DNA of 64,000 bases from Clostridium massiliamazoniense. GTDB taxonomy: Bacteria; Bacillota; Clostridia; Clostridiales; Clostridiaceae. Where the stretch lies: the NCBI RefSeq assembly GCF_001403635.1, contig NZ_LN879466.1, forward strand, positions 460,254 to 524,253, read 5' to 3'. Each line of letters begins with the position of its first letter. Within the stretch, counting starts at the first letter, position 1. The notes below the pieces were generated by a model. It was not told where the DNA came from. It saw only the letters and a program-made list of their open reading frames with translations, and searched no databases. Both the position numbers and the translations under genes were made by a program. This document shows, piece by piece, positions 1 through 64,000 of this stretch.

Positions 1-1
1 A

Positions 2-691
2 GTTATAATTTCAGCTACTGCTATACCAGGTAATGAAAAGTCAGTATCAAAAATAATAAATGATTTAACCAAAAAGGGAGCAAAGGTAATTTGCAAATCA
101 ATAACTGCAATTCATGTATCAGGACATGCTTGTAGAGAAGAATTAAAATTAATGCATTCCTTATTAAAACCAAAATATTTTGCGCCTGTCCATGGGGAGT
201 TAAGACATTTAATGAGCCATAAGGAACTTGCAGAAGGATTAGGACAAGATAGTAGAAATATATTCATTTTAGAAAATGGAGATGTACTAAGTTTATCAAG
301 AAGAAAAGCAAAAATTGAAGGCAGAGTTCATTCAGGAAAAGTAATGATAGATGGACTAGGCATTGGTGATGTAGGAAATATAGTTATAAGAGATAGAAAG
401 TCTTTATCTCAAGATGGAATAATAAGCATAATTTTTGTTATAGAAAAAGAAAGCAAGATGGTTGTATCAGGACCAGATGTTATAACAAGAGGTTTTGTTT
501 ATGTAAGAGATTCAGAAGGATTATTAACTGAGATAAGAGATTTAGCAAGTGATAGTATTGAAAGATGTATTAGTAAAAAGATTTATCAATGGTCAAAATT
601 AAAAAATGAAGTTAGAAATGAAGTAGGAGAATTTGTTTATCAAAAAACAAAGAGAAAACCTATAATTGTTCCTATAATCATGGAAGTCTAA
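2..691 (+). CDS. rnj: Ribonuclease J, C-terminal part (5' truncated by window edge)
   Basis: This is the last 229 codons of an RNase J-type metallo-beta-lactamase/beta-CASP nuclease; the frame is open to the window start, so the N-terminus lies outside. RNase J is a 5'-3' exonuclease and endonuclease in mRNA decay and rRNA processing. Visible family marks are SATAIPGNE near the start, VSGHA followed by EELKLM, and PVHGE, which belong to the beta-CASP and C-terminal metal-binding part. The rest is the usual C-terminal domain with a basic tail (KTKRKP). A strong terminator follows. Internal ATG codons such as the one at 152 are not the real start. Family confident; paralogue (J1 or J2) not determined. 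Confidence 0.93.
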   Translation, partial: VIISATAIPGNEKSVSKIINDLTKKGAKVICKSITAIHVSGHACREELKLMHSLLKPKYFAPVHGELRHLMSHKELAEGLGQDSRNIFILENGDVLSLSRRKAKIEGRVHSGKVMIDGLGIGDVGNIVIRDRKSLSQDGIISIIFVIEKESKMVVSGPDVITRGFVYVRDSEGLLTEIRDLASDSIERCISKKIYQWSKLKNEVRNEVGEFVYQKTKRKPIIVPIIMEV

Positions 692-1002
692 TATAAATAG
701 ATAATTAAACTTAAATATAAAGAGTGAAACTATATCCAACTGAAAAGCTATAGGTTGGATATAGTTTTTTTATACGAAAATTTATAAAATTTTATAAAAT
801 TTTTATAATTGATTTATTTTTATTTTAAGGTCTAATTCTATAATAAGCTTAAGGTCAATGAAAACGACATACCTAAAATAAATTTAGAAAAGTTATATAA
901 AAGGGTAAAGAGAAATATCTAAAGATAAAAAATAATTTAATTGTAATCATTGACTAAGAAAATAAACTAAAAAGATAAAAAATAGAATTGGAGGAATTGA
1001 TT
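692..1002. other. Intergenic spacer
   Basis: About 310 bases without a gene. It holds the RNase J terminator (728-771), then very AT-rich sequence that must include the promoter of the His-rich protein. I could not settle on a convincing -35/-10 pair. Confidence 0.6.
728..771 (+). terminator. Rho-independent terminator of RNase J gene
   Basis: Perfect 13-bp stem aactatatccaac / gttggatatagtt (728-740 and 754-766) followed by a run of T. Confidence 0.9.
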
Positions 1003-1674
1003 ATGAATAAATTAGAAGTGTTATATAAAATGGCTGGAGCTATGAAGAGTAAAGAAAAGGTAGCTGGAAATGTTAAAATAGTAGCAAAGGATGGAGATAA
1101 AGAATTTGCAACTATAACAAATAACTTTGAAAAAGATAAAGTAAATGGAACTATGAGTATAGATGCAGTAGCTAAAGCTGAAATTGGAGAATTAAAGGTT
1201 GATAAAGCAGTTAAAAAAGTTTTAAGTATGGAAGATATGCATCACAAACATCATGGACACCACGGACATCACGGACATCATGGTAAATGTGGAAAAGGAA
1301 AAGGATTTAATAAATTTGCTAAGTTAGAAATGATGTTCAAAACTTTAAATGATATTAATGTATCTGAAGATGGAGAAAATAAAGTTTTAGAATTAGATAT
1401 GAAAGATATCTTAATGAAGAAAAGAGAAAAATTCAAAAAATATCATGAAGAAGGACATAAATGTGAGCATAAACATCATGACCACGAAGGTATGGACGAA
1501 AACATCAAAGAAATGTTTAAAGTAAAACATGCTATATTTAAAGAATTAATGGCTTCAGACTATGATAAAGTAAATGCTAAAGTAGTGTTAAATAAAGATT
1601 TTGAAATAGTAAATTTAGAAATAGAAGCTTTAGGACAAAAAAGCTTAAATGTTAAAGTAGCATTAAATTACTAA
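1003..1674 (+). CDS. Histidine-rich protein of unknown function
   Basis: 223 residues, not assigned to a family I recognise. ATG 1003 is chosen because ggagg (990-994) lies directly before it; an upstream in-frame TTG would put the ribosome site inside the gene. No signal peptide or membrane segment is visible. Residues about 80-93 are almost all His and Gly (HHKHHGHHGHHGHHG) with a Cys at 96; a second His cluster with Cys lies at about 148-161. The remainder is charged with a repeating beta/alpha feel. Such tracts usually bind Ni, Zn or Cu, so metal storage or sensing is an inference. The next operon is a two-component system whose kinase also starts with a His-rich stretch, suggesting a shared role. 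Confidence 0.8.
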   Translation: MNKLEVLYKMAGAMKSKEKVAGNVKIVAKDGDKEFATITNNFEKDKVNGTMSIDAVAKAEIGELKVDKAVKKVLSMEDMHHKHHGHHGHHGHHGKCGKGKGFNKFAKLEMMFKTLNDINVSEDGENKVLELDMKDILMKKREKFKKYHEEGHKCEHKHHDHEGMDENIKEMFKVKHAIFKELMASDYDKVNAKVVLNKDFEIVNLEIEALGQKSLNVKVALNY

Positions 1675-1738
1675 TAATACTTTAAGCATCTTTCCCTAAG
1701 ACTTTATAAAAATTCATAAGTATAATAAGTAATGTATG

Positions 1739-1805
1739 AAAGACTGTGTAAATTTAAAGTTGGACATGATGAAAATATCTGACTTTAGAGAATACGCAGT
1801 CTTTT
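1739..1805 (+). terminator. Long imperfect hairpin with T run
   Basis: Outer arms aaagactgtgt (1739-1749) and acgcagtctttt (1794-1805) pair with one G-U or mismatch, and an inner taaagt/acttta pair extends the stem; T-rich 3' side. Likely terminator of the His-rich gene, unusually long for one. Confidence 0.6.
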
Positions 1806-1861
1806 ATAATTTATAAGTTGCTTTATTGATGAAAATGAGTAAGATTAAATAATAAATAAGA

Positions 1862-1905
1862 ATTAATTACAAGATTATTTATAGAAGAGAAGAGTTATTA
1901 TTTAT
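1862..1905 (-). repeat. Possible remnant of module M repeat
   Basis: The stretch tttatagaagagaagag matches the core of the module M copy at 59763-59900 (read on the same strand). Only the central part is recognisable, so this is a degenerate relic at best. Confidence 0.35.
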
Positions 1906-1969
1906 GCTTTTAGCTGTAAAGGAAATATAGAGCATTAAGAGTAGTGATATATAGGAGGAATTAAATATT

Positions 1970-3184
1970 ATGCGAAGACATAATGAACATAACTATGATG
2001 AATATAATCATTGCATGCATAATCATAATGATTATATAAATAACCATAAAGAGAGACGAGAAAAACATAAACGGATGCATAAATTGATGCATAAAAGAAG
2101 ACGTTTAATGTATAAAAGAATGAGAGAATTATATTTTTTAAGCAAATATATGCATCATTTTAAGAGGATTACTTTAATAATAACCTTGGTTATTGTACTT
2201 TTTATGTTTAAAATAATTGGAATGAGAGCAACCACAATAATTATTACTTTAATTTTAGCAGTTAATGAATTTACTATTATTTATATGATAACTAGAGTGG
2301 AAAAAAGATTTGTTATCCCTATGGCTAAAGTTCAAGAAGGGGTTAGAAAAATATCTAGGGGAGATTATTCTTTTAGGATAGAAGGAAATTGGAGAAATGA
2401 AGTAGGAATATTAACTAGAGAGTTTAATAAAATGGCTAGTAAGTTGGAAGAGGGGGAAAGGCTTAAGAAGGAATATGAAAATAATAGAAAAGAGCTTATT
2501 GCAAATATTTCTCATGATTTAAAAACTCCTATAACATCTATAAATGGATATGTTGAAGGGCTTCTTGAAAATGTGGTTCCAGAGGAAAAGGTAGAAAGTT
2601 ATTTAAAGACTATAAGAAGTAATGCAGCTTATATGAATAGATTAATTGATGATTTATTTTTATTTTCTAAGTTAGATATGCAGAAATTAGATTTTACTTT
2701 TGCAAAAACTAATATTAAATATTATATTGAGGATATTGTTGAAGAATTTACTTTTATGTTAGATGAAAAAGGAATAGGATTTTCATATTTAAATACAGTG
2801 AAAGATGATGTTTTTGTAAGCTTAGATGGAAAAAGATTATATAGGTCTTTAAGAAATTTAATTGATAATGCTATAAAATATGGTGGATTTAAAGAGGACT
2901 TAGAGATTAAAATTAACTTAAGGGGAAATCAAGATTTTATTTTTATAGATGTTATAGATAATGGACCTGGTATTGAGGAAGATAAAATAAATAATATATT
3001 TGATAGATTTTATAGAATAGATAAAGAGAGAACTAAAGATTTTACAAGTACAGGATTGGGATTAGCTATTGCTAAGGAAATTATAGAAGCTCATGGTGGA
3101 AAAATATCCGTTGTAAGCAAATTAAATGAAGGCAGTACATTTACTATAAAATTACCTGTTGAACACGAGAAAAAGGATGTGTAG
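1970..3184 (+). CDS. Sensor histidine kinase with His-rich N-terminus
   Basis: 404 residues. ATG 1970 follows ggagg at 1953-1957. The first about 63 residues are cytoplasmic, strongly basic and contain eleven His plus Cys15. Two membrane segments (about 66-83 and 87-107) have almost no extracytoplasmic loop, so the signal is probably sensed in the membrane or cytoplasm. Then come HAMP (about 105-160), HisKA with the phosphorylated His182 in ANISHDLKTP, and HATPase_c with RNLIDNAIKYG, DNGPGIEED and GLGLAIAKEI. It donates phosphate to the regulator encoded three bases downstream. The His-rich head, mirrored by the His-rich protein upstream, suggests metal-ion sensing, which is inference. Confidence 0.93.
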   Translation: MRRHNEHNYDEYNHCMHNHNDYINNHKERREKHKRMHKLMHKRRRLMYKRMRELYFLSKYMHHFKRITLIITLVIVLFMFKIIGMRATTIIITLILAVNEFTIIYMITRVEKRFVIPMAKVQEGVRKISRGDYSFRIEGNWRNEVGILTREFNKMASKLEEGERLKKEYENNRKELIANISHDLKTPITSINGYVEGLLENVVPEEKVESYLKTIRSNAAYMNRLIDDLFLFSKLDMQKLDFTFAKTNIKYYIEDIVEEFTFMLDEKGIGFSYLNTVKDDVFVSLDGKRLYRSLRNLIDNAIKYGGFKEDLEIKINLRGNQDFIFIDVIDNGPGIEEDKINNIFDRFYRIDKERTKDFTSTGLGLAIAKEIIEAHGGKISVVSKLNEGSTFTIKLPVEHEKKDV

Positions 3185-3186
3185 TT

Positions 3187-3879
3187 ATGAAAGCAAAAAA
3201 AATATTAATTATAGAGGATGACTTAAATATAGCAGAACTTGAAAAAGATTATCTTGAAATGAATGGTTATGCTGTAGAAGTAATTCAAGATGGAAATTTA
3301 GGATTAAAAAAAGCTATGCAAGGTATCTATGATTTAATAGTTATTGATTTAATGTTACCTAATAAAAGTGGTTTTGATATAGTTAAAGAAATTAGAAAAC
3401 AATTTGAAGTTCCTATAATAATAGTATCAGCAAGAACTGATGATATAGATAAAATAAAAGGGTTAGGTTATGGAGCTGATGATTACTTAACTAAGCCTTT
3501 TAGCCCAACAGAACTTGTGGCTAGAATAAAATCTCATATATTAAGATATGAAAGATTAACAGGAAAAAAATTAAACCATGAAATAATAACAATAAAAGCT
3601 TTAGAAATACATACAGATTCTCATAAGGTCTATGTTAGAGGAAAAGAAATAATATTAACTACAAAGGAGTATGAACTTTTATTATTTTTAGCATCAAATC
3701 CTAACATAGTATTTACAAAGGATCAGTTGTTAACTAATATATGGGATGATAATTATTTTGGAGATACTGCAACTATTGCAGTTCATATACAAAAGCTTAG
3801 AAAGAAAATAGAAGAGGATTCAACTAACCCTCAGTATATAGAAACTATATGGGGGACTGGTTATAGATTTAATTCATAA
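3187..3879 (+). CDS. OmpR/PhoB-family response regulator
   Basis: 230 residues, starting two bases after the kinase stop, so the two are co-translated. Receiver domain about 1-120 with acidic pocket EDD (10-12), phospho-acceptor Asp54 in IDLMLP and Lys of TKPF; winged-helix Trans_reg_C domain about 130-230 ending ETIWGTGYRF. It is the partner of the His-rich kinase. Kinase-first gene order is less common than regulator-first. Direct targets are unknown; the His-rich protein gene upstream is the obvious candidate. Confidence 0.95.
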   Translation: MKAKKILIIEDDLNIAELEKDYLEMNGYAVEVIQDGNLGLKKAMQGIYDLIVIDLMLPNKSGFDIVKEIRKQFEVPIIIVSARTDDIDKIKGLGYGADDYLTKPFSPTELVARIKSHILRYERLTGKKLNHEIITIKALEIHTDSHKVYVRGKEIILTTKEYELLLFLASNPNIVFTKDQLLTNIWDDNYFGDTATIAVHIQKLRKKIEEDSTNPQYIETIWGTGYRFNS

Positions 3880-3881
3880 AA

Positions 3882-4076
3882 GGACTGTATCAAATAAACA
3901 CCTTAATTTATATTACTTTTTTCATCTGCCGAGATAGCTTATATAGGTACAAAATGCTGTGACCATTGAACTAGTATTAGAGCTTCTTTACGTAAGTGAG
4001 TGGTCACAAATGATGAACCTATATAGCTAGATAAAAGGCAGAGAGGATATATCTATAACTTGATATATCCTCTTTT
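3882..4076 (+). repeat. Module P palindromic repeat, short form
   Basis: Member of the dispersed repeat family. ctgcc at 3926-3930 pairs with ggcag at 4037-4041, tataggt with acctata, and gtgacca with tggtcac, giving one long imperfect hairpin. It lacks both the roughly 290-base internal domain and module M that are present in the copies at 17567 and 53285, yet its left end (caccttaatttatattac) equals the far end of those copies. It ends in a terminator-like stem. Confidence 0.85.
4042..4076 (+). terminator. Repeat-derived terminator between converging genes
   Basis: Perfect 12-bp stem agaggatatatc / gatatatcctct (4042-4053, 4062-4073) followed by tttt. It ends the two-component operon and can also serve the antiporter gene arriving on the other strand. 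Confidence 0.8.
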
Positions 4077-4088
4077 AGTCATATTTTT

Positions 4089-5510
4089 CTAGCTTGTCGC
4101 TGATATTTTTCCAGTAGCAAGGAGATAAATTGATAGTAATGCTCCAAGAACTATGATTACAGCTATTAAGGTTTCATACCATTTAGAAAATAGTTTTTCT
4201 CCTTGTTCTTTTTTGTTCCATCCGTAGAATACAAGTCCAGCTGCAAATAATATAAGGTTAAGTAAGATATACTTTAAATTATCAGCGTATAATAGCCATA
4301 TTGTATAAATAAGAGCTATGGATGCTATTATCATATCCTTTACTTTTAATAATTTAACTCCAGTTTTCTCTGTAAGAGCTACTTTGAAGGAATAAAGAGC
4401 ACTTAGAAAATATGGAATTAATACTGCTGTAGAAGCAATTGAGTAAAGAACCTCATAGCCACTATTAAAGAAATATGAAAATAAAAGCCAAGCTTGTGTA
4501 AATCCACTTGTTAATATTAATGACCAAATAGGTGTCCCATTTTTATTTTCTTTAGCTAGGAATTTAGGCATAAGTTTATCAGTAGCAGTTGAATAAGGCA
4601 TTTCAGCTGTTATTATAGTCCAACCTAGAAGTGCTCCAAGTATTGAAATTATAAGACCTATGTTTATAAGAATAGCACCCCATTTTCCTACAGCATATTG
4701 AAGAATATAAGCCATAGAAGGATCATTTAATCCAGCAATTTGTGTTCTGTTCATTACACCAAAAGAAATTATAGTAACTAAAACATAAATAGTCATTATG
4801 CCTATAAGTCCTATTACTGTAGCTTTTCCAACATCACTATTTTTTTTAGCTCTTCCAGATAATACAACAGCAGCTTCAATACCTCCAAATGCCCAAAGAG
4901 TAGCAATCATTGTATTTTTTACTTGTCCAAAAATAGAACCTAAAGAACTAGTTCCATAAAACTCAAAGTTAAGGTTTTTCATATGAATAGCAATGAGTCC
5001 AATAATTATAAAGATAAAAATAGGTATTATTTTTGAAATTGTAACTATTATATTCACAAGAAGAGCTTGTCTTACACCTTTAAGAATTAGTAATGTAACT
5101 AACCAAATTAATAAAGAAGCAGCTATTATAGATGCTAAGTTATTTCCATTTGGGTTAAATATGTTAAAGAAATAAGATAATGAGCCAAATACTAAAGTAG
5201 CATAAGCAGCATTTCCAAAGGTTGAACTTAACCAATAAATCCATGCTGAGTTAAAGCCCATATAGTCACCAAAACCATCTTTGCTATATCTATAAATTCC
5301 ATTTGTAAGATCAGCTCTTTTTCTTGATAAGCTAGAGTAAACAAAAGCTAAAGAAAAAATTCCAATTCCTGTTATGATAAATCCTAATATAATAGCAAAT
5401 AATCCAGCACCTTGTGCAAGTTGAGATGGTAAACTAAAAACTCCACCACCAATGACTCCACCAATAACTAGAGCAGTAAGACCGAAGAGACCTAATTTTT
5501 TTTCTTTCAT
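4089..5510 (-). CDS. APC-superfamily amino-acid antiporter (basic amino acid/polyamine antiporter type)
   Basis: 473 residues, about 12 membrane segments, starting with the APC signature GLFGLTALVIGGVIGGGVFSL and containing the substrate-site stretch around ATLWAFGGIEAAVVLSGR. The family exchanges amino acids such as arginine/ornithine or a biogenic amine with its precursor. ATG 5510 is preferred over ATG 5519, because the ribosome site aaagga touches 5519 but is 8 bases from 5510. A T-box leader lies upstream, so expression responds to an uncharged tRNA. My reading of the leader gives a UGC (Cys) specifier, which does not fit the usual arginine/ornithine label; substrate is therefore open. 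Confidence 0.85.
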   Translation of the reverse strand: MKEKKLGLFGLTALVIGGVIGGGVFSLPSQLAQGAGLFAIILGFIITGIGIFSLAFVYSSLSRKRADLTNGIYRYSKDGFGDYMGFNSAWIYWLSSTFGNAAYATLVFGSLSYFFNIFNPNGNNLASIIAASLLIWLVTLLILKGVRQALLVNIIVTISKIIPIFIFIIIGLIAIHMKNLNFEFYGTSSLGSIFGQVKNTMIATLWAFGGIEAAVVLSGRAKKNSDVGKATVIGLIGIMTIYVLVTIISFGVMNRTQIAGLNDPSMAYILQYAVGKWGAILINIGLIISILGALLGWTIITAEMPYSTATDKLMPKFLAKENKNGTPIWSLILTSGFTQAWLLFSYFFNSGYEVLYSIASTAVLIPYFLSALYSFKVALTEKTGVKLLKVKDMIIASIALIYTIWLLYADNLKYILLNLILFAAGLVFYGWNKKEQGEKLFSKWYETLIAVIIVLGALLSIYLLATGKISATS

Positions 5511-5621
5511 TTTTTTCATCCTTTCAAAATTTAATATTTAGCAAGTTTTTAATATAGTCAGAATATTCTGATTATTTTAAAGTTTACGAGATGATAATTT
5601 TTAGCTATGGGTAATTTAGGG

Positions 5622-5945
5622 TATAAAAAAACTTCCACCTCTAAATTATTTATTTAGAGGCAGAAGTAAAATTCCGCGGTTCCACTCTAATTATAATTAC
5701 AGTGTTCTAAGAGAACTAGAATTAATTCACTCCTAGCAATATATAAGTGAATTTTATACTATAATTACATCTTTAATTCAGGTACCAACATACCTTAACT
5801 CTATAACGGGAGTTCCCGCTACCGTCTACTGTGATTTCGAGGTAGAGCTCAAAGAGGCATTCACAAAATTTCCATTAAAGATTCCTTACAGCCTAGGGGA
5901 ATCTATCTCTGATAATTTTCATTTTGCTACTGGTTCTTTTCATAG
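5622..5945 (-). promoter_or_regulatory. T-box riboswitch leader of the antiporter gene
   Basis: On the minus strand the T-box core agagtggaaccgcgg lies at 5674-5688, followed by a terminator hairpin (5624-5667, cctctaaat/atttagagg extended, then a T run). Stem I lies at about 5850-5942: AGTA (5928-5931) opposes GAA (5860-5862), as in the loop-E specifier bulge, and the next triplet is TGC (5857-5859). The apical hairpin agattcc/ggaatct is present. T-boxes bind a specific tRNA and antiterminate when it is uncharged. T-box identity is secure; the cysteine specifier is my structural inference. Confidence 0.93.
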
Positions 5946-6133
5946 CTTTTTAATTTCTCGTGATTAATTGGTTTAATAATATATTATTACCAAGTGGTTG
6001 TAAAGAAGAAAATCTTAGTAAGTTTATTATAATTAATATATTTAAAGAAAGGAAATTGCTAATAAAATGACTGTAAAAATATTAAATTATTAATAAATTT
6101 ATCCTAAAACAAATAAATGATGAAAAATAAATT

Positions 6134-6165
6134 AAAAAGAAGCTCTTTTCTTTGAGCTTCTTTTT
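6134..6165 (-). terminator. Bidirectional terminator
   Basis: aaaaagaagctc (6134-6145) pairs with gagcttcttttt (6154-6165) with A/T tracts on both sides; it ends the small gene at 6346-6498 on the minus strand. Confidence 0.85.
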
Positions 6166-6217
6166 AATTTAATAATTATAATATTCTAGAACTATTAGTT
6201 ATTTAAGTAGATAAAAA

Positions 6218-6272
6218 GTGTTTTTCTAGAGTTAAAACTCTATTTGAACCAAGTTTTAGTTTGTAAGTTAAT
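6218..6272 (+). repeat. Degenerate end of module M
   Basis: tctagagttaaaactcta followed by aagttttagtttgtaa resembles the second hairpin plus tail of module M (compare 8139-8186). Confidence 0.45.
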
Positions 6273-6345
6273 GTGAATTTTAAAGGTTAAGTTTATAAAA
6301 CCTTATATGTATTGCACATAGTTATAATTGCTATAGTATAGTTAA

Positions 6346-6498
6346 TTATTTAATTACAGTCATTTCCCAAAGGACCATTCTTCCACGGTATGTTGGCATT
6401 TCATCACCTTTGCTTAGAGTTCTGTATTCATGAGTACCAACTAATTTCCATAAACCACCTTTTAGACATTTTTCACCTGTTGCTAATCTGATATACAT
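6346..6498 (-). CDS. Small protein, 50 aa, possibly YjzC-like
   Basis: ATG 6498 is preceded on the minus strand by aaaggagtg, a strong ribosome site, and the frame ends at TAA 6346. The protein starts MYIRLATGEKCLKGG and has the pattern GGLWKLVG, LSKGDEMPTY and WEMTVIK. The alternation of G, K and P with LVG and KGD..P is reminiscent of the short YjzC-type proteins of Bacillus; that link is tentative. It has its own terminator and a monocistronic setting. No membrane segment or cysteine pair suggests a mechanism. Confidence 0.75.
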   Translation of the reverse strand: MYIRLATGEKCLKGGLWKLVGTHEYRTLSKGDEMPTYRGRMVLWEMTVIK

Positions 6499-7203
6499 AA
6501 AAATCACTCCTTTTTAATAATTAAATTTAACTATATATTTTTTAGTATTTATACTTTAAATCAATTAAAATAAAGTTTTTAAAAGCTTTGATTTAAAGTG
6601 TAAATAGTTTTATTGACCTTATGTATTCATCATAATAAATTTAATATTAAATTTCAAATCACCTTACTTCCTATTTTTTCAAAGAAAATATATATTCATT
6701 TTAAAAGTATATTTATAAAATAGTTAGAAATATTTAACTTAATAAAATATTAATAAATGTAATAGTAAATTAACATTTATTTCAAAAGATAAAATAAATA
6801 CTATTTATACTATGGATGGTATTAAATAAGTGGAATAAAGTAGTTATACTCATTTAATAGATGTAAGAAAGATATAAAATAAAATTAGAAAATATTTTAA
6901 TTTTAAAAAATATAAATAATATTTATTTAATTTAATATTTATAATGAATATAAAAAATGTATAATTAATAATAAAAAAATTATATATAAAACAAAAAAAT
7001 ATTAAAGGGAGTAGTAATATTTAATTTTTTTGTATTAGAATATCTTGTTGTTTTATTATGTTTTTTTAGTTTCTATAGTAAATTTAAAAAGAATATATAA
7101 TTATGAAATAAAATGTATTAAAGCTTAATATTGAAAATATATATTAAAATGGAGAATTAAAGTTTTTCCTAGATAGAATAGAGTTTGGAGAGATGGTATT
7201 TCC
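6499..7203. other. Long AT-rich spacer
   Basis: About 700 bases with no supported gene, no strong hairpin and no repeat copy that I could identify. It holds the promoters of two diverging genes. A ribosome-site-like aaagggag near 7012 has no usable start behind it. Confidence 0.5.
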
Positions 7204-8100
7204 ATGAGTAAAAAGCTTAAAGCAGAAAAAAATATATTAAAAATATCAATGATTTTATGTGGAGTTTTTATAATCATTGAAACTGTAATTTCTATAATAA
7301 GTAAGTCGCAAGCAGTTCTTATGGATGCTGTTTATGATGGAACTGAATTTATGATGTTAATTATTTCTATGAAGTTAGTACCTATGCTGTACAAGCCTTT
7401 AAATGAAAAACATCCTTATGGCTATGGACAATTTGAATCTATATTTGTTGTTTTAAAAAGTTTTATAATGATTGCAGTTACTATTGGTTTAATAATAAAT
7501 AATATACAAATAATTATTAGTGGCGGAAAGGTTGTTGAATTTAATTTTATAGCTGGATTTCAATTAATTGTTGCTTTTGTGAGTATTTTTGTTGTTTTAT
7601 TTATGAAAAAAGGTAATAAAAATTTAAATTCTAAATTTATTGAAATGGAGTTAAATGGATGGATTATAGATATAGTGTCTAGTTTGGGAATGGGAGTTGC
7701 ATTTTTAATTCCTATGATTTTTAATGATTCTAATTTGGTAAGATTAATTTATCCTTATATAGACCAATTAATTGCTATATTACTAGCAATATTTATGTTA
7801 CCAATGCCAATAAAACTTCTAATACCAGCTTTTAGTGATATGTTTTTATTTGCTCCAGAAAATGAGACTATGGAATTAATAAAAGAGAAAACTGAAAATA
7901 TTTTAAGACGAGAAAAATTAAAGAATACAACTTTTGATGTTATAAGAACAGGAAGAAAAATGTGGATATCTATATATTTTGAACCTAAGGAGCATTGGAT
8001 AGCTGTTTTGTATGTTGAGAGAATTCAAAAGGAAATAGAAAAAGTATTAAAGGAAGAATTCGGAGATGTTTATGTAGAATTGCTACCTGACATAGGGTAA
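7204..8100 (+). CDS. Cation diffusion facilitator (CDF) family efflux protein
   Basis: 298 residues, about 5-6 membrane segments and a soluble C-terminal domain (about 215-298). Family marks are AVLMDAVYDG in the second helix and HPYGYGQFE in the loop, where typical members have SDA.H and HPYGHGR.E. In the fifth helix the usual HxxxD metal site reads NGWIID, keeping the Asp but not the His. The loss of His suggests altered metal choice. CDF proteins export Zn, Fe, Mn or Co in exchange for protons. It is monocistronic; ggagag lies 12 bases upstream of ATG 7204. Confidence 0.88.
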   Translation: MSKKLKAEKNILKISMILCGVFIIIETVISIISKSQAVLMDAVYDGTEFMMLIISMKLVPMLYKPLNEKHPYGYGQFESIFVVLKSFIMIAVTIGLIINNIQIIISGGKVVEFNFIAGFQLIVAFVSIFVVLFMKKGNKNLNSKFIEMELNGWIIDIVSSLGMGVAFLIPMIFNDSNLVRLIYPYIDQLIAILLAIFMLPMPIKLLIPAFSDMFLFAPENETMELIKEKTENILRREKLKNTTFDVIRTGRKMWISIYFEPKEHWIAVLYVERIQKEIEKVLKEEFGDVYVELLPDIG

Positions 8101-8138
8101 ATAGCTAATTAAAAGCTATAGATTTGTGTTTAAATAAA

Positions 8139-8186
8139 ATTCAGATGGAGTTAAAAGCTCTATCTGAAATTAAATTTTAGTTTATA
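8139..8186 (+). repeat. Module M remnant (second hairpin only)
   Basis: ttcagatggag pairs with ctctatctgaa around a short loop, then the tail attaaattttagtttata. This equals the 3' hairpin and tail of the full module M. Confidence 0.65.
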
Positions 8187-8264
8187 GAAATTATTGAATA
8201 AATATTATTTTTTCTTGAATATTTTTTTTTTAGATGATATGATTTGAATAAAGAAAATTAAATA

Positions 8265-8306
8265 AGACAGTTCGAAACCATCCTGTCTATAAATAAAACT
8301 AGGACC
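8265..8306 (+). promoter_or_regulatory. preQ1-I riboswitch aptamer
   Basis: agacag (8265-8270) pairs with ctgtct (8283-8288); the loop reads ttcgaaaccatc and the tail ataaataaaactagga carries the A-rich stretch plus CTA that forms the pseudoknot of preQ1-I aptamers. It precedes the queuosine-precursor operon, the expected target. Binding preQ1 should lower expression through the terminator at 8397-8417. Confidence 0.93.
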
Positions 8307-8396
8307 CAAGAATATTAATGAAGCCTATTATTAGGTGTTTTTTGTAAAAAATTCTTTCATTAATACTCTTATTTTGTGGTTCACTTTTATTTATAA

Positions 8397-8417
8397 GGGC
8401 AGCAATGCTCTTTTTTT
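8397..8417 (+). terminator. Riboswitch-linked terminator/attenuator
   Basis: gggca-gcaa-tgctc stem followed by seven T, 45 bases before queD. A second, larger hairpin (aagaatattaatgaa, 8309-8323, with ttcattaatactctt) lies between aptamer and terminator and may take part in the switch. Confidence 0.75.
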
Positions 8418-8462
8418 ATTGTAAAAAAGAGCAATCAATTATAAAGCATAAGGAGAGCAAAT

Positions 8463-8927
8463 ATGAGTTATTTATTAGAGTGTGAAGAAAGTTTTGATTC
8501 AAGTCATTTTTTAAGAGGTCATAATGGAAAGTGTAGAAACTTACATGGACACAGATGGAGAGTAAAATATGGGCTAAAAGCTGAAAAGTTAATTGAAGGT
8601 GGAAGCTCAGATAGTATGATAATAGATTTTACAGATATTAAAAATATCATAAAAGCATATTTCAATAATTATGATCATGCTTTAATTTTAACTGATTATG
8701 AAGATATGACAGCAGAAGAAGAAAATTTTGTTAAAGCATGTGAAGCTATGAATTTTAGAATGGTGAAAATTCCATGCAGAAGTACTGCTGAAAATATGTC
8801 AAAATTATTCTTTTATGAAATGGAAGAGTTATTAAGTAAGGAGCTTGGAGAAAAAAGCTTTAAGGTTGATTATATAACAGTTTACGAAACTCCTAATAAT
8901 GCTGCAACTTATAGGGAGGACATATAA
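8463..8927 (+). CDS. queD: 6-carboxytetrahydropterin synthase
   Basis: 154 residues, first gene of the preQ1 operon. It converts dihydroneopterin triphosphate to 6-carboxytetrahydropterin. Zinc ligands are visible as H16 in FDSSHF and as H27 and H29 region in RNLHGHRW; Cys24 in NGKCRNLHGH is the catalytic cysteine; YDHALIL and the C-terminal VYETP(NN) are family motifs. aaggagagc precedes ATG 8463. The stop is directly followed by queE. Confidence 0.96.
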   Translation: MSYLLECEESFDSSHFLRGHNGKCRNLHGHRWRVKYGLKAEKLIEGGSSDSMIIDFTDIKNIIKAYFNNYDHALILTDYEDMTAEEENFVKACEAMNFRMVKIPCRSTAENMSKLFFYEMEELLSKELGEKSFKVDYITVYETPNNAATYREDI

Positions 8928-9584
8928 ATGAGAGTGGTAGAAATATTTCAAAGTATAGACGGAGAAGCAAATAGAGTTGGAACTCTTACAAACTTTATAA
9001 GACTAGCTGGATGTAATTTAAGATGTAACTATTGTGATACAGATTATGCCTTAGAAAAGACTCAAGGTGAGGAAATGTCCATAGAAGAGATAATTTCTAA
9101 ATTAGATAAGGATATTAAAAATGTTACCCTAACAGGGGGAGAACCTCTTTGGAACAAAGAAAATTCAAAGGCTTTATTAAGAGAATTAGTTAATTTAGGT
9201 TATAATATAAGCGTAGAAACTAATGGTTCAATAAATTTAAAAGAGTACATAGATGAATTTCATAATGTTTCTTTCATAGTTGACTATAAAGGGCCATCTA
9301 GTAAAATGGAACAAACTATGGATATGGAAAATTTCAATATTTTAAGACCTATAGATTGTGTTAAGTTTGTAGTTGGAAGTAAAGAAGATTTAGAAAAGAT
9401 GAAAAATATTTATAGTACTACAAAATTATCAGAAGGAAAAAGTGAAATTTTTGTAAGTCCTGTATTTGGAGATATTGAGCCTAAAGAAATAGTTGAATTT
9501 TTACTTGAAAATAAATTAGTTGATATAAGAATGCAAATTCAAATGCATAAGGTAATTTGGGATCCTATGATGAAGGGAGTTTAA
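8928..9584 (+). CDS. queE: 7-carboxy-7-deazaguanine synthase (radical SAM)
   Basis: 218 residues. It rearranges 6-carboxytetrahydropterin to 7-carboxy-7-deazaguanine using a [4Fe-4S] cluster bound by the three cysteines of [22 protein letters not shown] at the N-terminus and [12 protein letters not shown] are characteristic, as is VETNGS. The start ATG abuts the queD stop, with ggagga supplied inside queD. The Fe-S cluster must come from the SUF system, encoded 24 kb downstream in this window. Confidence 0.96.
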
Positions 9585-9585
9585 T

Positions 9586-10191
9586 ATGGACAATATTTGG
9601 AATAATGAAGAAAAGGCTAAAAGAGCAGAAGAGCTAGTTAGAGAATTATTAGAATTAGTAGGTGAAAATCCTGATAGAGAGGGACTTAAAGAAACTCCTA
9701 AAAGAGTTGTTGGAATGATGAAGGAAGTTCTAGAAGGAACAAACTATACTAATGAAGAAATTGCAGAAAAGTTTGGAAAATGTTTTGGTGAAGATTATGA
9801 AGAAAAATCATCAAGCGGAATGGTAGTTATGAATGATATTCCTATATTCAGTTTCTGTGAACATCATCTAGCTTTAATGTATAACATGACTGTTACTGTA
9901 GCCTACATTCCTAAAAAGAAAGTAATTGGTCTTAGTAAAATAGCAAGAATTGCTGACATGGTTGGAAAAAGACTTCAATTACAAGAGAAAATAGGTAATG
10001 ATATAGCAGAAATAATAGCAATGGCAACAGATTGTGAAGATGTTGCAGTTTTAATAAAAGGTGAACACTCATGCATGACTGCAAGAGGTATAAAGAAACC
10101 AGGAACAGTAACTAAAACAAGTACATTTAAAGGTAGATTTAAAGAAGATATGCTTTTAAGACAAGAGTTATTAATGAATTCTCAAATTTAG
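9586..10191 (+). CDS. folE: GTP cyclohydrolase I
   Basis: 201 residues. It opens GTP to dihydroneopterin triphosphate, the first step of both folate and queuosine precursor pathways. Zn ligands are seen in FCEHHLALM and HSCMTARG; signature stretches [11 protein letters not shown] and RLQLQEKIG are intact. Placement between queE and queC ties this copy to queuosine supply. gaaggag overlaps the end of queE. Confidence 0.96.
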
Positions 10192-10207
10192 TTAGGAGTG
10201 ATTTTTT

Positions 10208-10867
10208 ATGAATAAAGATAAAGCACTAGTAGTTTTTAGTGGAGGACAAGATAGTACAACTTGTTTATTTTGGGCAAAGGAAAGATTTAAAGAGGTTATA
10301 GCAGTTTCTTTTGACTATGGACAAAAACATAAACAAGAATTAGATTGTGCTAAGGAAATATGTAAAAAATATGGGGTTGAGCACTATATATTAGATTTAG
10401 CTTTATTAAATCAACTTGCACCAAATTCCTTAACAAGAGTTGATATTGAAGTTGATAAAGAAAAGCCAGAAGGAGAATTACCAAATAGCTTTGTTGATGG
10501 AAGAAACCTTTTATTCTTAAGCTTTGTAGCAGTTCTTGCAAAACAAAAAGGAACAGGAACAATTATAACAGGTGTATCACAAAGTGATTTTAGTGGATAT
10601 CCAGACTGTAGAGACGTATTTATAAAATCATTAAATGTAACATTAAATTTAGCAATGGATTATGATTTTGATATACTAACACCATTAATGTGGATAGATA
10701 AAGCAGATACATGGAAAATGGCAGATGATTTAGGTGTATTAGAACTTGTAAAAAATGAAACATTAACTTGTTACAACGGAGTAAAAGGTGATGGTTGTGG
10801 AGAATGTCCATCATGTACTTTAAGAAGAAATGGATATGAAGAGTTCTTAAGAAGATATAAGAAATAA
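10208..10867 (+). CDS. queC: 7-cyano-7-deazaguanine (preQ0) synthase
   Basis: 219 residues. ATP-dependent conversion of 7-carboxy-7-deazaguanine and ammonia to preQ0. PP-loop [12 protein letters not shown] at the N-terminus binds ATP; the zinc site is made of the cysteines in [16 protein letters not shown] near the C-terminus; [14 protein letters not shown] is a family motif. taggagtg precedes ATG 10208. Confidence 0.96.
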
Positions 10868-10905
10868 TTTAATTTCTCACAGAATTTTGAAAGGTGGTAT
10901 ACAAA

Positions 10906-11406
10906 ATGTCAGCAGGAAGAAGTAAAGAAGAATTAGAAGGTGTAACTTTATTAGGAAATAAGGGAACTAAATATGAGTTTGGATATACTCCAGAAGTTTT
11001 AGAAACTTTTGAAAATAAACATCCAGATAATGATTACTTTGTTAAATTTAATTTCCCAGAATTCACAAGTCTTTGTCCTATAACAGGTCAACCAGACTTT
11101 GCAACAATTCATATATCATATGTTCCAAATGTAAATATGGTTGAAAGTAAATCATTAAAATTATATTTATTCAGTTTTAGAAATCATGGAGATTTCCACG
11201 AAGACTGTATGAACATAATAATGAAGGACTTAATAAAAGTAATGGACCCTAAGTATATAGAAGTTTGGGGTAAATTTACTCCAAGAGGAGGAATATCAAT
11301 AGATCCTTATTGCAACTACGGTAAACCAGGAACTATGTGGGAAAAGGTTGCTTTTGATAGACTAGTAAATCACGATTTATATCCAGAAAAAATAGATAAT
11401 AGGTAA
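10906..11406 (+). CDS. queF: NADPH-dependent 7-cyano-7-deazaguanine reductase
   Basis: 166 residues, type I QueF: reduces preQ0 to preQ1. The catalytic Cys is in [11 protein letters not shown], and the QueF signature [16 protein letters not shown] with the substrate-binding Glu follows. ATG 10906 is used because aaaggtgg lies 8 bases before it; an in-frame GTG at 10894 would fall in the ribosome site. Last gene of the operon. The product is also the riboswitch ligand, which closes a feedback loop. Confidence 0.96.
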
Positions 11407-11437
11407 TTGATACCCCAAATCTTTGATTTGGTATTAA

Positions 11438-11482
11438 AAACTCTATGTAGATTTGTAGAAACATATCTATATAGAGTTTTTT
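11438..11482 (+). terminator. Terminator of the que operon
   Basis: aaactctatgtaga pairs with tctatatagagttt (one mismatch) followed by six T. A smaller hairpin on the operon end (ccaaatc/gatttgg, 11414-11431) precedes it. Confidence 0.85.
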
Positions 11483-11621
11483 ATTTAATTTATTTAAATT
11501 AACTCTCAATTTATAGAAGGTAAGGAAATTAGAAATCTTTCTGCAATTATAATGTAAATATTGGAACTGATTATAGATTTATAATTTTATTATAGGGGTT
11601 ATGGAAAGAGGAGAATTACTT

Positions 11622-12614
11622 ATGAAAAAAGTTTTAATTGGAATAGCAATTGCAGTTGTTGGTGCATGTTGTGTCGCAGGAGGATATTACTATGAAATGG
11701 CAGGAAGTAATGGACAACAATCTAGTGTATCAACTTCTAATATAGGCAATTCTACAAAGGAGAGTAACTTAGGAAGTAATAAAGAGCAAAATAATAATTC
11801 ACTTTTAGCTAAAGGTAATAATGCACCTTCAAATAATTCTAATACAAAGGAAGTAAGTTCTAATAATAATAATATAGGGACAAATGAAGAGGGAAAGTCT
11901 AATAATGTAATTAGTGGAAGTGAAGAAGGTTCTAATAATGAAAGTGGAGTTAATAATAAAGAAAGTACAAGTAAGAATGTAAGTGAAAATAACACTATAA
12001 ATAATAATAATTCAAATGAAAATAATAGTGGTGCAAAAAGTAATGGAAAAATTGAAATTATACCACCTAATGTAAATGCAGAATTTCCTTTAAGTACTGT
12101 TATTGTTAAGAATGATACTGGAAAGCCTATTTCAGATAGTGATTTAAATTATATCATGAGACAATGGATTTTAAAATGGCAATATGGTTATTATACTTTC
12201 TGCATGGCAGATGGAGCATTATGGGCTTCTCAATGGCTTGATGCAATACCAAATTCAGAACTTATAAATGCATTTATAGAAGTAAATGGAACTAAGGCAC
12301 TTAGTGAAAATATTACTGCAAATGAATTGAAAAAAGCATCTATAGCATTTACTATTAAGGTAAATGAAGGTCCTGTACCATTTTCAACAGCACAAGCAAC
12401 AAAGTATATTCAGCAAATGCTAGATCAACAAGCAGCCTATTATAAACAGACTAATCCTAAAGTGACAGCACCAATAATAACGAAGGTAGTTCTTCATGCA
12501 GGTAAGAAAGGTGCTGGACTTTATTATGTTTATACTAAGAGAATGCAAGAAGAAGGATACAAAAATCCTTATTGGTATGTATATACAAACACAGGATATG
12601 CCACAGGTGTTTAA
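11622..12614 (+). CDS. Secreted or lipid-anchored protein with Asn/Ser-rich linker, unknown
   Basis: 330 residues. ATG 11622 follows agagga; an in-frame ATG 21 bases upstream lacks a site. The N-terminus MKKVLIGIAIAVVGACC fits a lipoprotein signal (VGAC) or an uncleaved anchor. Residues about 30-145 are low-complexity Asn, Ser, Gly, Glu and Lys, typical of a wall-spanning spacer. The C-terminal about 185 residues form an unrecognised domain rich in aromatic residues (QWILKWQYGYYTF, NPYWYVYTNTGY). Function unknown; location outside the membrane is inferred. It has its own terminator. Confidence 0.75.
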   Translation: MKKVLIGIAIAVVGACCVAGGYYYEMAGSNGQQSSVSTSNIGNSTKESNLGSNKEQNNNSLLAKGNNAPSNNSNTKEVSSNNNNIGTNEEGKSNNVISGSEEGSNNESGVNNKESTSKNVSENNTINNNNSNENNSGAKSNGKIEIIPPNVNAEFPLSTVIVKNDTGKPISDSDLNYIMRQWILKWQYGYYTFCMADGALWASQWLDAIPNSELINAFIEVNGTKALSENITANELKKASIAFTIKVNEGPVPFSTAQATKYIQQMLDQQAAYYKQTNPKVTAPIITKVVLHAGKKGAGLYYVYTKRMQEEGYKNPYWYVYTNTGYATGV

Positions 12615-12640
12615 TAATTATATAGATTTAAAAGGAGAAG

Positions 12641-12674
12641 GTTATATAATTTGAAAAAGTTATATAACTTTTTT
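12641..12674 (+). terminator. Terminator
   Basis: gttatataa (12641-12649) pairs with ttatataac (12660-12668), then six T. Confidence 0.8.
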
Positions 12675-12869
12675 ACTTTTACAAACATTTTTATTTAAAA
12701 TCTAAACATAGATTAATTAAGTTACAGATAGTATTAAATCTATAACTTATAGTTGTTATAAAGTAACGTTTTATCAAAATATCTTTATTCACAAGTAAAT
12801 CATTTATTGTTATTATTGAAAATTATCGAGGGATTTTTAAATTAATGATAGATTAGAGGTTTTTTGAAA

Positions 12870-14102
12870 ATGAAAAAGAAAATATTTACTAAAGATGAGA
12901 TGGTATTCATAATACTTATAGGCTTAGCTTTAGGATTTAGGCAAATTGCCATGAATTTAATTACTCCTTTTGTTGGAGTATATTGTAGTTCTTTAGCTGA
13001 TGGAACTTTAACTTTAGCAGGAATAGCTTTAGGTATATTTGGTTTAACTCAAGGGTTATTTCAAATTCCTTTTGGTTCATGGAGTGATAAGTACGGATAT
13101 AAAAAGATGATTTTAGTGGGAGTTGGCATAATGATAATAGGTGTTCTTATTGCTACTTTTGCTAACAATGCTTATGTATTTGTGGCAGCGAGAGCACTTC
13201 AAGGAGCAGGAGCTATAACTTCAGCTGGTTATGCTTGGCTTTCAGGAAGTATAAGCTTTGAAAAAAGGGCAGATGCTATAAGTATAGTTGGAGTAATTGT
13301 TGGAATATCATCAGCCTGTGCTCTGGGTGGAGGACCTATATTAAGAGAATTTATGTCAGTAAGGGAATTATTAATGTTATCATCTATAGTAATAATAATC
13401 ATGTTTTTCTTGATTTTATTTTTCTTAAAGGATTTAGAAAAAGAGAAGGATAGAAATGAGGAAAAACAAGAAAAAGTAAAGATAGAAAAAGGAGAAGGAA
13501 GTGCATATTTAAGAAAGATATTAAAAAATAAATGTTATTTAGGAATAATAGTAGTAGCTTTTATAAATGGTTTTGTAGGAATATCAGGGATGTTTATAAT
13601 TCCTGAATATGTAAGCAGAATAACAAGTATTCAAAATATGTGGATGGTATTTACTCCAGCCATAATAATAGCTGTTATAATAATGAGATTTTCAACAAGG
13701 TTTATAAAAAGGGGATATGGAAAAGAACTAGCAGTGGTAGCAACTTTATGTCTTCTAGGTGGAACTTTATTATTTCTAGGAAGTAGCAGAATAATATTTG
13801 TAGGTTTTGGAGCTTTAGTAATTCTTACAGGGTATAATATATTATTTAGTTTAATACCAACAACAGTAAATTTAATATCTATAAATAAATTTAGAGGAGT
13901 AGCCAATGGAGCTGCTAATTTATCTTTTTATGTAGGAGATTTTATAGGGACAACTACTATAGGAGCATTGTGGAATAAACATTCAAATTTAGCACTTTAC
14001 GTATTGATTTTTGGATCATTTCTAGCGGTATTATTTAGTATTTTTATAATACCAACATTTAAGAAAATACAAGAAGTTAAGGAAGATGTAAAAGTGGCAT
14101 AA
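12870..14102 (+). CDS. MFS transporter
   Basis: 410 residues with about 12 membrane segments. The loop motif GSWSDKYGYKKMILVG between helices 2 and 3 is the MFS A-motif, and RALQGAGA in helix 4 resembles the drug-exporter motif. Charged central loop at about 190-215. Substrate unknown; drug or sugar export are both possible. ATG 12870 has tagagg 10 bases upstream; a TTG two codons earlier is closer to the site and cannot be excluded. It is followed by a repeat-derived terminator. Confidence 0.85.
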   Translation: MKKKIFTKDEMVFIILIGLALGFRQIAMNLITPFVGVYCSSLADGTLTLAGIALGIFGLTQGLFQIPFGSWSDKYGYKKMILVGVGIMIIGVLIATFANNAYVFVAARALQGAGAITSAGYAWLSGSISFEKRADAISIVGVIVGISSACALGGGPILREFMSVRELLMLSSIVIIIMFFLILFFLKDLEKEKDRNEEKQEKVKIEKGEGSAYLRKILKNKCYLGIIVVAFINGFVGISGMFIIPEYVSRITSIQNMWMVFTPAIIIAVIIMRFSTRFIKRGYGKELAVVATLCLLGGTLLFLGSSRIIFVGFGALVILTGYNILFSLIPTTVNLISINKFRGVANGAANLSFYVGDFIGTTTIGALWNKHSNLALYVLIFGSFLAVLFSIFIIPTFKKIQEVKEDVKVA

Positions 14103-14120
14103 AAGTAGTTAATCAAAACT

Positions 14121-14203
14121 TAAGCGAGTGGTCATAACTGATGAATCTATATAGCATCTAAAAAGCAAAGAGGATGTATCATAATTTGGTACATCCTCTT
14201 TTG
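14121..14203 (+). repeat. Module P repeat, right half, with terminator
   Basis: gcgagtggtcata, tgatgaatctatatagc and the stem agaggatgtatc/ggtacatcctct plus T run match the right arm of the copy at 3882-4076. The left arm is missing. It serves as the MFS gene terminator. Confidence 0.8.
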
Positions 14204-14241
14204 GATTAATTAACTTTAAGGGAGTAGGATTTATTTATATA

Positions 14242-14952
14242 TTAATCTAAAATAGCTTTTCTCATTTCTAGAACTAAGAAATGGGAGTTGCTTTTAGCAT
14301 TAATAGTTAAGTTTTCTTCAACTATTTCCATAGCATCTCTTTCATTAAGTTTAACAGAATTAATTATAGAATCACCTTCAATTTGAACTAAGTATGCTTG
14401 TCTATTTTTAGCAACATCAAAAGTAGCAGTTTTACCTTCTTCTAGGTAAAGTGAGTAGATGTTCATATCTTGGTGAATTTTTATAGGAGCATCTCCTTCA
14501 GTTGATGAAACCATATGGAGCCAGTTATTAACTCTGTCATCCCAATTGAATTTCATATCACCATAGTTAGGTTGGTAGTTCTTAGCATCAGGGTAAATCC
14601 AAATTTGAAGTAATCTTAAATCATCTTTTTCTTCCATATTATACTCACTATGATAAACACCTGTACCAGCACTCATGTATTGAACTTCTCCACGCTCAAG
14701 AGTTCTTTCATTGCCCATACTATCTTTATGAGTTAATTTACCAGAAACTAAGTAAGTAACTATTTCCATGTCTCTATGAGGATGTGTAGGGAATCCACTT
14801 TGTGGATGAATTATGTCATCATTAAGAACTCTAAGAGAACCAAAATTTATATTAAGTGGATTGTAGTATTCAGCAAATGAAAAGTGGAATGAGCTTTCAA
14901 GCCAACCTAGATTACTTTTACCCATATTTTTGTTATAAATTTTTTTTATCAT
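14242..14952 (-). CDS. Pirin-family cupin protein (quercetinase-like)
   Basis: 236 residues. ATG 14952 follows aaaggag on the minus strand; the upstream in-frame ATG would swallow that site. The N-terminal cupin keeps all four metal ligands at the positions known for pirins: His57, His59, His101 and Glu103 (HPHRDMEIVTY and GTGVYHSEYN). Bacterial pirins can act as quercetin 2,3-dioxygenases or bind metabolic enzymes. Immediately upstream of the ribosome site lies an inverted repeat identical in core to the one before the marR gene, so the regulator at 15131-15562 probably controls it. Confidence 0.93.
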   Translation of the reverse strand: MIKKIYNKNMGKSNLGWLESSFHFSFAEYYNPLNINFGSLRVLNDDIIHPQSGFPTHPHRDMEIVTYLVSGKLTHKDSMGNERTLERGEVQYMSAGTGVYHSEYNMEEKDDLRLLQIWIYPDAKNYQPNYGDMKFNWDDRVNNWLHMVSSTEGDAPIKIHQDMNIYSLYLEEGKTATFDVAKNRQAYLVQIEGDSIINSVKLNERDAMEIVEENLTINAKSNSHFLVLEMRKAILD

Positions 14953-14977
14953 GTGTAAGACTCCTTTATATATCAAT

Positions 14978-15007
14978 TTCAAATATCATTAATTAGTGAT
15001 ATTTGAA
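14978..15007 (-). promoter_or_regulatory. Inverted repeat operator before the pirin gene
   Basis: ttcaaatatca (14978-14988) and tgatatttgaa (14997-15007) are exact complements around ttaattag. The core atca-N8-tgat, with TAATTA centre, is shared with the palindrome before marR. Confidence 0.85.
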
Positions 15008-15130
15008 TAAAAATAAATTTCTTATTTATTATTTCTTAGTTGCGATTTATTATTCCTTTACCCTAAGGATAGTAAATGAATTTAATAATATCATTTACTT
15101 ATCCACGTAAAAGGTAAAGAGAGTATTTTC

Positions 15131-15562
15131 TTATTGTATTTTTTTTAATAATCTTATTAGTTCCTTTTTTTCTTCCTTACTTAATTTAGAAAGGCTATCA
15201 TCAATGTTTTTAAAATGGTCAGGAAGGATTCTGTTTAAAAGTTCAATTCCCTTATCAGTTATTGAAATAAAAGAAGATCTTTTATCATTTGGATTAGGAA
15301 TTTGTGTTACATATCCATCTCTTTTTAAGTTTTTTATTACAACAGTGACATTGCCAGAGGTTGTTAAAATTCCGTTTATGATGTCGCAGATTGTCAAATC
15401 TCCTTTACTATAAAGAATTTCTAAAACGCCGAATTGACCTAAGGTTAAGCCACCTTCTTTTATAGCAATTGCCTCCTTTTTAGATAGTCTGTTATTAGCT
15501 CTTCTAAAAGCAATTAAAGTGCCTAATGAAAGAATATTTTTATTTATTTTACTTTTTTCCAT
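15131..15562 (-). CDS. MarR-family transcriptional regulator
   Basis: 143 residues, winged-helix MarR fold: helix-turn-helix about 55-85 (LTICDIINGILTTSGNVTVVIKNL) and wing with PNDKRSSFISITDKG. Same direction as the pirin gene 178 bases downstream. A perfect 22-bp palindrome lies at 15571-15592, 8 bases before ATG 15562, so it should repress itself. No ribosome site precedes the ATG on the minus strand (ataaaattaagac); either a leaderless or weakly translated mRNA is likely. The inducing ligand is unknown. Confidence 0.92.
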   Translation of the reverse strand: MEKSKINKNILSLGTLIAFRRANNRLSKKEAIAIKEGGLTLGQFGVLEILYSKGDLTICDIINGILTTSGNVTVVIKNLKRDGYVTQIPNPNDKRSSFISITDKGIELLNRILPDHFKNIDDSLSKLSKEEKKELIRLLKKIQ

Positions 15563-15570
15563 GTCTTAAT

Positions 15571-15592
15571 TTTATCACTAATTAGTGATAAA
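15571..15592 (-). promoter_or_regulatory. MarR autoregulatory palindrome
   Basis: tttatcactaa / ttagtgataaa, a perfect 22-bp palindrome. Its centre atcactaattagtgat matches 14 of 16 bases at the pirin operator (14985-15000). Confidence 0.85.
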
Positions 15593-15720
15593 TTCAAGAG
15601 TGTTTTTAAAGAAAATAAATGGTAATATTCAAATATTTAAAATAATAAATTATTAATATTAGCACATAGAGGAAAAGAGCATATTGTCTTGGAAAAAGTA
15701 AAAAAGTATGGAGGGTTATT

Positions 15721-17199
15721 ATGAAACGAAGTAGTGGAATATTAATGCATATATCATCTTTACCAGGTAATTTTGGTATTGGAACCTTAGGAAAAGAAGC
15801 TTATAAGTTTGTAGATTTTTTAAAAAATTCAGGGCAAAGTTATTGGCAGATACTACCGCTAGGTCATACTAGTTATGGAGATTCACCATATCAATGTTTT
15901 TCAGCTTTTGCAGGAAATCCATATTTTATAGATTTTGATTTATTAGAAGAAGAAAATCTACTCTTAAAAGAAGATTACATTAATATAGATTATGGAAATG
16001 ATGAAAATAAAATAGATTATGGAAAGATATATTATGAAAGAAAAAATATTTTAAAGAAGGCTTATAAAAATTTTTTGAACAAAAACCAGCAATTATTCAC
16101 TAAGTTTAAGGAAGAAAATTACTTTTGGTTAGAAGATTATAGTTTATATATGGCTATAAAAGAAGAGTTTAATTTAAAATCATGGCAACAATGGGATGAA
16201 GATATAAGAATAAGAAAAAAGTATGTTTTAAGTTATTATAAAGTGAAGTTAAAAGATGAAATAAATTATTGGGCTTTTGTTCAATTTAAGTTTTTTGAGC
16301 AATGGAATAACTTAAAGGTTTATGCAAATAAAAAAGGAATAAAGATAATAGGAGATATCCCTATTTATGTAGCAGAAGATGGAAGCGATATTTGGGCTAA
16401 TCCCAAAATGTTTAACTTAGATGAAAATTTAAAACCAAAGGTAGTTGCAGGATGTCCTCCAGATGCTTTTGCTAAAACAGGACAATTATGGGGAAATCCT
16501 ATATATAATTGGACTTATTTAGAAAGTAATGCTTATAAGTGGTGGGTATTAAGAATAAAAGAGAGTTTTAAACTTTATGATGTGGTGAGAATTGATCATT
16601 TTAGAGGTTTTGAGTCTTATTGGGAAGTACCTTATGGAGATAAAACAGCTGAATTTGGAAGATGGGTTAAAGGACCTGGGATAAAGTTATTTAATACTAT
16701 AAAAGATAAATTAGGAAATTTAAATATAATAGCTGAAGATTTAGGATTTTTAACACAGGAAGTTATAGACTTTAAAGATGAAACAGGTTATCCAGGAATG
16801 AAAGTACTTCAATTTGCTTTTGGTTCTTACAATAGTGGATATATGCCACATAATTATGAGAAAAATTCTGTTGCTTACACAGGCACTCATGATAATGACA
16901 CCATAAAAGGATGGATAGATAAAGAAAGGAGTTCTGAAATATTTAAACAAGCTAAGGAGTATTTAGGATTAAATGAGGAGGAAGGATATAATTTTGGATT
17001 TATAAGAGGAGCATTTAGTTCAGTTAGTGATTTGGTTATAATTCCATTACAGGATTTCTTAAATTTAGGGACTGAAGCTAGAATTAACATTCCATCAACT
17101 TTAGGGGGAAACTGGACATGGAGAGTTGATAGAAAGTTATTAACAGAAGAATTAGAGAAGAAGATATATAAAATTACTGAGTTATATGGAAGATTATAA
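15721..17199 (+). CDS. malQ: 4-alpha-glucanotransferase (amylomaltase, GH77)
   Basis: 492 residues, the normal length. Transfers glucan segments between malto-oligosaccharides in the cytoplasm. Seen: SGILMHISSLPGNFGIG at the start, the acceptor-side GDSPYQCFSAFAGNPY, nucleophile Asp in VVRIDHFRGFESYW, the acid Glu in IIAEDLG, and GTHDNDTIKGW. ATG 15721 follows ggagg. No other maltose genes adjoin it, so it is a stand-alone copy. No catabolite-control site was identified immediately upstream. Confidence 0.96.
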   Translation: MKRSSGILMHISSLPGNFGIGTLGKEAYKFVDFLKNSGQSYWQILPLGHTSYGDSPYQCFSAFAGNPYFIDFDLLEEENLLLKEDYINIDYGNDENKIDYGKIYYERKNILKKAYKNFLNKNQQLFTKFKEENYFWLEDYSLYMAIKEEFNLKSWQQWDEDIRIRKKYVLSYYKVKLKDEINYWAFVQFKFFEQWNNLKVYANKKGIKIIGDIPIYVAEDGSDIWANPKMFNLDENLKPKVVAGCPPDAFAKTGQLWGNPIYNWTYLESNAYKWWVLRIKESFKLYDVVRIDHFRGFESYWEVPYGDKTAEFGRWVKGPGIKLFNTIKDKLGNLNIIAEDLGFLTQEVIDFKDETGYPGMKVLQFAFGSYNSGYMPHNYEKNSVAYTGTHDNDTIKGWIDKERSSEIFKQAKEYLGLNEEEGYNFGFIRGAFSSVSDLVIIPLQDFLNLGTEARINIPSTLGGNWTWRVDRKLLTEELEKKIYKITELYGRL

Positions 17200-17321
17200 A
17201 AAATATTAAATTTTAAAATAATTATTTATTGTTTTTCAATAAAAACATGTTGAAAATGACAAAAGAAGTTGTTATACTTAAAGCAAATAAAGAAATAAGT
17301 GATGTTGGGGGAGGAAAACTA

Positions 17322-17543
17322 ATGAAAAAAAATATTTTATATTCAAGTCCATTTATTATAGCTTTTCTTTGTATAGTAGCATTTAATTTAATTGGGAGTA
17401 AGATTATGCCAGATGGAACATTAGTAGAACCATTTTTCTTAATTCCTATAGCATATATATTCTTTTTTATTGGAATTATGGGTCTTGTAGGAAGAGGAAT
17501 TTTTTCTATAGTGAGTTCATTTAAAAATAAAAAAGTTATTTAG
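17322..17543 (+). CDS. Small membrane protein, DUF3955-like
   Basis: 73 residues with two membrane segments (about 8-27 and 41-62) separated by a loop containing MPDGTLVEPFFLIPIAY. That loop (dGtL.EPFfLIP) is the pattern I recall for DUF3955; identification is tentative. ATG 17322 follows gggggagg; a longer frame upstream has no site. Function unknown. A repeat-derived terminator follows at once. Confidence 0.8.
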   Translation: MKKNILYSSPFIIAFLCIVAFNLIGSKIMPDGTLVEPFFLIPIAYIFFFIGIMGLVGRGIFSIVSSFKNKKVI

Positions 17544-17566
17544 CAAAGATATTTAAGAAGAAAGAT

Positions 17567-18130
17567 AGAGGATATATCAAATTATAGATACATCCTCTCT
17601 GCCTTTTATCTAGCTATATAGGTTCATCATTTGTGACCACTCACCTACGTAAAGAAGATCTAATATTTTTTCTTATAATAGTTTCTAAAATTTCCAAACT
17701 CACTTTGTTTGACTGACAGTCCAAATCTATGATTTGGTAACTGGAAGTTACTCAGTGCGTTTAGCACTGAGCTTCTTTTAAAAGGAAACTCGACTCGCCT
17801 TGCTCGCTGAGTAAGTTCCTATAACTAAATCAAGATTTAGATAGTCACTTACGAAACTATTGTTCAAAAATAAAGAGCTTCTAGTACTAGTTCAATGGTC
17901 ACAGCATTTTGTACCTATATAGCTATCTCGGCAGATAAAAAAATACATTTATCTCATAGCTAGAGGCTGTAATACTTCTATCTTCTATAAGTAGGAGATA
18001 AATAGCCTTACGCTTCTAGATAACTACGACTAAGCATTCAGATGGAGTTAAAAAACTCCACCTGAATTAAGTTTACGTTTATAATTTATAAAAGTAATAT
18101 AAAAGGTGCTGATTTGATACAGCACCCTTT
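17567..18130. repeat. Composite repeat P+M, copy 1 (564 bases)
   Basis: Order on the plus strand: stem agaggatatatc/gatacatcctct; ctgcc...gtgacca arm of module P; an internal domain (about 17655-17875) with its own hairpins (tagtttc/gaaacta, ccaaatc/gatttgg, ctcagtg/cactgag, ctaaatc/gatttag); the other P arm ending cggcag (17931-17936); module M (about 17950-18085); and a terminal stem ggtgctg/cagcacc with T run. A near-identical copy, same orientation, lies at 53285-53845. No open reading frame of note. Fills the whole gap between 17544 and 18194. Confidence 0.92.
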
Positions 18131-18194
18131 TATTTTAAAAAACTATTTTAGGTCAGAATTAATAATGCTAGAATTTAAGAAAAATTAAATTTGC

Positions 18195-19265
18195 TTATTT
18201 ACATAGAAATAATTTTACATCTTCTATAAATTCTTCTACAGCACTTTCTTTTGTTGCCCATGAGGTACATAGTCTTATGCAACATTTATCATCACCCATT
18301 GGAGACCAATAAGTTATGTCATAAAGGTTTTGGATTTCCTCCAATAACTCATTTGATATTATAGGGAAAATTTGATTTGTTGTTGAATTATTTAAAAATT
18401 CTATTCCAAGATTTCTAAGTCCTGAATTAAGTTGTGATGCCATTACATTTGAGTGTCTTGCTAAGTCAAAGAATAAATTTTCTTTGAATAATTCTACAAA
18501 TTGTATTCCTAATATTTTTCCTTTAGCTAGTAAAGCACCTCTTTGCTTTATATTATATCTAAAGTCTTTCTTTAACTGTGGATTGTTTATTATAATAGCT
18601 TCACCTATTAAAGCGCCATTTTTAGTTCCACCTATGTAAAATACATCTGTATATTTACTTAAATCTTCTAGAGTTAAGTCATTTTCTTTTGAACAAAGGG
18701 CAGAACCAAGTCTTGCTCCATCAAGGAAAAGATAAAGGTCATTTTTTTTACAGAAATCATAAATATTTTTTAATTCTTCCTTAGTATAGATTGTCCCAAC
18801 TTCTGTTGAGTTAGATATATAAACCATTTTAGGTTTTACCATATGTTCATCAGTATGTTCTTTTAATATTTCTTCTATGTCTGTAGTTCTTAATTTTCCA
18901 TCATTTCTAAGTTTACCTGCACAAACTTTATGTCCAGTTGCTTCAATAGCTCCAGTTTCGTGAACATTTATGTGTCCAGATCCAGTTGCAATAACTGATT
19001 CAAAAGGTCTTAGAATTGATGAAATAACAATTAAATTTGCTTGAGTTCCACCAGGTACAAAGTGAATATCAACAGATTCATTGTTTAATTTTTTTATAAG
19101 TAAGTTTTTTGCATTTTCACAGTATTTATCATAACCGTAACCAGGAGTTTGTTCTAAATTACTTTCTATTAAAGAATTTAAAATAGAAGGATGAGCACCT
19201 TCACTATAATCATTTTTAAAACTATATTTTATATTATTCCTATTGTCATTCATAGCATATGACAT
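18195..19265 (-). CDS. L-threonine aldolase-family PLP enzyme
   Basis: 356 residues, fold-type I PLP enzyme of the beta-eliminating lyase family. Low-specificity threonine aldolases cleave L-threonine or L-allo-threonine to glycine and acetaldehyde. Markers are PGGTQAN (phosphate binding), His100 region GHINVHETGAIEATGHK, Asp182 in LFLDGARLG, and the Schiff-base Lys215 in YIGGTKNGAL. ATG 19265 has ggaggg 10 bases upstream. Single gene between two repeat or spacer regions. Confidence 0.92.
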   Translation of the reverse strand: MSYAMNDNRNNIKYSFKNDYSEGAHPSILNSLIESNLEQTPGYGYDKYCENAKNLLIKKLNNESVDIHFVPGGTQANLIVISSILRPFESVIATGSGHINVHETGAIEATGHKVCAGKLRNDGKLRTTDIEEILKEHTDEHMVKPKMVYISNSTEVGTIYTKEELKNIYDFCKKNDLYLFLDGARLGSALCSKENDLTLEDLSKYTDVFYIGGTKNGALIGEAIIINNPQLKKDFRYNIKQRGALLAKGKILGIQFVELFKENLFFDLARHSNVMASQLNSGLRNLGIEFLNNSTTNQIFPIISNELLEEIQNLYDITYWSPMGDDKCCIRLCTSWATKESAVEEFIEDVKLFLCK

Positions 19266-19358
19266 ATTTTTATTCCCTCCATTTGCAAGCTTATTTATTA
19301 AATTATAGCATTTTTTTTGTATAAAAATATAATTTTATGTAAACTTATTAATTATTCT

Positions 19359-19388
19359 TTGAGTTTATTGCATAAATACACGTATAAT
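19359..19388 (+). promoter_or_regulatory. Probable sigma-A promoter
   Basis: ttgagt (19359-19364), 18-base spacer, tataat (19383-19388), oriented toward the DUF368 gene about 180 bases downstream. The rest of the 300-base spacer (19266-19566) shows nothing else distinct. Confidence 0.6.
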
Positions 19389-19566
19389 AATTCTATACAT
19401 ATATAAAATTAGCAACGATTAAAAAAAATTAATCTAAACTTAACAAGTACTTAATGAAAAAAGTTGTTAAAATATGTATTATTAAGTATGTGGATAGATT
19501 TTTGAATCTAAAAGTTACTTAATATTAATTGCTAATTTTTTTAAAATTTAGGAGGGAACTAGTGAG

Positions 19567-20463
19567 ATGTACGTTATAAATTTTATAAGGGGATTTTTCA
19601 TGGCTCTAGCAGATAGTGTTCCGGGAGTGTCAGGTGGAACAATAGCTTTTATTTTAGGGTTTTATGATAATTTTATAGACTCATTAAATTCTTTAACTTC
19701 TAAGAGTAGCAGCAAAGAAAAGAAGAAGGAATCTATAATTTTTTTATTTAAGTTAGGTATTGGTTGGATAGTTGGTATTGTGCTTTCAGTAATATTTTTG
19801 TCATCAATATTTGAAAGCCATATATATGCAATAAGTTCAGTATTTACTGGATTTATAATATTTTCAATACCACTTATAATAAAAGCAGAAAAGAATAATA
19901 TTAAAGATAAATATGCTAATATAATATTTTTGATAATTGGTGTAATAATAGTGATTGCTATAACATATTTTAATCCATCATCAGCAAATGAGGGAATAAA
20001 TTTAGCAATGTCAAAACTTTCAATAGGAACAGTAATATATGTATTTATATGTGGAATGATAGCAATATCAGCAATGGTTTTACCAGGAATATCTGGTTCT
20101 ACACTATTATTAATATTTGGGTTATATGTACCAATAATAAGTTCTATAAAAGCAGTATTAAAATTAGACTTGCAATATGTACCAATATTAATTGTCTTTG
20201 CATTAGGGATAATAATAGGAATATTAACAACAATAAAAATTATTAAATATTCTTTAGTTAATTATAGATCTCAAATGATATATTTAATATTAGGTTTAAT
20301 GGTAGGCTCAATATATGCAGTATTTATGGGACCAACTACTTTAGAAGCACCAAAAGCACCAATGAATTTAAGTACATTTAACTTTATATATTTTATACTT
20401 GGTGGAGCATTAATATTAGGGCTTGATAGATTTCAAGACATCTTAAAAAAGCAAAATAAGTAA
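19567..20463 (+). CDS. DUF368 polytopic membrane protein
   Basis: 298 residues with about 8 membrane segments. Two repeated glycine-rich helical motifs, ADSVPGVSGGTIAFILGFYD near the N-terminus and AMVLPGISGSTLLLIFGLY in the middle, are the DUF368 signature; the internal repetition suggests an inverted-repeat transporter. In some bacteria DUF368 proteins have been linked to undecaprenyl phosphate recycling (PopT), which would place it in wall synthesis. ggaggg precedes ATG 19567. Confidence 0.9.
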   Translation: MYVINFIRGFFMALADSVPGVSGGTIAFILGFYDNFIDSLNSLTSKSSSKEKKKESIIFLFKLGIGWIVGIVLSVIFLSSIFESHIYAISSVFTGFIIFSIPLIIKAEKNNIKDKYANIIFLIIGVIIVIAITYFNPSSANEGINLAMSKLSIGTVIYVFICGMIAISAMVLPGISGSTLLLIFGLYVPIISSIKAVLKLDLQYVPILIVFALGIIIGILTTIKIIKYSLVNYRSQMIYLILGLMVGSIYAVFMGPTTLEAPKAPMNLSTFNFIYFILGGALILGLDRFQDILKKQNK

Positions 20464-20500
20464 AATAATATTTCCAATATTATAAATGAAATTTTCAAAA

Positions 20501-20590
20501 AAGGGATGTATCAAATTACAGATACATCCTCTTTACTTTTTAGCTAGCTATCTAGGTTTATCATTTATGCAAAGAAGCTTTAATATTTTT
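20501..20590. repeat. Module P repeat, partial
   Basis: ggatgtatc-aaattaca-gatacatcc stem, then ttagctagctatctaggtttatcattt and aaagaagctttaatattttt, matching the left arm of the copy at 17567. It also provides the terminator between converging genes. Confidence 0.8.
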
Positions 20591-20612
20591 ATTTGATGAT
20601 TAGTGAATTTCT

Positions 20613-22007
20613 TTAAATTGGAAAGTGTATAGTGAATTTAGTACCTTTGCCTAGTTTACTTTCTATATTTATTTTGGAATTATAGTTTTTAATTATAGTT
20701 TTAGCTATAGATAAGCCAAGTCCAAAGGACTTTGTATCTGTACCAGTTCTAGCTTTATCAACTCTATAAAATCTTTTCAAAATAAATGGTAAATCTTCCT
20801 CACTGATTCCTATACCGTTATCGGAAAATTCTAGGGTCGTTTTTTCTTCACTTGAATATAGTGTTATTGTTATTTCTTTTATTTCTTTGTCATTATATTT
20901 TATAGCATTATCTATAAATATAATTAAAAGTTGTTTTAAGTCATCTTTTTGAATTTTTATTAATATGTCTTTCTCTATGTTGAGTTTAAATTCAATATTT
21001 GAATCTAGTATTTGATAATGATCAACTAAATCATTGATTAAACTTTCTGGTGAAAGTAAAGGTATTTTCTTTTTTGTGAAATCTTCTTTTTCTTTTTTTG
21101 AAAGTACTAAAAGAGTATTTACCATGTTATTTAATCTTTCTACTTCTTCAAGACATATATCTAAGGATTTCTCTAGTCTTTCCTTATCATTTTTTCCCCA
21201 ACGTTTTATTAACTTTAGATGTCCTTGTAGGGCTGTTAATGGTGTTCTAAGTTCATGAGAAGCATCTGATACAAATCTGCTTTTGTCATTAAAAACAGCT
21301 TCTAATTCATCCATCATAGAGTTAAATATTTGGTTAACATCATCAAATTCGTCTTTAACTTCTGAAATTTCAATTCTCTCTTTTAAATTATTCTCTTGAA
21401 TTTTTTTCATTGTCTTTGATAATCTACGAAGTTTTCTTACAAACCTTTTAGAGATATAAAGAGCCATTGAAATACTCAGAATTATTGCTAATATTGTAGA
21501 TAGAACTAATAGTGGTAAGTAGCTTTCTAAAAATTCATCAAAGCCCTTAATTGGTTGAATTATTTGAATCATATAATCAATGCCATTTATGTCCATTGGA
21601 GAACTTAGTACAAGATATCTATTATAGTTAATTAAGTAAGTATCTATGTATAAACCAGTATTATAATCTTCATAGAAATATATTGAGTTCCAATGATTAA
21701 ATGGTGTTTGATAAATTATTTTTTTGTCTAAATAGATTCTAAAGCTTTCATGATTTTTTTTCATTTCTGTATCTAATACTTCATAAGAACCTGATAAGGC
21801 ATCAATATCTTCGTTAGATGAAAGTATATATTGAATTTCACTATATCTATTTTTTAAAGTATTTCGTTGAGTTGAAATAAAGAAATAATTTAAACTAAGA
21901 AGTTGAACAGCTGTATAAGCTAATAAAAGAAATATTGTGACTAAAGATGTACCAATAGCTATTTCAAGGGATATTGGAAGCTTTAATTTTTTTCTTATTC
22001 TATTCAT
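20613..22007 (-). CDS. Sensor histidine kinase
   Basis: 464 residues. Membrane segments at about 17-38 and 165-187 enclose an extracellular domain of about 125 residues; HAMP about 185-240; HisKA with His251 in SDASHELRTP; HATPase_c with IFIDNAIKYND, FSDNGIGISEED and GLGLSIAKTI. Its start overlaps the regulator stop by one base (TAATG), so translation is coupled. Signal unknown. Architecture resembles CssS/ArlS-type kinases. Confidence 0.95.
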   Translation of the reverse strand: MNRIRKKLKLPISLEIAIGTSLVTIFLLLAYTAVQLLSLNYFFISTQRNTLKNRYSEIQYILSSNEDIDALSGSYEVLDTEMKKNHESFRIYLDKKIIYQTPFNHWNSIYFYEDYNTGLYIDTYLINYNRYLVLSSPMDINGIDYMIQIIQPIKGFDEFLESYLPLLVLSTILAIILSISMALYISKRFVRKLRRLSKTMKKIQENNLKERIEISEVKDEFDDVNQIFNSMMDELEAVFNDKSRFVSDASHELRTPLTALQGHLKLIKRWGKNDKERLEKSLDICLEEVERLNNMVNTLLVLSKKEKEDFTKKKIPLLSPESLINDLVDHYQILDSNIEFKLNIEKDILIKIQKDDLKQLLIIFIDNAIKYNDKEIKEITITLYSSEEKTTLEFSDNGIGISEEDLPFILKRFYRVDKARTGTDTKSFGLGLSIAKTIIKNYNSKINIESKLGKGTKFTIHFPI

Positions 22008-22675
22008 TAGGAACGCATTATATATCCAACAGAACGAATTGTTTGGATATATTCCTCTTTATCTTCAGTATTTAATTTATTTCTTAAATATCTAATATAA
22101 ACATCTACAACATTGGTTTCAGGATCATAGTCATAACCCCAAACATTTTCTAATAAAGTATCTCTTGATATTACAGTATCTTTATTTTCTATTAAAAATA
22201 CTAAAATTTCATACTCTTTGTTTGTTAATGAAAGTGATTCGTTGCCCTTTTTAACAGCACGGGAAGTTCTATCTATAACAATGTCTTTAAATTTTATAAT
22301 TAAATGATTATCAGTTTGAAGTCTTCTAAAAATAACTTGTATTCTAGCAAGAAGTTCTTCAATAGCAAAAGGTTTAACTAGATAATCATCAGCACCAAGT
22401 TGAAGTCCAAAAACTTTATCCATAACTTCTCCCTTTGCACTTAATATTAACACAGGGGTATCTTTTTTTAATTTTAATTTTCTACAAACTTCAAAGCCAC
22501 TTAAAGATGGAATCATTAAATCGAGAATTATTAGGTCATAATCATTGTTAAGAGCTTCTATTAGTCCCTCTTTACCATCATTGCAGACTTTTGTTTTGTA
22601 TCCTTCATATTCTAATTCCATTTCTAAAAAATCAGAAATATTTTTTTCATCCTCAATTATTAGTATATTTTTCAT
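22007..22675 (-). CDS. OmpR-family response regulator
   Basis: 222 residues. ATG 22675 follows ggagg on the minus strand (the longer TTG form overlaps that site). Receiver domain with EDE (8-10), phospho-acceptor Asp52 in IILDLMIPS and KPFAIEELLAR; winged helix ending QTIRSVGYIMR. Operon with the kinase. Its promoter region holds an inverted repeat (22701-22718) and a perfect palindrome (22849-22868). Confidence 0.95.
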   Translation of the reverse strand: MKNILIIEDEKNISDFLEMELEYEGYKTKVCNDGKEGLIEALNNDYDLIILDLMIPSLSGFEVCRKLKLKKDTPVLILSAKGEVMDKVFGLQLGADDYLVKPFAIEELLARIQVIFRRLQTDNHLIIKFKDIVIDRTSRAVKKGNESLSLTNKEYEILVFLIENKDTVISRDTLLENVWGYDYDPETNVVDVYIRYLRNKLNTEDKEEYIQTIRSVGYIMRS

Positions 22676-22700
22676 TTCCTTTTCCTCCAAAGTAAAAAAA

Positions 22701-22718
22701 GTGTACTATGCAGTACAC
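22701..22718 (-). promoter_or_regulatory. Inverted repeat upstream of the response regulator
   Basis: gtgtact-atgc-agtacac, seven-base perfect arms, 26 bases upstream of ATG 22675; could be an operator or a small 5' hairpin. The 22719-23278 spacer is otherwise AT-rich with one further palindrome. Confidence 0.55.
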
Positions 22719-22848
22719 TATAAGATAATAGATAAATTTATATATTTATACTTATTATATATTTAATTTCATAAATAATCTATCACTGGATATGGTGTTA
22801 AAAATTAAATAGATAAATTACAAAATTAAATAAAAATTGAGATTTGAA

Positions 22849-22868
22849 TTATAGGAAATTTCCTATAA
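22849..22868. promoter_or_regulatory. Perfect 20-bp palindrome
   Basis: ttataggaaatttcctataa reads the same on both strands. It sits between the divergent response-regulator gene and the BFD-like gene and has no T run, so an operator is more likely than a terminator. Confidence 0.6.
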
Positions 22869-23278
22869 GTAAGTGGTGAAATAATTATATTATTATTATA
22901 TATTCTTTAAAAAGAATATTCATTGGAAGAAAATTAAATGAAGATTAGAAATCCTTAATAATAGAAAATTATGTGTGATTTCAAGATGAAATATTATTTT
23001 TTAAAACAAAAAAGATAAATTTATCTTTAAATTAACATAATATTAATAAAAAAAATAAAATATTTTTATTTATTGATTAAAATTATATATTATAAATTAT
23101 AAGTTTTAAAAAATATATTTTTAATTCAATATAAAAAAATACATAGATATTTGATAAGAATTATATGATATGATATTATATTATTCAAAGAAACACGAGG
23201 GACTTTAAATTGTGAAATTAGTTTATGTGAAAATATGTTGTTTTATAAAATAAGATTAAAAGTATGGAGGAACAGATA

Positions 23279-23599
23279 ATGGCTGCAAATAGAGTAATAT
23301 GTCATTGTAAAAACGTTGATTACGTAACAATAAGAAAGGCAATGATCGAAGGTGCTAGAACTGTAGAAGAAATAAAAGAAAAAACAGGAGCAGGTACTGG
23401 TTGTGGAGCTTGTGTGGGAGAAATAGAAAAAATATTAGCTTCAGTATGTGGATGTAAAAATGTTTCACTTCAAGAAGTTGTAGATGCTGTTAACAATGGA
23501 GCAGATACAGTAGAGAAAGTTGGAGAAGTTACAGGAGCAGGTACTGGTTGCGGAAGATGTAAAGCTCTAATAGAAAATGTTATAGAAATAAAAAGATAA
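23279..23599 (+). CDS. Tandem BFD-like [2Fe-2S] protein
   Basis: 106 residues. ATG 23279 follows ggagg. Two copies of the bacterioferritin-associated ferredoxin-like helix-turn fold: first CHC at 8-10 plus CGAC at about 45-48, second CGC at about 60-62 plus CGRC at about 98-101. Each gives the four-cysteine CxC...CxxC pattern of this family. The halves share TVEEIKEKTGAGTGCG and TVEKVGEVTGAGTGCG, so the gene arose by internal duplication. BFD domains relay electrons, for example to release iron from ferritin or within NirB-type enzymes. The partner here is unknown. Confidence 0.9.
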   Translation: MAANRVICHCKNVDYVTIRKAMIEGARTVEEIKEKTGAGTGCGACVGEIEKILASVCGCKNVSLQEVVDAVNNGADTVEKVGEVTGAGTGCGRCKALIENVIEIKR

Positions 23600-23609
23600 T
23601 ATATAATTT

Positions 23610-23657
23610 AAAATTGTATTAAAGTATGAGTTTATAATGCTTTAATACAATTTTTTT
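23610..23657 (+). terminator. Terminator
   Basis: aaattgtattaaag pairs exactly with ctttaatacaattt, followed by T run. Confidence 0.9.
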
Positions 23658-23828
23658 ATTATTAATATTACAGAATGATAATATAAGTTTTATCTAAAAT
23701 TTAAATAGGCTTAACTTTATATAAATTGAGCCTTAGTTTATAAAGAAAATTACTTTTGAATGAGTAAAAAATATTATGGTATATAGATTAGAATTATAGG
23801 AAAAATATTTAAGTGATAAAAAAATATG

Positions 23829-23859
23829 TTGACTTGGAGTTTACTCCAAGTTGTATACT
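23829..23859 (+). promoter_or_regulatory. MerR-type promoter/operator
   Basis: ttgact (23829-23834) and tatact (23854-23859) are separated by 19 bases, longer than the usual 17, and the spacer contains cttggagt-tt-actccaag. That is the layout activated by MerR-family proteins such as the aldehyde-sensing AdhR/NmlR group. It lies 83 bases before the alcohol dehydrogenase. No merR gene is in the window. Confidence 0.85.
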
Positions 23860-23942
23860 ATAAAACAAGAAGATATTGAATCAACTTGAATAAAATGTTT
23901 TAGTTGATTATGAGAAATAATAAAAAATGGAGGTAGCAAAAG

Positions 23943-25100
23943 ATGAATAATTTTAATTTTTACAATCCAACACAAATAGTTTTTGGAAAGGATAGACTAG
24001 GAGAATTAAATAATCTAGTACCAAAAAATGCAAGAGTTCTTGTTACTTATGGTGGAGGAAGTGTTAAAAAGTTTGGAACTTTAGATAAGGTTTTAAAAGC
24101 TTTAGAAGGAAGAGAAGTTTTTGAATTTGGAGGAATTGAACCAAATCCAAGATACGAAACTTTAATGAAAGCTGTTAAGGTTGTTAAAGATGAAAATATA
24201 GATTTCTTACTAGCTGTAGGTGGTGGTTCTGTTATGGATGGAACTAAATTTATTTCTTTAGCATCACAATATGAAGGAAATGCCTTAGATTTATTAAGTG
24301 ATAGAATGGCAGCTGCATCTTTAACTAAGGCTTTACCACTTGGAACTGTTGTTACTTTACCAGCAACTGGTTCAGAAATGAACTGTGGAGGAGTTGTTAC
24401 TTCAGAAATTGGAAAAAGAGGATTTAGAAATCAATTAGTATTCCCTAAGTTTTCTATATTAGATCCAACATTAACATTTACTTTACCTAAGACACAAGTT
24501 GCTAATGGAATAGTAGATACATTTATTCATGTTGTTGAACAATATGTAACTTATCCAGCAGAAGGAAGATTCCAAGATAGAACAGCAGAAGGAATTCTTC
24601 AAACTTTAGTTGAAATAGGAAAAGCAACTATAGAAAATCCAGAAAATTATGAATTAAGAGCAAACCTTGTTTGGTGTGCAACAATGGGATTAAATGGACT
24701 TATAGGAGCTGGAGTACCTCAAGACTGGAGTACTCATATGATGGGACATGAATTAACAGCAGCATTTGGAATAGACCATGGTAAAACTTTAGCAATACTT
24801 CAACCAACAATTTGGGATATAAGATTTGAGAAGAAGAAAGCAAAACTTGCTCAATATGCTGAAAGAGTTTGGAATATAACAACAGGTTCAGAAGAAGAAA
24901 GAGCAAGATTAGCTATAGAAAAAACTAGAGAATTCTTTGAAAGTCTAGGGATAAAAACAAGATTAAGTGATTATGGAGTAAAAGCAGAACAGTTAGATGC
25001 AGTTGTTGAAGCTTTAAAAGAACATAAGATGACTAATTTATCAGAAACTGGAGATTTAACTCCTGATATTGCTTTAGAAATATATAAAGCATCACTATAA
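23943..25100 (+). CDS. Iron-containing alcohol dehydrogenase (YqhD/BdhA type)
   Basis: 385 residues. NADPH-linked reduction of aldehydes to alcohols. Gly-rich nucleotide motif TYGGGSVKK at about 35-43 and AVGGGSVMDGTK at 91-102; metal ligands Asp192, His196, His265 and His279 (VDTFIH, STHMMGHE, GIDHGK) match the YqhD spacing. gaggta precedes ATG 23943. The MerR-type promoter with an AdhR-like operator suggests induction by reactive aldehydes, so detoxification is as likely as butanol formation. Confidence 0.93.
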   Translation: MNNFNFYNPTQIVFGKDRLGELNNLVPKNARVLVTYGGGSVKKFGTLDKVLKALEGREVFEFGGIEPNPRYETLMKAVKVVKDENIDFLLAVGGGSVMDGTKFISLASQYEGNALDLLSDRMAAASLTKALPLGTVVTLPATGSEMNCGGVVTSEIGKRGFRNQLVFPKFSILDPTLTFTLPKTQVANGIVDTFIHVVEQYVTYPAEGRFQDRTAEGILQTLVEIGKATIENPENYELRANLVWCATMGLNGLIGAGVPQDWSTHMMGHELTAAFGIDHGKTLAILQPTIWDIRFEKKKAKLAQYAERVWNITTGSEEERARLAIEKTREFFESLGIKTRLSDYGVKAEQLDAVVEALKEHKMTNLSETGDLTPDIALEIYKASL

Positions 25101-25136
25101 GATTAAAACAATATTTTAATTGAAAATTCTAACTTT

Positions 25137-25190
25137 TAGAAGAGCATCTCAAGGTGAATTTTATTTCACTTTGACGAGGCTCTTTTTTAT
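25137..25190 (+). terminator. Terminator, imperfect stem
   Basis: agagcatctcaaggtgaa pairs, with bulges, with ttcactttgacgaggctct, followed by six T. Confidence 0.75.
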
Positions 25191-25301
25191 TTAAAAATAT
25201 TTTAGTTTATTACAAATCTGTAATACTTCTTTAGGATGAATTGTAATTTAGGAATTTTACTATTAGTTTATGGAATTCATATAAAGAGGGAGGAATTAGG
25301 T

Positions 25302-26003
25302 TTGAGTATTTTAGAGGTTAAAAATCTTTGTAGAATATATGGTAAGGGAGAAAATAAGGTTGAAGCATTAAAAAATGTTACATTTAACGTTGAAAAGGGT
25401 GAGTTTGTTGCTATAGTTGGAGAGTCTGGTTCAGGAAAATCTACATTATTACATCTTTTAGGGGGACTTGATAAGGCAACTAGTGGCGAAGTTTTTATAG
25501 ATGGAGAAAATATATTAAATTTAAATGATAATAATCTAGCTATTTTTAGAAGAAGAAGTATAGGTTTTGTTTTTCAATTTTTTAATCTTGTACCTATTTT
25601 AAATGTTGAGGAAAATATAAAGGTTCCAGCACTTCTTGATAATAAAAAAGTAGATGATGAGTATTTTGAAGAAATATTGAAGATATTAAAGCTTGATAAA
25701 AGAAGAAAGCATATTCCAGCAGAATTGTCAGGAGGGCAACAACAAAGGGTTTCTATTGCAAGAAGTCTTATAAATAAACCGGGAATAATTTTAGCTGATG
25801 AACCAACAGGAAATCTTGATTCAAAAACAAGTAAGGAAATTATAGAACTTTTAAAAATTAGTAGCAAAAAGTATAACCAAACTCTTATAGTTATAACCCA
25901 TGATTTAAAAATAGCAGATAAAGCAGATAGAGTTATAACTTTAGAGGATGGGGAAATTGTGAGTGTAAGGGATAAGAGAGGTGTTAATATTGAAAACCTA
26001 TAG
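25302..26003 (+). CDS. ABC exporter ATP-binding protein (LolD/MacB/BceA-like)
   Basis: 233 residues from TTG 25302, which has gggagg 8 bases upstream; longer starts have no site. Walker A GESGSGKST, Q-loop FQFFNLVP, signature LSGGQQQR, Walker B IILADEPTGNLD and H-loop VITHD are all present; ADEPTGNLDS is typical of the MacB/LolD branch. It overlaps the permease gene. Together they form an FtsX-type mechanotransmission exporter, a class that usually deals with antimicrobial peptides, lipoproteins or wall signalling. Confidence 0.94.
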   Translation: MSILEVKNLCRIYGKGENKVEALKNVTFNVEKGEFVAIVGESGSGKSTLLHLLGGLDKATSGEVFIDGENILNLNDNNLAIFRRRSIGFVFQFFNLVPILNVEENIKVPALLDNKKVDDEYFEEILKILKLDKRRKHIPAELSGGQQQRVSIARSLINKPGIILADEPTGNLDSKTSKEIIELLKISSKKYNQTLIVITHDLKIADKADRVITLEDGEIVSVRDKRGVNIENL

Positions 26004-28488
26004 GGATATTACAAAAAGATACCTTTTTGAAAATAGAGGAAGAACTATAACTACTATATGTGGAATAATTTTATCTATATCTCTTATAACTGCTATTATG
26101 TTTTTTACTAAAGGAATACATCAAGGTTTTATAAATAGGGAAATTGATGCAAGTGGAGCATATCATATAGCATTCACAGGACTTTCAAAGGATGAACTTT
26201 CTAGAATGAGTGCACATCCTGCTGTTAAAAATGTAGGATTATTTAATAATTTAGGTCTTATAACTGCAAATAATGGAGAATATGATTATAAGTTTTTATT
26301 AAATGAAGTAACAAGTGGAGAGGAGCATTTATTTCCTTATGATATAGTAGAGGGACGCTTTGGAAAAAATGAGTCAGAAGCGGTTATAGACAAAGTTACT
26401 ATAAAGGAAATGAGGAAATCTATAGGTGATAATGTAACTATAGAAGCTAATGGAAAAAAATCTAACTACAAAGTTGTTGGAATAATAGATAATGAAGCAC
26501 TTAATGAAGCAAAAAAAGAGGGAAGTATAGTAATATCTAAAAGTAATGTTTCATTAGGAGAAGAAACTTTAGCAGCTTTTGAAGGGAAAACAAAGGGATT
26601 AAGAAAAACTTTAGATGAGCTTAAAACTATGACATCTAAGGAAGGAAATGAAAATAATTATTATTTATCTTATATTGGTGCAGGGAAAGATATAAAAAGA
26701 AATGCAGCTATAGTATCAATGGCAGTAATTATAATTTCTCTTGTTATAGTAAGTACAGTATTAGTTATAAAAAATTCTTTTTATATAAGTATAGTTTCAA
26801 GACTTAAAGAGTTTGGATTGTTAAAAGCTATAGGGGCAACTACAAAGCAGCTTAGGTCTATGATTATAAAAGAAGCAAATATTATTGCATTAATATCAAT
26901 TCCTTTTGGTTTGTTTTTTGGAACTATAGCCATAATAGTTGTGGAAAAAGTTTTATATATGATATCTGACCAAATTTTAATAAATATTAAAATAGAGTGG
27001 TGGATTTTAGCTTTAGCAGCTATTTTAGGTTTTGTAACAACTTATATATGTGCTTTTCTTCCTACTTTAGAGCTTAAAAAGATATCAGCACTTGAAGCAA
27101 TTGATAATAGAAATGGAATAAAGAAAGAAAAAATAAAAAGAAGAAAACATAGTTTCATAGAAAAGTTTTTTAATATAAGAACTGTAATGGCTTATAGAAA
27201 TATAAAAAGAAATAAAAGAAGATATAATTCTACAGTTTTAGGTCTTACTATAAGTATGATAATATTCATTGTCTTTTCTAGTTATATGAGAATTGTTATG
27301 AATGATACTTTAGGATATACAGAAGCTAGTTTAGATACTCCAGATATAACAACTTATATTTATAATAATGAAAAAAGTAAAGTAGATTCTTTATTAAATG
27401 AACTTCAAAAGATTAAAGGAATAACTATATTTGAACATAATAGTCTTGGTACAGGGCTTTTGGGACAAATAATTAAAAAGGATAATCTTAATAAAGAAAT
27501 TTTTAATAAAGATAATAATTATATGTCAAGAAATGAGCTAAATAAAGATTATGACATTCTTGCTCCTGCTATTTATAGTACAGAGTTAAGAGAAGATACT
27601 ATTTCTGTTTTAGATAAATATTTAATTGAGGGTAAAATAAATTTAGAGGATATGAAAAAGAATAATGGAATTATAATAGTTAACAATAGGTTTCATTATC
27701 TTGAAAATAAATTTAGAGGAAGAGTTTCAAATTTAAAAGTTGGAGATAAGCTATATTTAGATAGTTATTTTAATATTGAGTATGATGAATCTGGAAAAAT
27801 TAAAAATTATAAAAAGGATGGAGTAAAAGAATTTAATGTAGTTGCAATAGTTGATGAACTTCCAACAGGATTAGAGACTTATGATTATATAGTGGATAAT
27901 AATAGCATAAAAGAACTTTTAGGTGATAATTATAATGATTGCTTAGACCTTGATAGTATTCAAATAAGAATAACAGATTATAACAATAAGGAATCTATAC
28001 ACAATAATATTAAGGAGATATTTGAAAAGTACAGTGTCAATTATTATGATGAAAAAGAGGCTATGAAGGAAAGTAACGAATTTATAAATCAAATTAGATT
28101 TTTAGTCTATGGATTCATAATTGTTTTAGGGCTTATAAGCTGTACTAATATTTTTAATACTATGTCCACCAATATAATTTTTAGAAGAAGAGAAATTGCT
28201 TCCCTTAGGGCAATTGGTATGAGTAAAAAAGAAATAAGAAATATGATTATGAAAGAGGGAGCTTTATATGGAATTATAAGTTTAATTTATGCAACTATAA
28301 TAGGAACAATAATAAACTTTATGTTATATAGGAATCTCTTAACAATAACTAATTTTAAATTCGTTATACATTTTGATGTAATATTATTTATTGGTATAAT
28401 TGGAACTTTAGTAGGTGTTATAGCATCTTTAATACCTCTTAGAAAAGTAGATCATAGTTCTATTATAGAAAATTTAAAGGGTGAATAA
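25990..28488 (+). CDS. FtsX-domain ABC permease
   Basis: 832 residues. TTG 25990 is preferred because gagaggt lies 7 bases ahead; GTG 25981 is possible. Layout: one N-terminal helix (about 15-38), an extracellular domain, three helices (about 245-370), a central helix (about 415), a second extracellular domain of about 250 residues, and three C-terminal helices (about 690-825). The two FtsX domains share LLKAIGAT and SLRAIGMSKKEIR. This eight-helix plan resembles two-domain FtsX permeases. The following two-component system may sense its substrate, but a terminator and a repeat lie between. Confidence 0.92.
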   Translation: MKTYRDITKRYLFENRGRTITTICGIILSISLITAIMFFTKGIHQGFINREIDASGAYHIAFTGLSKDELSRMSAHPAVKNVGLFNNLGLITANNGEYDYKFLLNEVTSGEEHLFPYDIVEGRFGKNESEAVIDKVTIKEMRKSIGDNVTIEANGKKSNYKVVGIIDNEALNEAKKEGSIVISKSNVSLGEETLAAFEGKTKGLRKTLDELKTMTSKEGNENNYYLSYIGAGKDIKRNAAIVSMAVIIISLVIVSTVLVIKNSFYISIVSRLKEFGLLKAIGATTKQLRSMIIKEANIIALISIPFGLFFGTIAIIVVEKVLYMISDQILINIKIEWWILALAAILGFVTTYICAFLPTLELKKISALEAIDNRNGIKKEKIKRRKHSFIEKFFNIRTVMAYRNIKRNKRRYNSTVLGLTISMIIFIVFSSYMRIVMNDTLGYTEASLDTPDITTYIYNNEKSKVDSLLNELQKIKGITIFEHNSLGTGLLGQIIKKDNLNKEIFNKDNNYMSRNELNKDYDILAPAIYSTELREDTISVLDKYLIEGKINLEDMKKNNGIIIVNNRFHYLENKFRGRVSNLKVGDKLYLDSYFNIEYDESGKIKNYKKDGVKEFNVVAIVDELPTGLETYDYIVDNNSIKELLGDNYNDCLDLDSIQIRITDYNNKESIHNNIKEIFEKYSVNYYDEKEAMKESNEFINQIRFLVYGFIIVLGLISCTNIFNTMSTNIIFRRREIASLRAIGMSKKEIRNMIMKEGALYGIISLIYATIIGTIINFMLYRNLLTITNFKFVIHFDVILFIGIIGTLVGVIASLIPLRKVDHSSIIENLKGE

Positions 28489-28577
28489 AATTCTGACTTT
28501 AAACTAGCTATATAGTATCACAGCAGAGAAAGATAATTTTCTAAGGCTATGTTCAAGAATAATGTTGATTATCTAAC

Positions 28578-28618
28578 AAAAAGTTAAATGGATCTTAATA
28601 GATCCATTTAACTTTTTA
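28578..28618 (+). terminator. Terminator of the ABC operon
   Basis: aaaaagttaaatggatc and gatccatttaactttttа-type arm pair exactly over 17 bases (28578-28594, 28601-28617). Confidence 0.85.
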
Positions 28619-28768
28619 GTTTAATATTGATTAATTTATATATTTAATTAAATATGTAATAATAGATTATAAAATTAATTTATATCAATAATTCTTTATA
28701 AATTAAATATTAGTTTATATTATTTTAATATTACAATAAGGGAAAATTTGTTATTATTAAATTATGCT

Positions 28769-28894
28769 TTATCTGATAGCTAGAGGCTGTAATACTTCTA
28801 TCTTATATAAATAAACAGCATCACGCTTCTAGATAACTACGACTAAGCATTCAGATGGAGTCAAAACTCCACCTGAATTAAGTCTACGTTTATA
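28769..28894 (+). repeat. Module M repeat, plus orientation
   Basis: Starts atctgatagctagaggctg, then aatacttctatctt, acagcatcacgcttctagat, the hairpin ttcagatggagt/actccacctgaa and the tail gaattaagtctacgtttata. Its end is 32 bases from the response-regulator start. Rest of the 28489-28925 gap: terminator and AT-rich DNA, plus a P-like scrap actagctatatag at 28502. Confidence 0.9.
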
Positions 28895-28925
28895 TGAAAG
28901 GTAATGTGATAAAGGGGGATTATGG

Positions 28926-29615
28926 GTGAGTAAGGTTTTACTTTTAGAAGATGATGATGCGCTTGCTATGGCAATAGAATTTAATTTAGTGGATGAAGGA
29001 TTTACTGTAAGTAGAGTAGGAACTGTAAAGGAAGCAAAAGAGAAGTTTTCTGAAGAGTTTCATATGGTGCTTTTAGATGTTATGCTTCCTGATGGAAGTG
29101 GATATGATGTATGCAAATATATAAGGGAAAAAAGTAATGTTCCTATAATATTTTTAACTGCTTGTGATGATGAAGTTAATGTTGTTTTAGGCCTTGAAAT
29201 AGGAGCTGATGATTATATAACTAAGCCTTTTAGGGCAAAGGAACTTATTACTAGAATGAAAGCTAATATAAGAAGGTATAAGTTATCATCAGGAAAAGGA
29301 ATTATAAAAAGTGGTGATTTAGAAGTTAATATAAATAGTTGCAGTTGTAGTATTGATGGAGAAAATTTATCATTAACTCCAGCGGAGTACAAGCTTCTTC
29401 TTGTATTTTTGAAAAATCCTATGAGTGTTCTTAGTAAATCACAGCTTTTAGATAGTATTTATGATTATGATATGGCTTTAGTGGATGATAAAACTTTAGC
29501 TGTTTATATAAGAAGACTTAGAGAAAAAATAGAGACAGACTCAAGCTCTCCTCAATACATAGTAAATAAAAGAGGATTAGGTTACATATGGAATAAAAAT
29601 GTAACAAGGCATTAG
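28926..29615 (+). CDS. OmpR-family response regulator
   Basis: 229 residues from GTG 28926, with aaaggggg upstream (the ATG at 28922 runs into a stop). Receiver with EDDD (8-11), Asp51 in LLDVMLPDG and TKPFRAKELI; winged helix ending KRGLGYIWN. Forms an operon with the kinase 12 bases on. Lies behind an FtsX-type exporter, so a peptide-antibiotic or envelope-stress response is a reasonable inference. Confidence 0.95.
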   Translation: MSKVLLLEDDDALAMAIEFNLVDEGFTVSRVGTVKEAKEKFSEEFHMVLLDVMLPDGSGYDVCKYIREKSNVPIIFLTACDDEVNVVLGLEIGADDYITKPFRAKELITRMKANIRRYKLSSGKGIIKSGDLEVNINSCSCSIDGENLSLTPAEYKLLLVFLKNPMSVLSKSQLLDSIYDYDMALVDDKTLAVYIRRLREKIETDSSSPQYIVNKRGLGYIWNKNVTRH

Positions 29616-29626
29616 GGGGAGAGACA

Positions 29627-30874
29627 ATGGATGTTTTTGAAAATAAGGAACTCTTGAAATCATCTAAGAATTTTATAATTTTAGGGGTTATAGCTTTAAT
29701 TTTTATTAATATATGTAACTTATATATTTCTACAATATATAAAAAGGCATTTATAAATTATCAAGGAAGGACTACAGCAACTATTTTGGAGTTGTATCCA
29801 GAAGCAGAAGAGGCTGTTGTGAGAGCTATCACTAAGGGGCAAGATATAGAACGTGAAAATAAAGGGAAAGCTATTCTTAATAAGTACATGTACAGTGAGA
29901 ATATTAAGAATGGGCTTTTTAATGATACTGTAGGAATAGGGAATAAGAGTTTTTATTTATTGAATGGTTTTATATTAGTTTTATTATCAATTTCTATATT
30001 TTTAAATTATAAAAGTCATAAGAAGATTTATGAAAAAATAGCTCTTATAGAGAAATGGGTTGATGACTTACTAACTAATAAGGAACAATTTAAAATAAGG
30101 GATATAGAGTCAGGAGAAATATCAAAATTACTTATGTCTATTAATAAAGTTAATAGAATTGTATGGGAAAGTCTTGAAAATGTAAAAAAGGAAAAGGAAT
30201 TTTTAATTAACCTTTTATCTGATATATCCCATCAGCTTAGAACTCCTCTTAGTTCTATAATGCTCAATAATGAGCTTTTGTGTAAAAGGGAACTTAAGCG
30301 TGAAATGCAAATTAAGGTTTTAGATAGTAATGAAAAACAGCTTGTAAGGATGCAAACTCTTGTAGAAAATCTTTTGAAACTTGCAAAACTAGATGCTGGA
30401 GCTATAAAATTCAAGAATGAAAATACTCCAATAAAAGAGTCAGTTGCAGGAGCAGTAAATCATTTGAAGGAAATTGCTGAAAGTAATGAAGTTACCATAA
30501 GTATTAGAGAGGAAAGCAAAGGAAGTAATAATCTTTATTATGATAAGTTTTGGATGGAAGAAGCTCTTCTGAACATTATTAAAAATTGTATAGAGCATTC
30601 CTATGAAAAAGGAGAAGTAAGCATTACTATAAGGGAGGAAAATATCTTTACTAGAATAATAGTTGAAGATAAAGGAGAAGGAATACATAGTGATGAAATT
30701 GATTATGTATTTAATAGATTTTTTAAGAGTAGTAGAAGTAAAAAGAGAGATAGTGCAGGCATAGGTCTAGCATTAGCTAAAACCATAATTGAAGGACAAA
30801 ATGGAAATATAAGTGTAAGTAGTGAAATTGGGGTAGGAACTAAATTTGAAATAGCACTTTTACAAAATTATTAA
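29627..30874 (+). CDS. Sensor histidine kinase
   Basis: 415 residues, gggggag before ATG 29627. Two membrane segments (about 15-36 and 108-127) enclose an extracellular part of about 70 residues, short for ligand binding. HAMP-like linker, HisKA with His202 in SDISHQLRTPLSS, HATPase_c with NIIKNCIEHS, VEDKGEGIH and GIGLALAKTI. Gln after the His (SHQLRTP) is the less common variant of the H-box seen in several Clostridium kinases. Partner of the preceding regulator. Confidence 0.94.
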   Translation: MDVFENKELLKSSKNFIILGVIALIFINICNLYISTIYKKAFINYQGRTTATILELYPEAEEAVVRAITKGQDIERENKGKAILNKYMYSENIKNGLFNDTVGIGNKSFYLLNGFILVLLSISIFLNYKSHKKIYEKIALIEKWVDDLLTNKEQFKIRDIESGEISKLLMSINKVNRIVWESLENVKKEKEFLINLLSDISHQLRTPLSSIMLNNELLCKRELKREMQIKVLDSNEKQLVRMQTLVENLLKLAKLDAGAIKFKNENTPIKESVAGAVNHLKEIAESNEVTISIREESKGSNNLYYDKFWMEEALLNIIKNCIEHSYEKGEVSITIREENIFTRIIVEDKGEGIHSDEIDYVFNRFFKSSRSKKRDSAGIGLALAKTIIEGQNGNISVSSEIGVGTKFEIALLQNY

Positions 30875-30901
30875 AACTTATTAGTTATTATAAGGATTTA
30901 A

Positions 30902-30935
30902 GCCATCTTTTAGATAAAAGGTGGTGTTATTTTTA
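30902..30935 (+). terminator. Terminator of the third two-component system
   Basis: gccatctttt and aaaggtggt pair around agata, followed by T-rich sequence. Confidence 0.6.
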
Positions 30936-30992
30936 TAGATATATTTTTATCTGTCTATATAGCTAGCTAAAAGACAGATAGATGATATATCT
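30936..30992. repeat. Minimal module P hairpin
   Basis: tttttatctgtctatatagctagctaaaagacagatagatgatatatc-like stretch: atctgtct pairs with agacagat. It keeps the outer stem and the tatatagctag motif of module P but has lost the long arms. Confidence 0.6.
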
Positions 30993-30999
30993 TTATTTA

Positions 31000-31092
31000 T
31001 TAATGTGTTCTATATACTAATAATTTAAGTATCGCAAAAGCTAGATATAATAGTAAAAAAATTTCACTAATGTAGATTATTGCATTTGCCAT
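31000..31092 (-). CDS. Tiny membrane peptide, 30 aa
   Basis: Minus-strand ATG 31092 has aaggggga just upstream (9 bases), a very strong ribosome site. The product MANAIIYISEIFLLLYLAFA..., ending LVYRTH, is one hydrophobic helix with a single Glu. It resembles in size and pattern the 31-aa peptide encoded at 42716-42811 (shared AN, IY, E, L.Y and a basic residue after the helix). KdpF-like subunits have this look, but no kdp genes are near. Probably real and a small membrane regulator or subunit; function unknown. Confidence 0.65.
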   Translation of the reverse strand: MANAIIYISEIFLLLYLAFAILKLLVYRTH

Positions 31093-31289
31093 TTATATAT
31101 TCCCCCTTGGTTTAAAAATATATAAAAAATTATAATTATAAGTAAGTATTATAGGGTTATTAAATCATTACATTAAATTAAAAAAATTTAATAATAAATA
31201 TATATTAAGAAATAAAATTTAAAAATTGATGAATAAAATGCTTTATATATTGTAATTGGAGGAAGATGTATTCTAAACTAATAGAAATT

Positions 31290-31410
31290 CATAAACTAAG
31301 ACTTAATTCAAGCTTAGCTGAATTTAAGCTGAAGTCATTTAGGGGGATGTATCTGTTTATCTCTAGTTTATAGAAGTTTGGAGTATTACAGACACTCGTC
31401 ATCAGATAAA
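31290..31410 (-). repeat. Module M repeat, minus orientation
   Basis: Read on the minus strand: tttatctgatgacgag, gtctgtaatactcc, cttctata, gagataaacagat, then a hairpin ttcagctt/aagcttgaa and the tail gaattaagtcttagttta. Arms differ from the 28769 copy but still pair. It lies 40 bases before the gene at 31450. The rest of 31093-31449 is AT-rich. Confidence 0.85.
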
Positions 31411-31449
31411 TTTTATTAGGCTATGTGTCAAATATACAGGAGGATATTT

Positions 31450-31632
31450 ATGGAATTACTTAGTGGTATAATGAGTTTGCTTATAATATTATTAGTAATA
31501 GTTCTTTGTGGAAATAATAATGGATCTGGTGGAACTTTCCATGGTGGAGATAACTCAAGTGGCGGATGTGATTTTTTTAGTAGTCACGACGGGTGCGATT
31601 GTGGGGATTTTGGAGACTGTGGGGGCGATTGA
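31450..31632 (+). CDS. Small anchored protein with Cys/Gly/Asp-rich tail
   Basis: 60 residues; ATG 31450 follows acagg|agg. Residues about 3-20 form one hydrophobic helix. The rest is Gly, Asn, Ser, then GGCDFF, HDGCDCGDFGDCGGD with five Cys and many Asp. Two His are also present. Such tails bind metal or cross-link; some peptide toxins and metal-binding small proteins look similar. No homologue recognised. Neighbouring genes are heme oxygenase (converging) and a tiny membrane peptide. Confidence 0.7.
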   Translation: MELLSGIMSLLIILLVIVLCGNNNGSGGTFHGGDNSSGGCDFFSSHDGCDCGDFGDCGGD

Positions 31633-31647
31633 ATTTTAAAATAAAAA

Positions 31648-31767
31648 TACTACTTTTATAAATGTATTTTTTTATCTGTTGAGATAGCGATATAGATACA
31701 AATGAGGAGTCTATATAGCTAGATAAAAGGCAGAGAGGATGTATCTGTAATTTGATACATCCTCTTT
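31648..31767. repeat. Module P repeat, shortened, with terminator
   Basis: tactacttttataaatgtattt, ttatctgttgagatagc, ctatatagctagataaaaggcag, then agaggatgtatc/gatacatcctct and T run (31732-31765). The arm apex is deleted relative to 3882-4076. It separates the converging Cys-rich and hemO genes. Confidence 0.85.
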
Positions 31768-31779
31768 CTTAATTTTATA

Positions 31780-32415
31780 TTAAAATAATTTTGATTCTAA
31801 TTCAGTTGATATTCCTATATTATATAAGTATGAATTTGCAATTTCATTTAAAAAAGCATTTTCTGTTTCAGCGTTTAAATTTATAGAAGATAATTTTATT
31901 CTATAACTAAAAACATAATCCTTTATATCTGTGATTTCTGGGAATTTATAATAGTTTAATCCCTCATCCTCTTGAATATAATTTTCTTTTACTACTTGAT
32001 ATATAGTTCTTCCTCCAAATAAATCTGCTAAAAATCTAGTATAAGCATGAGCAACAATTAAAATTGGATTTTCTTTTGAAATTTCTTCTATTCTTGAAAC
32101 ACAAGCTTTAGTTGAAGCTAAAAGTTCTAATTTAGCTACCTTATCCTTTAGGATATATTCTACATCTTTTTTTAATGCTTCAGAACGATATAATTCTGGA
32201 GTAATAAAAGGTTTTATGTCAGGTAAATCTTTAGAATTTTCAAGGGCATTTTCTATAGCTTTGTACACAGCCATGTAGTTAAATAAAAATTCTGCATATG
32301 TCTCTTTAGAAGCATTTCCATCTATAAGTCTTTTATTAAAGCCTGTTGATTCAGCAGCCTTATGTAAGTTTTTATTATTTTCTCTTATTTTTGATGAGAA
32401 ATCTTGTAAATTCAT
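31780..32415 (-). CDS. hemO: Heme oxygenase (HemO/HmuO type)
   Basis: 211 residues, all-helical heme oxygenase family. Opens heme to biliverdin, CO and iron. Proximal heme ligand His18 in NLHKAAE; distal-helix glycines in LADLFGGR (about 141-148) are as in the family. ATG 32415 follows ggagg; the longer form includes that site. From memory, hemO of C. perfringens has been reported under the VirR/VirS-VR-RNA cascade; I see no VirR-box-like repeat here, consistent with indirect control. The role is iron release from host heme and oxygen or CO handling. Confidence 0.9.
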   Translation of the reverse strand: MNLQDFSSKIRENNKNLHKAAESTGFNKRLIDGNASKETYAEFLFNYMAVYKAIENALENSKDLPDIKPFITPELYRSEALKKDVEYILKDKVAKLELLASTKACVSRIEEISKENPILIVAHAYTRFLADLFGGRTIYQVVKENYIQEDEGLNYYKFPEITDIKDYVFSYRIKLSSINLNAETENAFLNEIANSYLYNIGISTELESKLF

Positions 32416-32950
32416 GTTAATTCCTCCTAGCATATTATAAATATTGTTATTTAAATGATAATATTTATCAATTAAAAAATCAATAATTTATTTTATAAAA
32501 TTTAAAAAAATGAAATTTTTTATTGATGAAAGAAAAATGATAATCTTTTATATTTTCATATAATTATAGAAATCATCATCAAAAAATAAATATTAGTCAT
32601 TTTTAGTATTTCCGATTTTAAATTTTATATTGAAAATAGCTCAATAAAACTAGATAAATTTTAATATTAATTTATAAATAAATATATTAAAATTTTAATA
32701 AATATCTAAAAAATATAAAAATAAATGTTGAAATGATTTATTTTTTATCTAAAGTAAAGAAATTTTGAAAAAATTTTAAATTGCTATTTATTAATTCAGA
32801 GAAAAATAGTAGAATATAAATAGAGCAAAATTAAATTTAGAATAAATAGAGATTATTAAATATAGATTTGGAGCAGTTATAATACTGCTAATATTTTTAA
32901 AGTTAATTCAGAGTATTTTGATATGAATATAAGATTTAGGAGGAAGAAAG
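32416..32950. other. Spacer between hemO and sufC
   Basis: 535 bases, extremely AT-rich, no supported gene and no repeat copy. Must hold promoters for both divergent genes. I looked for an Fe-S regulator (IscR-like) site before sufC and did not find one I could defend. Confidence 0.5.
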
Positions 32951-33688
32951 ATGAAATTATTAGAAGTTAAGGGGCTTAAAACAGTAGCGGACGACAAAGA
33001 AATATTAAAGGGATTAGATTTAACTATTAATAAAGGTGAAGTTCATGTAATTATGGGACCTAATGGAGCAGGAAAATCAACTCTTGCAAATACACTTATG
33101 AGTCACCCAAGATATAAACAAGTTGCTGGGGAAATTATTTTAGATGGTGAGGATATATCAAATCTTAAAACTGATGAGAGAGCTAAAAAGGGTTTATTTT
33201 TATCATTCCAAACACCAGAAGAAATTCCAGGAGTAACAGTTGAGAATTTCTTAAAGACTGCAAAAAGAGAAATTACAGGAGAACCAGTTAAATATCTTAA
33301 GTTTAGTAATGAACTTAAAAAAATTAGTGATAGCTTAAAAATAAAGAATGGATATTTAAGAAGATACCTTAATGTTGGTTTCTCAGGAGGAGAAAAGAAA
33401 AAGAATGAAGTATTACAACTACTTGCATTAAATCCTAAAGTTGCAATACTTGATGAAACAGATTCAGGTCTAGATGTAGATGCAGTAAGAATCGTTTCAG
33501 AAGGAATTAAAATGTTTACTAATGAAGATAATGCAGTTTTAATAATAACTCATAATAATAAAATATTAGAAAGTTTAAAAGTTGATTATGTTCATGTTTT
33601 AGTAGATGGAAAAATAGTTAAAACAGGTGATGCATCACTTGCAGATGAAATTCAATTAAATGGTTTTGAACAATTTAAAAATAACTAA
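32951..33688 (+). CDS. sufC: Fe-S assembly ATPase SufC
   Basis: 245 residues, ABC-type ATPase of the SUF scaffold. Walker A GPNGAGKST, signature FSGGEKKKNE, Walker B VAILDETDSGLD and ITHNN H-loop are intact. aggagga precedes ATG 32951. First of five genes sufC-B-D-S-U, the standard Gram-positive order. It powers conformational change of SufBD during cluster building. Confidence 0.97.
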   Translation: MKLLEVKGLKTVADDKEILKGLDLTINKGEVHVIMGPNGAGKSTLANTLMSHPRYKQVAGEIILDGEDISNLKTDERAKKGLFLSFQTPEEIPGVTVENFLKTAKREITGEPVKYLKFSNELKKISDSLKIKNGYLRRYLNVGFSGGEKKKNEVLQLLALNPKVAILDETDSGLDVDAVRIVSEGIKMFTNEDNAVLIITHNNKILESLKVDYVHVLVDGKIVKTGDASLADEIQLNGFEQFKNN

Positions 33689-33708
33689 GATGAGGGGAGG
33701 GTACATTA

Positions 33709-35121
33709 ATGGAAGACAATAAAAAAAGAACTCAAATTCAAGAAATGAATAGAGGAATTTACGATATAAAGAACAAAGATGAATTTAGTTATAAAACAGA
33801 TAGAGGACTTACAAGAGAAATAGTTGAAACTATTTCAAGAGAGAAAAATGAACCAGAATGGATGAGAGATTTTAGATTAAATGCTCTTGAAGTTTACAAT
33901 GAAATAGATTTACCAACTTGGGGACCAGATTTATCAGCTCTTAATATGGATAACATAGTAGCTTATGTTAAACCAAAAGGAAAGCTTGCAGAATCATGGG
34001 ATGAAGTTCCAGAAGAAATTAAAAATACTTTTGATCTTTTAGGAATACCAGAAGCTGAGAAAGAATCTTTAGCAGGGGTTGGAGCTCAATATGATTCAGA
34101 GGTAGTTTACCATAGTATAAAGAAAGAACTTGTAGAGCAAGGTGTTATTTATACAGATATGGAAACAGCTTTAAAAGAACACGAAGATATTGTAAGAGAA
34201 TATTTTATGACTTGTGTACCTGTCCATGATCATAAATTTGCAGCACTTCATGGAGCTGTTTGGTCAGGAGGTTCTTTTGTATATGTACCAGAAGGAGTTC
34301 ATGTTGATATACCACTTCAATCATACTTTAGATTAAATTCACCTGGAGCAGGACAATTTGAACATACTATGATTATTGTAGAAAAGGGAGCCAGTCTACA
34401 TTTTATAGAGGGATGTTCAGCTCCTAAGTATAATTTAACTAACTTACATGCAGGATGTGTAGAGTTATTTGTAAAAGAGGGAGCAAAACTTAGATATTCT
34501 ACTATAGAGAACTGGTCAAAGAATATGATGAATCTTAATACTAAAAAAGCTTTAGTAGATAAAGATGGAACAATTGAATGGGTATCAGGTTCCTTTGGTT
34601 CAAAGGTTTCTATGCTTTATCCAACAAGTGTATTAAGAGGTGAAAATGCTAAGTCAGAATTTACAGGAGTATCTTTTGCTGGTGCAGGACAAGATTTAGA
34701 CACTGGTGCAAAGGTTATTCATGCTGCTAAAAATACATCTTCTACAATAAATTCAAAGTCTATTTCAAAGGATGGTGGAATTGCAACTTATAGAGGTTTA
34801 GTTAAAGTTACACCAGGTGCTGAAGGATCAAAATCTACAGTTTCTTGTGAATCATTAATGCTTGATGATTTATCAAAATCAGATACTATACCAGTTATTG
34901 ATATGGCTACTGATAAGGTAGAAATGAGTCACGAAGCTAAAATAGGAAAAATTAGTGATGAGGCAATATTCTATTTAATGAGTAGAGGTATAAGTGAAGA
35001 AGAAGCGAAAGCAATGATAGTTAGGGGATTTGTTGAACCTATATCAAAAGAATTACCACTTGAGTATGCAGTTGAGATGAATAATTTAATTACTCTTGAA
35101 CTTGAAGGGAGTATAGGATAA
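33709..35121 (+). CDS. sufB: Fe-S assembly scaffold SufB
   Basis: 470 residues. Beta-helical scaffold that receives sulfur and iron. Conserved stretches: PEWMRDFRLNALE, FVYVPEGVHVDIPLQ, FIEGCSAPKYN, and the C-terminal FYLMSRGISEEEAKAMIVRGF that contacts SufC. ggggagg precedes ATG 33709. Stop overlaps the sufD start by one base. Confidence 0.97.
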   Translation: MEDNKKRTQIQEMNRGIYDIKNKDEFSYKTDRGLTREIVETISREKNEPEWMRDFRLNALEVYNEIDLPTWGPDLSALNMDNIVAYVKPKGKLAESWDEVPEEIKNTFDLLGIPEAEKESLAGVGAQYDSEVVYHSIKKELVEQGVIYTDMETALKEHEDIVREYFMTCVPVHDHKFAALHGAVWSGGSFVYVPEGVHVDIPLQSYFRLNSPGAGQFEHTMIIVEKGASLHFIEGCSAPKYNLTNLHAGCVELFVKEGAKLRYSTIENWSKNMMNLNTKKALVDKDGTIEWVSGSFGSKVSMLYPTSVLRGENAKSEFTGVSFAGAGQDLDTGAKVIHAAKNTSSTINSKSISKDGGIATYRGLVKVTPGAEGSKSTVSCESLMLDDLSKSDTIPVIDMATDKVEMSHEAKIGKISDEAIFYLMSRGISEEEAKAMIVRGFVEPISKELPLEYAVEMNNLITLELEGSIG

Positions 35122-36200
35122 TGAGATTTGATAATTTAAATAAAATACCTGTTAGAACAGCAGTAATACAAGAAGTTAATGATATTTCACTTAATATAAG
35201 TGAATTTAAAATAAATGAATTTAATAATTTTAACATAGAACCATTAAAAGAAAATGGAGTAGAAATTAAAAGTTTAGAACATAATAGTGAACTTTTAAAA
35301 GATTTAAAATATGGAGTTTCTAAGGAACTTTTAGAAGAAGTAGATAAAAACTTTACTAATGGAATTGTTTTAGAAATTGCAGATAATATTGATGTAAAAG
35401 AAAATATTGTTTTAAATTTCAACATGGACAGTAATAATAACACTTTAGTAGATAACATAGTTATAGTTGCAGGTAAAGATTCTAAGGCTAACATAATTAT
35501 TAAATATTCATCAGATAAGGATTTAGATGGATACCATAATGGTGTTTTAAGAGTTTTTGCAAAGGATAATGCAAATATAAAAGTTTCTAAGGTTAATTTA
35601 TTAGGAAAGAATATTAAAAACTTTGATTCTAATATGTCAGAGGTAGGAGAAAATGCTACAGTTGATTTTATAGGAATTGACCTTGGAGGAAATAGCACAG
35701 TTACTAACTATGAAGCTATATTAAATGGAAATAAATCAAAGGCTGATGCAAGTGCTATATATGTTGGTTCAGATAATGAAAAAATAGATATGAACTATGT
35801 AATGACTATTAAAGGTGAGAAAGTTAACACAAATATTAATGTTAAAGGTGCTTTAAAAGATAAAGCTCTTAAAAACTTTAAAGGAACTTTAGATTTCAAA
35901 AAAGGAGCTAAGAAAAGTAAGGGTGCAGAAGAAGAGTATTGTATGTTACTTTCTGAAAAGGCAAGATCAAGATCAGTGCCACTTTTACTTTGTGAAGAAG
36001 AAGATGTATCGGGAGAACATGCTGCTGCATCAGGAACAATTGATGAAAATAAATTATTCTATCTTATGAGTAGAGGAATTTCTTATGAAGAAGCAAGAAT
36101 TTTAATTATAAATGCTGCTTTTAATCCAATAATAGATAAAATCGGATCTGAGCATATTGAAAATGAAATTGTTTCTTATATTAAAGAAGTTTTAGCATAG
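35121..36200 (+). CDS. sufD: Fe-S assembly protein SufD
   Basis: 359 residues, paralogue of SufB; partner in the SufBC2D complex. N-terminal part is diverged, C-terminal region keeps SGTIDENKLFYLMSRGISYEEARILII, the SufC-binding helix shared with SufB, and CEEEDVSGEHAAA with the conserved His. Start TAATG is coupled to sufB. A 202-codon open frame on the opposite strand (35090-35698) is only a shadow. Confidence 0.95.
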   Translation: MRFDNLNKIPVRTAVIQEVNDISLNISEFKINEFNNFNIEPLKENGVEIKSLEHNSELLKDLKYGVSKELLEEVDKNFTNGIVLEIADNIDVKENIVLNFNMDSNNNTLVDNIVIVAGKDSKANIIIKYSSDKDLDGYHNGVLRVFAKDNANIKVSKVNLLGKNIKNFDSNMSEVGENATVDFIGIDLGGNSTVTNYEAILNGNKSKADASAIYVGSDNEKIDMNYVMTIKGEKVNTNINVKGALKDKALKNFKGTLDFKKGAKKSKGAEEEYCMLLSEKARSRSVPLLLCEEEDVSGEHAAASGTIDENKLFYLMSRGISYEEARILIINAAFNPIIDKIGSEHIENEIVSYIKEVLA

Positions 36201-36224
36201 GGTTATTAAGAAAGGGAGGTTAGT

Positions 36225-37451
36225 ATGATAGATAGAAATTTTTATGAAGATTTTCCTACTTTAAGAGAAAAAGATGGGAAGAGAATTATTTATTTAGATA
36301 GTGGAGCAACAACACAAAAGCCTAATTCTGTTATTGAAGCAGTTGAAAAATACTATAAAGAAGAAAATGCTAATCCTCATAGAGGAGCATACAAACTTAG
36401 TATTAAAGCAACAGAAGTTTATGAAGGTGCAAGAGAAAAGGTAAGAAAGTTTATAGGGGCTGAAAAACCTCAAGAAATAATATTTACTAAAAATTCAACA
36501 GAGGCATTTAATCTTCTAGCTATGAGTTTTGGAATGAACTTTATAGAAGAAGGTGATGAAATTGTAATTTCTATAGCTGAACATCATTCTAACCTTATTC
36601 CTTGGCAAAATGTTGCAAGAGCTAAAAAGGCTGTGCTTAAATACTTATATGTTAATGAAAATGGTGAATTAACAGAGGATGAAATTAATTCTAAAATAAC
36701 TAACAAAACTAAACTTGTAAGTGTTACAGGTGTTTCAAATGTATTAGGTATAAGAAATCCTATAGAAAAAATTATAGAAGTTGCTCATAATAATGGAGCA
36801 AAAGTTATTATAGATGGAGCTCAAATGGTTCCTCATAGTAAAGTTAATGTTAAAGAACTTGATGCTGACTTTATGGTGTTTTCAGGACATAAAATGTTAG
36901 GACCTATGGGAATAGGCGTTTTATATGGGAAAGAAGCTATTTTAAATGATATGCCACCATATACCTTTGGTGGAGATATGGTTGAATATGTTTATGAGGA
37001 TACTGCTACATTTGCACCACTTCCAGCAAAATTTGAAGGCGGTACTCAAAATGTAGGAGCGGCAGCGGGACTTGCAGCAGCTATAGATTATCTTGAAGAA
37101 ATAGGTATGGACAACGTCGAAAGAATAGAAAAAGATTTAATAGGCTATGCAATGGAAAAATTAAAGAAGCTACCTTATATTAAAATCTATGGTACAAGTG
37201 ATATTGATAAAAAGGAAGGGGTAATATCCTTTGAGATGGATGGAGTTCATCCACATGATGTATCAAGTATATTAGATAATTATAATATAGCAGTTAGAGC
37301 AGGGAACCATTGTGCGCAACCTCTAATGAGATTCTATGGAGTAAATTCAACAACAAGAGCAAGTTTTTATTTTTATAATACTAGAGAAGATGTTGATAAG
37401 CTTGTAGAAGGGCTTGAAAAAATTTATGAGATGTTTAAGAAGTGGATGTGA
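36225..37451 (+). CDS. sufS: Cysteine desulfurase SufS
   Basis: 408 residues, group II PLP desulfurase. Takes sulfur from cysteine for cluster assembly and hands it to SufU. Schiff-base Lys in FSGHKMLGPMGIG, PLP-binding DGAQMVPH, and catalytic Cys in VRAGNHCAQPLM. aaagggagg precedes ATG 36225. Its last codons overlap the possible early starts of sufU. Confidence 0.97.
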   Translation: MIDRNFYEDFPTLREKDGKRIIYLDSGATTQKPNSVIEAVEKYYKEENANPHRGAYKLSIKATEVYEGAREKVRKFIGAEKPQEIIFTKNSTEAFNLLAMSFGMNFIEEGDEIVISIAEHHSNLIPWQNVARAKKAVLKYLYVNENGELTEDEINSKITNKTKLVSVTGVSNVLGIRNPIEKIIEVAHNNGAKVIIDGAQMVPHSKVNVKELDADFMVFSGHKMLGPMGIGVLYGKEAILNDMPPYTFGGDMVEYVYEDTATFAPLPAKFEGGTQNVGAAAGLAAAIDYLEEIGMDNVERIEKDLIGYAMEKLKKLPYIKIYGTSDIDKKEGVISFEMDGVHPHDVSSILDNYNIAVRAGNHCAQPLMRFYGVNSTTRASFYFYNTREDVDKLVEGLEKIYEMFKKWM

Positions 37452-37456
37452 TTATT

Positions 37457-37882
37457 TTGGATTTAAATGAGATTTATACAGAACTTATAATGGAACATAA
37501 TATGTCAAAAAGAAATAGAAGAGAGCTTGAAAGCTGTGATGTATGTGAAAAAGGGCATAATCCAAGCTGTGGAGATGAAATAGAAATAAAACTTAAATAT
37601 AATGGAGATATTATAGAAGATATAGCTTTCACAGGAAAGGGATGTGCTATTTCTCAAGCTTCAACTTCTATGATGATAGACCTTGTAAAGGGTAAATCAA
37701 AAAATGAAGCAAAAGATCTTGTAGAAATATTTATAGCTATGATTAAGAGAGAAATAAATGATGAAGAGGAACTTGAAGTTTTAGAAGATGCTATGGTTCT
37801 TCAAAATATTTCAAATATGCCTGCTAGAGTTAAGTGTGCAGTTCTTGCTTGGCATACTCTTGAAGAAATGATGAAAAAGTAA
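37457..37882 (+). CDS. sufU: SufU zinc-dependent sulfurtransferase
   Basis: 141 residues from TTG 37457, giving MDLNEIYTELIMEH, which matches SufU N-termini; GTG codons 9 and 15 bases earlier overlap sufS and are less likely. Three conserved Cys are present in NPSCGDEI, GKGCAISQAS and RVKCAVLAW, with the Asp of CGD completing the zinc site. It accepts persulfide from SufS. Last gene of the operon. Confidence 0.93.
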   Translation: MDLNEIYTELIMEHNMSKRNRRELESCDVCEKGHNPSCGDEIEIKLKYNGDIIEDIAFTGKGCAISQASTSMMIDLVKGKSKNEAKDLVEIFIAMIKREINDEEELEVLEDAMVLQNISNMPARVKCAVLAWHTLEEMMKK

Positions 37883-37950
37883 AAAAGTTTTAGATAATTT
37901 TAAAAATTTCCTTGAGCTTTACCTAAGGTCATGGAGTATATTAAAAGTAG

Positions 37951-38007
37951 AAGGAGGAAGTCTTAGAGGTTTAAAACAATAAGAAGTTTCTAAGATTAGT
38001 TAACGAT
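37951..38007 (+). promoter_or_regulatory. Ribosome site separated from start codon by a hairpin
   Basis: aaggaggaa at 37951-37959 is the only ribosome site before ATG 38008, about 50 bases away. Between them tcttagaggttt (37961-37972) pairs with aagtttctaaga (37984-37995), including three G-U pairs; folding this stem brings the site to about 11-12 bases from the ATG. Confidence 0.6.
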
Positions 38008-38340
38008 ATGGATAAAAATATACAAAACAAAGTAGATGCTGTATACGGAGTTGTAGCAGATAAACATAAAGAAGATAAAACAAATATGGATGCAATGAAA
38101 GAGGTATACAAAGAAATGTATGCTAAGTTTGAAACTGCTAAAAACAATAATGCTTCATTAGAAGAAGTTTTAGAATTACATAAAGAAGTGTTCTTAAAGA
38201 GTGCATCAGTTAAAAGTGAAGATGAGTTAAACCCAGGACAAAAAATGGGACTAGCTGGACATATGAAATCAGTTGCTGGTAAAAGTGCTGAAGAATTAAT
38301 AGCGATGGATATGGGAATACTTCAAAAGTTTATAGGATAA
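38008..38340 (+). CDS. Helical protein of unknown function
   Basis: 110 residues, no signal or membrane segment, charged helices (MDAMKEVYKEMYAKFETAK) and a Gly-Met-rich end (NPGQKMGLAGHMKSVAGKS). Not recognised. It is not close enough to sufU to be sure of the same transcript (125 bases). Translation start is unusual: the nearest ribosome site lies upstream of a hairpin. Strong terminator follows, so it ends a transcription unit. Confidence 0.75.
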   Translation: MDKNIQNKVDAVYGVVADKHKEDKTNMDAMKEVYKEMYAKFETAKNNNASLEEVLELHKEVFLKSASVKSEDELNPGQKMGLAGHMKSVAGKSAEELIAMDMGILQKFIG

Positions 38341-38363
38341 AAGTTAAAGAAGAGTGTTTCAAA

Positions 38364-38405
38364 GGAGAATGTTAGTTCAACTTAGATAACATTCTTCTTT
38401 TTTTG
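38364..38405 (+). terminator. Terminator
   Basis: agaatgtta (38366-38374) pairs with taacattct, followed by cttcttttttt. Confidence 0.88.
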
Positions 38406-38540
38406 AGTAAATAATTTTTTATTAATAAAATTTATCTATAAAAATTTTGAGTATAATATTTTCTTTATGAGGAAAAAATGTTATTATGATATAATGTTGA
38501 GTAAACTTATCAGAAAAATAGGAACTAATGAGGAGGAGAA

Positions 38541-39941
38541 ATGATTTTACAAGAGATAAAGGAGTTTTTTAGTGTATTCGGTGCTCCTGTATTTTTACCT
38601 GTAGTCATATTTGTAATATGTAAGTTTTTAAGAATGGATAATAAAAAGTCCTTTCTTTCAGGGTTATATGCAGGGGTTGGTTTACAAGGATTTATGCTTT
38701 TAATTGGAGCATTTACGCCTATAATTATGCCTGTTATTAAACAAATGGTTAATTCAACAGGAATAAACTTACCAGTTTTAGATTTAGGATGGCAAACTAG
38801 TGCCATAATAGCTTATTCAAGCAAAATAGGACTTATATTCTTTGCTTTTGCAATAATAATACAATTAATACTTTTTGCAAGTAAATTTACTAACATATTT
38901 TTACCTTCAGATTTATGGCTTAATTATACCTATATGATTTGGGGATCAATGTTATATATAGCAACAAAAAATATTTGGTTATCAATGTTATTTATGATAG
39001 TTATACTTTTATATAATGTACTTAATATTGAAGTTATATGTAAAAGTTGGTCTAAGTATTATAATTACCCTAACTGCACAATTATATCTATGCATAATAC
39101 AGAAGTAACTTTATTGCTTTATGTTTTAGATCCAATATTTAATAAGTTAGGATTTCATAAACTTAAATTTAATCCAGAGAAATTAAAGGATAAATTAGGT
39201 GTATTTGGTGAACCTGGTACTATAGGTCTTATACTTGGAATGTTTATAGGAATATTAGGAAACTTAAAGAGATTAAATACTATGGTAGCTTGGGGACAAA
39301 TAACAAAGCTTGGAATAGTTTTAGCAGCACTTATGATTATATTTCCTAAAGTTGCAGAAATCTTTGGAAAAGCTTTTGCACCAATGGCAGAAGTAGTTAA
39401 TAAAAGACTAGATAAAGATAAAAGTAAAAATAGAGAGTGGTACATAGGAGTTGATGATGCTACAGGTTATGGAGAGCCAGCAACTCTTATATCAGGAACA
39501 CTTTTAATTCCTATAATGGTTCTTATGGCTTTAATACTACCAGGAAATAAAACTTTGCCTATGGTAGACTTAGTTTCATTACCATTTATGGTTGAAGCTT
39601 TAGTAGCAATGACTAGAGGGAATATGTTAAAGGTTATTATTGTTGCGGGAATTTGGTATTCAATAGGACTTTACATGTGTTCAGCAATAGCTCCAATATA
39701 TACTGAAGCAGCCATTGCAGCAGGAGTAGCATTACCAGTTGGTACTGTTATGATAACAAGTTTTAATATGATGGCTCAACCTATTGCAGGATTAATGTTC
39801 TTAGGCTTTTTAACTAAGAATCCAATAATAATTTCAGCAATAATAATTTTATATGTAGTGCTTCTTTTTATTGTTAAGAAGAATAAGGTTAGAATACATA
39901 ATTATATAGAAAAACAAGCAGAAAAGAATGTTACTGCTTAG
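38541..39941 (+). CDS. PTS galactitol-type IIC permease (GatC/SgcC-like), stand-alone
   Basis: 466 residues, about 10-12 membrane segments. The order FGAPVFLPVVIF, LYAGVGLQGFMLLIG, NYPNCTIISMHNTEVTLLLYVLDP, and GEPGTIGLILGMFIGILG fits EIIC of the galactitol family. IIC needs IIA and IIB partners for phosphorylating uptake; none is adjacent, and no sugar-metabolic gene is either. It may use distant IIA/IIB, or act without phosphorylation. gaggaggag precedes ATG 38541. Confidence 0.85.
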   Translation: MILQEIKEFFSVFGAPVFLPVVIFVICKFLRMDNKKSFLSGLYAGVGLQGFMLLIGAFTPIIMPVIKQMVNSTGINLPVLDLGWQTSAIIAYSSKIGLIFFAFAIIIQLILFASKFTNIFLPSDLWLNYTYMIWGSMLYIATKNIWLSMLFMIVILLYNVLNIEVICKSWSKYYNYPNCTIISMHNTEVTLLLYVLDPIFNKLGFHKLKFNPEKLKDKLGVFGEPGTIGLILGMFIGILGNLKRLNTMVAWGQITKLGIVLAALMIIFPKVAEIFGKAFAPMAEVVNKRLDKDKSKNREWYIGVDDATGYGEPATLISGTLLIPIMVLMALILPGNKTLPMVDLVSLPFMVEALVAMTRGNMLKVIIVAGIWYSIGLYMCSAIAPIYTEAAIAAGVALPVGTVMITSFNMMAQPIAGLMFLGFLTKNPIIISAIIILYVVLLFIVKKNKVRIHNYIEKQAEKNVTA

Positions 39942-39959
39942 ATAAATTTTAGTTGAAGC

Positions 39960-40050
39960 TTATAAACTAAGACTTAAATCAGAGGATGTATCAAATTACT
40001 GATATATCCTCTATTCTTTTTTCTAGCTATATAACTATCTCAGAAAATGA
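39960..40050. repeat. Fused M-tail and P fragment with terminator
   Basis: gcttataaactaagacttaa (M tail, minus sense) runs straight into the stem agaggatgtatc-aaattact-gatatatcctct (39981-40012) and ctagctatataactatctc (P arm). It terminates the permease gene. Confidence 0.8.
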
Positions 40051-40140
40051 AAAAATATATAGTGCTTTTATTTATGGATAAAAGATTAAGAGCTAATAAG
40101 ATAAGAGTAGGAATATATTAAAAAAAGAATTTAAGAAGAA

Positions 40141-40218
40141 GTTATCTAGATTTCTGTATTTGTTTATTGTAAGCTTATAGAAGATTAGAGTATTACAGCT
40201 ACTAGATATGAGGTAAAT
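40141..40218 (-). repeat. Module M repeat, truncated, minus orientation
   Basis: On the minus strand: tagctgtaatactctaatctt, ctataagcttacaataaacaaatacag and atctagataac. The second hairpin is missing. It lies about 115 bases before the EFR1 gene. Confidence 0.75.
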
Positions 40219-40332
40219 TTGATTTTTATTTTATATATCAATAAGTTCACAACAGAAGAAGGTACTTTAAAAGTATTTTTAAATACAGTATTAAGTGGCA
40301 TTAGTTATTTAATATTATTAGGAGGAGAAGTT

Positions 40333-41142
40333 ATGAGAACTGTCATATATTATTTTTCAGGAACGGGGAATAGTCTTAAGGTTGCTAAAGACTTAAGAGC
40401 ATTTTTTGATGAGGTTGAATTAGTGAAAATAAATGAAGATAAATTAAATCAAAAAATAAGTACAAAAGCTCATAGAATCGGATTTGTAGCACCGATAATT
40501 TTTGGAGGAATACCAAAATTAGCAGAAAATTTTATAAAAGCATTGAAAATAGAATCTAGTAATCCTTATATTTTCACAGTGGTTACTCATGGAGACAAGA
40601 ATGGTGAAGGTATTACTTTTGAACAGATTGATAAAGTTTTAAAAGTAAAAGATTTTAAATTGAATGGGAGTTTTTCAATAAGAATGCCTCACAATATGCC
40701 AGCAAAGGATCATATTATTACTGATGAAGAAAAGGAAGTTTTTTTTAAGGAAGAAGAGGAAAAAATTAAATATATTACTAGGAGTATTTCTAATGGTGAT
40801 GGTGTAGATTATAAGAAAAATAAGGCTAAGAGCTTTATTAATAAACTTAATTATAATGCTATAAATGGTCTTTCTAAAAAATTTCCATTAGATAAAGGAT
40901 TCATAGTCAATGATAAATGTATTAGTTGTAAAATATGCAGTAAAGTATGTCCTGCAAATAATATTGAGATTAATAATGGAAAACCAAAGTGGAAATTAAG
41001 TAATTGTCAATTTTGTTTTGCTTGTGTTCAATGGTGTCCTAAGGAAGCTATAGAATATAAGAAGACTTCACAAGGAGTTAAGCGTTATAGAAATCCTTAT
41101 ATAAAAGTCAATGAATTATTTAATAATCAAGTTAAAAGATAG
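40333..41142 (+). CDS. EFR1-family flavodoxin plus ferredoxin protein
   Basis: 269 residues. ATG 40333 follows aggaggag; a longer upstream frame lacks a site. Flavodoxin-like N-terminal domain with the FMN phosphate loop FSGTGNS (about 8-14), then two [4Fe-4S] motifs CISCKICSKVCP and CQFCFACVQWCP (about 197-240). EFR1 proteins carry low-potential electrons in anaerobes. Single gene; partner unknown. Confidence 0.93.
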   Translation: MRTVIYYFSGTGNSLKVAKDLRAFFDEVELVKINEDKLNQKISTKAHRIGFVAPIIFGGIPKLAENFIKALKIESSNPYIFTVVTHGDKNGEGITFEQIDKVLKVKDFKLNGSFSIRMPHNMPAKDHIITDEEKEVFFKEEEEKIKYITRSISNGDGVDYKKNKAKSFINKLNYNAINGLSKKFPLDKGFIVNDKCISCKICSKVCPANNIEINNGKPKWKLSNCQFCFACVQWCPKEAIEYKKTSQGVKRYRNPYIKVNELFNNQVKR

Positions 41143-41155
41143 TTTAAAGTAGTAA

Positions 41156-41195
41156 AAGAGAGGATATATCAGTAATTTTGATATATTCTCTCTTT
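41156..41195. terminator. Repeat-derived bidirectional terminator
   Basis: agagaggatatatc-agtaattt-gatatattctctctt: same stem as in module P, without the rest of the repeat. Lies between converging genes. Confidence 0.8.
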
Positions 41196-41199
41196 AATA

Positions 41200-42363
41200 T
41201 TATTTGTAAATTAGAGTTCCTGAATAAATTTGATTTGTTCTTGTACCTGGTTTAATTTCTCCATTTATTGAATATATATTATCACCTTCAATAACTAGGC
41301 CTTCTCCACAAGGGGCATTGAAAGGTATTTCACCTACACTTGTCCACTGATTAGTTTTAGAATTATATATTAAAATTTGTTTATTCCAGTTGAATTCAAA
41401 AGGATCTGCTCCAAAATAAGCTTCTCTAAAATCAGCTAATTCTTTATCTTTTAAAGAACCTAATTTATCTACTGCATTATCATAAATTTTTTTATTAAAT
41501 CCACCTATAACAAGCATTTTTTCTTCGTCTAATTTAACGGAATTTACTCCAAGAAGGGAAATTTCTTCATTTCCAATCTTTACATCAGCAATTTTACTCC
41601 ATGAGTTATTTTTTATATTATATTTATATCCATCTGTATAAGCAACTTTGTCACCGCCACTAAAGATATAAATGTTATCACCTAGTACTTGAGCTACAGC
41701 TTGATTTCTAGTAGATTCACCTGGAATGTCTGCTAATTGTTCTATTTTACCACTTTCGGTATCAAATTTATAAAACTTATTAGTTGCTGTTCCATTTTGT
41801 TTTCCAAGGCCAGTATATATAAATTTATCATGTTTTACTGAAATTCCATCAGCAAGAGTGAAAGGTAAATCCCCTATATGTTTTTTGCTTATTTCACCAT
41901 TATCATCAGCTGTAATAAGGATAACATTATCAGCTTCTTTTTCATTAGAACTTCCACCAATGTAATAAATTCCTTCATCACTAGTTATTGAATTTCCATA
42001 ACCAATTTCATAGTCTAAAGTTGTGTGATTTACTTGAGTTAATTTTCCATCCTCAGGTTTTAATACATAAATATCGGGATATAATACTTTTTTTCCACCA
42101 TTTAAGACTGATTCTTCTGGAAAGTTTGCCCCACCACCGACAATAATAAATCCATTTGATTTACCAGCAAGTATACCAGCAGTACCAATATTTTTATTAT
42201 AACCTTTTTGTGCTTCTAGTGTTCCACCTTGTTCCCAAAGAATTTTTTTTACTTCTTTTTTATCTTTTGAATCACTGATTTTAGATGATGTGTTACTAGT
42301 ACAACCAATGAAAATTAATGATGTAACAACTATAGATAGTATAGTTTTCAATACTTTTCCCAT
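41200..42363 (-). CDS. Kelch-repeat lipoprotein, sialate mutarotase (NanM/YjhT)-like
   Basis: 387 residues. Lipoprotein signal with FIGC, Cys21. Kelch blades recur (GFIIVGGGANFPE, GIYYIGGSSNE, NIYIFSGGDKVAYTDGYKYN, KMLVIGGFN, NIYSINGEI). GGGANFPE and the FREAYFGADPFEFNWNKQ stretch match the cyclically permuted N-acetylneuraminate mutarotase family, which equilibrates sialic acid anomers for uptake. Being a surface lipoprotein suits scavenging of host sialic acid. gagg precedes ATG 42363, and a CcpA-like site lies in the promoter. Confidence 0.85.
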   Translation of the reverse strand: MGKVLKTILSIVVTSLIFIGCTSNTSSKISDSKDKKEVKKILWEQGGTLEAQKGYNKNIGTAGILAGKSNGFIIVGGGANFPEESVLNGGKKVLYPDIYVLKPEDGKLTQVNHTTLDYEIGYGNSITSDEGIYYIGGSSNEKEADNVILITADDNGEISKKHIGDLPFTLADGISVKHDKFIYTGLGKQNGTATNKFYKFDTESGKIEQLADIPGESTRNQAVAQVLGDNIYIFSGGDKVAYTDGYKYNIKNNSWSKIADVKIGNEEISLLGVNSVKLDEEKMLVIGGFNKKIYDNAVDKLGSLKDKELADFREAYFGADPFEFNWNKQILIYNSKTNQWTSVGEIPFNAPCGEGLVIEGDNIYSINGEIKPGTRTNQIYSGTLIYK

Positions 42364-42446
42364 GCTTTTTACCTCACAAAATGTTTATAAATTTAGATTT
42401 AGTTTAAATAGAATTAACTCTATTTCTATACTTTATAATATTTCCG

Positions 42447-42460
42447 TGAAAACGTTTTTA
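42447..42460 (-). promoter_or_regulatory. Likely CcpA (cre) site
   Basis: tgaaaacgttttta, one mismatch at the end from the cre consensus TGWAANCGNTNWCA, about 85 bases before the mutarotase-like gene and overlapping a possible -35 (ttttca) with tataga 16 bases on. Confidence 0.6.
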
Positions 42461-42715
42461 TTCTTTGGTATAATAAATTTTTTATTTAAATTAATAAATT
42501 TAATAATCAATATTAATTTAATGATAAGTTTTTAAAAAGAGAATTGAGAAGAAGATAGTTAATTAGTGTATAAAATAATTTTTTAGATTTCTTATCCTGG
42601 TTAGTAAGGAAAAATTAAATTGGAAGATAATTAATTTAATCATCTAGATTAGTAAATTGATAAAGTAGCTGCCTTTTATACATAATAAGTAGTATTATAG
42701 GACAGTTACTTTAAA

Positions 42716-42811
42716 TTATAGTTCGAATATGAAATATCTTATAACTGAATAAATAAAATATATTAAAATAATTAGTTCTGCACAATAAATGCAAATATTA
42801 GCTAAACTCAT
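42716..42811 (-). CDS. Tiny membrane peptide, 31 aa
   Basis: Minus-strand ATG 42811 preceded by ggagg (9 bases). Product begins MSLANICIYCAELIILIYFI and ends IFEL: one hydrophobic helix with Glu near its start, two Cys. Shares pattern with the 30-aa peptide at 31000-31092. The bases 42664-42715 hold an imperfect stem aaagtagctg/cagttacttt that could terminate it. Function unknown. Confidence 0.65.
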   Translation of the reverse strand: MSLANICIYCAELIILIYFIYSVIRYFIFEL

Positions 42812-43288
42812 ATTGTTATACCTCCAAAATAAAGTTAAGTTTAAGTTAAAATCAGCAAAAATTGAATCTAATTTTAGTTATTAGATGAGTTAATTTATTA
42901 TGTATTTATAGTATAATCGAGCGAGTTAAAATAAAATTTATAAAAAGTTTACAAAAAAGAAACATACACACAATAAGATTAAAATTATTTAATTTAATTA
43001 GAAATATAAGAAATAAAAATGTTTACATTATATTAAATTATTAAAAAAATAGAAAAGAAAAAAGAAAATTTATATTTTTGATTTTGAAAGGTTGTTAAAA
43101 TTAAAAAAACAATATAAAATTTTATTTATACATTTATCGATAAATTATAGTTTATTTTAATTAAATAATGAGAAAAACTATAAAAAATTTTGATTTTAAT
43201 TGAAATAAGCACAAGTAAAAAACATTTTATTTCTAGAGTATTATGAATTTTATATAAAAAACTAAAGAGAAAGAGTTGGATTAAATTT
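42812..43288. other. AT-rich spacer before pnuC
   Basis: 477 bases, nothing coding seen. No clear riboswitch (for example NAD-II/preQ1 or THF type) or NiaR-like operator could be recognised. Confidence 0.5.
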
Positions 43289-44056
43289 ATGAATTTTTAC
43301 AAGGTACTTACACCATTCCAAAAATTCTTTCTTATATTTTTCTTAATAACAGGTATATTATCATTCTTTCAACTGGTACTTATGGGACAAGGTTCTTTCT
43401 GTAGTGTATTTACAGTAATAGGGATTATTGGGCTTATATCTACTATTTCAGGAATTTTTACATGTATATATCAAGCTAGAGCAAGCTTAAGTTGTTATTT
43501 TTGGTGGATATTAAACACTATAACTTATGCTATAGTAGCTTTACATGGAGCTTTATATGGACAATTTATTCAAAATATAATTTTCTTATTACCTCTTGAG
43601 ATAATAGGATTTATAGCTTGGAAAAGAAACATTCAAACAAGCACACATGGTGAAATTGATGTTGAAAGATTTACAGCAAAACATTGGATTTTTTCAATTA
43701 TAGGTTTAGCAATAGCTTGGGTAGTTTACGCATATTTCTTAATTGAATTACCAGCTATATTTAAACTTTTATTTAATATGAATATTTCATCAGACCCATC
43801 ATATATAATGGATTCATTTACAGCAGTAATGACAATCTATGCAGTATGGTTAACATCAAAAAGATACTTAGAGCAATGGTACTTCTGGTTCCTATCAAAC
43901 TTAGGGGTAATATTATTTATAGAATCAATGATAAAATCAGGAACAGTTTCAGTAAATGATTTATCAGGTGCTTTAGTATGGATCCAATTTGGTACTAGTG
44001 CAATATATGGTTATTTTTGTTGGAGAAAATTATATAAAGCAAGACATAATCAATAG
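43289..44056 (+). CDS. pnuC: Nicotinamide riboside transporter PnuC-like
   Basis: 255 residues, about 7-8 membrane helices. PnuC marks are WWILNTITYAIVALHGALYGQ and, near the C-terminus, SKRYLEQWYFWFLSNL with W and N residues that line the ligand site. It facilitates uptake of nicotinamide riboside, trapped by phosphorylation inside; related Pnu proteins carry other vitamins. No kinase gene is near. Only a weak agagaaagag lies before ATG 43289. Confidence 0.9.
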   Translation: MNFYKVLTPFQKFFLIFFLITGILSFFQLVLMGQGSFCSVFTVIGIIGLISTISGIFTCIYQARASLSCYFWWILNTITYAIVALHGALYGQFIQNIIFLLPLEIIGFIAWKRNIQTSTHGEIDVERFTAKHWIFSIIGLAIAWVVYAYFLIELPAIFKLLFNMNISSDPSYIMDSFTAVMTIYAVWLTSKRYLEQWYFWFLSNLGVILFIESMIKSGTVSVNDLSGALVWIQFGTSAIYGYFCWRKLYKARHNQ

Positions 44057-44146
44057 GACTAATAAGATTATAATTTAGTATATAGTATTTAAAAGTTGTT
44101 TAAGAAAAAATAAGATTGAAAGTATATTGGATTTTATTCAGTATAT

Positions 44147-44188
44147 AAAGAGTAGCTAAGAAAGAAGGGACTTCTTAACTACTCTTTC
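44147..44188 (+). terminator. Terminator
   Basis: aaagagtagctaagaa pairs with ttcttaactactcttt (one mismatch); weak T run follows. Confidence 0.7.
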
Positions 44189-44242
44189 CTAAAAAAATTC
44201 ATTAAATTTAAAAAACAAGAAGTTTTATAACTATTTTGTAAT

Positions 44243-44291
44243 AACTTCCAGTTAATATATTTATATAGAATATATTAACTGGAAGTTTTTA
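44243..44291 (+). terminator. Second, perfect terminator hairpin
   Basis: aacttccagttaatatat and atatattaactggaagtt pair over 18 bases, then ttttta. Doubling of terminators after pnuC is notable. Confidence 0.85.
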
Positions 44292-44397
44292 TTATATAAG
44301 AGAAAAGTCTTTTATAAGAAAGTTATGGGGATGAGAAAGTTATAGAGGGGAGTGTTTTTTTATCTTAGTTTTATCAGAGTTATTTCTCTTTTAATAA

Positions 44398-44532
44398 ATG
44401 TAGACTTAATTTAGATGGATTTTTGACTGCAGCTGAATGCTTAGTGCTTAGTGGGTGTTATATAGAAGCGTGAGGCTATTTATCTCCTACTTATAAAAGA
44501 TAGGAGCAATACAATCTCTAGCTATCAGATAA
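44398..44532 (-). repeat. Module M repeat, minus orientation
   Basis: Minus-strand reading contains tatctgatagctagagattg, ctcctatctt, ataagtaggagataaatagcc and acgcttctata. It ends 65 bases before the lipoprotein gene at 44599. Confidence 0.85.
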
Positions 44533-44598
44533 ATACTTTCAGTAATAAAGGGATTTTAATAATTTTAAAATATTAATGGTGAATATGGGGAGGTACTT

Positions 44599-46035
44599 AT
44601 GGTCAATAAAAATATTTATGTTGTAGCTACTTTACTTCTTTCTATGACTTTAGTTGGATGTTCAAAGACGAAGGAAGGTGTTTTTTTAGAAAATACTACA
44701 AAGGAGAGGGATTTTAATATAAAAGAAGAAAGATATATGGACTATGAGGGAATTGAAGAAAATCAAATTTTTCAAAGTTTATATTCAGAAAATGGATATA
44801 TTTATGGTGTAGTTAGAACCCTTGTAGACTCTAATAATAATGTTATAAAAAAGAATATAGGAGAGAATAAAAAATTAAAAGATAATTATTATAGGGTATT
44901 AGAAAATAAATTATTTAAAATGGATAGTAAGGGAAAAGTAAGCTTTGGTGAAAGAGCTATAGTAGATGTAAAGGGTGAAAATATTATAAGAGATATAACC
45001 ATAGATGAGTTAAATCAACTTCTTAGTAGGGAAAATTTAGGAGATTATAAAGATTATGGCCTTCTAGGAACTATTGGATATAACGAAAAGGGGGAACTTG
45101 GAATAGGGGAGTTAGGAAAAGAACCTAGTGAAGAAATATTATATAAATTTAGTGAAAAATATAGAAAGAAAATAGAGGATGGATATTATCCTTCAACAAA
45201 CTTTATTGACTCAGAAAGAAGGTATATGGTATCTGTGTTTTTTGTTAATAAGACAGAGGGAAATATTGAACAAGGAGCAATAAGTGATATAGTACTTATA
45301 GATAGGGAAGAGAAAAAGGAATATATATTATATGGGGATAAGAATAAGGAGAAAAATAAAACTTTAGAGGATTTTAAGGAGAAAAAGAGAATAGCTTATA
45401 ATAAGAAAAATAATAAATTTTTTGTTATAGGAGCTTCTGGAACAGTAGAAGAATTAATATTTGATGGAGAAGAGATAGAATTAAAGAAGAATGGTGACTT
45501 TAAGGAAATTCAAAGCTTTTTTAATTTATATGATAAGAGAGAGTTAGTCACATATTCTATTGAAGACAAAATAGTACTTTATAATAAGTCAGGGAGTATG
45601 GATCAGAAATTAATGTTTATATATGATTGCCAAAAAGATTCAGGAAATATTATAGGAGCGGAACAATTTTATACTGATAAAGTTTATAAAGTTTTTGAAG
45701 AGAACTCTATGTTTTTAATTGGACCTAAAGATAGTATTAATCAGAAGACATATACTTTATTTAAATTAGAAGCTGAGAAATTAGTGCCAGTTCATGAGTT
45801 TAGTTTAGGGAAATTAGAAGAAGTAAGCGATGTATTTTTTATTAATGAAAATAGTGAAAAGAGTAATTCTATAATTTTAGAAGTTCTGAAGAGGAAAAAT
45901 GGTGAAAATGAAAATTACAATGTAGATTTTTTAGAAAAAGACAATGCTGATTTGGAAAGCAAAATTATAGATTATAATTCTATTAAGGATTTTGAAGAAA
46001 TAAATTATTTGAAGTTGATTCTATCAGCACCTTAA
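44599..46035 (+). CDS. Lipoprotein of unknown function
   Basis: 478 residues. Lipoprotein signal MVNKNIYVVATLLLSMTLVGC with Cys21; gggagg precedes ATG 44599. The rest is hydrophilic, rich in Lys, Glu and Asn, with no motif I know; spacing of short hydrophobic beta strands would suit a propeller-like fold, but that is a guess. The last codons (tcagcaccttaa) coincide with the end sequence of the P repeat, so the repeat supplies the final residues SAP and the stop codon. Confidence 0.8.
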   Translation: MVNKNIYVVATLLLSMTLVGCSKTKEGVFLENTTKERDFNIKEERYMDYEGIEENQIFQSLYSENGYIYGVVRTLVDSNNNVIKKNIGENKKLKDNYYRVLENKLFKMDSKGKVSFGERAIVDVKGENIIRDITIDELNQLLSRENLGDYKDYGLLGTIGYNEKGELGIGELGKEPSEEILYKFSEKYRKKIEDGYYPSTNFIDSERRYMVSVFFVNKTEGNIEQGAISDIVLIDREEKKEYILYGDKNKEKNKTLEDFKEKKRIAYNKKNNKFFVIGASGTVEELIFDGEEIELKKNGDFKEIQSFFNLYDKRELVTYSIEDKIVLYNKSGSMDQKLMFIYDCQKDSGNIIGAEQFYTDKVYKVFEENSMFLIGPKDSINQKTYTLFKLEAEKLVPVHEFSLGKLEEVSDVFFINENSEKSNSIILEVLKRKNGENENYNVDFLEKDNADLESKIIDYNSIKDFEEINYLKLILSAP

Positions 46036-46136
46036 TTTATATTACTTTTATAAATATATTTTTTTATCTGCCGAGATAGCTATATAGCTAAATAAAAGGC
46101 AGAGAGGATGTATCTGCAATTTGATACATCCTCTAT
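46024..46136. repeat. Module P repeat, shortened, overlapping a gene end
   Basis: tcagcaccttaatttatatt, acttttataaatatattttt, atctgccgagatagctatatag, ctaaataaaaggcag, then agaggatgtatc-tgcaattt-gatacatcctct. Arms are shorter than at 3882. The first 12 bases lie in the lipoprotein gene. Confidence 0.85.
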
Positions 46137-46153
46137 ATTTATACATATCTTTT

Positions 46154-46552
46154 TTAAATTATATCAGCTAAAGTATATTTAGAGAATTCTTGAAAAAATT
46201 TATCTAAGGAAGATGAAATTATAGGACTTAATTTGCAAATATTCCCTTTACAAAAGGAGCAATTGTTATTTTCACCAAAACATTCTACTAAGTTTAAATT
46301 ATCTTCTGTTATTTTTAATATGCTCCCAAGATTTATTAAAGAAGGTGACGTACCAAGCTTTAATCCACCATTTCGTCCTTTTATAGATATAATATACTCA
46401 GTTTTAGCTAGTTTATTTATTATTTTTTTTAAGTGATGTTCAGAAATATTTAAATCTTTAGCTATTTCATCTATAGTACATAATTTATTTTCATTTTCAG
46501 CTAAATATATTAAAGCTCTGAATGAGTAATCTGTAAATTTTGATAATTGCAT
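46154..46552 (-). CDS. Rrf2-family regulator, NsrR-like
   Basis: 132 residues. Winged helix (about 10-65: DEIAKDLNISEHHLKKIINKL, KGRNGGLKLG) and a Cys cluster C91, C98, C101, C106 (ECFGENNNCSFC, GNICKL). Asp8 in FTDYS plus three of these Cys are what NsrR uses to hold its [4Fe-4S] cluster, so nitric oxide sensing is likely. It diverges from a globin gene across a 193-base region with an inverted repeat. aggagg-like ggaggc precedes ATG 46552. Confidence 0.9.
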   Translation of the reverse strand: MQLSKFTDYSFRALIYLAENENKLCTIDEIAKDLNISEHHLKKIINKLAKTEYIISIKGRNGGLKLGTSPSLINLGSILKITEDNLNLVECFGENNNCSFCKGNICKLSPIISSSLDKFFQEFSKYTLADII

Positions 46553-46671
46553 TCAAAAAGCCTCCCTACTAAAGAATTTAATTCTTTTTTATATTATAAG
46601 TTATTTTCTTTAAAATACAAATTAAAATAAAAAGAGTATTTTACTTGCACATTTTATTTTTTTATGTTAAT

Positions 46672-46698
46672 ATAATATCAACGCAAAGTTAATATTAT
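46672..46698 (+). promoter_or_regulatory. Inverted repeat at the globin promoter
   Basis: ataatatcaac-gcaaa-gttaatattat: 11-base arms with one mismatch, overlapping tataat (46671-46676). Candidate operator for the divergent Rrf2 regulator. Confidence 0.65.
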
Positions 46699-46745
46699 TT
46701 AAGAATAATTATTATTTAATACTTTATATAGAAGGAGATTGTATT

Positions 46746-47183
46746 ATGCTAGATCAAAAAACAAGAGATATAGTAAAAAGTACAGTTCCTGTGTTAAAAG
46801 AACATGGTGTTGAAATAACAAAAGAATTTTACAAAAGTTTATTTGAAGCACACCCAGAAATAAAAACAATGTTTGACATGGGAAAACAAAAATCAGGTGA
46901 ACAACCTAAAGCTTTAGCTATGGCTGTTTTAGCAGCTGCACAAAACATAGATAATTTAGAAGTTATGTTACCAGCAGTTAAAAAAATAGGTCAAGTACAT
47001 GTAAATACAAAAGTTAAACCTGAACATTATCCAATAGTTGGAGAACAATTATTAAAAGCTATAAAAACTATATTAGGTGATGCTGCTACAGATGAGATAA
47101 TGGAAGCTTGGGAAAAAGCTTATGGAGAAATAGCAAAAGTATTTATAGATGTAGAAGCTAAAATGTACGAAGAGAACAAATAA
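46746..47183 (+). CDS. Single-domain bacterial hemoglobin
   Basis: 145 residues, equal to the globin domain of flavohemoglobins without a reductase. Proximal His85 in [19 protein letters not shown], distal Tyr29 (B10) in EFYKSLF and Gln53 (E7). Single-domain globins of this kind, such as Campylobacter Cgb, turn over nitric oxide with oxygen. Position divergent to an NsrR-like regulator supports a nitrosative-stress role. aaggaga precedes ATG 46746. Confidence 0.93.
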
Positions 47184-47264
47184 GAAATATTAATTTGTAA
47201 TGTACAAAAGTAATACCTCAATATAGAAAATATACGAAATAACAAACAACAAACAACAACGCGG

Positions 47265-47307
47265 ACCACTTAATAGAAAAAATAACTATTAAGTGGTTCT
47301 TTTTTTT
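47265..47307 (+). terminator. Terminator of the globin gene
   Basis: accacttaatag pairs exactly with ctattaagtggt, then a long T run. Confidence 0.92.
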
Positions 47308-47517
47308 AAAGATATGAAACTATATAATTGTAAATGTATTATGAATAATGTTTAATGTATGAATAAAATTTATTTTATATGAAATTTGCCTATTTGTATA
47401 AAGTAAAAGTAGTTTGTCACTTATATAGCTATATGTTATATAAATTTGAGAATTAAAATCGTAAAAGTAACACTGCAAAGAGAGAAATATTCTCAAAAAT
47501 AGTCATTTATAAGTCAT

Positions 47518-47562
47518 ATAAAACAATGGAGTTGTTTTTAAGAAACAACTCCATTGTTTTAT
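47518..47562. terminator. Perfect 20-bp hairpin
   Basis: ataaaacaatggagttgttt and aaacaactccattgttttat pair exactly around ttaag; T/A rich both sides. No gene ends just before it, so it may mark the end of an unseen short transcript or be a relic. Confidence 0.7.
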
Positions 47563-47643
47563 ATTATGAAGAATGTTTAGAGAAAAAATTTGATATAATT
47601 AAGCTAGAATTAAAATTTCACATAAGAAATATAAACTAACATT

Positions 47644-47746
47644 AAATTTAAGATAGAGTTTTAATTTTAGTGAAAGTTATCTAGGGAGCTATGTCTGTTT
47701 ATTTATAAAGAGTAGAAATTGAAGGATTACAGACAGGGTCATCAAG
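47644..47746 (-). repeat. Module M repeat, degenerate, minus orientation
   Basis: tagtgaaagttatctagg, atgtctgttta and ggattacagacag match the 52301-52424 copy in the same orientation. It ends 65 bases before the MocR start. Confidence 0.7.
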
Positions 47747-47811
47747 TGAAAAGAAGGATACAAGAATATTTAGGATTTATTAAAAATATAATTCAGATAG
47801 AGGTGATATAC

Positions 47812-49269
47812 TTGATTTTTTCTAATTTAAAATTCAATGAACAGGAACCTATATATCTTCAAATAGAAGCTCATATAAAAGACATGATAGGCAAGGGGCT
47901 TATGCCAAAGGGAAGTAAACTGCCATCAACTAGAGATTTAAGTAATAGAATAAAAGTTAGTAGAAATTCTGTTGTTTTAGCCTATGAAAATTTAGAAGCT
48001 GATGGGATTGTTTATACACAAAAAGGTAAGGGTACTTTTGTAAGCAATGATATCAAAGAAACATTAAAAAGTAATGAATCTTGGCAAGTGAATTGGGGTA
48101 ATAAAATAAATAAATATGCTAAAAGAGCAGATGAATTAGATATAGTGAAGTCGGAAATACCATGGAGTAAAGGATTAATATCATTTAAAAGTATAGCGCC
48201 ACCAGGTGAATTATTTGATATGGATGAATTTAAAAAGGCATTTTTAGATAGATTATCTATAGAGGAAGATAAAATTTTGAATTATGGGTATGCCAATGGT
48301 TATAAGCCGCTAATAGAATATCTTTTAAGTTATATGAAAGAAAAGGGAGTGGATATTTCTCAAAAAGAAGTATTAATTACAAATGGATTTACTGAAGGTT
48401 TAGAAATAGTTTTAGACAGCTTTACCAATGAAGGAGATAAAATTATTTGTGAGAATCCAACCCATAATACTGCAATAAAAATGATGAAAGTTCATGGAAT
48501 TAATATTATTGGGGTGAAGATGGACAAAGATGGAATAAATTTAGAAGATTTAAAGGAAAAAATAAAAGATAATGATATAAAATTTGCATATATTACACCA
48601 TCTTATCATAATCCAACAGGGATTGTTATGAGACCAGGGAAGAGATATGAACTTTATAACATATTAAAAGAAAGTAACATCCCTTTAATTGAAGATGGCT
48701 TTAATGAAGAACTTTTATATGAGTCATCTCATATAAGTCCAATAGCAGCTCTTGATGGAAAGAGTAATGGAGTTATTTATATAGGGAGTTTTTCTAAAAT
48801 ACTTTTTCCAGGAATGAGAATTGGTTGGGTAATTGCTGATAAAAAAGTTATAGATATATTAACTAGTGTTAAGAGATGTAAGAATATACACACATCATTT
48901 TTAGATCAAGGTATACTATATGAGTATTTAAAAAGAGGAGCTTTAGAAAAGCACATAAAAAAAATAAGAAAGCATTATAAAGATAAATATGAGTTTGTTA
49001 TAAAATGTATAGAAAAATATATGGATGTAGAGTTTTTAATGGGCGAAGGGGGATTCCATGTATTTGTAGGATTAAAAGGAATTAATTCTAGGGAATTATT
49101 AGAGGGATGCTATAAAAAGTCTGTTATATTTATGCCGGGGGATATATTTTATGTGGATGGTTCTGGAGATAATACATTAAGGCTTGGATTTTCGAGACTA
49201 AGCTTTGAGGAAATAGAAGAAGGAATAAGGATTATTGGAGAAACTATAAATGAATTAAATAAAAGTTAG
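47812..49269 (+). CDS. MocR/GntR-type regulator with aminotransferase domain
   Basis: 485 residues from TTG 47812, with agaggtg 6 bases ahead; an open extension upstream runs through the repeat and has no site. N-terminal GntR winged helix (EPIYLQIEAHIKDMI, KLPSTRDLSNRIKVSRNSV) and a fold-type I aminotransferase-like domain (about 115-480) with Lys in YIGSFSKILFPGMRIGW. MocR proteins control vitamin B6, GABA or amino acid genes using PLP as cofactor. No target is adjacent. Confidence 0.93.
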   Translation: MIFSNLKFNEQEPIYLQIEAHIKDMIGKGLMPKGSKLPSTRDLSNRIKVSRNSVVLAYENLEADGIVYTQKGKGTFVSNDIKETLKSNESWQVNWGNKINKYAKRADELDIVKSEIPWSKGLISFKSIAPPGELFDMDEFKKAFLDRLSIEEDKILNYGYANGYKPLIEYLLSYMKEKGVDISQKEVLITNGFTEGLEIVLDSFTNEGDKIICENPTHNTAIKMMKVHGINIIGVKMDKDGINLEDLKEKIKDNDIKFAYITPSYHNPTGIVMRPGKRYELYNILKESNIPLIEDGFNEELLYESSHISPIAALDGKSNGVIYIGSFSKILFPGMRIGWVIADKKVIDILTSVKRCKNIHTSFLDQGILYEYLKRGALEKHIKKIRKHYKDKYEFVIKCIEKYMDVEFLMGEGGFHVFVGLKGINSRELLEGCYKKSVIFMPGDIFYVDGSGDNTLRLGFSRLSFEEIEEGIRIIGETINELNKS

Positions 49270-49275
49270 TATTTT

Positions 49276-49322
49276 TAAAAACCGTGATAAGATAGCATTA
49301 ATTATTTTATCATGGTTTTTTA
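49276..49322 (+). terminator. Terminator
   Basis: aaaaccgtgataa pairs with ttatcatggtttt (one G-U), with T run. Confidence 0.85.
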
Positions 49323-49771
49323 TATTTTTAAATTAATTTATTTTTGTATTAAAATATATGTTTTTTTAATTATCATATAATCTTTAAAAATTTATATAAT
49401 AATAATAAATCTTAATATAAGTATTATCATATTGATAATAAATTAGAATACAAATATATATTTAGTAAAATTTTAAATAAATTTTAATTATATTAAAATA
49501 TTTTTTAAAATACAAAACTAATCTCTTTTTTATTTATTTCTAAAAAAATATATGAAAATAAAATTAAAATGGATAAAAAAATAGAAATATAATAAAAAAT
49601 ATTTAAATAAATAATAAAAAGGCAATTAAAGAAAAGGATATGGATTAAATAGTAAATTTTTTGATGTTCAGGTACTAAAAAGGAGAAAAATATATTATTG
49701 TAATAATTATTTTAAAAGAGTAAGATAATATAAGCTTAAAAATTAGACACAACTAGATAAGAAGAAATTTC
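49323..49771. other. AT-rich spacer
   Basis: About 450 bases, close to pure A/T, nothing recognisable. Upstream control region of the LPXTG gene along with the M repeat that follows. Confidence 0.5.
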
Positions 49772-49905
49772 ATCTATCTGATGTCTAATGTTTGTAATAC
49801 TCCAATCTTCTATAAGTTGGAGATAAACAAATATACATTCTCAGATAAGGAGTACTAAAGTTTAGCTAGGGTCAAAATCCTAGCTAAATTAAGTCTTAGT
49901 TTATA
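49772..49905 (+). repeat. Module M repeat, plus orientation, perfect arms
   Basis: Contains gtttgtaatactccaatctt, ctataagttggagataaacaa and the hairpin tttagctagg/cctagctaaa, tail attaagtcttagtttata. Both hairpins use different bases from the 28769 copy but remain paired. Ends 25 bases before the LPXTG gene start. Confidence 0.9.
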
Positions 49906-49930
49906 AACAAAAGCAAAGGAGTAAGGGAAA

Positions 49931-51706
49931 ATGCCTTTTAATAAGAAGTTATTAGCATTAGTAGTTGCTACAACAGCAGCAATGGCAGTAGGAACTAATG
50001 CTCATATAGATTTAAATGAAAATAATAATTCACAAAGTAAGGAATTAAAGATAAAAAACCAAAAGTTATTGATTCAGAGTAACAATGATGATATTTCAAA
50101 TACAATAAATGATTCAGATACTATAATTATGGCTGGAAATGGGAAAGCTTATACTGATTTACAAAATATAAAGTTTAATTTAAATGGAGTACCTGTAAGT
50201 GGAAAAACGATTGCAGTAACTGATGATAGTGGGAATTTTATTGGGGGAGGAATACTTTCTCAGGGAGTAGTCCCAGTTTCTCAATTAGAAGAAGGTCAAA
50301 CTTTATTGGGAAAGAAAAATATAATTATTTCTGTCCAGGGATGTACAGAACCAATTGTAGTAAAAAATAAAGCTATAAATATGTTAAATTATGAAGTAAC
50401 TAAAGTAAGTGGTCTAGAACCTGGAGAAACTTATAATATAGATGCATATCCAGAATCACAGAATAAGACAGTAACTGCAAATAGTAATGGAGACATATTT
50501 ATTAAAAGAGATAATTCTTATTCTTACATTAATTTATATAAAGGTGGGAAATTAATTAAGACACTGCCTGGAATGGGACCAATATCAGGAAGTGATGAGA
50601 GCTATGCAATACCAAGTTTAAAAAGTCCTCAAACTAATATATTACCATACTTTGTTATAGGAAAGGGCGATATAATAATAAATTTAGGGACTGTAAATAG
50701 AAAATTTGTTGATAGTGATGGAAAAGTAATAAAGGAAGATAGTTTTACGGGAGAAGTAGGAACTAGTATACAAAAAGCAGATATTCCAAAGGGATATGAA
50801 GTTAAGAGTATTATTATTGAAAAGAATAGAAAAGTTGTTTCAGGAGGCTTAGATCCAACAAGTATAGGAAACTCGAAGATAACTGTAATTTATAATTTAG
50901 AAAGATATGGTAATGCTGTAGTAAAAGTAATTGATAGTCAAACAGGAAAAGTATTATCAGGAGCAACAGTAAATATAGATGGACAAACATTGCATACAAA
51001 CTCAAATGGGGAAGTACAAGTAAGTGATGTTAAACCAGGAGAAATAAGCGCAACAGCTTCAGATGAAGGTTATACTAATGGACAAACTTCAGTTAAGTTA
51101 GATCCAAATGGAAAGGCAACAGGAATAATTTCCTTAGCACCAGTAACGGGCAAAGTTATAATAACAGTAAATGATGATAATGGACTGTTAAAAAATAAAA
51201 CTATAATAGTTAATGGGAAAGAAGAAAAAACTAATGATAGTGGAGAAATTACTGTAGGAACAACTCAAGGAATTAATCATATAAAAGTAGCTTTAAAGGG
51301 ATATAATGATAAGAATATTGATGTAAATGCTACTACAGGAAGTACTAAATATAAGACAATAACATTAACTCCTAAAACAGCTTCTGTAAGAATAAATATT
51401 ATAGGAAAAGATGGTAATATTGTTTCAAGTAAAATAGTAAATGAAAATGATCCACAATTAGTTATACCAAAGGGTTATAAAGTATCTAGTATAACTGTTA
51501 ATGGAGAAAAAATTGGAAAAGATAATCTTACAAAATCAGATTTGAAAAACAAAGATGTGTCAATTAATATTGTTAATGATAAAAATTTACCTAATACAGG
51601 AGTAGGTGGAGAGCTAGGCTCTAATATAGAAGACTTGGTTACTTTAGCTTCTATCATAGGAATGTTAGGTATAGGAGAAGTTTTCAGACGTAAAAATAGA
51701 AGGTAA
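49931..51706 (+). CDS. LPXTG cell-wall anchored surface protein
   Basis: 591 residues. Signal peptide (MPFNKKLLALVVATTAAMAVGTNA), then an unassigned part, a MucBP-like stretch around residues 255-310, two carboxypeptidase-regulatory-like beta repeats (about 330-405 and 410-480: KVIDSQTGKVLSGATVNIDG, NSNGEVQVSDVKPG), a third partial MucBP-like unit, sortase motif LPNTG, hydrophobic helix and RRKNRR tail. caaaggag precedes ATG 49931. Probably an adhesin or spacer on the wall; ligand unknown. Confidence 0.92.
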   Translation: MPFNKKLLALVVATTAAMAVGTNAHIDLNENNNSQSKELKIKNQKLLIQSNNDDISNTINDSDTIIMAGNGKAYTDLQNIKFNLNGVPVSGKTIAVTDDSGNFIGGGILSQGVVPVSQLEEGQTLLGKKNIIISVQGCTEPIVVKNKAINMLNYEVTKVSGLEPGETYNIDAYPESQNKTVTANSNGDIFIKRDNSYSYINLYKGGKLIKTLPGMGPISGSDESYAIPSLKSPQTNILPYFVIGKGDIIINLGTVNRKFVDSDGKVIKEDSFTGEVGTSIQKADIPKGYEVKSIIIEKNRKVVSGGLDPTSIGNSKITVIYNLERYGNAVVKVIDSQTGKVLSGATVNIDGQTLHTNSNGEVQVSDVKPGEISATASDEGYTNGQTSVKLDPNGKATGIISLAPVTGKVIITVNDDNGLLKNKTIIVNGKEEKTNDSGEITVGTTQGINHIKVALKGYNDKNIDVNATTGSTKYKTITLTPKTASVRINIIGKDGNIVSSKIVNENDPQLVIPKGYKVSSITVNGEKIGKDNLTKSDLKNKDVSINIVNDKNLPNTGVGGELGSNIEDLVTLASIIGMLGIGEVFRRKNRR

Positions 51707-51714
51707 CAAACAAA

Positions 51715-51753
51715 AAAGGATTTATGTTTTTTATAAGCATAAATCCTTTTTTA
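51715..51753. terminator. Bidirectional terminator
   Basis: aaaaggatttatg pairs with cataaatcctttt, with A run before and T run after. Shared by the LPXTG gene and the tiny genes converging on it. Confidence 0.9.
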
Positions 51754-51790
51754 TATTATTATTTTTCTTAATAAAATAGAGATATTTATT

Positions 51791-51856
51791 TTATTTGATG
51801 TAGTATCCAAAAAGTCCACAGCTAAGAGCCTCCAAAATTAAATATATATTTTTCAT
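51791..51856 (-). CDS. Tiny peptide C of a tandem set, 21 aa
   Basis: Minus-strand ATG 51856 with agaggtg upstream; product MKNIYLILEALSCGLFGYYIK. It shares LILEA, G.FG.Y and I with peptides A and B upstream, so it is the third paralogue in a row, lacking the acidic tail of the others. No signal peptidase site. It is too short to be recognised by family; function unknown. Confidence 0.65.
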   Translation of the reverse strand: MKNIYLILEALSCGLFGYYIK

Positions 51857-51880
51857 AAAAATCACCTCTAAAGTTAGCTT

Positions 51881-51961
51881 TTAAAAAGTTTCTTCACTAT
51901 TTAAATAGAAACCAAAAATTCCTGTAATAATAGCATTTAATATTAAAATAAGTTTATTCAT
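51881..51961 (-). CDS. Tiny peptide B of a tandem set, 26 aa
   Basis: Minus-strand ATG 51961 with aaggagg (51970-51976) 8 bases upstream, the best possible site. Product starts MNKLILILNAIITGIFG and ends FYLNSEETF. About 16 hydrophobic residues followed by NSEE. Nearly the same frame, length and tail as peptide A, 28 bases upstream. Looks like a recent tandem duplication kept under selection for reading frame. Confidence 0.7.
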   Translation of the reverse strand: MNKLILILNAIITGIFGFYLNSEETF

Positions 51962-51989
51962 TTAAATTTCCTCCTTGGTAAAAATTGTT

Positions 51990-52070
51990 TTAGTGTATTT
52001 CTTCACTATTTATATAAAATCCAAAAGTTCCTGTAGCAATAGCCTCTAATATAAATAGTACTTTTTTCAT
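51990..52070 (-). CDS. Tiny peptide A of a tandem set, 26 aa
   Basis: Minus-strand ATG 52070 with aaggagg (52080-52086) 9 bases upstream. Product starts MKKVLFILEAIATGTFG and ends FYINSEEIH. First of three tandem paralogues. Amphipathic or weakly membrane-seeking; not an AgrD precursor (no leader plus charged recognition tail of that kind and no agrB). Candidates are signalling peptide, small toxin or phenol-soluble-modulin-like peptide, all inference. Confidence 0.7.
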   Translation of the reverse strand: MKKVLFILEAIATGTFGFYINSEEIH

Positions 52071-52300
52071 AGTTAAGTTCCTCCTTGAGATTTGTTATTC
52101 TTTATACTTTTATTATATTAAGATTAGAGTTAAAGTGATATTTAAGAAGCTTTCTTTAAGCTTTCATTTTTGTAATATTTAAAGGATTTATGAATAAAGT
52201 AGATTAGGTTAATATTTCTTAATTTAAACTTAAATTAAGGTTGTAGAAAATAAATAAAAAAGTATGATAGAATTACTATTAAGAAAGAATTTAAAGCTAG

Positions 52301-52424
52301 GTAAACTGAAACTTAATTTAGTTAGAGTTAAAAACTTACTTAAATTTAGTGAAAGTTATCTAGGAACATGTGTCTGTTTATCTCAAAATTATAGAGTATT
52401 TATAGGCACTAGTTAGCAGATAAA
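52301..52424 (-). repeat. Module M repeat, minus orientation, abutting a start
   Basis: ctgaaacttaatttagttag, agtgaaagttatctagg, gtctgtttatctc and gcagataaaa in order. It ends at the ribosome site of the HAD gene. The rest of 52087-52300 is AT-rich, with a small aagctttctttaagctt motif at 52149-52165. Confidence 0.8.
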
Positions 52425-52438
52425 ATGAGGTGGAAACT

Positions 52439-53236
52439 TTGAAAGATATAAAAGGAATAGTATTTTTTGACGTAGATGGAACCCTTGTAGATTGTTGGAA
52501 GGGCATTGAAAAACCTACAGAAAAAACAAAAGAAGCAATAAGAAGATTAAAGGAAAATGGTTATTTAACATTAATAGCTACAGGAAGACCTATGAGCTTT
52601 TTAAGTGACGAATTAAAGGAATTAGGTGTTAGTGGCTATATAACTTCAAATGGAACTTATATAGAACTTAATAATAAGGTCATATTAAATGAAGAAGTTA
52701 AACAAGAGATAGTTGATGATATAATAGATTTTTGTGGGAAAGAAAAAATTGATTATATATTAGAGGGACAAGCCTATAGTTATATATCAACTAAATTAGA
52801 TGATAGAGTAGGAACTTTAGTTAGAACTTTTTCTTTGCCTATAGAAAAAATTCAAGATAGTTGGGAAGGGCCTATATCAGTAAATAAATTAATTGTTATA
52901 GATAATGGAACAGAAAGTTTCCAAAAGATATGTGAAAAATATAAAGATGATTTTATATTTATGCAACATCCAGGAAAAAATTCCTATGATATGTATAGAA
53001 AGGGTTACACAAAAGCTTATGGAATAGAAGCTTTACTAAAGGCTATAGATATTCCAAAGGAAAAAACTTATGCTTTTGGTGATGGTGAAAATGACATTGA
53101 GATGTTTGAACTTGTTCAATATGGGATAGCAATGGGTGGAAGCCATGAAAATTTATTAAAACAGGCATATAAGACTACTGATGATGTAGCTAATGATGGA
53201 ATCTATAATGCTTTAGTTGAAATGAAGTTGATTTAG
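52439..53236 (+). CDS. HAD-superfamily phosphatase, Cof/IIB type
   Basis: 265 residues from TTG 52439, which has gaggtgg 6 bases ahead; GTG 52430 overlaps that site. Motif I FFDVDGT, motif II ATGRP, Lys in KGYTKAYGIEALLKAI, motif IV GDGENDIEMFE; the large C2B cap lies between. Hydrolyses small phosphorylated compounds such as sugar phosphates or cofactor phosphates; exact substrate unknown. Confidence 0.92.
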   Translation: MKDIKGIVFFDVDGTLVDCWKGIEKPTEKTKEAIRRLKENGYLTLIATGRPMSFLSDELKELGVSGYITSNGTYIELNNKVILNEEVKQEIVDDIIDFCGKEKIDYILEGQAYSYISTKLDDRVGTLVRTFSLPIEKIQDSWEGPISVNKLIVIDNGTESFQKICEKYKDDFIFMQHPGKNSYDMYRKGYTKAYGIEALLKAIDIPKEKTYAFGDGENDIEMFELVQYGIAMGGSHENLLKQAYKTTDDVANDGIYNALVEMKLI

Positions 53237-53284
53237 AAAACTGAGACTTAATTAAGATAGAGCTAAAGCTTTATTTATAAAAAA
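53226..53284 (-). repeat. M-tail fragment
   Basis: aaaactgagacttaattaag and gctttatttataaaaa resemble the tail and second hairpin of module M in minus sense; starts within the last codons of the HAD gene. Confidence 0.4.
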
Positions 53285-53845
53285 CGAGGATGTATCAAAT
53301 TACAGATACATCCTCTCTGCCTTTTATTTAGATATATAGGTTCATCATTTGTGCCCACTCACTTACGTAAAGAAACTCTAATATTTTTTCTACAACAGTT
53401 TCTAAAATTTCCAAACTCACTTTGTTTGACTGACAGTCCAAATCTATGATTTGGTAACTGGAAGTTACTCAGTGACTTTAGCACTGAGCTTCTTTTAAAA
53501 GGAAACTCGACTCGCATTGCTCGCTGAGTAAGTTCCTATGACTAAATCAAGATTTAGATAGTCACTTACGAAACTATTGTTCAAAAATAAAGAGCTTCTA
53601 GTACTAGTTCAATGGTCACAGTATTTTGTACCTATATAGCTATCTCGGCAGATGAAAAAAATATATTTATCTGATAGCTAGAGGCTGTAATACTCCTATC
53701 TTTTATAAGTAGGAGATAAACAGCCTCACGCTTCTAGATAACTGTGACAAAGCATTCAGATGGAGTCAAAACTTCACCTGAATTAAATCTCCGTTTATAA
53801 AAGTAATATAAATTAAGGTGCTGATTTGATACAGCACCTTTTTTT
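53285..53845. repeat. Composite repeat P+M, copy 2 (561 bases)
   Basis: Same order and orientation as 17567-18130: stem aggatgtatc/gatacatcct, P arm, internal domain of nested hairpins, P arm ending cggcag, module M (about 53665-53800) and final stem ggtgctg/cagcacc with seven T. Over about 300 bases from ttgtg(a/c)cc to cggcagat I count roughly a dozen differences by eye. Fills the gap before the autolysin gene and may terminate it. Confidence 0.92.
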
Positions 53846-53862
53846 AGTTTATTTAATAATTA

Positions 53863-56800
53863 TTAGTTGTTAAAAGTAGGAACATTAAATGTGAATTTAT
53901 CTCCTTCGCTATATATATAGCTAAGGCTCTTTATAAGTTCACCCATTGTTGAGCCATACCAAGCAGTAGTAGCATATTGATGCCATATATTACTTAATAC
54001 AGGGTTATATCTAAGTTCATAAGGAGTTATTTGATTGAAACTACTATGAATATATGAATTAGATATAAATTGTGCAGCTCCTGCTATAGCACTTGATACA
54101 GATGTCCAGCCATGATTATAGGCATAAGTAGTACCTAAAATTAGTGCTCTATTAGGGAAAGCAGAAGTATTATCATAAGCTCCTATTCCAAATAAATTAT
54201 ATACAGTTACTGGACTTGATAGAGGAATCATTTGATATCCAACTAAAACTCCATTTGAATAAATAGGTGCGTTAGTATTAGCTATTTGAGTTATAGTAAC
54301 ACCACTTGCAAGATAGCTAGTACCTCTTCCAGTTTCTAATAAACATTGAGCAACAAAGTATAAAGGATCTAGATTAAATTCTTTAGCAGCATCATAAAAA
54401 GCTTGTCCTTGACCACTTAATACGCCATCACCATTTAATGCATTATTAAGTTTATTAACATTTATATTTCTAAAAGTATTAACAGTTAAAAATTGATAGA
54501 TATTATTAGCTGTTGCAGGATTTATATAGTTTCTATACTCAGATTCTGAATAATAAGGCCAATTGTTATATTGAGCATTTATATATTGTTGTAATGTGCC
54601 TGGGTATTTAGTTGTAATAACAGTACTATTTTTACCAAAATGTAAATGATAATAGTTATTATTGGATGAAGAACTATTGTCAGAATTATTATTACTACTA
54701 TTGTTACTGCTGTTATTATTAGGAGAAACATAGTAAGCATAAACATAAGCAACTTGTCCATTATAGTTTATTTCATACCAACCATTAACCTCTTTAATAA
54801 TATTAACAGTGTCACCTTCGTTTAAGTAAGCAATTATTTCATTATCAAGGCTAGGGCCTGTTCTGACATGAAGATAAACCCCATTACTTAAATTACAAAC
54901 AGTTCCTGTGTACTTAGTAGCAGGAATAGAATTTGTTTGATTACTATTTCCATTATTATTACTGTTATTGTTATTGTTATTGCTGTTATTAGGACTTACA
55001 TAAGCACCATAAACATAAGCAATTTGACCATTATAATTTATTTCATACCAACCATTAACTTCTTTTATGATATTAACTGTAGCACCTTCGGTAAGGTCAG
55101 CAATAATATTATAGTTAAGTCCAGCACCACTTCTAACATGAAGAACAACACCAGGATTTAGGTTACAAACAGTTCCTGTATATTTAGTGGCAGGGATAGA
55201 ATTAGTAGAATTATTACTACTATTTCCGTTATTATTACTGTTATTATTACTGTTATTGCTATTATTAGGAGAAACATAGTAGGCATAAACATAAGCAATT
55301 TGTCCGTTATAGTTTATTTCATACCAACCATTAACTTCTTTAATAATGTTAACAGTAGTTCCTTCATTTAAGTAAGCGATTATTTTATTATCAAGGCTAG
55401 GACCTGTTCTAACATGAAGATAAACACCATTGCTTAAATTACAAACAGTTCCTGTGTACTTAGTAGGAGGAATAGAACTTGTTTGATTACTATTTCCATT
55501 GTTATTGCTGCTATTATTATTAGGATTTACATAAGCACCATAAACATAAGCGACTTGTCCATTATAGTTTATTTCATACCAACCATTAACTTCTTTAATA
55601 ATATTAACAGTAGTACCTTCAGTAAGGTCAGCAATAATATTATAGTTAAGTCCAGCACCACTTCTAACATGAAGAACAACACCAGGATTTAGGTTACAAA
55701 CAGTTCCAGTGTATTTAGTAGCAGGAACAGAGCTTGTTTGATTACTATTGCTATTATCATTATTGTTATTAGTATTTATATAAGCGCCATAAACATAAGC
55801 AATTTGTCCATTATAGTTTATTTCATACCAACCATTAACTTCTTTAATGATATTAACAGTAGTACCTTCAGTAAGGTCAGCAATAATATTATAGTTAAGT
55901 CCAGCACCACTTCTAACATGAAGAACAACACCAGGATTTAGGTTACAAACAGTTCCGGTGTATTTAGTAGCAGGAATAGGGTTTGTTTGAGTACTATTGC
56001 TATTATCATTATTGTTGTTATTAGGATTTACATAAGCACTATAAACATAAGCAATTTGTCCATTATAGTTTATTTCATACCAACCATTAACTTCTTTAAT
56101 AATGTTAACAGTATCACCTTCATTTAAGTAAGCAATTATTTCATTATCAAGGCTAGGGCCTGTTCTAACATGAAGATAAACACCATTACTTAAATTACAA
56201 ACAGTTCCCGTATATTGAGTGGCAGGGATAGAGTTTGTTGAATTATTATTGTTATTGTTATTGTTAGAATTTACATAGGCAGCATAGACATAAGCAATTT
56301 GTCCATTGTATTCTATTTCATCCCAACCATTTACTTCTTTGATAATATTAACAGTATCACCTTCACTTAAATAAGCTATTATACTGTTATCAAGGCTAGG
56401 GCCTGTACGTACATGAAGATAGACACCATTACTTAAGTTACAAACAGTTCCAGTAGATGTAGGTGTAGAACTATTAGAAGAATTATTGTTTGAAGTAGAA
56501 TTTGTATTGATATAAGAAGCATAAACATAAGCAATTTGACCATTATAGTTTATTTCATACCAATTACCTATTTGATTTATAATATTAACAGTATCACCGT
56601 TATGTAAATCACCAATAATACTATAAGTTAAACCAGCTCCGGAACGAACATGTAAGGATACACCTTGATAAAGATTATAAACAGTTCCAGTTCTAGAAGT
56701 TGCTAAAAAAGAAACTGCTTTAGGATTATCTTTAGGGTGATTATTGTCTTGTTGTGGAGTTATAGAACTAGAATGAACAAAGCCATGCCCACCATTAAAT

Positions 56801-57141
56801 TTAATTTTATACCAATCATTAGACTTTCCAGTTATATGAACAGTACTAGTGTTTTTTAATTTTCCTAAAATCATACTTGAATCTTTAGGTGTATTTCTAA
56901 CATATACAGTATCAGATGATGAATTTATTTTTCCGGTAGTATCTAAGTGGGAAACATCAATTTTATCCTTATCATTTAAGGAGTTAGAATCCGTATTTTT
57001 TTTTGAATCTTTAACTAATAATTTTTTGTTTAATTTAGTTACTTTTTTTCCACTATGTATATTATTCGAAGTGGCTATGTTGTGAGAGGCACAGATCGTA
57101 CCAACAACAGCTAAAGTAGCTAATATTTTCTTTTGTTTCAT
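53863..57141 (-). CDS. acp: Autolysin: nine SH3b repeats plus N-acetylglucosaminidase (Acp-like)
   Basis: 1092 residues. Signal peptide, a divergent SH3b unit (about 75-135), eight closely similar SH3_3 units of about 75-85 residues joined by Asn/Ser linkers, and a C-terminal glucosaminidase domain (about 840-1092) with catalytic Glu in CLLETGRGTSYL and FGIGAYDN. It cleaves the glycan chain for cell separation. Units fall into two types, NLSNGVYLHVRTGPSLDN and NLNPGVVLHVRSGAGLNYN, in the order A A B B A B A after a first variant unit, showing unequal recombination. From memory the C. perfringens Acp has a similar plan; unit number may vary among strains. gaaggaga precedes ATG 57141. Confidence 0.93.
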   Translation of the reverse strand: MKQKKILATLAVVGTICASHNIATSNNIHSGKKVTKLNKKLLVKDSKKNTDSNSLNDKDKIDVSHLDTTGKINSSSDTVYVRNTPKDSSMILGKLKNTSTVHITGKSNDWYKIKFNGGHGFVHSSSITPQQDNNHPKDNPKAVSFLATSRTGTVYNLYQGVSLHVRSGAGLTYSIIGDLHNGDTVNIINQIGNWYEINYNGQIAYVYASYINTNSTSNNNSSNSSTPTSTGTVCNLSNGVYLHVRTGPSLDNSIIAYLSEGDTVNIIKEVNGWDEIEYNGQIAYVYAAYVNSNNNNNNNNSTNSIPATQYTGTVCNLSNGVYLHVRTGPSLDNEIIAYLNEGDTVNIIKEVNGWYEINYNGQIAYVYSAYVNPNNNNNDNSNSTQTNPIPATKYTGTVCNLNPGVVLHVRSGAGLNYNIIADLTEGTTVNIIKEVNGWYEINYNGQIAYVYGAYINTNNNNDNSNSNQTSSVPATKYTGTVCNLNPGVVLHVRSGAGLNYNIIADLTEGTTVNIIKEVNGWYEINYNGQVAYVYGAYVNPNNNSSNNNGNSNQTSSIPPTKYTGTVCNLSNGVYLHVRTGPSLDNKIIAYLNEGTTVNIIKEVNGWYEINYNGQIAYVYAYYVSPNNSNNSNNNSNNNGNSSNNSTNSIPATKYTGTVCNLNPGVVLHVRSGAGLNYNIIADLTEGATVNIIKEVNGWYEINYNGQIAYVYGAYVSPNNSNNNNNNSNNNGNSNQTNSIPATKYTGTVCNLSNGVYLHVRTGPSLDNEIIAYLNEGDTVNIIKEVNGWYEINYNGQVAYVYAYYVSPNNNSSNNSSNNNSDNSSSSNNNYYHLHFGKNSTVITTKYPGTLQQYINAQYNNWPYYSESEYRNYINPATANNIYQFLTVNTFRNINVNKLNNALNGDGVLSGQGQAFYDAAKEFNLDPLYFVAQCLLETGRGTSYLASGVTITQIANTNAPIYSNGVLVGYQMIPLSSPVTVYNLFGIGAYDNTSAFPNRALILGTTYAYNHGWTSVSSAIAGAAQFISNSYIHSSFNQITPYELRYNPVLSNIWHQYATTAWYGSTMGELIKSLSYIYSEGDKFTFNVPTFNN

Positions 57142-57348
57142 TGACTTTTCTCCTTCATCTTGGTAGTTTAAAAAATCTATAATTAAACTAATTTATAGTT
57201 TTTATCCTATACAATGTTTCAATTTATTCTATTCTAAACAAATATACCACTTTATGAATATTTTCTCAATAAAACTAGAATTAAATTTAATAGTAACTTC
57301 TAACATTCTTAAATAATAAAATATATAGAAATCAATTTTATAGGTAAA

Positions 57349-57741
57349 ATGATGAGGGAATTAGAAAATTATAATGAAGAAAAAAAAATTACGGATAATG
57401 ATATATTTTTCAAATTAGATGATTATGGAGATAAATATATAATTCTATGTAGGCTTCCGGGAGCTATAAAAAATCAAATAAGTATAGATTATGATAATGA
57501 TAATATAACCATAGGAACTTTTGTGAGAAGTAGCAAGGAAAGTTATGGCACGGGATTTTATATGTCTTTTATGGAAAGCAAATTTGTAGAAAAGAAATTT
57601 TATGTTCCTAATTCGGATATTAAAAAAATAAAAGGTAATTTTGATGGGTTGAATTTAACTATAGAGATAGGCAAAATACTTGAAGAGCCAAAACAAGAGA
57701 GTAATATTGTTATAGATATTGAAGATTATACAGATGTATAA
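57349..57741 (+). CDS. Hsp20/alpha-crystallin-like protein
   Basis: 130 residues. The alpha-crystallin fold is seen in KYIILCRLPGAIKNQISIDYDNDNI, MSFMESKFVEKKFYVPNSD and IKGNFDGLNLTIEIGK (the family has the A.y.nGvL.i motif at that place). Small heat-shock chaperones hold unfolded proteins. No strong ribosome site (aggt, 5 bases before ATG 57349) and no CIRCE element seen. Divergent from the autolysin gene. Confidence 0.8.
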   Translation: MMRELENYNEEKKITDNDIFFKLDDYGDKYIILCRLPGAIKNQISIDYDNDNITIGTFVRSSKESYGTGFYMSFMESKFVEKKFYVPNSDIKKIKGNFDGLNLTIEIGKILEEPKQESNIVIDIEDYTDV

Positions 57742-57819
57742 AAGTTATAATTATAGTACAAATAAACATAAATTGAGATTTAATTCAGAAATAAAAAAGG
57801 TAATAAAAAGTAAAGGTAG

Positions 57820-57858
57820 GTGAAGAATATTTTGATTGTCAAAATATTCTTCACTTAA
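57820..57858 (+). terminator. Terminator hairpin
   Basis: gtgaagaatattttg and caaaatattcttcac pair exactly around attgt; T run is short. Confidence 0.8.
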
Positions 57859-57966
57859 ATTATATTGAAATGAATAGTCTTTTTAATTATAATAGGAAAT
57901 ACATCATAAAAACTACTCCAAAAAAGGAATAGTTTTCAGTTTAACGTAATAGGAAAGGTGAATTAA

Positions 57967-58638
57967 ATGAACAAAGGAATAAAAGCATGGAGAGCTATTG
58001 CAGGAATAATAATATTATTAGCATTACTATTATCATTAGTTCTTGATATTGTATTACCTAATACTCATCCAGAGTACGCTAGAATAATTGGGTATTTTAC
58101 ATATTTTACTGAGCTTAGTAATATATTAGCCATGATGTGGTTCTTGAATAAAGGAATATTTAACGAGAGATTTAAATTTTTTAATAATACACAAGTAAGA
58201 GGAGCAATAAATACTTATGTATGGGTTGCAGGAATTGTGTTTTTCTTAGTATTAAATCAACAATGGCATGCAGAAGGTTTAAGAAAACTAGAAGAATATA
58301 CACTACATGGATTTACTCCATTAGCATTTTTCATAGACTATTTATTATTTGCTAAAAAAGGTGAATATAAACCAAAGAGAATAGCTATATGGTATATTTT
58401 CCCTTTTGTTTATACTTTTTACGCAGTTGGCGTTGGATACTTAATACAAGATTATCCATATTCATTTTTCAATATACAAAAGTTAGGTCTTAAGGACTTT
58501 TTAATAGGATTTTGTTTCTTAGCATTGGCTTTTATAGGAGTGTCAGTATTTTTAAATATAGTAGATTTACTATTTAGAATAGGAAAAAAGAAGCCAAACT
58601 CAGAGGAAGTCTTAATAAAGTATACTTCAGGTAAATAA
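57967..58638 (+). CDS. Pr6Pr-family membrane protein
   Basis: 223 residues, six or seven membrane segments. FTYFTELSNILAMMWFL, NQQWHAEGL and LHGFTPLAFFIDYLLF are the conserved parts of the Pr6Pr/FAR-17a-like family; the His in LHGF and Asp in IDYLLF are typical. Related eukaryotic proteins hydrolyse fatty-acid esters, but bacterial roles are unknown. aaggtg precedes ATG 57967. Confidence 0.8.
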   Translation: MNKGIKAWRAIAGIIILLALLLSLVLDIVLPNTHPEYARIIGYFTYFTELSNILAMMWFLNKGIFNERFKFFNNTQVRGAINTYVWVAGIVFFLVLNQQWHAEGLRKLEEYTLHGFTPLAFFIDYLLFAKKGEYKPKRIAIWYIFPFVYTFYAVGVGYLIQDYPYSFFNIQKLGLKDFLIGFCFLALAFIGVSVFLNIVDLLFRIGKKKPNSEEVLIKYTSGK

Positions 58639-58737
58639 TTTAATGAAATAAAAAGAAAAAACTAGACATAATAAGTATAGTGACTTACAATTATTTAATA
58701 ATATAAGCATAGCTTATTAAAAGGAGTGACTGGATTT

Positions 58738-59154
58738 ATGTATGTTAATTTTATTACAAAGGTAGTAGATACTGATGAAATAAAAGAGTTAATAGAAAGT
58801 GAAACTGAATTTAAAGTTTTAAGTGACTTAAGTAATGCATCCAAAAGAGAAGATATGGTGGCTTATAAATTAGGAATTTCTGTTGATTTTATTAAATCTA
58901 TTTTAGAAGAGGATTACGATTTAAATGAATATTCAGAAGATGAGTTATTTGATGAATATTTATCAACTGCAGAAGAAATAGGTACTGATATGATTGAAGA
59001 AAAAATGCCACAAGATGCCAGAGTTGATATAAGAGCTTATACTATAGATGAGGTTGATAATATTATTAAACTTGTTATGGTAATGGCAAATGAAGAACTT
59101 GGAGAAGCTAAAATTATAGATGTATTAAGAAGATTGCTTAAGCAAATAGATTAA
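58738..59154 (+). CDS. Conserved-looking acidic helical protein, unknown
   Basis: 138 residues from ATG 58738; aaggag lies 11 bases ahead, and a GTG at 58726 overlaps it. Rich in Glu and Asp with helical periodicity; DLSNASKREDMVAYKLGISVDFIKSIL could be a helix-turn-helix-like segment. No membrane segment or catalytic motif. Function unknown. Confidence 0.7.
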   Translation: MYVNFITKVVDTDEIKELIESETEFKVLSDLSNASKREDMVAYKLGISVDFIKSILEEDYDLNEYSEDELFDEYLSTAEEIGTDMIEEKMPQDARVDIRAYTIDEVDNIIKLVMVMANEELGEAKIIDVLRRLLKQID

Positions 59155-59250
59155 TATAACTAAAACTTAACTTATTTAAAATTTAATGGAAGTTTATAAG
59201 GATTAAATTAAGAATAAGAGAAAAATAGTTAAATCTGTATTGGTAAATAA

Positions 59251-59286
59251 GGACTATCTCAATTTTGAGATAGTCCTCTTTTTTTT
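59251..59286 (+). terminator. Terminator
   Basis: ggactatctcaa and ttgagatagtcc pair exactly, then a long T run. The following 150 bases up to 59439 hold only a weak stem near 59350-59380. Confidence 0.92.
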
Positions 59287-59439
59287 CTCTAAATTATAAA
59301 TCTCGCTTGTAGGGTGAAGGAAGGAGAAGATTTAGAGAATACAAGCTAATAAAATTAGCTAATGGGATTATTTTTTATTTAGCCTATCTTTAAATATAAA
59401 ATAATTAAAGAAACACTCGTGGTCCTAGGAAACTCAATC

Positions 59440-59610
59440 CTATTTTAATTCGAAGCTTCCACAATCTGTGTTTTCTTGGTTAGTTCCGACGAAGTGTTGT
59501 ATTTTATTATTTTTAACTACGTTAATTTTGTCTAAAGTACAATAATCGTCGTCCTCACAATGATGTTTACATTCTCTTACGTTACAACCGATGCTTGAAT
59601 TATGGTCCAT
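59440..59610 (-). CDS. DUF1540 protein, 56 aa
   Basis: Minus-strand ATG 59610 with aggaggcg 6 bases ahead; stop at 59440. Starts MDHNSSIGCNVRECKHHCEDDDYCTL and ends TDCGSFELK. Four Cys in the first half plus TDC.SFE at the end fit DUF1540, a small cysteine-rich domain thought to bind metal. Such proteins are common in spore formers. A promoter resembling forespore (sigma-G) sites lies upstream, consistent with a spore role. Confidence 0.85.
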   Translation of the reverse strand: MDHNSSIGCNVRECKHHCEDDDYCTLDKINVVKNNKIQHFVGTNQENTDCGSFELK

Positions 59611-59640
59611 GATAAACGCCTCCTAAAAAATAAATCTTAT

Positions 59641-59666
59641 TTGTAAGCATCTTATGTTGCTTACAA
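59641..59666 (-). promoter_or_regulatory. Inverted repeat upstream of DUF1540 gene
   Basis: ttgtaagca-N8-tgcttacaa, perfect 9-base arms, between the proposed promoter and the ribosome site; operator or 5' leader hairpin. Confidence 0.6.
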
Positions 59667-59669
59667 TAG

Positions 59670-59698
59670 TATTATGTGCAATTCAATTTAATATATTC
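59670..59698 (-). promoter_or_regulatory. Possible sigma-G-type promoter
   Basis: On the minus strand gaata (59698-59694), 17-base spacer, cataata (59676-59670), close to the forespore consensus gHATR-N17/18-CATWHTA. Confidence 0.45.
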
Positions 59699-59762
59699 TG
59701 GTAAATAGAGGAAGTGATAAAAAATGGATTATAAAAAAATAGAATATTGCAAACAATAATTA

Positions 59763-59900
59763 TGAGATAAACATAGACTTAATTCAGTTGGAACTTTGAT
59801 TCTATCTAAATGCTTAGTCAAAGTTATCTAGAAGCGTAAAGTTTGTTTATCTCCTATTTATAGAAGAGAAGAGTATTGCAATCTCTAACTATGAGATAAA
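59763..59900 (-). repeat. Module M repeat, minus orientation
   Basis: Minus reading: tttatctcatagttagagat, tgcaatactctt, cttctataaataggagataa, acaaactttacgcttctaga, actttgactaagcat and tail gaattaagtctatgttta. Flanked on both sides by tatgagataaa in the same orientation. Confidence 0.85.
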
Positions 59901-60026
59901 AAAAATGATCAATATGAAGAAAATAAATCAAAAGTTTAATAATGTTAAAAATGTTAATTAAAAAGTTTAAAAAGTTAAAAAAAAGTAATAAGTAGACACA
60001 AAATTGTAATAAAAAGTCGTTATACT

Positions 60027-60084
60027 GTAGAAGTAACCGGTTATGGGGTTAACCGTAAACCGCAGAAATGCTGATGACTCCTAC
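60027..60084 (+). promoter_or_regulatory. Fluoride riboswitch (crcB motif)
   Basis: gtagaagt (60027-60034) pairs with actcctac (60077-60084) as P1; between them lie aaccggttatggggttaacc and accgcagaaatgctgatga, which carry the conserved ATGG...AACC and TGCTGATGA elements of the fluoride aptamer. It precedes crcB, the usual target. The 3' P1 strand ctccta is complementary to the crcB ribosome site taggag (60134-60139), suggesting control of translation. Confidence 0.93.
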
Positions 60085-60147
60085 TTTTAATTAAGGATTT
60101 ATTAAAAATTCTTAATAGAAACTTTTTAAACCTAGGAGGAGAAAAAA

Positions 60148-60537
60148 ATGGTATTATCAAGAACATTATTAGCAATTATTGTAGGTTGTGGAGGTTTTAT
60201 TGGTGCTGGTGCAAGATATTTAATATCTGTATGGGCTACAAAGCAATTTCCTATATCAATTCCTTGTGGAACATTAATAGCCAATGTAACAGGAGCATTA
60301 ATTATAGGATTTGTTGCTGAAACAGCACTAAGAACAACAGCAATATCACCAACAACAAAGTTATTTATAACTACAGGAATAATGGGAGGATTAACAACAT
60401 TCTCAACATTTTCACTAGAATCAGTTACATTATTATCAAAAAACCCAGCTATGGGGATGTGGAATATAATGTTAAACTTATTCTTAAGTTTATTTGGTGT
60501 TATTGTAGGTCAATTTATAGCAAGAATGCTATTCTAA
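60148..60537 (+). CDS. crcB: Fluoride exporter CrcB/Fluc
   Basis: 129 residues, four membrane helices. GCGGFIGAGARYLIS, GTLIANVTGALIIGF and GGLTTFSTFSLE (with the conserved Phe pair and Asn) are the Fluc channel motifs. It lets fluoride leak out of the cell. taggagga precedes ATG 60148. Only one crcB is seen, so a homodimer or a second gene elsewhere is needed; Fluc proteins work as antiparallel dimers. Confidence 0.96.
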   Translation: MVLSRTLLAIIVGCGGFIGAGARYLISVWATKQFPISIPCGTLIANVTGALIIGFVAETALRTTAISPTTKLFITTGIMGGLTTFSTFSLESVTLLSKNPAMGMWNIMLNLFLSLFGVIVGQFIARMLF

Positions 60538-60606
60538 TTTTAATTAGATAACCATTTAAATGAGAAATGTAAAATTACATAATCATCTAATATTTTACAT
60601 AATCAG

Positions 60607-60642
60607 AACATAATAAAAGAGTTAACTCTTTTATTATGTTTT
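60607..60642 (+). terminator. Terminator of crcB
   Basis: aacataataaaagagtt and aactcttttattatgtt are exact complements, followed by tt. Confidence 0.85.
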
Positions 60643-60739
60643 AATAAAGCTTCTATATTATTTTTTTAAAAGAGAATAACTCATTTAACTAAAATGGATA
60701 ATTAAAAATGGAGAATTAATAATTCATTCAATTATTATC

Positions 60740-60759
60740 TTGGTAAGTAACATTACCAA
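60740..60759 (+). promoter_or_regulatory. Inverted repeat before the phosphate operon
   Basis: ttggtaa-gtaaca-ttaccaa, 44 bases upstream of the PhoU-like gene; operator candidate. Confidence 0.45.
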
Positions 60760-60802
60760 TTTAAATAATATATATTAATTAAATTGACTAGGAGTTGAAG
60801 AC

Positions 60803-61432
60803 ATGTTTAATTTTAGTCCTAAAGAAGACAAGTTTTACACAAAATTTTCGCAGCAAGCTAACAATGTCGTTAAAGGAGCAAAAGTTCTAAAAGAATTTCT
60901 AAATGAAATTGATAAGGCAACCATTTATGCTCAAGAAATTCAAAATCTAGAGCATGAAGGAGACAAGATAGTACATGATATTATGAAGGAATTAAATAAC
61001 TCCTTTGTTACTCCTATAGATAGGGAAGATATCTATGATATTACAAAAAGAATGGATGATATTATAGATAATATTGAATCTATATTACATAGATTCATAA
61101 TGTTCAATATAAGTGAATCCTCAGAGGAATCAAAAATATTTGCTGATTTCTTAATTAAAGCAACAGAGGAAATAGTAGCTTTAATGGGATTACTAAATGG
61201 AATGAATAAAAATATAAAAGAAATTTCAGATAGAATAATAGCTGTCAATAGAATTGAAAATGAAGCTGATGTATTCTTTAGAGAAGTCGTTGGAAAATTA
61301 TTTAGAAATGAATCTCTAGAAGCTTTAGAAGTTATGAAGTGGAAAGATGTATATCAGATGTTTGAAAATGCTATAGATGCATGTGAGGCAGTTGTTAATA
61401 TAATTGGGGGAGTTGTAATGAAGAATGCATAG
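60803..61432 (+). CDS. DUF47 PhoU-like protein
   Basis: 209 residues, all helical, PhoU_div/DUF47 family, normally paired with PiT transporters. Two E/DxxxD metal-binding stretches are seen: NLEHEGDKIVHDIMKEL with PIDREDIYDITKRMDDIIDNIE, and RIENEADVFFREVV. It probably tunes transporter activity. ggagttg precedes ATG 60803. The stop overlaps the pit gene start by eight bases. Confidence 0.93.
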   Translation: MFNFSPKEDKFYTKFSQQANNVVKGAKVLKEFLNEIDKATIYAQEIQNLEHEGDKIVHDIMKELNNSFVTPIDREDIYDITKRMDDIIDNIESILHRFIMFNISESSEESKIFADFLIKATEEIVALMGLLNGMNKNIKEISDRIIAVNRIENEADVFFREVVGKLFRNESLEALEVMKWKDVYQMFENAIDACEAVVNIIGGVVMKNA

Positions 61433-62432
61433 TACTGTGGTCTTGATGATAACGATAGTTATTTTAGCTCTAATATTTGATTTTACCAATGGATTTCATG
61501 ATACTGCAACGGTAGTTTCTACATCTATAACTACTAGAGCATTAAGTCCTAAAGTAGCAATAGGAATGTGTGCAGTATTTAATTTTATTGGAGCATTTAC
61601 AAGTACCGCAGTTGCAAAAACAGTTGGTGATGGGGTTGTTGATAGTACAAAAATACCTTTATGGGTAATTGTTTGTGTATTATTAGCAGCAATAGTATGG
61701 GATTTGTTAACTTGGTATTTTGCTATTCCAAGCAGTTCAACTTGTGCATTAATAGGTGCGTTAGTTGGTGGAGTAATAGCTCTTACTTGGAACATACACT
61801 CTGTAGGTTGGGGAGTTTTATTCAGTAAATTTGTTATATGGATATTCTTGTCACCTCTAATAGGTTTTGTAGTTGGATATATATTTATAGTAATATTAAA
61901 AAAATGTTTATTTAATGCAAAACCAAGAAAAGTAAACAAAGTATTTCAAAAACTTCAAATAGTATCAGGAATACTTATAGCCTTAGACCATGGAGCGAAT
62001 GACTCTCAAAAATCAATGGGAATAATAACAATGTCATTAGTAAGTGGTGGATTTTTATCAGCTTTTAATGTTCCTATTTGGGTAATTGTATGTTGTGCTA
62101 CAGCTATGGCTCTTGGTACATCAATAGGTGGTAAAAAGATAATAAAAACAATGGGAAATAAAGTTACGAAAATAGATCCAGCTGGTGGATTCGTTGCACA
62201 AATGAGTTCATCCATAGTATTATTTGTAGCTACTGCATTACATGCACCAGTAAGTACAACTCAGGTTATGACTAGTTCCATTATGGGAATAGGAGCAGAA
62301 AAAAGTCTAAAAAGAGTTAACTGGGGTATGGCTAGAAGTATAATGTGGGCATGGATAATAACAATTCCAGCAGCAGCAATATTAGCAATGGTGTTTGTTG
62401 AAGTTGTAAAGATATGTATGCACATTTTTTAA
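61425..62432 (+). CDS. pit: PiT-family inorganic phosphate transporter
   Basis: 335 residues, about 10 membrane segments. The two inverted-repeat signatures are present: FDFTNGFHDTATVVSTSI near the N-terminus and LDHGANDSQKSMGI in the middle, which bind phosphate and cation. Proton- or sodium-coupled low-affinity phosphate uptake. ATG 61425 lies within the PhoU-like gene end and uses ggggga there. A terminator follows. Confidence 0.95.
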   Translation: MHSTVVLMITIVILALIFDFTNGFHDTATVVSTSITTRALSPKVAIGMCAVFNFIGAFTSTAVAKTVGDGVVDSTKIPLWVIVCVLLAAIVWDLLTWYFAIPSSSTCALIGALVGGVIALTWNIHSVGWGVLFSKFVIWIFLSPLIGFVVGYIFIVILKKCLFNAKPRKVNKVFQKLQIVSGILIALDHGANDSQKSMGIITMSLVSGGFLSAFNVPIWVIVCCATAMALGTSIGGKKIIKTMGNKVTKIDPAGGFVAQMSSSIVLFVATALHAPVSTTQVMTSSIMGIGAEKSLKRVNWGMARSIMWAWIITIPAAAILAMVFVEVVKICMHIF

Positions 62433-62446
62433 TAAGTAGACAAGCT

Positions 62447-62477
62447 AAAGCAAATCAAAAGATTTGCTTTATTTTTA
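62447..62477 (+). terminator. Terminator
   Basis: aaagcaaatc-aaaa-gatttgcttt, then attttta. Confidence 0.92.
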
Positions 62478-62604
62478 TGTTCTAAAACAAAAATATACTT
62501 TTTTATTATAAAATGGTAAAATTAAAATAGATATATGGTAGGGGGAGAATATTGCTAAATTTAAAGAGAAATCGGTAAAGGCATTAGCAATAATATGTTT
62601 ATCT

Positions 62605-63279
62605 ATGAGTAAGGTTAAAAGTAAAAAAAAATTTAAACATCCTAAAAGGGTATATATAATGAGAAGAATTTTTGTTTTAGCTATACTTTTAATAATAATT
62701 TCTCTTATAGGATTGTTTGGAAAAATGATTTTTAATGAAATAAAAAGCATAAGAAAAATTTATAATGTGCAGGTAAGAAATGAAAAAATAGAAGAACTTA
62801 AGTTAAATTTAAACATAAAGGAGAAGTCCTATGAGTGGGCAGAGAAGTTAGTATTTCTTAATAATCCAGAAAAAATAATAATACATCATGCAGCTATAAA
62901 AAATATTGATGCAGATACAATTCATAAAATGCATCAAGAAAAGGGATGGAGTGGTATAGGATATCATTATTTTATAGATAAGTCGGGGAATATTTATGAG
63001 GGACGTCCAGAAGGAGCTATAGGAGCTCATGCCTATAAAAACAATCAAAATACATTGGGGATATGTTTAGAAGGAAATTTTGAAGAAGAATTAATAGAGG
63101 ATAAGCAATATGAATCTTTAATAGAATTGTTAAAATATCTTGTGTTAAAGTATCCAATAAATGATATAAAGGGACATAATGATGTAGTTGGTACTTTATG
63201 CCCTGGTAAGAATATAAATAAAAATAAAATTAAAGAAGATTTGATAAAGGAAATAAGAAAAATAAATTTACCTGATTAA
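62605..63279 (+). CDS. Membrane-anchored N-acetylmuramoyl-L-alanine amidase (Amidase_2)
   Basis: 224 residues from ATG 62605. Basic N-terminus, one membrane helix (about 22-44), then an amidase_2/PGRP domain (about 85-220). Zinc ligands are in IIIHHAA, KGHNDVVG and TLCPG; GYHYFIDKSGNIYEGRPEGAIGAHA is the family core. Cleaves the amide between muramic acid and the stem peptide outside the membrane. The start is uncertain: no ribosome site precedes 62605, whereas agggggag lies before an in-frame ATT at 62551. ATG 62659 with aaaggg is a third option. Confidence 0.9.
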   Translation: MSKVKSKKKFKHPKRVYIMRRIFVLAILLIIISLIGLFGKMIFNEIKSIRKIYNVQVRNEKIEELKLNLNIKEKSYEWAEKLVFLNNPEKIIIHHAAIKNIDADTIHKMHQEKGWSGIGYHYFIDKSGNIYEGRPEGAIGAHAYKNNQNTLGICLEGNFEEELIEDKQYESLIELLKYLVLKYPINDIKGHNDVVGTLCPGKNINKNKIKEDLIKEIRKINLPD

Positions 63280-63335
63280 ATTAAAGAAAAGTGTTAATAA
63301 TCCTAATAATAATAAAGTTTAGGAGGAATAATATT

Positions 63336-63662
63336 TTGAATAAGGTAAATTTAATTGGAAGGCTTACAAAAGATATAGAATTAAAAACTTTTGATAATGG
63401 AGTATATGCTACATTCTCTTTAGCTATAAACACTTACAATAAAAATAAAAAAGAAACAATGACTAATTTTGTAGAATTAGTAGCTTTCGGTGGTAATGCA
63501 AAGTTTTTAAGTAACTATGTAAAAAAAGGAGAACAAGTAGCTGTTGAAGGTGAAATAATAACAAGTACTTATGTGAATAAAGCTAATATAAAAAAATATT
63601 CAACAAAAGTAAGAGTGAGTAATGTGCATTTATTAGGAAATGGAAATAAAAAAGCAATTTAA
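63336..63662 (+). CDS. Single-stranded DNA-binding protein, short form
   Basis: 108 residues from TTG 63336, with aggagga 8 bases ahead. OB-fold of the SSB family: NKVNLIGRLTKDIELK, FSLAINTYNK, FVELVAFGGNAKFLSNYVKKGEQVAVEGEI. It ends LGNGNKKAI, without the acidic IPF-type tail that recruits partner proteins, so this is likely an auxiliary paralogue rather than the replication SSB. Confidence 0.9.
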   Translation: MNKVNLIGRLTKDIELKTFDNGVYATFSLAINTYNKNKKETMTNFVELVAFGGNAKFLSNYVKKGEQVAVEGEIITSTYVNKANIKKYSTKVRVSNVHLLGNGNKKAI

Positions 63663-63673
63663 ATATTTATTTT

Positions 63674-63718
63674 AAGGAGAATACCTCAATGTAACTGAAG
63701 GCATTCTCCTTATTTTTT
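63674..63718 (+). terminator. Terminator
   Basis: aaggagaatacct pairs with aggcattctcctt (one mismatch), then tattttttatt. Confidence 0.88.
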
Positions 63719-63770
63719 ATTTGATCACTAGTGTTTATCATATTTTAATCTTCTATAAATCTAAAGATAA
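63719..63770 (+). repeat. Module M remnant
   Basis: ttgatcactagtgtttatc, ttttaatcttctataaat and aagataat follow the order of the first M hairpin (compare 49772), with arms no longer fully paired. Confidence 0.45.
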
Positions 63771-63838
63771 TAACTAAGTAATTAAACCATTCTTATTGTC
63801 ATATATTTAAATAAAGAAATTATGTAATAGGGGGTTTT

Positions 63839-64000
63839 ATGAATATTTTCAATAAAGTTTTTTCATCTATGCTATCTCAAAATTTTTTAGGATGGATTGT
63901 TATATTTTTAATAGTGTGTATATTTGCAGTAGGAATTATTACTACAATTTTTATAAAGAAATACTATGAGGAATTATTAGAGGATTTAACTCTATCAATT
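63839..64000 (+). CDS. Membrane protein, partial at window end
   Basis: 54 codons from ATG 63839 (tagggggt 6 bases ahead), open to the window end. One clear membrane helix (about 18-37: GWIVIFLIVCIFAVGIITTIF) then KKYYEELLEDL. Too little to name; an ExbB/MotA-like or signalling membrane protein is possible. Confidence 0.7.
   Translation, partial: MNIFNKVFSSMLSQNFLGWIVIFLIVCIFAVGIITTIFIKKYYEELLEDLTLSI

Follow-up and report, generated by a model that had tools for sequence, protein, structure and literature searches.

Three tandem micropeptide genes of Clostridium massiliamazoniense: a probable membrane-peptide operon under Bce-type (antimicrobial-peptide) control

In the window analysed here, a 64-kb stretch of Clostridium massiliamazoniense DNA taken as a whole, three tandem genes for peptides of 21–26 residues probably form a stand-alone operon of membrane micropeptides within the clostridial antimicrobial-peptide (Bce-type) regulon, as judged by comparison of their sequences and of their promoter. 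Bce-type modules allow Firmicutes, including clostridia, to survive bacitracin, lantibiotics and similar peptides, and work continues both on the communication between transporter and kinase and on the further membrane-protecting proteins of the Bce response. For a part in either, a conserved family of micropeptides linked to the Bce regulon offers a direct candidate that can be tested with little effort. The case also illustrates how modelling a promoter can uncover genes that fall below annotation length. The reading starts from computed results, namely the open reading frames, their conservation, the type of their promoter and the other target genes of that promoter.

Three tandem genes and their relatives

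A sequence-only reading of this DNA had placed three tandem tiny frames of 26, 26 and 21 residues here, each with a strong ribosome site, and the frames were found where and on the strand it had put them (Table 1). All three ribosome sites lie at normal spacing from their starts, and peptide 3 has an alternative GTG start at 51865 that would give 24 residues. The shared pattern described in that reading held in eight invariant columns (M1, I7, L8, A10, G14, F16, G17 and Y19) and failed in one detail, NSEE not being terminal in the 26-mers, both of which carry two further residues after it. Chance was assessed with a rule that counted ATG frames of 18–32 residues preceded by a strong ribosome site. 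Three are present on the minus strand between 51701 and 52429 (729 nt); among 2000 dinucleotide shuffles of this region, 1995 contained none, five contained one and none contained more. Under the same rule the whole window yielded one other frame, a 31-residue hydrophobic peptide at 42811-42716 (-) with a strong ribosome site. A frame for a 60-residue Gly/Asp-rich peptide, also with a strong ribosome site, was seen at 31450 (+).

Table 1. Features of the peptide operon and its promoter region in the window
Feature	Position	Strand	Basis
Peptide 1, 26 aa, MKKVLFILEAIATGTFGFYINSEEIH	51990..52070	-	frame list, alignment, profile search, pN/pS
Peptide 2, 26 aa, MNKLILILNAIITGIFGFYLNSEETF	51881..51961	-	frame list, alignment, profile search, pN/pS
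Peptide 3, 21 aa, MKNIYLILEALSCGLFGYYIK	51791..51856	-	frame list, alignment, profile search, pN/pS
Ribosome site AAGGAGG of peptide 1	52080..52086	-	read in sequence
Ribosome site AAGGAGG of peptide 2	51970..51976	-	read in sequence
Ribosome site AGAGGTG of peptide 3	51863..51869	-	read in sequence
80-nt promoter element	52101..52180	-	ungapped alignment A5; R2 match 52179-52101
Candidate Bce-type response-regulator box TTACA-AAAA-TGAAA	52162..52175	-	one mismatch to TNACA-N4-TGTAA
Conserved GAAAG...TTAAATAT part of the element	52138..52154	-	alignments A5, A7
Predicted -10 hexamer TATAAT	52112..52117	-	read in sequence
Terminator hairpin between peptide operon and convergent surface-protein gene	51712..51752		scan, + strand only

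The operon stands alone between a divergent gene for a Cof-type HAD hydrolase (52430-53236) and a convergent surface-protein gene (49931-51706). The hairpin that separates it from the latter is nearly symmetric and, by eye, reads as a two-way terminator. In Clostridium mediterraneense the HAD hydrolase neighbour lies on a different contig from the peptides, so that synteny is not conserved.

A profile of the three window peptides found five tandem copies in C. mediterraneense (G001): four belong to one type, a pair of them with identical protein sequence, and the fifth is different. Among 206 Clostridiaceae genomes two more, G073 and G006, have one copy each. A profile built without these two copies matched them at E 5.9e-10 and 0.007, and one that included them at 3.0e-14 and 2.3e-11. 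With the profile that contains these relatives, matches at E <1e-10 occur in 3/206 family genomes and the remaining matches are at E 7.5e-4 or weaker. A further peptide, found in genome G071 via the promoter element described below, looks intermediate between this first group of peptides and the second group. The sequence-only reading had called the frames translated paralogues, to be checked by copy counts in related genomes and by dN/dS among the copies. Among 45 copy pairs, compared over few sites, 43 had a pN lower than pS, the exceptions being Cm1-G73 (ratio 1.02) and Cm4-G73 (1.53). Together with the copies in three family genomes and the G071 peptide, this supports the view that the frames are real paralogues and probably translated, and we regard the three tandem, unannotated frames as confirmed.

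Outside these genomes the search for relatives gave little. There was no convincing relative in samples of 391 genomes of the class and 398 of the phylum, nor, beyond the three known genomes, among 225 genomes of the order. The A1 peptide search of genome contigs and viral contigs returned pattern matches and no relative at E 1e-3, and plasmids and phages yielded no relatives either at the DNA level or by tblastn. For 15 of the 16 members of A6, Pfam, NCBIfam and PHROGs contained no fitting family, and the best E-values for A6 members (0.017, 0.89 and 0.047, respectively) are all weak. Six characteristic sequence strings were absent from the literature searched, and the literature searched on small proteins in Bce modules held no description of these peptides; most subscription journals lay outside the scope of both searches.

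Gene neighbourhoods are unlike one another between first-group loci, and terminator-like hairpins 3' of the peptides were also seen by eye at the C. mediterraneense and G073 loci. The G006 peptide gene is convergent with a GGDEF/HD-type gene (L064:76-863 and L064:2756-2830), which comes after agrB- and agrD-like genes, and the G073 peptide gene is convergent with an XRE-type regulator gene (all named by eye). These two settings, together with the length and hydrophobicity of the peptides, would suit signalling peptides, that is, pheromone precursors. However, neither the agrBD-like genes, one gene away from the G006 relative, nor the XRE-type regulator recurs at other loci, and the window contains no linked receptor, making a signalling role highly unlikely.

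A promoter element common to the peptides and to Bce transporters

Most of the information at this locus is held by the promoter element, which the sequence-only reading had overlooked. The 80-nt element of the window is also present at bceA promoters and at the C. mediterraneense, G073 and G071 peptide loci. It aligns without gaps over about 75–90 nt between the window, C. mediterraneense and G073, at nearly equal distance from the first ATG. Upstream alignment scores were 32 for window and G073 and 35 for C. mediterraneense and G073, against a shuffle maximum of 27 (200 shuffles each); window and C. mediterraneense scored 25, which 3/200 shuffles reached. The element opens with a box of the form TTACA-N4-TGTAA, in line with TNACA-N4-TGTAA, the consensus given in a passage of PMC9020739 for regulators of bceAB-type genes; the match to this consensus is exact in C. 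mediterraneense and has one mismatch each in the window, G073 and G071. The conserved GAAAG part may be a second half-site, and the window element has no good -35 hexamer.

Two full-length sequence models were used. R1 was built from the window, C. mediterraneense and G073 elements; it contains the window's own element and was not counted as independent proof. R2, which was so counted, was built from alignment A7 of 21 elements lying 5' of bceA genes and includes no peptide locus; in one of the 21 (L089) a gene fragment lies between element and bceA. In the 64-kb window R2 found one significant site, the peptide promoter, at 27.1 bits and E 2.7e-7, with the next-best match at E 0.96, these E-values being rough by the tool's own statement. 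The other peptide promoters scored 44.7 (C. mediterraneense), 47.9 (G073) and 44.3 bits (G071). On the strength of its promoter type, membership of the peptide operon in the Bce regulon is well supported. Against it, the window box has its one mismatch, and upstream of the G006 relative the element is absent, with all three alignment comparisons at the shuffle mean and no R2 match.

Other descriptions of the promoter were dropped. A part-element pattern, CGATAT-N19-21-TAWAATT, was rarer than its reversed control in three genomes (7 versus 39 matches), which is why full-length models were used instead. SigD-type and WalR-type readings, based on consensus sequences, were abandoned when the element was found before bceA genes.

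The genes behind the element were surveyed with R1. At E 0.5 or better it matched in 179/206 genomes, many of these matches probably due to chance; the best places outside the training loci reached E near 2e-8. We examined 91 places, namely the 89 listed with an R1 E of 0.0114 or lower plus two C. mediterraneense places of weaker score, and classified by script the 400 nt 3' of each, two places being counted twice. An ABC ATPase signature followed within 400 nt in 50/91 places and in the opposite direction in 0/91. A short membrane-anchored protein of the 138-residue type followed in eight, a transglycosylase in five, an FtsX permease directly in two and a tiny peptide in eight, two of these being training loci. 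The remaining 20 had something else or nothing, and several of them look like chance matches inside genes. One place scored as other (L154) proved on checking to have an FtsX permease. The permease behind the G073 element matched only BceB and PsdB among solved structures (E 1.3e-36 and 1.1e-28), and the kinase beside the C. mediterraneense bceAB genes matched BceS best (E 7.9e-37). The same element stands before a Bce system in both genomes, at R1 E 0.003 in G073 and as weaker elements (E 0.016 and 0.037) in C. mediterraneense. Because this promoter type is common to Bce transporters, transglycosylases and other envelope genes, the peptides are read as parts of the antimicrobial-peptide response.

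The ~138-residue protein was seen in L081, L097, L108, L118, L126, L132 and L137 and merely as a fragment in L089, where the ATPase gene lies just past the 400-nt limit; the L097 copy had no match in Pfam or NCBIfam. The transglycosylase-only proteins, of about 225–250 residues, lie behind the element in L096, L106, L117, L124 and L141, one of which was checked.

The element could also be bound by another OmpR-type regulator, in which case the link to antimicrobial peptides would be indirect. Related regulators bind similar repeats, and the 223-residue regulator at one peptide locus (L162) is of OmpR type with no specific NCBIfam match above cut-off. Against this, the box is the one published in the cited passage as the consensus of regulators that control bceAB-type genes, and an ABC ATPase gene lies behind more than half of the places; we consider such a regulator improbable.

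A second, probably related peptide group

Five of the peptides at the eight peptide places share the pattern MKK-x-x-E-x-I-K-V-x5-F-x-G-Y-D-E-E-x-F. A profile of these five matched 22 of the 206 genomes at E <1e-7, five of them its own sources, and 27 at E 0.01. We examined 24 second-group loci, leaving out six weaker matches (L184-L188 and L191); 21 of the 24 peptides make up alignment A9, from which the near-duplicates L168, L174 and L179 were omitted. No convincing second-group match was found in 148 class-sampled genomes, none in an A9 search of viral contigs, and none among solved structures with the second-group profile. Over columns 1–19 the second and window groups aligned with an hhalign probability of 74% and E 2.9e-5, a score equalled by one of 300 column shuffles. 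The two groups are probably, not certainly, homologous, with moderate support from these alignments.

The promoter type recurs here. A box with at most one mismatch lies within 130 nt of 21/24 second-group loci, compared to 5.6% of shuffles, and starts at -91 to -104 in 19 of these 21. R2 matched just upstream of 17 loci (E 1e-12 to 0.09), including L177, where the box lies further out, and did not match at the other seven. The next same-strand gene is a regulator followed by a kinase (bceRS-type) in six loci, bceA in two, an MprF-flippase-like gene in four and a transglycosylase in one; the other 11 have other genes or none and adjoin no recognised defence gene. Family libraries were used to check the transglycosylase and one protein each of the regulator and MprF-like kinds, the rest being assigned by eye. 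Wherever regulator and kinase come next (all six loci), bceA lies 1.8–2.9 kb further downstream behind an element of its own. The MprF-flippase-like gene that was checked, L173:1759-2772, lies between a second-group peptide and bceA, and similar genes were seen by eye in L174, L176 and L183.

In 6/24 second-group loci the peptide frame comes first, ahead of regulator and kinase, and such frames might be leaders whose translation attenuates that of the defence genes downstream. However, at the window, C. mediterraneense and G073 loci the peptides are followed by a terminator-like hairpin with no further same-strand gene in between, and attenuation does not require arrays of three or five complete peptides, each behind a ribosome site; we judge this extremely unlikely. 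We tentatively suggest, as a real possibility, that membrane peptides of 21–30 residues are a regular component of the clostridial Bce response: a single gene would head bceRS/bceAB clusters, and unlinked genes would have been multiplied into arrays whose products act as dose-dependent effectors or as transporter-kinase adaptors.

Peptide properties and possible action

Each peptide has one hydrophobic stretch within its 21–26 residues, with a best 16-residue mean hydropathy of 0.8–2.5 over seven peptides. A polar residue occupies position 9 in 9/9 first-group peptides and small residues occupy positions 10, 14 and 17 in at least 8/9; Lys, Arg or Asn is found at positions 2–3, and the tail is polar with varying charge. 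These features would fit a short membrane helix. From here we infer how the operon is activated in vivo, how its products insert into the membrane and how they act. A Bce-type transporter and kinase would sense a cell-wall-active peptide, the phosphorylated response regulator would bind the box (read 52175-52162) and activate the promoter, and the short mRNA would be translated from its three strong ribosome sites. The peptides would then settle in the cytoplasmic membrane as a mostly hydrophobic helix of ~16 residues with a short polar tail. Most likely they would support the response, either by modulating the Bce sensor or transporter or by altering the membrane around the Bce proteins.

Four options had been offered in the sequence-only reading, and small membrane regulators fit best. 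PSM-like surfactants, signalling peptides and type I toxins lost ground, given the antimicrobial-response promoter, the lack of significant amphipathicity in single window peptides and the lack of a recurring exporter or receptor. The staphylococcal phenol-soluble modulin alpha operon encodes tandem peptides of 20–26 residues, each with its own ribosome site, and the array architecture and peptide size seen here are similar. Secreted PSM-like or leaderless-bacteriocin peptides could harm other cells, with Bce transporters as self-protection, and in C. mediterraneense amphipathicity is significant for three of the four different peptides (p 0.003–0.006), the family-average profile being marginal (p 0.038). 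In contrast, no window peptide is significant alone (p 0.39, 0.07 and 0.40) and neither are the G073 and G006 peptides; the window peptides have a net charge of -1 to +1. Unlike PSM alpha, the weakly amphipathic window peptides are regulated differently, under control of the antimicrobial-response type, and have no linked exporter; none recurs at first-group loci, and the second group heads defence operons. We consider a secreted, harmful product unlikely.

Type I toxins, small membrane toxins kept down by antisense RNA, resemble the window peptides in being short and hydrophobic and in having small stand-alone transcripts, as predicted for the window operon, and promoter-like matches are present on the plus strand. 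However, the eight promoter-like matches in the region lie within shuffle expectation (5.9, sd 2.3), and the clostridial toxins covered in passages of a review (PMC6563280) have 34–59 residues and antisense antitoxins, no sign of which was seen at this locus. An activated defence-type promoter and strong, open ribosome sites are not suggestive of silencing either, and we hold a toxin to be very unlikely.

For the preferred reading, a membrane micropeptide of the Bce response, adaptor action is plausible by analogy, because some Bce-type systems have small accessory proteins. In Staphylococcus aureus the BceAB-type system VraDEH includes VraH, which is, like the peptides here may be, a small membrane protein, encoded in the operon of a Bce-type transporter and needed for high-level resistance (PMC7438565, PMC5985334). 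As passages of these papers describe it, VraH has two helices and VraE as its interaction partner, and its gene comes behind those of the transporter, whereas the clostridial peptides, compared by description only, have at most one helix and are encoded alone or before bce genes. YsaD of Lactococcus lactis YsaDCB is a short peptide whose gene likewise belongs to a Bce-type transporter operon, and it seems to influence the signal that reaches the kinase; in passages of PMC7438565 it is described as secreted, whereas the window peptides, again compared by description only, would stay in the membrane. The tandem multiplication seen away from bce genes would instead favour an effector that acts on the membrane in a dose-dependent way.

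Two other regions of the window were noted. At 25236-30874 (+), genes for an ABC ATPase, a large permease, a response regulator and a kinase (names by eye) stand in a row, where the R2 scan showed no Bce-type element. At 53863-57141 (-) lies a gene for a 1092-residue protein that, by eye, is secreted, contains many SH3-like repeats of almost identical sequence and has a C-terminus resembling a glucosaminidase.
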